Shown piece by piece: positions 1-32,011 of a stretch of 32,011 nt of DNA. The stretch is from an uncultured Chlorobiaceae bacterium (GTDB lineage Bacteria > Bacteroidota > Chlorobiia > Chlorobiales > Chlorobiaceae). Location of the stretch: contig CAJAIK010000038.1 in assembly GCA_903939765.1 (NCBI GenBank), positions 1 to 32,011 of the forward strand, written 5' to 3'. The notes below the pieces were generated by a model. That model saw only the letters and a list, made by a program, of their open reading frames with translations. It was not told where the DNA came from and made no database searches. The position numbers and the translations under genes are program-made. How positions within the stretch are numbered: position 1 is the stretch's first letter; every line of letters begins with the position of its first letter.

Positions 1-765
1 ATTCCACGGACAGGTTACAGCTTCCATATTGACGGAGAAAGGATCTTCCCCGACTGGCTGTGGATAATCATAGGAAAAATAGTTGATCAGCTCCTCAATG
101 CGAACGGCATCTTTCGGCGGCTCTGTTCCTTCCGTGAGGTATCTGCGGATGTTGGCATAGGAGGCTGTATCGACATCTATGGAAAAGGTGGAAAGTGGCT
201 CTCTGGTCGTCTCCTTGAAACCGTTTTCGATGATGCGTCCGTACTCTTCCGTATTGAAATTAACCGGTACCCCGGGATACGGCATGATTTGATTATAGGA
301 CTGCTGATAGGACGCCGGAGATGGAGGCGGAGGAGCTGCCATCATCATCCGCATTTGTGATTTGCCTGGTGCGCTCATCGGCATCATCATCTTGTCGGCC
401 TTGGTGCTTTCTCTTGCCTCTGGTTCCGGCGGCAGCATCGGAGGCGCCAGGGGAAGAGGTTGCATGACAACATTGAGCGACAAGGCTTTCCCGGCTTTGA
501 TAGTGATTCCCTGCCGAGTTTCTGAGGCAAAGCCTGCCAGGTCGAACCGGACTGAATACTGGCCTTCAGGGAGAGCTGTAAAGCTGAATGTGCCGTCGTT
601 CGCTGTCTTTGTATAAGCAGATGTCTCCACAATGGTGACCGTCACTCCCGGAAGAGCGACACCGTTACTACTCTTGACTGTACCCGTCAATATTCCTGCG
701 GCGACTGCCGCCAGAAAAACAAACAGTGCAAGAATGCCAAAACCAGGAAAAAGTTTATTTCTCAT
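1..765 (-). CDS. von Willebrand factor type A domain protein (YfbK-like), N-terminal part, cut by window edge
   Basis: The visible 255 residues are the N-terminal part of a secreted or membrane-anchored protein; the reading frame is open to base 1, so the vWA domain proper lies outside the window. Residues 1-22 form a hydrophobic signal or anchor segment. Residues about 23-85 look like a carboxypeptidase-regulatory (beta-sandwich) domain, with the typical GTVKSSNGVALPGVTVTI start. A linker rich in Met and Pro follows (about 90-130). Residues about 170-240 match the N-terminal domain that precedes vWA in YfbK-type proteins (LSTFSIDVDTASYANIRRYL, then PKDAVRIEELINYF). The ATG at 765 has a good GGAGG ribosome site just upstream. 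Function in this family is poorly defined; a role in envelope assembly or metal-dependent adhesion is inference. The only upstream neighbour in the same direction is paaK, with a hairpin between them. Confidence 0.85.
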   Translation of the reverse strand, partial: MRNKLFPGFGILALFVFLAAVAAGILTGTVKSSNGVALPGVTVTIVETSAYTKTANDGTFSFTALPEGQYSVRFDLAGFASETRQGITIKAGKALSLNVVMQPLPLAPPMLPPEPEARESTKADKMMMPMSAPGKSQMRMMMAAPPPPSPASYQQSYNQIMPYPGVPVNFNTEEYGRIIENGFKETTREPLSTFSIDVDTASYANIRRYLTEGTEPPKDAVRIEELINYFSYDYPQPVGEDPFSVNMEAVTCPWN

Positions 766-847
766 CAGTCTGCCTCCATCCCCTGAGTTATTGTGATAAA
801 AATATCAATTCGATTACAAAACAGAGTACAACGTACGGGTTGACAGG

Positions 848-878
848 ACAGCCCGGCTTGTCAGGTTTACCGGGCTGT
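848..878 (-). terminator. Inverted repeat downstream of paaK, possible terminator
   Basis: A perfect 9-bp stem (ACAGCCCGG and CCGGGCTGT) encloses a 13-base loop in the 179-bp gap between paaK and the vWA gene. It has no T-run on the leftward strand, so it is not a classical intrinsic terminator; it could be a factor-dependent terminator or a protein site. It is flanked and interrupted by three TTGACAGG/TTGTCAGG copies (840, 858, 878). Confidence 0.4.
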
Positions 879-944
879 TGACAGGTTAACGTAAAGAGGA
901 ACAACAGCAGAGACCAAAGTGTTCTGATTGGCGAATATGTTTTT

Positions 945-2246
945 CTATTTGAGCTTCCGTTTGTCGATAACCCTTTGTGCCTTGCCCATGCTGCGCTCGA
1001 TGGTGCCGGGTTCAACCAGCCGGATCGTAGCACTGATGCCAAGGATGCTGGCAATATTGGCCTTGATACGCTGGCGGAGTCCTTCAAGTTCCTTTATTTC
1101 GTCGGAGAAGAACTGCTCTTCAATCTCCACCTGGATTTCAAGAATGTCGAGGTTGTTTTCACGATCGACAACAAGCAGGTAGTGCGGTTTTGTTTCGCTC
1201 ATTTCAAGCAGCACCGACTCCACCTGTGAGGGGAAGACGTTGACGCCGCGAATAATGAGCATGTCGTCCGAGCGGCCCACGCATTTTTCCATTCTGACCA
1301 GTGTACGGCCGCATTCACAGGTTTCGCCGTGGAGACGGGTCAGGTCGCGGGTGCGGTACCGGATGAGCGGCATGGCCTCTTTGGTGGCTGGTGTAAAGAC
1401 CAGTTCGCCAAGCTCTCCGTAGGGCAGCACTTCGCCGGTGTCGGGGTTGATGATTTCGGGAATAAAGTGGTCTTCAAAAATATGCATTCCCTTCTGGCAG
1501 TGGCACTCCATGGAGACTCCCGGCCCGATGATTTCGCTGAGGCCGTAAATGTCGTACGCCTTGATGCCGAGCAGTTGCTCAATTTGTGCGCGCATCTCTT
1601 CTGTCCAGGGTTCTGCGCCGAAAATGCCGGCCTTGAGCTTGATGTGTTGGCGGTCAATCTTCTCTTCGGCAAGAGCTTCACCAAGGTAGGCGGCGTAGGA
1701 GGGAGTGCAGGCAAGTACTGTCGAGCCGAAGTCCTCCATGAGCTGAAGCTGTTTTTTGGTATTGCCGCCTGAGATGGGAATCACGGAGGCTCCAACTTTT
1801 TCTGCGCCGTAATGCAGGCCGAGCCCTCCGGTAAAGAGGCCGTAGCCGTAGGCAACCTGCATGATGTCTGACTTGGTTACTCCTGCCATGGTGAGTGAGC
1901 GAGCTACCACTTCGCTCCACATCTGAATGTCGTTATGGGTGTAGCCGACGACGGTGGACTTTCCCGTTGTGCCGCTGGATGCGTGGAGGCGGACAATCTC
2001 CGTTTGCGGTACGGTAAAGAGGCCGAAGGGGTAGTTATCGCGCAAATCCTGCTTTGTGGTGAAGGGCAGTTTTTTCAGGTCGCTGATGGTGGTGATGTCG
2101 CCGGGCTCAATACCCGCCTCCTGAAGCTTTTTGCGGTAGAAGGGGACCGAGTCGTAGACCCGCTGTACCATTGTCTTTACACGCTCACCCTGAAGGTTGA
2201 GGAGCTCTTCGCGCTCCATGCACTCGTACTGCTTGTTCCAGATCAT
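945..2246 (-). CDS. paaK: Phenylacetate/arylacetate-CoA ligase (PaaK family)
   Basis: This 433-residue protein belongs to the adenylate-forming PaaK family, which activates phenylacetate or related arylacetates with ATP and CoA to the acyl-CoA in the cytoplasm. The AMP-binding loop is clear at residues 90-98 (SSGTTGKST), followed later by [10 protein letters not shown] and by the C-terminal hinge region [13 protein letters not shown]. Length is normal for PaaK (about 430-440). The ATG overlaps the iorB stop by four bases (ATGA) and has no recognisable ribosome site, so it is probably translated by coupling with iorB. The iorA-iorB-paaK order points to a joint role: arylpyruvates and arylacetates meet at arylacetyl-CoA. 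Exact substrate (phenylacetate or indoleacetate) cannot be told from sequence. Confidence 0.93.
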
Positions 2247-2833
2247 GACACGGTTGCTTGATGTTGAAATAATGCTTCTCCTGTTCTGAATGCCCGAATG
2301 TTCATGGCAACAATCTCGGCTCCTTTTGCCCGAAAGAGCTTCTCTATGGCGGTTTCAATCTCTTCGGGTGCAATACCGGTCAAGGAGGCGGCTGCGCCGA
2401 GCATCACCATGTTTGATGTTCTCGGGCTGCCAGCCTTGCGTGCAAGCTCCGCCGCGTTGACCAGTACAGGCAGGTTCGTGCGGTGCAGCTCAAGGAGAAT
2501 TTCCTCCATGGCCGGGTAGTTCTCCATATTGATAAAAGAGTCTGTGGACGTGACGATCCTTCCTGTTGTAGAGAGAAAAGGGAGGTAGCGTAACGCTTCA
2601 AGCGGTTCCACCGAGAGGATAAGGTTGGCGGTACCTTCTGCAATGAGGTCGGAGTAGATTTCACGGTCAGAAATCCGCAGGTGTGACTGTACCGCTCCGC
2701 CCCGCTGGCTCATGCCGTGCACCTCTGCCTGGCGGACAATGAGGCCGCTTTGCAGGGCAGCAAGATCGATCACTGCGGCGATGGTGAGTATTCCCTGTCC
2801 TCCGACTCCGGCAAGAATGATGTTGGTCTGCAT
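2243..2833 (-). CDS. iorB: Indolepyruvate ferredoxin oxidoreductase, beta subunit
   Basis: The 196-residue product is the gamma-domain-type subunit of 2-oxoacid:ferredoxin oxidoreductases. It starts with the typical glycine-rich segment ([12 protein letters not shown]) and has the conserved [12 protein letters not shown] stretch around residues 40-52. I chose the ATG at 2833; a frame open further to 2953 would overlap 113 bases of iorA and adds residues that do not belong to the family. Seven bases separate it from the iorA stop and no ribosome site is visible, which suggests translational coupling. With IorA it would catalyse the CoA-dependent oxidative decarboxylation of arylpyruvates, or the reverse, using ferredoxin. 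Confidence 0.93.
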
Positions 2834-2840
2834 GGTCAAT

Positions 2841-4451
2841 TTAAGGGTTGGCTGCCGGATTCCGTTTTTTCCGTGCAGCGGTTTCAATACATTCGCGCAC
2901 AGCAATGACAACCGAGACTCCATCCCAGGCAATCTCCTCACTGAGCACTCCAATGTTCTCTGCGAGGTGTGATTTCAGCGGGATGATGGTTCTCAGATGC
3001 GCTTTCTCAACGCCAAGTCCGAGGCATATTGCCTGAAGTTTTGAACCGTTGGCCGAAGAGTTCTGGCCACCGGTCATGGCGGTGGTATCGTTGTCGGCGA
3101 TGATGACGGTCAAGGGTGAGCGGTCATTGATGGCGTCGAGCAGGCCGGTCATGCCGGAGTGCGTGAAGGTTGAGTCGCCAATGACGGCAACCGCAGGCCG
3201 GAGCCCTCCGTCAGCCGCACCTTTGGCCATAGTGATTGATGCGCCCATATCGACGCAGGTGTGAATGGCGTTGTATGGCGCGAGGGCTCCGAGCGTGTAG
3301 CAGCCGATATCGGAAAAGACGTGGTGCTGGTCGTGCAGGCCCATGACGCTGTTGAGTGCTTCGTAGAGGTCGCGGTGGCCGCACCCTTTGCAGAGTTCCG
3401 GCGGGCGGTTGACCATTATGCCGGGTACCGCAATGACCTCTTTTTTTGCAAGACCGAGAGCAAGAGCAACGGTGTCGGCATTGAGCTCACCGGCACGAGG
3501 GAGTGATCCGTCAAGGCGGCCCTTGATACATTTGCCGTTCTGAAGGCCGAAATATCCCCTCAGCAGCTCTTCGTAGACCGGGTAACCCTCTTCAGCGACG
3601 AGAATGGTATCGCAGGAGTTGAAAAGTGCTTTGATCTGCTTTCCGGGCAGGGGATAGTGTCCGATCTTAAGCACGGGAAGGTCGAGGCAGAATGCTTGTC
3701 GCACCTCCATGACCGAGTTGAAGGCAATGCCGAAGGCCAGAACGCCGGTTCGGCCTGTTCCGGGGATGAGGCGGTTCAGTATGGAGTGCTCCGAAAGCTC
3801 TTCGAGCCGCTCCTGCATAGCGATAAGGTTGTTGTACTGGCGGCGGGCATTGTGAGGCATCAGCACAAAGCGTTCAGGTGCGTAGAGGGCGTTGAGGGGG
3901 TTCTGCAAGCGAACGGCTTTGCCCTCCACTCCCGCGCGTGAATGTGCAAGCCGTGTGGTGAGGCGGAGCATTACTGGCAGCAGTACTGATTCTGAAAGAT
4001 CGAAGGCATAGCGTGTGGCATCGTAGAGTTCCTGCTGCGATGCAGGCTCAACTACCGGCACCATGGCAAATTTGCCATAGACCCGGCTGTCCTGCTCGTT
4101 TTGCGATGAGTGCATTGAGGGGTCGTCCGCCACGGCAACAACCAGTCCGCCATTGACACCGGTAATGGCCGAGTTGATGAAAGCATCGGCCGCCACGTTC
4201 AGCCCGACATGCTTCATGCAGACGAGACTTCGTTTTCCGGCGTAAGACATGCCGAGCGCCGCTTCGTAGGCGGTTTTTTCATTGGCCGACCAGGCAGAGC
4301 GGAGCGGTTGTTCACGGCGGCCACTGTTTTTTTGTATGTATTCGGTTATTTCGGTCGAAGGGGTTCCGGGGTAGGCATAGACGCCTGATATTCCTGCGTC
4401 AAGGGCACCGAGCGCGATGGCTTCAGCGCCCAGCAAAAGTTGTTTATTCAT
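2841..4451 (-). CDS. iorA: Indolepyruvate ferredoxin oxidoreductase, alpha subunit, short form without C-terminal ferredoxin domain
   Basis: The 536-residue protein carries the pyrimidine-binding domain (YAYPGTPSTEI near the N-terminus) and the thiamine-diphosphate domain (PPELCKGCGHRDLYEALN, DIGCYTLG, GDSTFTHSGMTGLLDAI, DNDTTAMTGGQ). It ends shortly after IAVRECIE with the tail ARKKRNPAANP. Classical archaeal IorA continues for roughly 80 residues with a two-[4Fe-4S] ferredoxin domain; no CxxCxxCxxxC cluster exists here and the stop is immediate, with iorB following after seven bases. Electrons must therefore leave by another route. The ATG at 4451 is preferred; an upstream in-frame GTG at 4475 would add only eight residues. 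The gene heads the ior-paaK operon and is separated from arsA by a strong terminator, so it probably has its own promoter in 4452-4549. Confidence 0.92.
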   Translation of the reverse strand: MNKQLLLGAEAIALGALDAGISGVYAYPGTPSTEITEYIQKNSGRREQPLRSAWSANEKTAYEAALGMSYAGKRSLVCMKHVGLNVAADAFINSAITGVNGGLVVAVADDPSMHSSQNEQDSRVYGKFAMVPVVEPASQQELYDATRYAFDLSESVLLPVMLRLTTRLAHSRAGVEGKAVRLQNPLNALYAPERFVLMPHNARRQYNNLIAMQERLEELSEHSILNRLIPGTGRTGVLAFGIAFNSVMEVRQAFCLDLPVLKIGHYPLPGKQIKALFNSCDTILVAEEGYPVYEELLRGYFGLQNGKCIKGRLDGSLPRAGELNADTVALALGLAKKEVIAVPGIMVNRPPELCKGCGHRDLYEALNSVMGLHDQHHVFSDIGCYTLGALAPYNAIHTCVDMGASITMAKGAADGGLRPAVAVIGDSTFTHSGMTGLLDAINDRSPLTVIIADNDTTAMTGGQNSSANGSKLQAICLGLGVEKAHLRTIIPLKSHLAENIGVLSEEIAWDGVSVVIAVRECIETAARKKRNPAANP

Positions 4452-4521
4452 GCAAAAGCCTGTTTTCAAAAGCACTTACGGGACTTGTTCCTACAACGGC
4501 ATGACAAACTGGCCAAAAAAG

Positions 4522-4547
4522 TGCCATTCGATATGCCATTCCGGAAT
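4522..4547. promoter_or_regulatory. Direct repeat plus palindrome upstream of iorA, possible operator
   Basis: TGCCATTC occurs at 4522-4529 and again at 4534-4541 (12-base period), and the second copy runs into the perfect palindrome ATTCCGGAAT (4538-4547). The site lies 70-100 bases upstream of the iorA start, just beyond the arsA terminator, where promoter control would be expected. Function is inferred only from position and symmetry. Confidence 0.3.
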
Positions 4548-4549
4548 AT

Positions 4550-4600
4550 AAAAAAGCCCGGCCATCTTGCACGACAGTTTTTGTGTCGGTCAAGACGACC
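4550..4600 (-). terminator. Strong intrinsic terminator of the arsA-family gene
   Basis: Read leftward, a long stem starts eight bases past the arsA-family stop. The outer arm GGTCGTCTTG pairs with CAAGATGGCC (two G-T pairs), then a 2x2 internal loop, an inner CGACA/TGTCG stem and a loop of CAAAAAC. It is followed by GGGCTTTTTTATA. This isolates iorA transcription from the upstream gene. Confidence 0.8.
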
Positions 4601-4608
4601 TGCCCGCA

Positions 4609-5826
4609 TCATGGAGGAGGCTGGTTGGATGAAGGGTGCGACTCTTTTTTCCTGAAGTCGATTTTCAGCCATTGCTCCTCATAGATTGCTTCAGCAACCC
4701 GCATTCCAGCCAGAAAAAGCGGCAGAATGACACTTTTCTGGTAGTTGCCGATTCTCAGTGTCAGCGAGTCTCCAAGTTGCAGGACATTGGTCTCCATCTT
4801 GTTGTCGACGGCGAATGGGAGGCGCAGTTTCATGATATAGTGTCCCTCGCTGATTTTTGTAATGGAGGTGTGCTCCTCCTTATAGAAAATATCAAGGGGG
4901 TTCTTGTCGCCGTAGACCACTTCGCCTACAGTTTTCAGCATTTCAAGCCCGAGTACTTCGCGGCGGAAGAGGGGTACCTGCGTAATCGGGATGGGGGAGA
5001 AAGAGTGTTCAATCTGCTCAATGTATTTATGCTGAATACTTTTCCATTCACTCATGTACTCTCCGTCCATCTCATCGATGAACACCCGGTTGATGACTAC
5101 CTGGTCCACGGTGATGCCGTAAAGGTTGAGGTAGGTAAGCGCCCGCATCGACTCCTTGATCACCATCTTTTCGGGATTCATGACCAGACGTACAGTGGTT
5201 TTTGTTCCGTCCGACAGGAGCTCTATGATGCCCTCCACCGAGGAGAAGAGGTGTTCGATCTGGTCATAAACCTCGGTTTCGGGTACCAGGTCATGGAGAC
5301 GGCTTACCTTTTTTGAAAGGGGACGTATCAGCGGTTTGACCACATACTTTTCAAGGGTTCTTAACATCTTCAGCATCCAGCCGAAGGTTTCCGGCAGGGA
5401 GAGCAGTCGGAGGGTTTCGCCGGTCGGAGCGCAGTCTACAATGAGAAGATCATACTCACCGGATTCGTTGTATCGTTTGATATAGGAGAGGGAGAAGAGC
5501 TCCTCCATGCCGGGCAAAACCCCCATCTCTTCGACGTAGATCCCCTTGATGCCCTGTACTTCCATGAGATGTGCAAAGTGCGTACGGACTATCTCCCAGT
5601 TCAGTGTCAGGTCACCATAGACGCTCACCTCCTGCCCGTAGAGGTTCTCGGCAATCTTGACCGGAGAGGGACCAAGTTCAAGGTCGAAAGAATCCCCGAG
5701 GCTGTGCGCGGGGTCGGTTGAGATGACAAGGGTTTTAAAGCCCATTGATGCAGCTTTTACTGCAGTGGCTGCGGCTATCGAGGTTTTACCTACACCTCCC
5801 TTTCCTGTAAAGACGATTGTTCTCAT
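4609..5826 (-). CDS. ArsA/Get3-family ATPase with C-terminal HSP20-like domain
   Basis: The 405-residue protein has the deviant Walker A of the ArsA/Get3/MinD group at residues 8-15 (GKGGVGKT), switch I at 36-43 (STDPAHSL) and switch II at 131-138 (DCAPTGET). Residues about 325-395 resemble the HSP20-like domain found at the end of bacterial ArsA homologues. It is about two thirds of the two-domain arsenite-pump ArsA. The whole protein has one cysteine, C132 inside switch II, so neither the arsenite-binding triad of ArsA nor the zinc CxxC of Get3 is possible, and there is no arsenic gene nearby. The ATG at 5826 has a GGAG site about eight bases upstream. Family membership is secure; the cellular role is not known, and membrane-protein targeting or chaperone-like function is only a guess. 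Confidence 0.9.
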
Positions 5827-5960
5827 TTATGGCTCCAGTCCAGAAATATTGTTGCTTCCGCCGGTTTCGATAGTACTTGTAACTGTTCTGAAGTGTTGAT
5901 AATTCCGTATTTATGTTCTTCGAGCATATCAAAAGCGACAGAAGAGAGGTTGGCGTTGAT

Positions 5961-5989
5961 TTGTATGGTCGCAACTTTAATATTATAAT
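5961..5989 (+). promoter_or_regulatory. Sigma70-like promoter upstream of the sensor kinase
   Basis: TTGTAT (5961-5966), a 17-base spacer and TATAAT (5984-5989) give the best promoter match in the window. It lies about 280 bases upstream of the kinase start, so it would either produce a long leader or serve a small RNA. The predicted function rests on the motif alone. Confidence 0.4.
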
Positions 5990-6091
5990 CGTTGTTCAAT
6001 GTGCTTTTTTGCCTGGCATTATAAGAGTATTTTGCTTTCGCATCAGAGTTCGACGGAAAAGCAGTTGTCCATAACTCATATTGCCCTCATC

Positions 6092-6123
6092 TGTATTTCA
6101 TAGAAATCCTTGTATGAAATACA
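6092..6123. promoter_or_regulatory. Perfect 11-bp inverted repeat, likely transcription factor site
   Basis: TGTATTTCATA (6092-6102) and TATGAAATACA (6113-6123) are perfect inverted copies with a 10-base spacer, so half-site centres are 21 bases or two helical turns apart. A related half site with a two-base insertion starts at 6134. The repeat sits about 60 bases upstream of a TATAAT at 6184-6189, suitable for an activator or repressor of the kinase. Confidence 0.5.
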
Positions 6124-6183
6124 CAACAAAACATGTATTCTTCATAGGAAATAGCCTTTACTATAGAGCACCTTGCCTGTTTG

Positions 6184-6189
6184 TATAAT
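6184..6189 (+). promoter_or_regulatory. TATAAT -10 element proximal to the sensor kinase
   Basis: A perfect TATAAT lies about 80 bases before the kinase ATG and would give a leader of about 70 bases. No good -35 box stands 16-18 bases upstream, which is what an activator-dependent promoter can look like, and the inverted repeat at 6092-6123 is placed accordingly. Confidence 0.35.
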
Positions 6190-6268
6190 GCTCCGGGGGC
6201 GAGCTCAGATTTGGTCACCGGAAATTTTACTTAACTCTTTTCTTGTCAACATCATAACCGAGTGAATT

Positions 6269-8311
6269 ATGTTTTCCGCCATTAAAAAAAAGGCGACAAT
6301 CCTTGTTGTTGATGGTAGTTCTCTGATAAGCACATCAGTGTCATTGGTTCTCAAAAAGCTGGGTTATGATGTCATGACGGCAGATAATGGGGATAGTGCT
6401 CTTGAACTGTTGAAGAGCCTCAAGATTGATGTACTGTTTCTTGAGATCAGCATATCAAGGGAAAAAAATCAGGAGATTCTCTCGTACGTCCATGATCATT
6501 TATCCGATCTTCCGGTCATCGTGACCTCCGCGGCAATGTCAGAGAAGGATGAGGCTGATGTGTTTAAAATGGGGGCATTCGATTATCTGGTAAATCCTGT
6601 CAATAGTGCGAGGCTTGAAGTCACAATAAAAAAAGCGATTACAGAATCGGAACGTAGCCAGCAGGCGAACCTTTTCTCTATAGTGATTACCAATAGCCCG
6701 ATAACCATTGTTATTACCGATAAAGAGGGGAATATTGAATTTGTCAACAATGCATTTTGCCGAACGACCGGTTACTCTTTTAACGAAGTTGTCGGTCAAA
6801 ACCCGAGAATACTGAAATCCGGAGAACAGTCCGACAGTTTCTACAAGGAACTCTGGGATACCATTACCAGTGGAAAGAACTGGCATGGTGAATTTCATAA
6901 CAAGAAAAAAAATGGAGAGCTCTACTGGGAGTATGCCGTTATCATCCCGATCATCGATCCCACCTGGTCGGTTACGCATTTTGTCAGTGTCAAGCAGGAT
7001 ATTTCCTTGCGGAAAAAGGAGCATGAGGCACTTGCTGAAAGTGAACGCCGCTTTCAGGAACTTTCGGATCTTCTGCCGCAGACTGTTTTTGAAATTGACC
7101 TCAAGGGCTGGATTACCTATACCAACCGCATGGGCTTTGAAACCTTCGGATACTCTCAGGAGGATTTTCGTAGCGGAGTTCACAGTCTGATGCTTTTTGC
7201 GCCGGAGGAGCGCGAACGGGTCAAGCAGAATATGGCGTATCGTGTAAAAAATATTCCGTTTGACAATCATGAATATTTCGGCTTGAGAAAAGATGGGACC
7301 CTCTTTCCGATTCTGGTCTATACTTCACCGGTTATTCGGGATGGAGCGCCGATCGGCATTCGGGGTATTGTCCTCGACATTACGGAACGCAAACAAGTTG
7401 AGGAAAAACTGCAACTGTTGAACCAGACACTTGAAGAGCGTATTGAGGAGAGGACAAAAAAGCTTGACCAAACGCATCAGCAGATGATTTTGCATGAAAA
7501 ACTTGCATCAATAGGTCTCCTTGCCTCTGGAATTGCTCATGAACTGAACAATCCCATCAATTTTGTCATGATCAATTTTACAACACTCAAGGATGCGGTC
7601 TCCGACTTTCAGAAGATACTGAAAGGGTATAGTGGTATTATCAGGAAATTTGAGGAGGGGAGCTGCTCAGCCATGGATCTGCAGTCGATGCACAAGATGG
7701 AGACAGAGTTCGCTATCGACACGCTTTTTCAGGATATATCGGATATCTTTATCGAGTCACAACGGGGCTTTGAGAGAATAACGGCCATCATCTCAAGCAT
7801 GAGGAATTTTTCATTTCGTCACGCTCTTGATGAACGGGTTCTGTTTGATATTAATAACGGTATTCATGATGCGCTTGTCCTTGCACGTTACGAATATAAT
7901 GATTATGCAGATATCGAAACTGTCCTGGAAAAGCTTCCGCCCATTGCTTGTAATCCTGAGCAGATCAATCAGGTCTTTCTCAACCTTATTGTCAACAGTG
8001 CTCATGCCATAGCATCCCGGCAGAGCAGTTCACACGGTAAAATCACCATTCGTACCTGGCTTGACAGCAGTAACGTTTACTGTTCCATTGCAGATGACGG
8101 ACCCGGAATTCCGATTGAATTCAGAACTCGTATTTTTGATCCTTTTTTCACGACAAAAGAGCCCGGCAAAGGCACCGGACTTGGGTTAAGCATCTCTTAC
8201 GATATTATTGTCAATAAACATGGCGGGACGCTCACGGTCGATTGCCCAACTGAAAAAGGCACCGTTTTTACGCTTTCACTGCCACTGAAAACCGGAGCGG
8301 CGGTGCTCTGA
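6269..8311 (+). CDS. PAS-domain sensor histidine kinase with degenerate N-terminal receiver
   Basis: The 680-residue cytoplasmic protein has, in order: a receiver-like domain (about 9-125), two PAS domains (about 137-250 and 258-375, both followed by PAC-like ends such as GIVLDITERK), a coiled coil (about 375-408), a histidine phosphotransfer helix with H424 in the AHELNNPINF motif, and an HATPase domain (N box around N572/N576, DDGPGIP at 609-615, GKGTGLGLS at 633-641). No membrane segment is visible. The kinase core looks complete. The receiver keeps Asp15 and Thr86 but has Gly16 for the second acidic residue, Glu59 where the phosphorylated Asp is expected, and Asn109 for the invariant Lys. 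It is therefore probably not phosphorylated. No response regulator lies next to it. The ATG at 6269 has only a weak ribosome site. Confidence 0.92.
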   Translation: MFSAIKKKATILVVDGSSLISTSVSLVLKKLGYDVMTADNGDSALELLKSLKIDVLFLEISISREKNQEILSYVHDHLSDLPVIVTSAAMSEKDEADVFKMGAFDYLVNPVNSARLEVTIKKAITESERSQQANLFSIVITNSPITIVITDKEGNIEFVNNAFCRTTGYSFNEVVGQNPRILKSGEQSDSFYKELWDTITSGKNWHGEFHNKKKNGELYWEYAVIIPIIDPTWSVTHFVSVKQDISLRKKEHEALAESERRFQELSDLLPQTVFEIDLKGWITYTNRMGFETFGYSQEDFRSGVHSLMLFAPEERERVKQNMAYRVKNIPFDNHEYFGLRKDGTLFPILVYTSPVIRDGAPIGIRGIVLDITERKQVEEKLQLLNQTLEERIEERTKKLDQTHQQMILHEKLASIGLLASGIAHELNNPINFVMINFTTLKDAVSDFQKILKGYSGIIRKFEEGSCSAMDLQSMHKMETEFAIDTLFQDISDIFIESQRGFERITAIISSMRNFSFRHALDERVLFDINNGIHDALVLARYEYNDYADIETVLEKLPPIACNPEQINQVFLNLIVNSAHAIASRQSSSHGKITIRTWLDSSNVYCSIADDGPGIPIEFRTRIFDPFFTTKEPGKGTGLGLSISYDIIVNKHGGTLTVDCPTEKGTVFTLSLPLKTGAAVL

Positions 8312-8330
8312 CGTTTTCAACTTTTCGCAG

Positions 8331-8942
8331 CTATGCGAGTTTGAAGTTTTTGAAGTCTTTGGTTATGGAGTGAAACATTTTGTTGGTTGCAGTCTGCATG
8401 ATCATCGACATGCCGGCATTGGTCATGGCGTGCAGAATTTTTTCGGGGACAATTCGAAATGCCGGGTAAAGAACAAACCTGACATCAATTTTCAGATCAA
8501 ATTGAACCCTTGTGTTGTTTCCCTTCACAGGGTGCATATTCATGTCGCCAAAAGCTTTGCCCTCAAAGAGATACTTCGCAGGATCCTCAATTTGTGTGGT
8601 GACCGGATAGTGTTTCCAGTGGATCTTTTTGCCTATGGTGTAAAGTCTGATTGTTTCGTCGGAAAGCCCTTCAGGATCTTCGCATGCAATGTGCTCCGGC
8701 AACTCCACCAGAAGTTCTTCGCTCTGCTCGACAAAAAAGATGACATCGAAGGGGTTGTTCTGCGGATCGGTAACACGAAAAAGCCACTTGTAGACATTTT
8801 CAATCTCCGTGAGTTCTACACTGTGGCAAAACGGGTTGAAGGCCAGTATTCTTTTCTGGTCAGAAAGATAGGCTGTCGTCCGCTCAAATTCTCCTTGAAA
8901 GATCCAGTCGCCTTTGCTTACTCCAGTTGCATCCATTTCCAT
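8331..8942 (-). CDS. DUF1997-like conserved protein
   Basis: This 203-residue soluble protein has no signal peptide or membrane segment. Its pattern (an early [20 protein letters not shown], alternating hydrophobic strands, and a late [21 protein letters not shown] helix) suggests a START/SRPBCC-like lipid-binding fold and resembles the DUF1997 family of cyanobacteria, plants and green sulfur bacteria; that family call is from memory and uncertain. It ends 19 bases from the kinase stop, facing it, and a TCGCA/TGCGA hairpin (8325-8338) lies over its stop. No clear ribosome site precedes the ATG at 8942. A later in-frame ATG at 8936 is also possible. The function is unknown. Confidence 0.75.
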
Positions 8943-9087
8943 GTGTACGTGTGATTATCTATTCCTTAGGGTTCATTTCGGGCGATGTGCCGCATACTGC
9001 GCTGAGCTCCAGCCACAGAAAAAATATAGAAAGAATTTGTGACAAACTCTCTTTTTCAAATGGCAGGGCTCTTCGGGGCGAGTGTGA

Positions 9088-10161
9088 TTATCCAAGTTCA
9101 GCCTGCAGTCGCTCGGCCTGGTCATGCATTTTGAGGGCATTGATAACATCCTGCAGGTCGCCTTGCAGGATTTGCGGAAGGGCGTGGCTGGTAAAGCCGA
9201 TACGGTGGTCAGTGACGCGTGACTGCGGGTAGTTGTAGGTACGGATTTTGGCGCTCCGGTCTCCGGTTGTGACCATCGAACGGCGCAGATCGGCCCGTTG
9301 CTGCTGTTGCTCGGCAAGCTGAATGTCGTAGAGTTTTGTGCGAAGCATCTGCATGGCTCGCTCCTTGTTCTGGAGCTGCGAGCGCTGTTCCTGACAGGCC
9401 GAGACAATTCCGGTTGGCATATGGGTGATTCTCACGGCGGTTTCCACCTTGTTGACGTTCTGGCCACCCTTCCCGCCACTTCGGTAGGTGTCGAATCGAA
9501 GATCTTCGCGGCGGATTTCGACATCGACCTCTTCGGCTTCCGGCAGTACAGCCACGCTTACCGCAGAGGTGTGGATGCGACCCTGTGTTTCGGTGTCGGG
9601 GACGCGCTGCACACGGTGTACACCGCTTTCATATTTCATGGTACCATAGACATCATGGCCGCTGACACCGAGGGTAATTTCGCGGAAGCCGCCAGGTGCG
9701 GAACTTTCGTTGAAGTGCAGCGTTTCGCACTGCCACCCCTGATGTTCAGCATATCGCTGGTACATTCTTGTCAGGTCGGCGGCAAAAAGCGCGGCCTCTT
9801 CTCCGCCGGTACCCGCCCGGATTTCGATAATGACGTTGCGCGAATCGGCTTCGTCTTTTGGCAGCAGCAGTATTTTGAGCTGCTGCTCAAGTTCAGGCAG
9901 CTTTTTCTGCAGTTGGCCGATTTCAGCCTGTACAAGCTCTTTCATCTCTTTGTCGGCCTCGTTTTTCAGTAACTGGCGCGATTCGTCGAGTTCTGTTTTT
10001 GTTGCGGCGTAGAGGTCGTAGGCTTGAACAATCTCCTTGAGGTCGCTGTACTCTTTGTTCAGTTTTCTGTATCGCGCCTGATCATTTGCCGCCTTTGGGT
10101 CAGCAAGCAACTGTTCAAGGTCGAGATGTTTTTCTTTTATGGATTGCAGTTTATCGAGCAT
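9088..10161 (-). CDS. prfA: Peptide chain release factor 1
   Basis: The 357-residue protein releases the finished peptide from the ribosome at UAA and UAG codons. The catalytic GGQ is at residues 232-234 in [14 protein letters not shown]. The codon-reading tripeptide is PDT at 188-190 in [10 protein letters not shown]; this fits the PxT form of RF1 and excludes RF2 (SPF). The coiled-coil N-terminal domain and [14 protein letters not shown] are normal. I chose the ATG at 10161 because the protein then begins like other RF1 sequences; the frame stays open to 10308 but that extra part lies inside rseP. It follows rseP after 19 bases and has no visible ribosome site. Confidence 0.97.
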
Positions 10162-10180
10162 TGATGTTCGGGCGTCAGCC

Positions 10181-11542
10181 TCATGGGTTGAAAATATCGT
10201 TGATAAGGATGTATGCGAAGAGTGCCAGAAGCAGAGCCATACCGACTTGCTGGATACGCATCTTGATTGCAAAAGGGATTTCCCGGCGGATAATGCCTTC
10301 AAGAGCATTCAGTACAAATTGACCACCGTCAAGAGCAGGAACCGGCAGGATATTGATGATCGCCAGAGAGATGGAGAGCATGGCCAGAAAATAGAGGAAG
10401 CTGACCGGCCCCTGTTCAGCGCTCTGGCTTGCTATTTTGGCAATCTTGATTGGTCCTCCGACCGACTTGCGGAAGTCCTCTTTGCCGGTGAAGATTTTCG
10501 CAAATCCCTGAACGGTCATGGAGCTCATTTTCCATGTCTGGTTGAAGCCGCTGACAATTGAGCTCTCGATATCGACTTTTTTGCGTTCTGTCGCAAGCGT
10601 GGTTTTCAGCGAGATGCCTATTTTTCCTGACGCATTGGGTGTGACGGTGGCAACAAACGTTTTTCCTTCCGTACGGAGGAGTTCAGGGGTTATGGTGCGA
10701 CCTTGAACGGGTTGAAGGTATTGCCAGGTAATCGTGATGGGCGTGGCGGCATGGGATGAGATGATGCCGACAACTTCTGTCCAGTCTGAGACGGCATGGC
10801 CGTTGATTGATGTAATAAGTCCGCCGGACTGTATGCCGGCATTTCTGGCGGGCATGTTTTCCAGTGCTTCGTCGATGAGTGGAGGAACGATGGGGCGTAT
10901 GCCAAGACTCTGCGTCTCGTTGATCTTTGAGAGGGCGTTTGACGGGGCCTTCAGCAAGATGCTTTTTCCATCGCGCAGGATGGTGTAGTTGAGTGACTGG
11001 GCCATGAAAAGTTCCGGATCGAGCGCCTCTTCCCAGCTTGCAACGGTTTTGCCATTTGCCAATTGAAGCCGGTCACCGGTTTTTATGCCCATGGTTTCAA
11101 AGAGCGATCCCTTTTCAACAAAGGCAGGTGTGTTGACGCTTGTCCGTGCCTCTCCGAGCACAAACGTTACGCCGATAAAGATCGTTGCGGCAAGAATCAG
11201 GTTCATGCAGACTCCGCCGGCAAGTACAATCAGGCGCTGCCAGACCGGTTTGGCCCTGAACTCCCATGGCTCCGGTTCAGAGTTCTGAAAGTTGGTGTCG
11301 AGGCTTTCATCGACCATGCCGGCAATCTTGACATAGCCCCCAAGAGGAAAGAGGCCTATACCATATTCGGTGTCGCCAATCTGTTTCTTCCAGAGTCGCT
11401 TCTCCCAAAAGTCAAATCCGATATAAAATTTCTCGACCCTCATGCCGAAGAGTTTGGCCGTCAAAAAATGGCCAAGTTCATGTGCGGTGACCAGAATAAA
11501 GATGGCAACAATGAAAAAAAATATTGAGCTTAGAAAATCCAT
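10181..11542 (-). CDS. rseP: RIP zinc metalloprotease RseP
   Basis: The 453-residue inner-membrane site-2 protease cleaves transmembrane substrates such as anti-sigma factors and leftover signal peptides. The zinc motif HELGH is at residues 21-25 within the first membrane helix, and the second metal motif ([13 protein letters not shown]) lies near residue 400. Two PDZ-like regions (about 130-200 and 225-290) occupy the periplasmic part, and hydrophobic helices follow at about 100-120, 380-400 and near the C-terminus. Length is typical (about 450). The ATG at 11542 has an AAAGGA site. It lies between dxr (35-bp gap) and prfA, a neighbourhood that links dxr and rseP in many bacteria. Confidence 0.96.
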
Positions 11543-11577
11543 AATGATCCTTTATATGTTCTGGAGAAAAATGAGGT

Positions 11578-12726
11578 TTATGCAATAAATTTTTTTGCCG
11601 TGTCGCGAGCCCATTGGTCAGCATGGAGATAGTCGTCAAGCTCGACAGGGGTGTATGGCGTGTGGGCTTGCATGGTTTTTTCGACGGTTTCGGCAATCTC
11701 GATGAAACGGATCTTTTTATCGAGAAAGGCGGCCACAGCAATTTCGTTTGCCGCGTTGAGTACTGCCGGGTAGGTTCTGCCAGCTTTCAGTGCGTCAAAA
11801 GCGAGGCGGAGAGCCGGGAAGCGCACCATATCCGGTTCCTCAAAGGTGAGCGTTCCGATTTTTGTCAGGTCAAGTTTCTGGATGCCGCTTTCGCACCGCT
11901 CGGGCCAGGAGAGGGCATAAGCAATCGGGGCGCGCATGTCGGGGGCGCCAAGCTGTGCCATGACGCAGCCGTCTAGATATTCGACCATGGAGTGAATGAT
12001 GCTCTGGGGATGCACCACGACGCCGATTTTTTCGGCTGGCATTGAAAAGAGCCAGTGGGCTTCGATCACTTCAAGCCCTTTATTCATCATGGTGGCAGAA
12101 TCGATGGTGATTTTGGCTCCCATCGTCCACTGGGGGTGTTTCAGCGCCTGCTGGAGCCCGACCTGTTTCAGCTCTTCGGCAGAGGTGTTTCGGAACGGCC
12201 CGCCAGATGCGGTAAGAATGATACGCACGACATCTTCTTTTCGGTGACCCTGAAGTGACTGGAAGATTGCCGAGTGCTCGCTGTCAACAGGCAGGAGCTC
12301 TACCTTGTGTTTTTGTACCAGATCGGAGACCAGTTCACCTGCAACCACAAGGGTCTCCTTGTTGGCCAGGGCGATATGCTTACCCGCCTTTATTGCGCTG
12401 ACAGTCGGTATGAGGCCGGCAGCACCGACAATGGCCGAAACAACCATGTCAGCCTCTTCGACGGTGGCAACAGCGATATTGCCTTCAATTCCATAGAGGA
12501 TATCGGGTTTGCAGTCACCGAGCAGTGCCCTCAGTTTGACGGCGGCATCAGCATCCATGACGGAGACCGCAGTGGGTTGAAACTCCTTGATTTGCTGTGC
12601 AAGTGTGATAACATCCTTGCCTGCGGCCAGACCCGAGATGGAAAATTTCTCCGGGTGCTGCCTGACGACATCAAGGGTGCTCAGCCCGATTGAGCCGGTA
12701 GAGCCGAGGATGGAGAGTGATCTCAT
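11578..12726 (-). CDS. dxr: 1-deoxy-D-xylulose 5-phosphate reductoisomerase
   Basis: The 382-residue enzyme converts DXP to 2-C-methyl-D-erythritol 4-phosphate with NADPH, the committed step of the non-mevalonate isoprenoid pathway, which supplies quinones, carotenoids and chlorophyll tails. The NADPH loop GSTGSIG is at residues 8-14; the metal and substrate regions are seen in [20 protein letters not shown] and [21 protein letters not shown]. Length is normal. The ATG at 12726 has no obvious ribosome site. It is the first gene of a probable dxr-rseP-prfA transcript and shares a 164-bp divergent region with the tRNA gene. Confidence 0.97.
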
Positions 12727-12844
12727 AAGCGTGACAAAAAAAGGTTACCCTGTTTACAGGTTAATGATTGGGCTGAAGTTATGCTTTTTCGGGTATGCAT
12801 ACAAATAAGCGCTCTTGACCGGCTCTCTTTGTACCATTTTTTCA

Positions 12845-12873
12845 TTTTGTATTCCATGAAAATTGTGTTATCA
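12845..12873 (+). promoter_or_regulatory. Possible promoter of tRNA-Val
   Basis: TTTTGT (12845-12850), a 17-base spacer and TTATCA (12868-12873) lie just upstream of the tRNA gene; transcription would start about ten bases before the mature 5' end. The match is moderate, and position is the main support. Confidence 0.3.
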
Positions 12874-12890
12874 TGGTGACCACTTGAATC

Positions 12891-12964
12891 GGGTTCCTAG
12901 CTCAGTTGGTTAGAGCGGCTGGTTTACACCCAGTAGGTCGGGGGTTCGAATCCCTCGGGACCCA
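12891..12964 (+). tRNA. tRNA-Val (anticodon UAC)
   Basis: The 74-base gene folds into a standard cloverleaf. The acceptor arm GGGTTCC pairs with GGGACCC (one G-T pair), the D arm is GCTC/GAGC, and the anticodon stem GCTGG/CCAGT holds the loop TTTACAC with anticodon TAC, which reads valine codons. The T arm is GGGGG-TTCGAAT-CCCTC. The discriminator is A and CCA is not encoded (ACA follows). It is a single tRNA between the divergent dxr gene and the terminator at 12987. Confidence 0.95.
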
Positions 12965-12986
12965 CATCATCAGATTACGCTCAAAC

Positions 12987-13014
12987 AAAAAGGCAGGTAT
13001 TCCCTGCCTTTTTT
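12987..13014. terminator. Bidirectional intrinsic terminator between tRNA-Val and ftsH
   Basis: GGCAGG (12992-12997) and CCTGCC (13003-13008) form a stem with a five-base loop, flanked by AAAAA on the left and TTTTTT on the right. It can stop both the tRNA transcript (rightward) and ftsH (leftward, stop at 13035). Confidence 0.85.
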
Positions 13015-13034
13015 GCGTTTCCCTTTTTTCCTCT

Positions 13035-15116
13035 TCAGTTTTCCCCAGTGTTTCTTGCGTCTCTGAGTCTTGCAACGGCCTGCTCAAGCTCGGTCTGTTC
13101 CGTTCTGCTGAGCTGATCGCTGTTGTTCCGAGAGGTCACTGGCGGCTCATTTTCCGCCGAGTCCTCCTCTTCTGCTTGAACGGGAAAGAGCCCTTCAGCA
13201 CGTTTGCCAAGAATCTCCTCAATCTGGGAGTACTGAAGCATCTCTTTCAAGAGCAACTCGCTGGCAAGCTTTTCGAGCTTTTCGCGGTGCAGTGTCAGGA
13301 GATTCATCACGTGGAGGCGTGAATCTTCCACGATAGCCATAACCTCCCGGTCGATAAGGCGGGCGGTCTCTTCACTGTACTTTTTGTCAATACCCGGGCT
13401 TCCGTAATAGGGATTATTGCTCTCGAAGAAAGAGAGGTTGCCGAGTTTTTCGCTCATGCCGTAGACCATGACCATGTTGTAGGCTATGCTGGTCACCTTC
13501 TCAAGGTCATTCTGTGCACCGGTTGAGATTTCATTGAAAATGATCTGCTCGGCAATACGTCCACCAAGAAGGCCGCAAATACGGGCAAGCAGCTCGGTTT
13601 TCGTCATGAGATAGCGGTCTTCGAGCGGGATGTTCATAGTATAGCCGAGTGCGCTCATGCCTCGGGGAACGATGGAGATTTTCTGGACAGGGTCGTTTTC
13701 AGGCATCATCCAGCTCACAATGGCATGGCCAGCCTCATGATAGGCTACAATCTGCTTTTCACGGGGATTGATGACCTTGTTCTTTTTTTCAAGTCCGGCA
13801 ATACAGCGCTCTATGGCATCTTCAAAGTCTTTCATTTCGATGCTCAGTTTGTTGCGGCGCGAGGCCAGCAGGGCAGCTTCGTTAGCCGTATTGGCGATTT
13901 CCGCACCTGCAAATCCGGGGGTCTGCGAGGCCAGTGTTTTCAGGTTGACATCCTCCGAAAGGGAGAGTGCCTTGGTGTGTACCTTGAAAATGTCAATGCG
14001 TCCTTTCAGGTCGGGTTTGTCAACCATGATCTGACGATCAAAACGGCCTGGCCGGAGCAGGGCTGAATCAAGCACGTCGGGGCGGTTGGTGGCGGCCATC
14101 AGAATGACCCCCTTGTCGGTTGCAAATCCATCCATTTCGACAAGCAACTGGTTGAGGGTGTTTTCCCGCTCGTCATTGGCGCCCATCATGGCTCCCTTTC
14201 CCCTGCTGCGGCCGACAGCATCAATTTCGTCAATAAAAATAATGCAGGGCGCTTTTTCCTTGGCCTGTTTGAACAGGTCGCGTACCCTTGCGGCTCCTAC
14301 GCCAACAAACATCTCCACAAAGTCCGAGCCGCTGATGCTGAAAAACGGGACGTCAGCTTCTCCGGCAACTGCTTTTGCAAGAAGGGTTTTGCCCGTACCT
14401 GGAGGGCCAACCAGCAGCACTCCCTTTGGCAGCTTGCCGCCGAGGGTCGTATATTTTTTCGGATCCTTGAGAAAGTCAACCACCTCCATAACCTCAGCCT
14501 TTGCCTCGTCAAGACCGGCAACATCCTTGAAGGTGATGCGGGTATGTTCATCGAGATTTTCATAAAGTGCGGCCCTGTTCTTGCCGATATTCATGAATTG
14601 TGAACCTGGTCCGCCCATTCGCCGGAAGACAAAGAAGTAGATGCCGATAAGCAGCGCAAAAGGGAGTATCCATTGAATTAGTTCACCTATCCAGGTGCTG
14701 CTTGCCATTCCCTGATATTTGATTCCCTTACTCTCCAGCAGTTCGATAAGCGAGTCGTCACGCACAGGATTGACCACAATCTCCTCCTGTTTCGACGTTG
14801 ACTGGGGGATAAAGATGCCGGGGCCATCCTTCGGCTGTTCCTTTACAGCAATGCCGGTTACAGCTCCCGGTTTGAGCTTGATGTATATTTTTTCCGCTGC
14901 TATTTTCACTGACTCTATTTTGTTTTCAGCAATGAGCTTGCGGAATGTACTGTAGGGGATCTCCTGTGTTGAGCCTGACCAGAAAAAGGCAAGCTGCACT
15001 CCTATGAGAAGAACAATGACGACCACATAATACATGATCGAAAATTTCGGTCGCGGTATGTTGTTTTCCGACTCGTTTTTATAGGGATTTGAAGGTTTAA
15101 GCGGTTTCTTTGCCAT
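13035..15116 (-). CDS. ftsH: ATP-dependent zinc metalloprotease FtsH
   Basis: The 693-residue membrane AAA protease extracts and degrades membrane and unstable soluble proteins. Two membrane helices (about 27-47 and 144-165) flank a periplasmic domain. The AAA module has Walker A GPPGTGKT at 237-244, Walker B IIFIDEID around 292-299 and the pore loop FVGVGA. The zinc protease motif HEAGH is at 460-464. A lysine-rich N-terminal stretch precedes the first helix, and the tail is acidic. I start at the ATG at 15116; a TTG codon directly before it (15119) would add one residue. No ribosome site is visible. The gene is divergent from pyrF across 284 bp and ends in the shared terminator with tRNA-Val. 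Confidence 0.97.
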
Positions 15117-15400
15117 CAATCAACAATCATGGTTATAAATTACAAGACTCAGGTAAGGTGTTCACGGTTTGCCAAATTTCAAGAACGCCAATTTACGGGA
15201 TTCTTCCATTTAATGAAGCATTTCGGAAGAAAACATATTAGTATATTGCCAAGATGTTTAATCTATTTTAGTAGCTATAAGTTTCAGCAGGGCTGTCGGG
15301 GTCAAGTTCGGTTGATTTCTTGACCTTCTCTCGGCTCTTTTGCATGGCACTGGTGCGGGAAAAGCTTTTTTTATAAAACAGCAGAGTCAGGGGGTTGTTT
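15117..15400. other. Divergent intergenic region between ftsH and pyrF
   Basis: This 284-bp stretch is the point where gene direction switches from mostly leftward to mostly rightward. I see two modest inverted repeats: TTCTTCC/GGAAGAA around 15205-15235 and GTCAAG/CTTGAC at 15301-15324. There is no convincing gene, RNA or strong promoter match. I found no DnaA-box cluster that would make it a replication origin. Confidence 0.4.
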
Positions 15401-16237
15401 ATGAGTTTTGTTCGAAATAAGGCAAACAGCAGGATATCAGCATTAAAATCTCTTTTGTGTGTTGGACTTGACAGTGATCCAGAGAAAATGCCTCGCGTAT
15501 TTTCAAGGTATGAAAATCCCGTTGTCGAGTTTAACCGTGCAGTCATCAGGGCTACATCGGATGTTGCGGTAGCCTATAAGCTGAATACTGCCTTTTATGA
15601 GGCAAGGGGCATTGCCGGTTTGAGTGATATGGAAAAAACGCTCAGCTTTATTCCTGAGGCATGCATGACGATTGCCGATGCCAAACGGGCGGATATCGGC
15701 AATACCAGCAAAATGTATGCGCAAGCTTTCTTTGATCACTGGTCGTTTGATGCCCTGACGGTCGCGCCGTATATGGGATTTGACTCTCTTGAACCTTTTT
15801 TCGCCTATAAGGATAAACTGTTGTTTGTGCTTTGCCTGACGTCGAATGAGGGGTCGGTGGATTTTGAGGAGCAGGTGATGCAGAGCGGTGCCCGGCTCTA
15901 TCGCTCTGTGCTTGACAAGGTTGTGTCATGGAGTCGCAATGGAAACGGTGGCGTTGTTGTTGGTGCTACCAAAAGCGATCTGCTTGCTGATATTCGCCGT
16001 TCAGCACCGGATCTTTTCATGCTTATTCCCGGTGTGGGCGCTCAGGGGGGCTCTCTTGAAGATGCGGTAAACAGTGGTGTTGATTCCTGCCGCCAGAGTG
16101 CGGTGATCAATGTCAGCCGTACACTTATCTATCCGGCAGTACCTGACGGGGGATCATTTTCATCGGTCGATGATTATGAACGTGCTGTTGCGGTTGAGGC
16201 GTTGAAAATTCATGACGGCATGATGCGTGTTTTATAA
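15401..16237 (+). CDS. pyrF: Orotidine 5'-phosphate decarboxylase, type 2
   Basis: The 278-residue enzyme makes UMP from OMP, the last step of de novo UMP synthesis. The catalytic motif DAKRADIGNT is at residues 93-102, and LLCVGLDSDPEKMP near the N-terminus is typical of the longer type-2 PyrF (about 270-280 residues) found in Bacteroidota, Chlorobiota and mycobacteria. The ATG at 15401 has a GGGGG ribosome site; an upstream in-frame TTG (15395) would overlap that site. No other pyrimidine gene adjoins it, although pyrG lies at the far end of the window. Confidence 0.96.
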   Translation: MSFVRNKANSRISALKSLLCVGLDSDPEKMPRVFSRYENPVVEFNRAVIRATSDVAVAYKLNTAFYEARGIAGLSDMEKTLSFIPEACMTIADAKRADIGNTSKMYAQAFFDHWSFDALTVAPYMGFDSLEPFFAYKDKLLFVLCLTSNEGSVDFEEQVMQSGARLYRSVLDKVVSWSRNGNGGVVVGATKSDLLADIRRSAPDLFMLIPGVGAQGGSLEDAVNSGVDSCRQSAVINVSRTLIYPAVPDGGSFSSVDDYERAVAVEALKIHDGMMRVL

Positions 16238-16348
16238 CGGGATGGTAATTTTGTTCCAATAAATAATTTTGTCATGCAGCGAGATGCCCGGTGAATCCCT
16301 GTGGTTGCGGTGCACTTTCTGGTGGCGGTTAACAAAGATTGATACATT

Positions 16349-18196
16349 ATGTGTGGAATTGTGGGTTATATCGGGTGGCAAGAAGCGTCACCGCTGTTGT
16401 TAAAGGGGCTGAAGCGGCTTGAGTACCGGGGTTATGATTCGGCAGGGATTGCCTTGCTCAATGGCAGCACGCTTACGGTCATAAAACAGAAGGGGAGTGT
16501 CAGCGGCCTTGAAACGGATACTATGGCACTCAGGGCTTCAATGAGTGGCGCGACAGCAGGTATAGGCCATACCCGTTGGGCGACTCATGGCGAACCAAGC
16601 GATCGCAATGCTCATCCCCACAAGAATGCCGCCGGGGATATCGCCATTATTCATAACGGTATCATTGAAAACTATTCGGCCCTGAAGCAGGAACTTATCT
16701 CTGAAGGCTACCTGTTTTTGAGTGAAACGGATTCGGAGGTTCTGGTTCACCTGATTGACTGGATATGGAAACAAGACAAGTCACTTGATCTGGAGTCAGC
16801 GACGCGGCATGCCCTTCGTCATGTTGAGGGGGCCTATGGACTTTGTGTGATCTCTTCAAGGGAGCCCGACAAGATCATTGTTGCACGCAAAGGCAGTCCT
16901 CTGGTGATTGGTATCGGTGAGGGAGAGTTCTTCATTGCCTCTGACGCAGCCCCCATTGTTGAACACACCAAAAAGGTGATTTATCTTGCAGATGGCGAAC
17001 TTGCCGTGGTGACAAGAGCGGGTTATTGTGTTAAATCCATTGAAAATATTGCACAGAACAAGATTGTCACTGAGCTTGATTTTTCGCTTGAAAAAATAGA
17101 AAAAGGCGGGTTTGAACATTTCATGCTCAAGGAGATATTTGAGCAACCGGAGGTCATGCATGATGTCATGCGGGGGCGTGTGCGCCTTGGTGAGGGTCAG
17201 GTATGCCTCGGCGGCATAGCCGATCATCTCGATCGTCTGAAGCAGGCAAAGCGTATTATGATCTGTGCATGCGGTACGAGCTGGCATGCTGCCCTGCTTG
17301 GAGAATACCTTATTGAGGAGTTTGCCCGTATTCCTGTTGAGGTTGATTATGCTTCGGAGTTCAGGTACCGTAACCCCATTGTCGGTGCCGATGATGTGGT
17401 CATTGTCATTTCACAGTCAGGCGAAACGGCCGATACCCTTGCTGCGCTCCGTACTGCCAAGGAAAAGGGGGCGCTGGTAATGGGTATTTGTAACGTTGTG
17501 GGCTCTACAATAGCCCGAGAAACCGACTGCGGCATGTATACCCATGCCGGGCCTGAAATCGGCGTCGCTTCAACCAAAGCGTTTACGGCGCAGGTGACCA
17601 TGCTCTATATGTTGGCCCTCTCTCTCAGCAAAGACAAGAGCATCGCCCAGAGTGAGATTGCCTTGCATCTCAGGGAGCTTTCAGAGATTCCTGAAAAAGC
17701 GGCACGGATTCTTGCTCTTGACAGCCAGATCAAGTCGATAGCAGAACGGTTCAAGGATGCAAAAAACTTCCTTTATCTTGGACGCGGCTATAATTTTCCG
17801 GTTGCGCTCGAAGGGGCTCTGAAGCTCAAGGAGATCTCCTATATCCATGCTGAAGGCTATCCTGCAGCAGAAATGAAGCATGGCCCGATTGCTTTGATCG
17901 ACGAGGATATGCCGGTTATTATCATTGCCACCCGCGACAGTACCTATTCCAAGATTCTCAGCAACATCGAAGAGGTGCGAAGCCGTAAAGGCCGGGTTAT
18001 TGTCATTGCCAGTGAGGGGGATACGGAGGTCAGTCGTCTGGCCGAAGAGGTCATCTATATTCCCCAGGCATCCGGACCGATCACTCCCCTCTTGACGGTG
18101 ATTCCGTTACAGCTTCTTGCCTATCATATTGCCACACTCCGGGGCAGCAATGTTGATCGTCCCCGAAATCTGGCAAAATCGGTGACGGTGGAATAG
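16349..18196 (+). CDS. glmS: Glutamine-fructose-6-phosphate aminotransferase (isomerising)
   Basis: The 615-residue enzyme makes glucosamine 6-phosphate from fructose 6-phosphate and glutamine, the entry to peptidoglycan and lipopolysaccharide amino sugars. The N-terminal glutaminase begins MCGIVGYIG, so Cys2 becomes the nucleophile after Met removal, with HTRWATHG at 74-81. Two SIS sugar-isomerase domains follow (CGTSWHAA, ISQSGETADT, GVASTKAFT; then GRGYNFPVALEGALKLKE). The C-terminus ends in the conserved LAKSVTVE. Length is normal. It stands alone with 111 bp upstream; I saw no glmS ribozyme, and the gap is too short for one. Confidence 0.98.
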   Translation: MCGIVGYIGWQEASPLLLKGLKRLEYRGYDSAGIALLNGSTLTVIKQKGSVSGLETDTMALRASMSGATAGIGHTRWATHGEPSDRNAHPHKNAAGDIAIIHNGIIENYSALKQELISEGYLFLSETDSEVLVHLIDWIWKQDKSLDLESATRHALRHVEGAYGLCVISSREPDKIIVARKGSPLVIGIGEGEFFIASDAAPIVEHTKKVIYLADGELAVVTRAGYCVKSIENIAQNKIVTELDFSLEKIEKGGFEHFMLKEIFEQPEVMHDVMRGRVRLGEGQVCLGGIADHLDRLKQAKRIMICACGTSWHAALLGEYLIEEFARIPVEVDYASEFRYRNPIVGADDVVIVISQSGETADTLAALRTAKEKGALVMGICNVVGSTIARETDCGMYTHAGPEIGVASTKAFTAQVTMLYMLALSLSKDKSIAQSEIALHLRELSEIPEKAARILALDSQIKSIAERFKDAKNFLYLGRGYNFPVALEGALKLKEISYIHAEGYPAAEMKHGPIALIDEDMPVIIIATRDSTYSKILSNIEEVRSRKGRVIVIASEGDTEVSRLAEEVIYIPQASGPITPLLTVIPLQLLAYHIATLRGSNVDRPRNLAKSVTVE

Positions 18197-18247
18197 CAAG
18201 GGGGTGGCGGCCGGAGGGTCATGGGAATTATTATGTTGCATCATTCG

Positions 18248-18276
18248 TTGAAGAGAAATTGTGTTATTTATATCAT
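18248..18276 (+). promoter_or_regulatory. Possible sigma70-like promoter of the TIGR01777 gene
   Basis: TTGAAG (18248-18253), 17 bases and TATCAT (18271-18276) lie 20 bases upstream of the next ATG, giving a short leader of about 14 bases. No terminator is visible between glmS and this site. Confidence 0.35.
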
Positions 18277-18296
18277 AATCTCTCAACTGAAATAAT

Positions 18297-19247
18297 ATGA
18301 AGCAGATGCGGGGCCATATTCTTGTTACCGGAGCGACAGGCGTCATCGGCGCTGTACTTGCATCGAGGCTTATTGATCGGGGCGAAAAGGTTGTCCTGTT
18401 GGTCCGTTCACCTGAGTCAGCTTCCCTGAAAGTTCCCGGGGCGGCTGATTATGTCAAGTGGGATTCCGGGATGGAAGGTGGAGAGTGGAGAGGTTTTGTC
18501 AACGGGGCCAAGGCGGTGATTCATCTTGCAGGAAAACCTTTGCTGGAAAGCCGCTGGAACGAGGCTCACAAGGCTGAGTGCTACGATTCGAGAATTCTTG
18601 GTACCCGGCACATTGTTTCTGCCATTGCCGGGGCATCGGAAAAGCCAGAGGTGTTTATCTCTTCATCGGCCATTGGTTACTACGGCTCCTTCTCCTGTTG
18701 CAGTGATACGTCTGAACTGACCGAGTCAGGCAAGGAGGGGAGCGATTTTCTTGCTAAAATCTGTTTTGATTGGGAAAAGGAGGCTCTTGCAGCCGAGAGC
18801 AGCGGTGTGCGTCTTGTTTTGTTGAGGACGGGCATTGTGTTGTCGACAAGAGGCGGGATGTTGCAGAAAATGATCACACCCTTCCGTTGTTTTGTTGGCG
18901 GGCCAATTGGTTCAGGTAGTCAGTGCATCTCCTGGATTCATGTCGATGATGAGATTGCCTGCATTATTGAAGCACTCGATAACCCCGCTTACCGTGGACC
19001 GATCAATCTCGTAAGTCCCCAGCCTGTTTCCATGAACGAGTTTGCCAGGGTTCTTGGTGAGGTTCTTGACCGGCCATCCCTGCTTCCGGTGCCAAAGTTT
19101 GCCGTTCAGCTCCTGCTGGGCGAAGGGGGAGAGTATGCGGTGAAAGGACAGAGGGTAAGGCCCGCTTTTCTGCAGCAGCAAGGTTTTACATTTCGTTATC
19201 CCAAGCTCTCTGAAGCTCTTGCGGAGCTGATTGCCGAGAGCAAGTAA
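18297..19247 (+). CDS. TIGR01777-family NAD(P)-dependent epimerase-like protein (YfcH/SDR39U1 type)
   Basis: The 316-residue protein is an atypical short-chain dehydrogenase of the YfcH/SDR39U1 group. The Rossmann loop GATGVIG covers residues 12-18, and the group markers VIHLAGKPL, SSSAIGYYG and SWIHVDDEIACI are present, followed by the C-terminal DUF1731-like part (PAFLQQQGFTFRYPKLSEAL). The substrate is not known for most of the family. The start could also be Met4; no strong ribosome site decides it. The ferritin-like gene follows after 36 bases and may be co-transcribed. Confidence 0.9.
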   Translation: MKQMRGHILVTGATGVIGAVLASRLIDRGEKVVLLVRSPESASLKVPGAADYVKWDSGMEGGEWRGFVNGAKAVIHLAGKPLLESRWNEAHKAECYDSRILGTRHIVSAIAGASEKPEVFISSSAIGYYGSFSCCSDTSELTESGKEGSDFLAKICFDWEKEALAAESSGVRLVLLRTGIVLSTRGGMLQKMITPFRCFVGGPIGSGSQCISWIHVDDEIACIIEALDNPAYRGPINLVSPQPVSMNEFARVLGEVLDRPSLLPVPKFAVQLLLGEGGEYAVKGQRVRPAFLQQQGFTFRYPKLSEALAELIAESK

Positions 19248-19283
19248 ACTGTTGTACAAACAAATAAACAGGAGTCTGCACAA

Positions 19284-19781
19284 ATGGGTACAAGAGGTCG
19301 TGAAATAGTTGGTGAGCATCTTCCCCGTGTTCTTGAGTTGCTGAACAAGGCATTTGCTGACGAGTGGCTGGCCTATTATCAGTATTGGCTTGGAGCCAAA
19401 ATAGTTCAGGGGCCAATGAAAGATGCGGTGATTGCCGAACTTCTGCAACATGCCGCCGATGAGCTTCGTCATGCTGATATGGTGACGGCACGGATCATTC
19501 AGCTTGGAGGAACGCCGGTCACCTCTCCCCTTGAGTGGTTTACCTTGTCGAACTGCGGTTATGCCGCTCCCGATGACCCGTTCGTGAAAAAGATACTTGA
19601 GCAGAACATCGCCGGAGAGCAGTGCGCTATCAATGTCTATAACAGCATTATCGCTGAGATAGGTCTCAAGGATCCGGTGACCTACAATCTTGCGGTTCAG
19701 ATTCTTCAGGATGAGGTTCAGCATGAAGAGGATTTGCAGGCACTGTTTGAGGATCTTGGCGTTTTCCTCGTCCGTCAGTAA
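19284..19781 (+). CDS. Dps-like (thioferritin-type) ferritin-like protein
   Basis: The 165-residue protein is a four-helix ferritin-like protein. Diiron ligand motifs are clear: E27, E60 with H63 (DELRH), E112 (GEQC) and E144 with H147 (DEVQH). Two cysteines, C91 and C114, sit near the E112 ligand, as in the archaeal and Bacteroides Dps-like (DPSL, thioferritin) proteins, where a cysteine pair adjoins the iron site. These proteins use peroxide to oxidise and store iron and protect DNA in anaerobes; assignment to that group is inference from the ligand pattern. The ATG at 19284 has AGGAG about ten bases upstream. A strong terminator follows. Confidence 0.82.
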   Translation: MGTRGREIVGEHLPRVLELLNKAFADEWLAYYQYWLGAKIVQGPMKDAVIAELLQHAADELRHADMVTARIIQLGGTPVTSPLEWFTLSNCGYAAPDDPFVKKILEQNIAGEQCAINVYNSIIAEIGLKDPVTYNLAVQILQDEVQHEEDLQALFEDLGVFLVRQ

Positions 19782-19808
19782 CAGGAACTGCATTTTTTGC
19801 CAGAAAAG

Positions 19809-19846
19809 AAAAGCCCGGGAGTTTGTGCAAACTCCCGGGCTTTTTT
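19809..19846 (+). terminator. Strong intrinsic terminator after ferritin-like gene
   Basis: GCCCGGGAGTTT (19813-19824) pairs perfectly with AAACTCCCGGGC (19829-19840) across a GTGC loop, with A-run before and six T after. It separates the ferritin-like gene from amtB. Confidence 0.95.
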
Positions 19847-19852
19847 GCGCCA

Positions 19853-19869
19853 TACCATCGAAAATGGTA
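19853..19869. promoter_or_regulatory. Small inverted repeat upstream of amtB
   Basis: TACCAT (19853-19858) and ATGGTA (19864-19869) flank five bases in the short region between the terminator and amtB. It may be an operator, but the arms are short. I found no sigma54 GG-N10-GC pair in this gap. Confidence 0.25.
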
Positions 19870-19978
19870 CCGATACGTAATAAATCGTGCTTGAGTTTTG
19901 GTTTTGGTTAAAAAAATAACTACATAGATGTTGTTACTATTAATTATTAAGGTGCTATTAATTTCATCTGATCTTGTT

Positions 19979-21310
19979 ATGAGGAAAAGAGTTTTAACAA
20001 CATTGCTGTTTCTGCTGGCGGTATTGTTGTTTCAGGGGACGGCGCATGCGGCTGATGCCGTGGTTGCCGATACTGGTACAACGTCGTGGATGTTGACTTC
20101 AACAGCGCTGGTTCTGCTCATGGTTCCTGGACTTGCCATGTTCTATGGCGGACTTGTCCGGACAAAAAACGTGATTGGTACCATGATGCACAGTTTTGCC
20201 GCCATGGTGATTATCGGCGTGCTCTGGCCGATGGTTGGTTATGCGTTAAGTTTCGGGCCGAGCATTCTTGGCGGTTTTGCGGGATGGGACAGCAGATACT
20301 TCATGCTTCAGGGTATTGATGAGACTATCATGCCTTCGCATATTCCCGAATACGTTTTTGCAATGTTTCAGGGTAAATTTGCCATCATTACCCCGGCGCT
20401 TATTGCCGGAGCTTTTGCTGAACGGGTCAACTTTAAAGGGTATGCCGTTTTTATTGCCCTCTGGAGTATTTTGGTTTACAGTCCGATCTGTCACTGGGTC
20501 TGGGCGGCGGATGGTTTTCTTTTCAACCTTGGAGCAATGGGTGCCATTGACTTTGCCGGTGGTACTGTTGTTCATATCTCTTCAGGTATTACGGCTCTTG
20601 TTGCAGCGCTTTACCTTGGTAAAAGGCGTGGCTATCCCAACAATGTCATGCACCCGAATAATCTGGTGATGACTCTTATCGGCGCAGGTCTTTTGTGGGT
20701 TGGATGGTTCGGATTCAATGCCGGGAGCGCCATTGCAAGCAATCTTGCAACGGCCAGAGCACTTACGGTTACACAGGTCGCCGCTGCCGCCGGGGCATTT
20801 ACCTGGATGATCATTGAAACGGTTCAGCATGGCAAGGCAACCAGTCTCGGTGTTGCTTCGGGAATACTTGCCGGTCTTGTGGCTATCACTCCTGCGGCTG
20901 GTGTTGTTCAGCCCATAGGCGCATTTGCTCTCGGTGTTCTCGCAGCAGTCTTCTGCTACAGTGCAATTCTCATCAAGAGCAAGCTTGGTTATGATGACAG
21001 TCTTGATGCCTTTGGTGTTCATGGTGTCGGTGGTATTGTCGGCGCTCTTGCCCTGGTTTTTTTCATTCGACCGGCATGGATGGCCGAAGCTGCCGCCAAG
21101 GTCGGGGGAAGCTGGACCGTCTGGCAGCAACTTGGTGTGCAGGCTACAGCGGTTGGTGTTACCATTCTCTATGCAGGCGTTGTTTCGTTTATTCTGCTTG
21201 TTCTGGTTGAAAAAACCATTGGTCTGCGTATCAACGAAGATGATGAAATGTCCGGTCTCGATCACAGCATGCATGGTGAGCATGGATATGGTCTTATCAA
21301 CCTTAACTAA
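19979..21310 (+). CDS. amtB: Ammonium transporter AmtB
   Basis: The 443-residue inner-membrane channel imports ammonium. A cleavable signal peptide (residues 1-25, ending FQGTAHAAD) precedes about eleven helices. The family marks are MFYGGLVRTKN (55-64), the pore histidines H199 (TVVHISSG) and H348 (FGVHGVGG), and FGFNAGSAIASN. I prefer the ATG at 19979, which starts directly with a signal peptide; an ATG at 19928 would add 17 residues. Neither has a ribosome site. The P-II gene follows nine bases downstream, so this is the standard amtB-P-II operon and transport is likely controlled by P-II binding. Confidence 0.96.
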   Translation: MRKRVLTTLLFLLAVLLFQGTAHAADAVVADTGTTSWMLTSTALVLLMVPGLAMFYGGLVRTKNVIGTMMHSFAAMVIIGVLWPMVGYALSFGPSILGGFAGWDSRYFMLQGIDETIMPSHIPEYVFAMFQGKFAIITPALIAGAFAERVNFKGYAVFIALWSILVYSPICHWVWAADGFLFNLGAMGAIDFAGGTVVHISSGITALVAALYLGKRRGYPNNVMHPNNLVMTLIGAGLLWVGWFGFNAGSAIASNLATARALTVTQVAAAAGAFTWMIIETVQHGKATSLGVASGILAGLVAITPAAGVVQPIGAFALGVLAAVFCYSAILIKSKLGYDDSLDAFGVHGVGGIVGALALVFFIRPAWMAEAAAKVGGSWTVWQQLGVQATAVGVTILYAGVVSFILLVLVEKTIGLRINEDDEMSGLDHSMHGEHGYGLINLN

Positions 21311-21319
21311 CATGTCGTA

Positions 21320-21661
21320 ATGAAACTGATAACAGCAATCATTCAGCCGGACAGGCTTGATCATGTGCGCGAGGCACTGATCCAGGCCGATATTACAAGA
21401 ATTACCGTCAGCCGCGTAACCGGTCATGGCCGTCAGGAGGATATTGAACTCTACAGGGGGCAGAAAATAGCGCCAAACCTGATTCCGAAAATCAGGCTTG
21501 ATATTGCCGTCAATGATGAGTTTGTTGATATTACGATCGATACCATCATTGATGCAGCCAGTCATGGGGATGGCGAAATCGGTGACGGGAAGATTTTTAT
21601 CAGTCCGCTTGAAGAGTGCATCCGTATAAGAACAAGGGAGCGTGGCGGGAAGGCGATATAA
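21320..21661 (+). CDS. P-II family nitrogen regulator without uridylylation tyrosine
   Basis: The 113-residue protein is a P-II signal protein that binds 2-oxoglutarate and ATP/ADP and would block AmtB when nitrogen is plentiful. MKLITAIIQPDRLDHVREAL, the T-loop start GHGRQEDIELYRG and the nucleotide-binding end (GDGKIFISPLEE, IRIRTRERGG) are conserved. In the T-loop the segment after YRG reads QKIAPNLIPK, one residue shorter overall than in GlnB, so Tyr51 of GlnB/GlnK is replaced by Ile50 and the UMP site is missing. It therefore cannot be uridylylated there. It resembles the amt-linked P-II group of several phyla. No ribosome site is visible; coupling with amtB is likely. Confidence 0.93.
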   Translation: MKLITAIIQPDRLDHVREALIQADITRITVSRVTGHGRQEDIELYRGQKIAPNLIPKIRLDIAVNDEFVDITIDTIIDAASHGDGEIGDGKIFISPLEECIRIRTRERGGKAI

Positions 21662-21681
21662 CAAACCATTTCCTTCATCAG

Positions 21682-21720
21682 AAAAGGGCAGTTCCAGTAA
21701 AAAAGGGAATTGCCCTTTTT
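21682..21720. terminator. Intrinsic terminator shared by P-II and TPR genes
   Basis: AAAAGGGCAGTTCC (21682-21695) pairs with GGGAATTGCCCTTTTT (21705-21720) with one mismatch around a loop of AGTAAAAAA. T-runs on both strands suit the converging P-II gene and the leftward TPR gene, which ends at 21724. Confidence 0.8.
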
Positions 21721-21723
21721 GCG

Positions 21724-22284
21724 TTACATCGCTGCGGGATTGGTTGGCAACTCCCGCCAATCGGGATAATAGGTGTTCAGCCATTCTGTCGCATTGATAT
21801 CCCCAAGCCGGGCAGCCTCGCGGAAGTCCTCCATACGCCCAAGCATATCGCCGGTTTTACTTTTTGCAATGCCTCGATGAAAAAACGCGGCCGCCATTTT
21901 TTTGTCGAGCGCTATCGCCTCTGAAAAATCGGGAATGGCTCCAGCAAAATCTCCAGTCATGTTTTTAACGATGCCCCGGTTAAAGTAGCCAGTACTTTGG
22001 AAAGAGGGCTCGCCGAACGTTATGACCATTGAAAAGTCGTTGATGGCTTGTGCATATTTTTTCAACTGCTGCTGTGCGATGCCACGCATCTGGTAGGCCA
22101 TAACAAATGCCGCATCGTCTTCAATAGCTTTTGAATACAATCTTACGGCACCAGCGAGGTCTCCCCGCTGGTGCCTTTCAAATCCGAGGTTAAAAGAGCT
22201 GTTGGCCGATTCCGCCAGGGCCATGCTGCCCATCAGCAGAAGAAACGGGGTGATAACGGTGATGTAACAATAAATTCTTCTCAT
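21724..22284 (-). CDS. Secreted tetratricopeptide repeat protein
   Basis: The 186-residue product starts with a signal peptide (hydrophobic core ITVITPFLLLMGSMALA) and then has about four TPR units (for example YSKAIEDDAAFVMAYQMRGIAQ, FNRGIVKNMTGDFAGAIPDF, FHRGIAKSKTGDMLGRMEDF). It probably acts in the periplasm as a protein-binding scaffold; the partner is unknown. The ATG at 22284 is preferred to a GTG at 22293, since it starts directly with MRR and the signal peptide. No ribosome site is clear. It lies alone, facing the amtB operon, divergent from scpA. Confidence 0.8.
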   Translation of the reverse strand: MRRIYCYITVITPFLLLMGSMALAESANSSFNLGFERHQRGDLAGAVRLYSKAIEDDAAFVMAYQMRGIAQQQLKKYAQAINDFSMVITFGEPSFQSTGYFNRGIVKNMTGDFAGAIPDFSEAIALDKKMAAAFFHRGIAKSKTGDMLGRMEDFREAARLGDINATEWLNTYYPDWRELPTNPAAM

Positions 22285-22487
22285 AGAGGGCACTGCCAGA
22301 GTCTGATAGATAAAACAAAAGTACGGGCTCTTTATTTAACTGTCTAAATACTAATAGTTTTCGGAACTTTGAAGTTCATTTTTTTATGCGTTTAACGGTG
22401 ATGGTGCCTACTGTCCTTTATTTGCATCTTTTCATCTGCTTTTTCTATCTTGTTGTCTGTCACTCTTGTCAACTCAGCTACCCGCTC

Positions 22488-23219
22488 ATGTTCAGGATCA
22501 GCCTTGAAGAATTTGAAGGGCCGCTTGATTTGCTCCTTTTTTTTATCAGGCGCGATGAACTTGATATTTATAATATCCCCATCTCAAGAATTACTTCTGA
22601 TTTTATCGGTTATATCCGGGATTCGGAAAACCTGAACCTTGAAGTTGCATCTGAGTTTATTTATATGGCCTCCATGCTGATGAGCATCAAGGCAAAAATG
22701 CTGCTTCCGCATTCGGCAGAGGAGGGCACCGAAACCGATGAGTTTGATCCAAGAAGTGAACTTGTCGAGCGACTGCTTGAGTACAAGCGGATCAAGGAGG
22801 CGGCCGCGGCCCTCAATCAGCGTGCAGAAATGCGGGAAAAGCTTTTTCAACGAGGCTTTTTTGAGCAGTTTGAGCCGGAAGTTATTGATGAACTGGACGA
22901 GCCCGCCAAGCGTCCAACGCTCTATCATCTCATGCTGGCCTATAAATCGGTGTTGGAACGGATGCCTCCTCCCATGACGCGAAATGTCATGGACGCTCCG
23001 GTAACGGTTGAGGAGCAGACCACCCTGATTCTGTCGAAACTTCAGAACCGGGCGCAAGTTTCTTTTATTTCTGTACTTGAAGGTGTCACTGAACGCATTA
23101 TTCTTGTGGTGACCTTCCTTGCCATACTTGAGCTCTGCAAAAACGGCAAAATTGTTGTGCTGGTTAAGGATGGTCATGACGATTTCTGGATAGCGCAGAG
23201 AGTCGGGTTCTATCCCTGA
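22488..23219 (+). CDS. scpA: Segregation and condensation protein A
   Basis: The 243-residue kleisin subunit of the bacterial SMC condensin has the diagnostic start MFRISLEEFEGPLDLLLFFI and the helix ASEFIYMASMLMSIKAKMLL near residues 52-70. The winged-helix end (VSFISVLEGVTERIILVVTFLAILEL) binds the SMC head. The frame is open upstream to 22386 but those residues are not family-like, so I use the ATG at 22488. No ribosome site is visible. scpB and smc are not in the window. DUF1015, tsaE and tsaB follow closely (27 bp, 7 bp, overlap) and may form one transcript. Confidence 0.95.
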   Translation: MFRISLEEFEGPLDLLLFFIRRDELDIYNIPISRITSDFIGYIRDSENLNLEVASEFIYMASMLMSIKAKMLLPHSAEEGTETDEFDPRSELVERLLEYKRIKEAAAALNQRAEMREKLFQRGFFEQFEPEVIDELDEPAKRPTLYHLMLAYKSVLERMPPPMTRNVMDAPVTVEEQTTLILSKLQNRAQVSFISVLEGVTERIILVVTFLAILELCKNGKIVVLVKDGHDDFWIAQRVGFYP

Positions 23220-23246
23220 TACGTAAACTTTTAATTTTTACTTCTT

Positions 23247-24521
23247 ATGCCGGAAATTATTCCATTCAAGGGGATTCTGTACAGTCCCGAATTGCTGAAA
23301 AACGCTTCAGATCTGATTTGCCCTCCTTACGATGTCATCTCTTCGGCATTTCAGCAGCAGCTCTACGGCAGTTCACCCTTCAACTCGATACGCCTTGAGC
23401 TTCCACTGGAGGCCGACCCCTATGCCGCTGCCGCAGAGCGTCTCAGTGAGTGGTTGCAGAACGGCGAACTTTTGGCCGATCCCGTTCCGGCCATCTACCC
23501 CTATTTTCAGATTTTCGAGGATACCGACGGAGTGTCGCATACCCGGTGCGGTTTTTTCGCAGCCATGCGTTTGCACGCTTTTTCGGAAAAAAAGGTGCTG
23601 CCCCACGAAAAAACCCTTTCAGGCCCAAAGGCTGACCGCCTCAACCTTTTCAGAAAAACCAAAACCAACATCAGTGGCATTTTCGGTCTCTATGCTGATG
23701 AAACAAAAGTGGCTGATCGCGTGATGAAAGCCTTTGCCGAGAGCCATGAGCCGATTGTTGACGCCCTTTTTCAGGGTGTGAGCAACCGGATGTGGAGGAT
23801 TACCGATCCTGAACTTGTCGCTCAGTTCCAGACTACCCTGCTGGATCGGGCCGTCTATATCGCCGACGGTCATCACCGCTATGATACCGGCGTCAACTAT
23901 CGCAATGAGCGTGCGGCGGCAAACCCCTCTCATACCGGTAATGAGCCCTACAACTTCATTTTGACCTATCTGGCCAATATTCATGATGAAGGGCTGCTTA
24001 TTTTTCCGATTCATCGATTGGTGCACAGTCTGGATGGGTTTGATACCGCTTTGTTGACGTCGCGGCTTGAGGAGTTTTTTACCGTTACCGAACTGCCGGA
24101 CAGAGCGGCCCTGAAAGCATTTCTTGATGGTGAGTCCTCAACCTATGCATACGGAGTGGTCGCTCCTGGCATGATTCTCGGTATAAGCCTCAAAACCGAT
24201 CCGAAGCCACTGCTTGACGCGGCCCGTCCGGAGGCTCTGCAGCGTCTTGGGCTGGTACTTCTGCACGATCTTGTGCTTGGTCGCATCCTCGGCATTTCAC
24301 TGGAGGCGATGGCGAAACAGAGCAATCTGCTCTACGTTCATGATGATCGTGATGTTTTTGACGCGGTCGATTCCGGCAAGGTGCAGGTTGGATTTGTGGT
24401 CAAGCCGACGACGGTTCAGCAGGTGCTGGACGTATCGGAGACGGGTGAGGTGATGCCGCAGAAATCGACCTTCTTCTACCCGAAGCTGATGACCGGTATG
24501 CTGTTTAACCCGCTTGACTGA
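23247..24521 (+). CDS. DUF1015 family protein (COG4198)
   Basis: The 424-residue cytoplasmic protein matches the DUF1015 family throughout: CPPYDVIS at 25-32, the HEKTLSGPKADRL block at 120-132 and the conserved ADGHHRYDTG around 206-215. Length is typical. The function is not established. The DGHHRY block resembles the motif of ParB/sulfiredoxin-fold enzymes such as serine kinases, but this is a loose resemblance. It sits between scpA (27 bp) and tsaE (7 bp). Confidence 0.9.
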   Translation: MPEIIPFKGILYSPELLKNASDLICPPYDVISSAFQQQLYGSSPFNSIRLELPLEADPYAAAAERLSEWLQNGELLADPVPAIYPYFQIFEDTDGVSHTRCGFFAAMRLHAFSEKKVLPHEKTLSGPKADRLNLFRKTKTNISGIFGLYADETKVADRVMKAFAESHEPIVDALFQGVSNRMWRITDPELVAQFQTTLLDRAVYIADGHHRYDTGVNYRNERAAANPSHTGNEPYNFILTYLANIHDEGLLIFPIHRLVHSLDGFDTALLTSRLEEFFTVTELPDRAALKAFLDGESSTYAYGVVAPGMILGISLKTDPKPLLDAARPEALQRLGLVLLHDLVLGRILGISLEAMAKQSNLLYVHDDRDVFDAVDSGKVQVGFVVKPTTVQQVLDVSETGEVMPQKSTFFYPKLMTGMLFNPLD

Positions 24522-24528
24522 GCCGATA

Positions 24529-24969
24529 ATGACCGAAGAGTTTCTCTCGTCCTCTGCTGAAGCGACCAGTCAGTTCGCCCGCCGGTTTGCGGCCACCCTT
24601 CAGCCGGGCGACATCGTCTCGCTCTGCGGCGAGCTTGGCGCGGGCAAAACCGAGTTCATGCGTGGGATTACAGCGTTTTTCAATTGCGACGACCAGCTCT
24701 CCAGCCCCACCTTTCCCCTCTTTAACATCTATGAGGGGTCGATGGACGGCGAACCGGTTGCGCTTCACCATTTCGACCTCTACCGAATCAACTCGCTCCA
24801 GGAGCTTGAAGGGATCGGTTTCGACGAATATCTTTCCAGCGGCGATTTTTCCTTTGTGGAGTGGGCTGACCGTTTCCCGGAATATGCCACGTTCTATACG
24901 GTAACGGTCACTCTGGTATACGCCGAAAGCGAGAGCCGCAGAATTGTTATTAAACGCAAAACCTCATGA
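24529..24969 (+). CDS. tsaE: tRNA t6A modification ATPase TsaE
   Basis: The 146-residue P-loop ATPase assists TsaB and TsaD in forming threonylcarbamoyladenosine at position 37 of ANN-decoding tRNAs. Walker A GELGAGKT is at 34-41, and LSSPTFPLFNIYEG, HHFDLYRI and FVEWADRF match the family. The frame is open to a TTG at 24514 that overlaps the DUF1015 stop; the ATG at 24529 fits the family start. The end overlaps tsaB by four bases (ATGA). Confidence 0.96.
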   Translation: MTEEFLSSSAEATSQFARRFAATLQPGDIVSLCGELGAGKTEFMRGITAFFNCDDQLSSPTFPLFNIYEGSMDGEPVALHHFDLYRINSLQELEGIGFDEYLSSGDFSFVEWADRFPEYATFYTVTVTLVYAESESRRIVIKRKTS

Positions 24970-25649
24970 ATATTCTTGCCATAGAGTGTACCCATGCCGC
25001 ATTGAGCGTCGCGGTCATGCATGCCGGTGTCGTTGCCGAAGTTCGGAGCAGTGACTGGAAAAAAGCCGCAGAATCGCTTGTTCCACTTATCGAAAAGGTG
25101 ATGGCCGAAAGGGCTCTTGACCTCAAGCAGCTCGACGGTATCGCAATTTCATCCGGCCCAGGCTCCTTTACCGCCCTGCGCATTGGCATGGCCGTTGCCA
25201 AAGGGGTTGCCTGCGGTCTTGGCATTCCGCTCGTGCCGGTACCCACCATGCCGGCGATGGCCGCATCACTGCAGGCCGGAACCGGTGAGGTTATGGCGGT
25301 CATACCGTCACGTAAAGGGGAATATTATTATGCTTTGTATTTGCCTGAGGAACTGGCTTCAGGGGTCTGGCATGATGAGGTCAAGAGAGGCTCTGCGGAG
25401 GATGTTGTTGCCGCTGTCTCCTCCTCAGATTCATCAGGGAGTGGCGGGACGGTGATTGTGGGGCGGCAGCTTAATGAGATTATCCCTTTGCTGGAGGGTT
25501 CCAGTGCGGTGTATCGGGAAGCCGACTGTTTTTCCGCCAGCTCCCTTTTCACCGCCGCCGAAAGACTCTTCGTCGGTGCGGATGCTGCCGAATTGAACGG
25601 GGTTGCGCCCGATTACCGGCAGATGTTCAGCCCGAATGGCGGTAAGTGA
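24966..25649 (+). CDS. tsaB: tRNA t6A biosynthesis protein TsaB
   Basis: The 227-residue ASKHA-fold protein pairs with TsaD and TsaE in t6A synthesis. MNILAIECTHAALSVAV and the GPGSFTALRIGM block (about 65-75) are diagnostic. It has no DNA- or metal-binding histidines of TsaD, as expected for the inactive partner. The start overlaps the tsaE stop, which gives translational coupling. tsaD and tsaC are not in the window. A leftward toxin-antitoxin pair follows after 42 bases, and no terminator is visible between. Confidence 0.96.
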   Translation: MNILAIECTHAALSVAVMHAGVVAEVRSSDWKKAAESLVPLIEKVMAERALDLKQLDGIAISSGPGSFTALRIGMAVAKGVACGLGIPLVPVPTMPAMAASLQAGTGEVMAVIPSRKGEYYYALYLPEELASGVWHDEVKRGSAEDVVAAVSSSDSSGSGGTVIVGRQLNEIIPLLEGSSAVYREADCFSASSLFTAAERLFVGADAAELNGVAPDYRQMFSPNGGK

Positions 25650-25691
25650 TTGAAAGGATTGGTTATGTACAGGAACAACTTGTCTTTGAAA

Positions 25692-26015
25692 TCAGGCAAT
25701 AGCACGAATTCCTCTCCGTTCCACAAGAGATAGGAGTTTCAATGTTGTGCCTGCGGGCTTCTTTTGTCCTCGCTCCCATTGGCTGACCGATTCCTTTGTC
25801 ACGTTCAGATAATGGGCAAAAACCATTTGGCTCACCTCTTCGCGTTTGCGCAATGCCTTGATTTCCTCAGCGCTGAAAGGATGAACCGGTGTTAAACAAG
25901 ATTCGTCGAATTGCCGCATGGTCTGTTTATCGATCACGCCAGCCTCGAACATGTCTGAAACAGTCTCGTGAACCGCCGCAAGGGCATCGCTTTTGTATGT
26001 TTTAGCTTTACTCAT
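25692..26015 (-). CDS. HigA-like antitoxin with XRE helix-turn-helix
   Basis: The 107-residue protein has a C-terminal XRE-type helix-turn-helix (about 49-98: EEIKALRKREEVSQMVFAHYL and NVTKESVSQWERGQKKP). Antitoxins of this type neutralise the toxin and repress the operon. The ATG at 26015 lies inside the toxin gene end (eight-base overlap), so the toxin gene is first, as in higBA-like modules. The pair is of the mobile, patchily distributed kind. Confidence 0.85.
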   Translation of the reverse strand: MSKAKTYKSDALAAVHETVSDMFEAGVIDKQTMRQFDESCLTPVHPFSAEEIKALRKREEVSQMVFAHYLNVTKESVSQWERGQKKPAGTTLKLLSLVERRGIRAIA

Positions 26016-26382
26016 AACATGCTACAGCCTTAATGGCTCCTGTCTGGATTAGTTTTTCGAGCTTTTCATCGGAAAGCGAAAAGGTGATTTTTGCCAGCTC
26101 TTTATACTCTTTTACTTCTGCCTTGGTTGTGTTATCCTGTGCATTTTTGGGAAACCCGTAAACGAAGAAATCCCTGTCACTCCGACAGTAAAAAATGATA
26201 GACCTGTATCCACCAGATTTACCTTCATGAAGTCGAGCAATTCTCTGCTTGATGACCCCGCCGCCATAATCGGCATCTATTAAGCCATTTTCGGCATCCT
26301 TTTCGGCTTTGCATAGCTTCTCATCACTGATACCCTCATCTTTGGCGAACTTGGCAAACCACCTGTTTTTGAAAATTTGCAC
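26008..26382 (-). CDS. RelE-like toxin (PF06296-type)
   Basis: The 124-residue protein matches the RelE-like toxin family that starts with IFKNRWFAKFAKDEGISDE and has the block LIDADYGGGVIKQRIARLHEGKSGGYRSIIFY and then FFVYGFPKNAQDN. Family members are thought to be mRNA-cleaving or ribosome-acting toxins, though this branch is less studied. The start is a GTG at 26382, since no ATG lies near the N-terminus; no ribosome site is apparent. It is the first gene of the pair and overlaps the antitoxin by eight bases. Confidence 0.88.
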   Translation of the reverse strand: MQIFKNRWFAKFAKDEGISDEKLCKAEKDAENGLIDADYGGGVIKQRIARLHEGKSGGYRSIIFYCRSDRDFFVYGFPKNAQDNTTKAEVKEYKELAKITFSLSDEKLEKLIQTGAIKAVACYE

Positions 26383-26476
26383 GCTTGATCGTTATGGTTG
26401 TTCTTTTCAGTACCTTGAATGTGTAGAACCAGGGTATACTTTTCAAGTTTATTTTGTAGGAGTTCAAAAAACGGAG

Positions 26477-26710
26477 ATGAGCTTGACGGAGAGAGGCTTT
26501 TCCGTAGCGTACTACAATAACACGATTGGCGGCAACACCAAGGTATTTTATGAGTGGGATGCGTTGTCACGGCTCTATGTGCCAATCCGCGAAGTAGACG
26601 AATTCACTGACGTTGATGACAAAGTCCAGAGTGGTACAAGAGTGACCAGACTTCTTGACAGAGTGTCTCAAGAGTATAAGGAAATAAGCTGGGAGAACTC
26701 TCGCCCCTGA
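26477..26710 (+). CDS. Small hypothetical protein, orphan next to the toxin-antitoxin pair
   Basis: This 77-residue frame encodes an acidic, aromatic-rich protein (NTKVFYEWDALSRLYVPIRE, then VTRLLDRVSQEYKEISWENS). I do not recognise the family. The ATG at 26477 has AGGAG about 15 bases upstream, slightly far. The frame is open further back to 26309, but there it would be antisense to the toxin gene, so it could also be the surviving 3' part of a longer gene. A T-run hairpin follows its stop directly, which supports a real transcript. It is divergent from the toxin, with about 95 bases between them. Confidence 0.5.
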   Translation: MSLTERGFSVAYYNNTIGGNTKVFYEWDALSRLYVPIREVDEFTDVDDKVQSGTRVTRLLDRVSQEYKEISWENSRP

Positions 26711-26736
26711 GCCGGGGTACTCTCCGGCTTTTTTTT
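26710..26736 (+). terminator. Intrinsic terminator after the small orphan gene
   Basis: AGCCGG (26710-26715) and CCGGCT (26724-26729) enclose an eight-base loop and are followed by a run of T to 26736. It starts at the stop codon of the 26477 gene and shields rsfS. Confidence 0.8.
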
Positions 26737-26809
26737 CGGTCAGTGAGCTGGCTTTTTTGTATGTTCCGGAGTTACCATTATTGCCATTATGGAGCTTTTT
26801 TGTTGCCTG

Positions 26810-26837
26810 TTGGTGATAAGTTGTTGTGAAATATAGT
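26810..26837 (+). promoter_or_regulatory. Possible promoter of rsfS
   Basis: TTGGTG (26810-26815), 16 bases and TATAGT (26832-26837) lie upstream of the rsfS ribosome site. The match is moderate, and it follows a terminator, so a promoter is expected here. Confidence 0.35.
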
Positions 26838-26860
26838 TCATTTATGAAGGATGGAGGTTT

Positions 26861-27256
26861 ATGAGTAGCTTGAAAGAGGAAGAGATGGTGAATGCCACCC
26901 AGGCAAAAGAGGTGGCGGTCGGTGAGTTGCTGGCGAGAAGAGCGGCCGAGCTGGCGCTGGAAAAGAAGTGTGAAGAGGTCAGGATTCTTGATCTCAGGGG
27001 GTTGACCTCCGTGACGGATTATTTTGTGATTGTGACGGCTGATTCTGATCGCAAGGCAAAGGCGGCGGCGGAGCATATTATTGATGAGCTGAAGGGGGAT
27101 GGTGAGCGTCCAATGCACGTTGAGGGGATGGATTCCATGCACTGGATTCTGCTCGACTATATTGATGTTGTTGTGCATGTTTTTATGCCTGATGAGCGCA
27201 GTTTTTATGACCTTGAATCGCTCTGGTCGGAGGCTCCGGTCATCACGCTGAGCTGA
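26861..27256 (+). CDS. rsfS: Ribosome silencing factor RsfS
   Basis: The 131-residue RsfS/Iojap protein binds L14 of the large subunit and blocks subunit joining when nutrients are short. The core (about 20-125) is intact: [20 protein letters not shown], and [20 protein letters not shown] near the end. The ATG at 26861 has a strong GGATGGAGG site. The usual neighbour nadD is not here. gyrA follows after 122 bases. Confidence 0.95.
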
Positions 27257-27378
27257 TATTCCTGCCGGTTTTGTGCAGTTTTCTCTCGTTATGAAGGCTG
27301 CATCGTTAAGAATTCAGACGGATTTTTATACATTGTGCCGTTGAGTTATTTATATCAATTATCACCCAGGATTTATCT

Positions 27379-29865
27379 ATGCAGCGCGAAAGAATAGTCC
27401 CGATCAGTATTGAAGAAGAAATGCGGGGTTCTTATCTCGATTATTCGATGTCGGTCATTGTCAGTCGTGCGTTGCCTGACGTGAGGGACGGTTTGAAGCC
27501 GGTTCACCGCAGGGTACTTTTCGGTATGCATGAACTTGGTCTGCAGGCAGGGAAGCCCCATAAAAAGTCAGCTCGTGTTGTTGGTGAAGTGCTTGGAAAG
27601 TTCCATCCGCATGGTGATACCGCAGTCTACGACAGCCTGGTGCGCCTGGTTCAGGAGTTTTCGATGCGTTATCCCCTGATTGACGGTCAGGGTAACTTTG
27701 GTTCGGTTGATGGTGACTCTCCAGCGGCCATGCGATACACTGAGGTGCGCATGAAGAGCATTGCCGGTGAGATGCTGAAGGATCTCGACAAGGGCACCGT
27801 CGATTTCTCCCTTAATTTTGATGACTCCCTTGAGGAGCCTACCGTTCTGCCTTCGGCGATTCCCAACCTCCTTGCGAATGGTTCGTCGGGGATTGCGGTC
27901 GGTATGGCAACCAATATTCCGCCCCAGAATCTTCGTGAGATTGTTGATGGCATGATCGCCCTGATCGCCAATCCGGAGTTGGAAGTGGCCGATCTTATGA
28001 AATTTGTTATTGCTCCAGATTTTCCAACTGGTGGAATTATATACGGATACGAGGGTGTTCGTTCCGCTTATCTGACCGGCAGGGGCAAGGTGGTGATTCG
28101 TGCGCGGGCCATTGTGGAGATTACCCCGAAAAACAGCCGGGAATCCATTGTGGTTACGGAGCTGCCCTATCAGGTGAATAAGGTGCGGCTGATCGAGAAA
28201 ATCGTTGAGCTGGTGCACGACAAAAAACTTGAAGGTATTGCCGATATTCGTGACGAGTCTGATCGTGACGGTATGCGACTGGTGATTGAGTTGAAGCGGG
28301 ATGCGGTGGCGATGGTTGTGCTGAACAACCTCTACAAGCATACCCCGATGCAGGATACGTTCGGGGTGATCATGCTGGCGCTGGTTGATGGAGTGCCGAG
28401 GATCCTCAATCTCAAGGAGATGATGGTCTATTATATCAAGCACCGTAACGAGATTGTGCTGCGTCGGACGCAGTTCGACCTTGCGGCAGCCGAAAAGCGG
28501 GCTCATATTCTTGAGGGTCTGAAAATTTGTCTCGACAATCTTGATGAGGTGATTACCACGATTCGTGAGTCACCGGATGCGTCAACGGCGCAGGAGCGGC
28601 TCATTGAGCGCTTTGGCTTGTCGGAGTTGCAGTCGAAGGCAATTCTTGAGATGCGTCTTCAGCGTTTGACCGGCATGGAGCGCAAAAAGATTGACATGGA
28701 GTACCTGGAGGTTCTGGCCTTCATCGAGGAGATGCGCTTTATTCTTGGCAGTCCCGAGAAGCAGATGCAGATTATCCGCGAAGAGTTGCTGAAGGTCAGG
28801 GAGGTTTACGGTGACGCCCGTCGTACCGAAATTGTGCCGCAGGAGGGCGATTTCTCCATTGAAGACATGATTGCCCAGGAGGATGTGGTGATTACCATTA
28901 CCCACGAGGGCTTTATCAAGCGTTTCCCGGTTTCAGGCTACCGCCGCCAGGCACGGGGAGGCAAGGGTGTGACGGGGGCTCAGGCAAAGCATGACGATTT
29001 TGTCGAGCACATGTTTATTGCCTCTACCCACAATTATATCCTCTTCTTCACCAATCGGGGTCGTTGTCACTGGTTGAAAGTGCATGAGATTCCTGAGGCT
29101 GGGCGTGCGGCAAGGGGTCGGGCGCTGGCCAATATCATGGAGTTGCAGCAGGGTGAAAAAATCAGGGCCTATATTAATATTCGCAATTTTGACGAACCGG
29201 GCTTCATTGTCATGGCGACGACCAATGGTATCGTCAAAAAAACAGCTCTCGAAGATTTTTCTCATCCGCGAAAGAACGGTATTGCGGCAATTACCATCGA
29301 GGAGCATGATGAGCTGCTTGATGCCCGTTTGACTGATGGCGATCATCAGATTATTCTGGCCAAGAGTTCCGGCTTTGTTGTTCGCTTTCCTGAGGCTGAA
29401 ATCCGCGCGATGGGTCGTACAGCGATGGGCGTCAAGGGTATCACGCTCGATGAGGGTGAGAAGTGTATTTCGATGGTGACCACCAAGCGTTTTGATACGG
29501 CGTTGCTTGCTGTTACCGACAACGGTTTTGGCAAGAGAAGTCGTGTGGAGGATTATCGCCTGACACGGCGCGGTGCACGCGGGGTCATTACGCTCAAGGC
29601 TCATGAAAAGGTTGGTGCGCTCATTGGTCTCCTTGATGTCAATGATGATGATGATCTGATCATCATTACGACACATGGTATCGTGAATCGTCAGCATGTC
29701 TCTGATATTCGGTTGACTGGCAGGAACACTTCAGGGGTCAGGCTTGTCAGGCTGATGGCCGGGGATGTCATTTCCGCACTTGCAAGAGTGCCGAAGAGCG
29801 ATGAGGAGACAGAGGGTGAGCTTCCATTGGAAGATCCTGATGGACAGATTGATCTCTTTGTGTAG
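27379..29865 (+). CDS. gyrA: DNA gyrase subunit A
   Basis: The 828-residue subunit cuts and rejoins DNA in negative supercoiling. The DNA-binding start [20 protein letters not shown] is canonical. The active-site tyrosine is Tyr120 in AAMRYTEVR. The quinolone region reads [11 protein letters not shown], so the position of E. coli Ser83 is Thr81 and Asp87 is Asp85 (a wild-type-like variant in many species). The GyrA box QARGGKG at 524-530 distinguishes it from ParC. Six-blade C-terminal repeats are present, and the tail is acidic. The ATG at 27379 has AGGA upstream. gyrB is not in the window. Confidence 0.97.
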
Positions 29866-29890
29866 TCACAGTAAACCCTATGGAGGAGAT

Positions 29891-30115
29891 ATGGAAGAGA
29901 AAAAGCCTTATGTCATGACGGAGAAGCCGGGTACAAAATATTATTGTACCTGTGGCCGCTCAGAGAAGTTGCCCTATTGTAACGGTGCGCATAAAGGGAG
30001 CGAATTCCATCCTGTAAAAGTTGAGATCGACGAGGAAAAAACAGTAGCAATATGCGCTTGTGGTCGTTCGCAGAAGTTCCCCTTCTGTGACGGCTCTCAC
30101 AAGGCAGAGCAATAA
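29891..30115 (+). CDS. Tandem CDGSH iron-sulfur protein
   Basis: The 74-residue protein carries two CDGSH-type [2Fe-2S] binding motifs in mirror positions: C19, C21, C30, H34 and C55, C57, C66, H70. The second motif ends CDGSH; the first ends CNGAH, with Asn for Asp. Related bacterial proteins bind one cluster per motif and are held to act in iron or redox balance; the exact role is unknown. The ATG at 29891 has a GGAGGAG site. It lies between gyrA (25 bp) and pyrG (30 bp) and may be co-transcribed with either. Confidence 0.92.
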   Translation: MEEKKPYVMTEKPGTKYYCTCGRSEKLPYCNGAHKGSEFHPVKVEIDEEKTVAICACGRSQKFPFCDGSHKAEQ

Positions 30116-30145
30116 TCAAACTCTTAATCAAGGACGGACGGTTTC

Positions 30146-31855
30146 ATGGCTCGACCGAAAAATGTGAAACATATTTTTGTGACCGGAGGGGTGATTTCCT
30201 CGCTCGGCAAGGGAATTTTGTCAGCCTCTCTCGGGATGCTGCTCAAGTCTCGTGGTCTGAAGGTGGCCATACAGAAATATGATCCTTATATCAATGTGGA
30301 CCCTGGTACGATGTCCCCCTACCAGCATGGAGAGGTCTATGTGACCGATGACGGTGCTGAAACTGACCTTGATCTTGGTCATTACGAACGTTTTCTTGAC
30401 GAATCGACGACGCAGTCTTCGAATCTGACGATGGGGCGGGTCTATAAATCGGTCATCGACAAGGAGCGTCGCGGTGAATACCTTGGAGCAACGGTTCAGG
30501 TGGTCCCTCATGTGATTGATGAAATCAAGGACCGGATGGCCGAGCAGGCCAAAAATGGCGACCTCGATGTACTCATTACCGAGATTGGCGGAACGATCGG
30601 CGATATCGAGTCACTCCCATTTCTTGAGGCGATGCGGCAGATGAAGCTCGAAATGGGCGACAGCAACCTGCTCAACATCCACCTTACTTTTGTGCCCTAC
30701 ATCAAGGCCGCGAGTGAATTGAAAACAAAGCCGACGCAGCACAGTGTGAAAATGTTGCTTGGGGTTGGTATCCAGCCAGACATTCTCGTCTGCCGCAGCG
30801 AAAAGCCGCTCTCTCGCGATATCAAGAACAAGGTGGGCCATTTTTGCAATGTCAACGAACTTGATGTTATCGGTCTGAACGATTGTGACACGATTTACGA
30901 TGTTCCGTTGATGCTGCTCAAGGAAAAGCTTGATTTGCGCGTGCTTAAAAAGCTTGGACTGAAGAAATACAAGGAGCCGACGCTCGACTACTGGCGCGAC
31001 TTTTGCAACAAGGTCAAGTTCCCGCAGGATGGAGAAGTTACTATCGGAATATGCGGCAAGTATACGGAGTACCCTGATGCCTACAAGTCTATCATTGAAT
31101 CCTTCATTCATGCCGGGGCAAGCAACAATGTCAAAGTGACTGTCAAGCTGCTCAGGGCGGAGGATGCCGAGCTGAGTGCCTTCGATTTTGCAAAGGAGCT
31201 GGAGGGGGTTAACGGTATTCTTGTCGCGCCCGGCTTCGGCGATCGGGGGATTGAAGGGAAGATCAAGTATATCCAGTATGCGAGGGAGCATAATGTCCCT
31301 TTTCTTGGAATCTGTCTTGGTATGCAGTGCGCCACTATTGAATTTGCGCGTAACGTCTGTGGCTTGCAGGACGCCAACTCCACGGAGTTTAACAAGCGTA
31401 CCCGTTTTCCGGTTATTGATCTCATGGAGCACCAGAAAAAGGTTAAAGAGAAGGGTGGTACCATGCGTCTGGGCAGCTATCCCTGCATTATCACCGAAGG
31501 GTCGAAGGCTTATGCGGTCTATCAGAAATTTCTGATTAATGAAAGGCATCGCCATCGTTACGAGTTCAACAATACCTGGCGCAAGAACTTTGAGGAGAGC
31601 GGCATGATTTTTTCCGGAACCTCGCCGAACGGGGAGCTGGTGGAGATCATAGAGTTGAAGGAGCATCGCTGGTTTGTTGGGGTACAGTTCCACCCTGAGC
31701 TGAAATCAAGAGTTCAGAAGGTACATCCTCTGTTTCATGGCTTTGTGGCCGCAGCGAAGGAGTATGCCCAGGGCGTTCATCAGATGGAACTGGTCGTTGA
31801 GAAGCCTGTTGAGCGGCCCTCATTCGCTCCCGTGTACGATGAACCGGCGCAATAA
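30146..31855 (+). CDS. pyrG: CTP synthase
   Basis: The 569-residue enzyme makes CTP from UTP and glutamine. The synthetase domain starts [20 protein letters not shown]; the C-terminal glutaminase has the nucleophile Cys in [11 protein letters not shown] and the His/Glu pair in [12 protein letters not shown]. It is about 25-35 residues longer than the E. coli enzyme, mainly a C-terminal tail ending [10 protein letters not shown]. The ATG at 30146 has an AAGGACGG site. Confidence 0.98.
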
Positions 31856-31859
31856 GGGG

Positions 31860-31885
31860 CTTTTTTCCACTTTTTTGGAAGAAAG
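31860..31885 (+). terminator. Hairpin after pyrG, possible terminator
   Basis: CTTTTTTCCA (31860-31869) and TGGAAGAAAG (31876-31885) pair over ten bases with one G-T pair and a six-base loop, five bases past the pyrG stop. No clear T-run follows, so termination is possible but not certain. Confidence 0.4.
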
Positions 31886-31917
31886 GTTTAGAAAAGATTA
31901 GGAAGGGAGAGTTAAAG

Positions 31918-31983
31918 ATGATACATTGGGGACCCACTGAAGAAGAGCCGAAAGGGAAAGCTGAAAGCGGGGAAAGAGCCTGA
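31918..31983 (+). CDS. Very short possible peptide frame (21 residues)
   Basis: An ATG at 31918 opens a 21-residue frame starting MIHWGPTEEEPKGKAE, with an AGGAAGGGAG purine run upstream. It may be a leader peptide for the next gene beyond the window, or chance. The remaining bases to the end show nothing else, except TTGACA at 31999-32004 that may be a -35 box. Confidence 0.2.
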   Translation: MIHWGPTEEEPKGKAESGERA

Positions 31984-32011
31984 AAAATGGCACGTTATTT
32001 GACAGTATGAG

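Follow-up and report, generated by a model that had tools for sequence, protein, structure and literature searches.

A putative phosphate-independent pseudo-receiver in a Chlorobiaceae sensor kinase encoded outside the usual operon of its family

Introduction

Pseudo-receivers make up about 6% of a representative bacterial receiver set, and about 80% of them have no acid at the second-acid position (PMC12632262). A glutamate at the position of the phosphorylated aspartate is often insufficient on its own for activity (PMC4395418), and in some pseudo-receivers the residue at this position was disproved as the cause of activity (PMC12632262). In ShkA and CikA, the pseudo-receiver inhibits autophosphorylation and binds a ligand or a protein (PMC12632262). 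In the SypE-SypA system of Vibrio fischeri, polysaccharide and biofilm are under the control of a STAS protein, the target of a REC-PP2C protein that is switched by a sensor kinase (PMC10120452).

In this study, we analyzed a window of 32,011 nucleotides, the whole stretch of DNA considered, from an uncultured Chlorobiaceae bacterium (genome G000), in which a sensor kinase gene begins with a receiver-like domain altered at three active-site positions. Like the described pseudo-receivers (PsR) and aspartate-less receivers (ALR), the domain matches PF00072, has a receiver fold (here by prediction), misses catalytic residues, keeps a Ser87/Tyr106 pair, carries Glu at the Asp position and has no obvious partner gene alongside; unlike them, it is N-terminal on a PAS histidine kinase, and sister species show intermediate states of loss (PMC12632262; PMC4395418). 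As in ShkA and CikA, the pseudo-receiver and a histidine kinase belong to one chain (PMC12632262); here, the pseudo-receiver is N-terminal and its chain has no other receiver match. By analogy, the logic of SypE-SypA may apply to a PP2C/STAS gene set of green sulfur bacteria; however, SypE also has a serine kinase domain (PMC10120452), for which the green sulfur bacterial PP2C protein, with its PAS domain, gave no match, and the window kinase is not linked to the PP2C gene set.

Materials and Methods

Relatives were sought by a protein search of 86 Chlorobiaceae genomes and by a scan of genome contigs; the loci used were 30 from the protein search, 11 from the contig scan and 20 chosen stretches, a selection from the matches listed. 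Open frames matching the window receiver at E ≤ 1e-15 gave 49 distinct REC-PAS rows, the window included, with identical copies counted once (the sequences of L041 and of the G059 locus, for example, are identical); two receivers stand outside these rows, that of G037 because of a contig edge and that of G001 because its gene is split. Receiver positions were set by the alignment of the 49 rows, and residue states are written in the order 15/16/59/87/109. A maximum-likelihood tree was built from 38 rows on the PAS and kinase columns, with the receiver columns excluded and 11 rows with a differing kinase part (L060-L070) left out. Codon models were run on fixed trees; each fitted a single omega per set, shared by its sites and branches, and they are silent on individual residues.

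Results

Active-Site Residues and Domain Organization

The features of the kinase gene and its flanks were as follows.

4609..5826, minus strand: ArsA-type ATPase, divergent, upstream neighbor of the kinase and one flank of the site (Pfam)
6269..8311, plus strand: sensor kinase reading frame, REC-PAS-PAS-HisKA-HATPase, 680 aa, ATG start (ORF list, Pfam)
6299..6628, plus strand: putative pseudo-receiver domain (PF00072 / Response_reg), residues 11-120 (Pfam; AlphaFold2 fold)
6311-6313, plus strand: D15, first acid, kept, codon gat (codon reading, alignment)
6314-6316, plus strand: G16, second acid lost, codon ggt (codon reading, alignment)
6443-6445, plus strand: E59 at the phospho-Asp position, end of beta3, codon gag (codons, alignment, AlphaFold2)
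6527-6529, plus strand: S87, conserved Thr/Ser position, kept, codon tcc (codon reading, alignment)
6593-6595, plus strand: N109 at the conserved Lys position, just after beta5, codon aat (codons, alignment, AlphaFold2)
6704..7006, plus strand: PAS domain 1, residues 146-246 (Pfam)
7067..7396, plus strand: PAS domain 2, residues 267-376 (Pfam)
7517..7612, plus strand: HisKA stretch with H424 (codon 7538-7540), below the Pfam cut-off
7952..8290, plus strand: HATPase_c (Pfam) with motifs DDGPGI and GTGLGL (by eye)
8331..8942, minus strand: DUF1997 protein, convergent, downstream neighbor of the kinase and other flank (Pfam)

Codons read directly in the 6269-8311 frame bore out G16, E59 and N109, the three changes reported in a preliminary description of this DNA; D15, S87 and Y106, which the alignment showed to be retained, had gone unmentioned there; P110 is retained as well. 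The domain matched Response_reg with 61 bits (cut-off 30.2, E 1.5e-16) while lacking some of the residues required in phosphotransfer, and its phospho-Asp position was replaced by E59 in the window and three relatives. By sequence, it qualifies as a pseudo-receiver and, in the window, also as an aspartate-less receiver, a kind already known; with pseudo-receivers at about 6% of bacterial receivers, an altered receiver alone is unsurprising, and the loss of the second acid is typical, since about 80% of pseudo-receivers share such a loss. The combination of Glu with the conserved Thr/Ser and Lys that marks a Glu-locked active receiver was absent: S87 was kept, and the Lys was replaced by N or H in all four species with E59. 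A role as a normal phosphate acceptor is very unlikely, in agreement with the preliminary description.

Behind the PAS domains, the HisKA stretch scored 20.6 bits, under its cut-off of 26.9, with H424 plain by eye in GIAHELNN, and HATPase_c scored 85.1 bits; the phospho-acceptor His and the ATP-binding motifs of a HisKA kinase are thus both present. Pfam gave no further receiver match in the 680-aa chain. The kinase gene lies in the most A+T-rich part of the window (6001-8000, GC 0.43); GC was 0.45 in two windows overlapping the gene and 0.47-0.56 in the rest.

Residue States in Relatives and Order of Loss

Position 59 was D in 44 and E in four of the 48 readable rows, position 16 was D in 32 of 48 readable rows, and position 109 was K in 39 of the 49 rows, N in four, H in four, Q in one and T in one. 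The window belongs to a clade of 11 genomes with the gene beside DUF1997, where E59 was found in 4 of 10 readable rows (the six others keep D59), D16 was missing in 8 of 10 and K109 in 9 of 11, the residues being G/D/R/S at 16, E/D at 59 and N/H/Q/K at 109. The states were DGESN in the window, DDESN in L041 and L043, DRESH in L042, DGDSH in L016 and L017, CGDSH in L044, ESDAQ in L019, EGDAK in L045 and DSDSK in L058, so that D15 is also lost in three relatives (E in L045 and L019, C in L044). L046 has N at 109, its receiver being broken off at about residue 61; the Asn printed at its position 59 was discarded, as it lies upstream of the break and is not receiver sequence. E59 was limited to four sampled species and was kept by all four readable species of its five-row subclade, and the G16+E59 pair occurred in the window species only, the other three E59 species having D, D and R at 16. 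None of G16, E59 and N109, whose conservation the preliminary description had proposed to check, is therefore fixed within the clade.

The whole receiver was in frame in 10 of the 11 genomes. Altered receivers were found in 10 of 10 readable genomes of the clade, and decay confined to one strain was ruled out. Homologues with an intact D-D-K set, named there as a pointer to such decay, do exist at 48-63% identity, most of them operon-linked; they are on a different branch, however, and the altered form has a lineage of its own. In L074 (G054), unrelated sequence about 140 nt from the contig end takes the place of the first half of the receiver, by truncation or assembly fault. Six operonic kinases of a second sampled genus (L038, L040, L037, L039, L054, and L055) show N or A at the second-acid position but retain both Asp59 and Lys109. 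In the single-contig genome G001, the operonic gene L105 (4540-7698) contains about 1.1 kb extra (4894-6006) between receiver and PAS-kinase; in the receiver piece, the second acid is replaced by A and the conserved Lys by R.

In the tree, the window fell in the 11-row clade with support 100/100. With L022 (an extra non-operonic copy in G058; DGDST) and L057 (G046; DNDSK), the clade formed a 13-row orphan lineage, the support of which (94/91) is just under the 95/80 mark of the tree tool. D-D-D-S-K occurred in none of the 12 fully readable rows of this lineage and in 19 of 25 outside it, the other six being without D16 only; outside the 11-row clade, it occurred in 19 of 27 tree rows, and 17 of these 19 lie directly upstream of a REC-PAS-PP2C gene. 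Parsimony gave two changes for the loss of K109, one for D59 and four for D16, with Lys109 lost before Asp59. From the nesting, the losses would have run from the second acid to Lys109 and then, in one subclade, to Asp59, an order that for L041 and L043, which have D16, needs a return to D or separate losses.

Gene Neighborhood

The preliminary description missed the gene context: the kinase gene is separated from the operon in which it usually lies, and a PP2C gene set has no kinase at its head. The context is known for 37 rows, and in 23 of them a REC-PAS-SpoIIE/PP2C gene directly follows the kinase (for L059, adjacency was inferred by joining two contig ends; L056 was left out of the count because of a contig end). 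Downstream of most PP2C-linked kinases are a WecG/TagA-type glycosyltransferase, a bacterial sugar transferase, STAS proteins and a hexapeptide protein, some with a sigma-54 activator; from these protein families, we infer that the set makes exopolysaccharide. The 14 rows without an adjacent PP2C gene are the 13 of the orphan lineage and L053 (G011); L057 was scored non-adjacent since its contig ends inside the gene, and since G046 has a single PP2C match, which is next to the other kinase copy.

The window kinase is a full-length homologue of the operon-borne kinases, at 51-63% identity to operon-linked rows matched along its entire length and in one tree with them, and is not adjacent to a PP2C gene, its neighbors being ArsA and DUF1997. 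In all 11 genomes of its clade, the kinase gene is directly beside DUF1997. In eight of them, ArsA flanks the kinase gene on its opposite side within one contig (with about 4.5 kb between in G059); in G054 and G075 a contig end comes before it, and G052 has ArsA on a separate contig. ArsA and DUF1997 share a contig in 44 places, of which 8 hold this kinase with a gap of 1.8-6.6 kb and 36 are kinase-free; less than 1 kb separates the two genes in 12 of the latter and more in 24. The idea that the kinase gene was inserted into a pair otherwise always tight was rejected on the larger gap in 24 of these 36 places; as the pair occurs without the kinase and with varying gaps, the site is a variable one. 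G058 and G046 each carry an operonic and an orphan-lineage copy, and G011 has two copies as well, which speaks for a duplication, with the operonic copy lost afterwards, rather than for a simple move. The window kinase is probably a copy of an operon-borne kinase that came by duplication to lie elsewhere.

K109 was lost in 10 of 14 rows without a PP2C neighbor vs. 0 of 23 with one, and D59 in 4 of 13 vs. 0 of 23. An independent-pairs test of relocation against residue loss, with two context changes and two pairs, gave no significance, the events being few. Among the relocated genes, L045, L058, and L057 keep D59 and K109, and six operonic rows have lost D16. L053 (G011:C86), a second copy away from the PP2C gene on a long branch, kept D-D-D-S-K, and the operonic receiver of G001, with A and R at the second acid and Lys109, lies outside the 23 rows because it is split from its kinase. 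The link between relocation and residue loss is thus suggested by a pattern from few events with the counter-examples L053 and G001, and is not proof. The idea that the lost phosphodonor was a partner kinase upstream of the operonic gene was set aside, a second kinase gene being directly upstream in only five loci (L087, L089, L090, L104, and L036).

Selection Pressure and Predicted Fold

In nine relocated genes, omega was 0.364 for the receiver, 0.132 for PAS1, 0.206 for PAS2 and 0.146 for the kinase region, whereas three operonic sets of six gave 0.180, 0.134 and 0.127 for the receiver and 0.164, 0.074 and 0.101 for the kinase region; PAS and kinase values were alike in relocated (0.13-0.21) and operonic genes (0.07-0.19). 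An omega of 1 was rejected for the relocated receiver (lnL -1898.57 vs. -1930.88). By pairs within the relocated clade, receiver omega was 0.22-0.40 in 7 of 10; L041-L042, P0001-L046 and L016-L017 gave 0.65, 0.64 and 1.1, not different from 1. Purifying selection on the relocated receiver is relaxed relative to the operonic genes, yet it is real, and the domain does not evolve neutrally. A pseudogene was ruled out for the window: the frame is open, and every domain shows purifying selection in the set of nine genes to which the window gene belongs.

Position 109 was K in all 24 operonic-type rows (L056 among them) and held five different residues in 11 orphan rows. In these 11 rows (L046 and L057 outside the count), 31 of 119 receiver positions were invariant; positions 23, 39, 80, 90, 112, and 127, among others, were invariant there and variable in the operonic-type rows, which is partly a matter of time, since the orphan lineage is narrower. 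A Met-Ser pair at 90-91, after beta4, was aligned in 13 of 13 orphan-lineage rows and in 0 of 36 others. AlphaFold2, run with a 43-row family alignment, gave an ordinary (beta-alpha)5 receiver of five strands and five helices (mean pLDDT 89.3), which solved receivers matched at query TM 0.75-0.87 among the 50 matches listed. The receiver is thus predicted to keep its fold.

The PP2C Gene Set as a Candidate Target

The gene set with the PP2C gene survives in 8 of the 11 clade genomes (G000, G051, G052, G054, G056, G062, G067, and G069), where the match covers 535 or 536 of 541 aa; it was partial in G075 (87% complete), and at E 1e-30 no match was found in G059 (85% complete) and G044 (97% complete). 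In G044, L106 (5965-7185), beside DUF1997, keeps REC-PAS-PAS and has lost the kinase domain beyond the second PAS, after a stop. The PP2C gene of the window genome is on contig C47 (G000:C47) with no kinase upstream, and among nine PP2C loci of the window group (G081 included), the eight with a visible upstream region have no adjacent kinase gene. The PP2C gene of G067 is followed, after about 3.4 kb, by a relative of another kinase, one of 780 aa.

The receiver of the PP2C protein was D-D-D-S-K in 36 of 36 examined, nine of them from the window group (L095, L102, L103, and L105 outside the count). In all nine (L111-L119), Ile-His follows the conserved Ser-Gly, where the other 27 have Ser/Thr and then Gln/Glu; this may possibly be a co-change in an unlinked candidate target. 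Across the 86 genomes, a long PP2C match was found in 33 of 37 with the kinase vs. 6 of 49 without (Fisher p 2e-13, uncorrected for phylogeny; cut-offs of E about 1e-150 or better for the kinase and 1e-140 or better for PP2C). G026, with a 431-aa PP2C match at 1e-113, is outside the cut and would make it 7 of 49.

Discussion

Our analyses suggested that the window kinase carries a pseudo-receiver acting without phosphate, placed before an intact kinase core, in a copy of the gene outside its usual operon, and we give this reading a probability of about 0.6. The receiver would have lost normal aspartyl phosphorylation and would persist as a phosphate-independent module before the PAS sensors, serving in a dimer or linker contact or as a brake on autophosphorylation, the last idea being modeled on ShkA and CikA, whose pseudo-receivers inhibit it. 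The kinase would autophosphorylate at H424 and pass the phosphate to a receiver in trans, for which the REC-PAS-PP2C protein at G000:C47 is the best candidate, because its receiver is D-D-D-S-K and its gene set has no kinase at the head. This kinase would most likely act on the PP2C receiver in trans; against this, five other kinases of G000, among the matches listed, are 45-53% identical to it in the kinase region, a relative of the 780-aa kinase lies near the PP2C gene of G067, and the co-occurrence count is uncorrected for phylogeny. It is also conceivable, if doubtful, that away from the operon the receiver was remodeled into a ligand- or protein-binding module like those of ShkA and CikA, while the kinase still drives the separated PP2C/polysaccharide switch in trans; the Met-Ser pair of the orphan rows and positions 39, 80, and 112, invariant in 11 of these rows and variable in the 24 operonic-type rows, can be offered for such a change.

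The preliminary description had raised the possibility of a fixed switch, in which E59 mimics a phosphorylated aspartate and holds the receiver, and hence the kinase, in one state. The retention of E59 throughout the readable part of its subclade speaks for this, as do the structural matches, which include the constitutively active PhoB double mutant D10A/D53E (2jb9, rank 38), whose D10 and D53 we take to be the same two places as G16 and E59 of the window. Glu is moreover the commonest replacement in aspartate-less receivers (26%) and activates some receivers (PMC4395418; PMC12632262), but in ChxR, replacing Glu with Asp or Ala did not abolish DNA binding (PMC4395418). The expected partner of the mimic, K109, has given way to N or H in each of the four E59 species, and its loss precedes that of Asp59 on the tree; the G16+E59 pair is confined to the window species, and six other readable rows of the clade keep Asp59. 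The Glu mimic is thus not what the clade conserves, and with its Lys partner gone and Glu confined to one subclade, a locked switch is improbable and less likely than a phosphate-independent module.

Slow decay of a receiver that no longer has a function, with only the PAS and kinase domains mattering, would account for a receiver omega that exceeds the kinase-region value of these genes by a factor of 2.5, for the three close pairs not significantly different from 1, for active-site letters that vary from species to species and for the unrelated first half of the G054 receiver, though the latter is close to a contig end. We nevertheless consider such a relic unlikely: neutrality was rejected by 32 lnL units on nine sequences, the receiver is whole and in frame in all but one of the 11 genomes with its predicted fold intact, and 31 of its positions do not vary in the 11 orphan-lineage rows. 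D15, S87, and Y106, retained in the window, might still allow weak or unusual phosphorylation, via D15 or as another modification; with the second acid, the acceptor Asp and the Lys all changed, and D15 itself gone in L045, L019, and L044, this is very improbable. The preferred reading remains a pseudo-receiver that acts without phosphate.

Titles and abstract openings among the matches listed contained none on this Chlorobiaceae kinase family, which is not proof of its being unpublished. The value of the finding lies in the series of intermediate states in sister species and in their link with a changed gene neighborhood. Within one kinase family, living relatives have receivers that are intact, altered in part or altered throughout, and an unlinked candidate target survives; this range of states makes the role of a phosphate-independent receiver testable by domain swaps between species.
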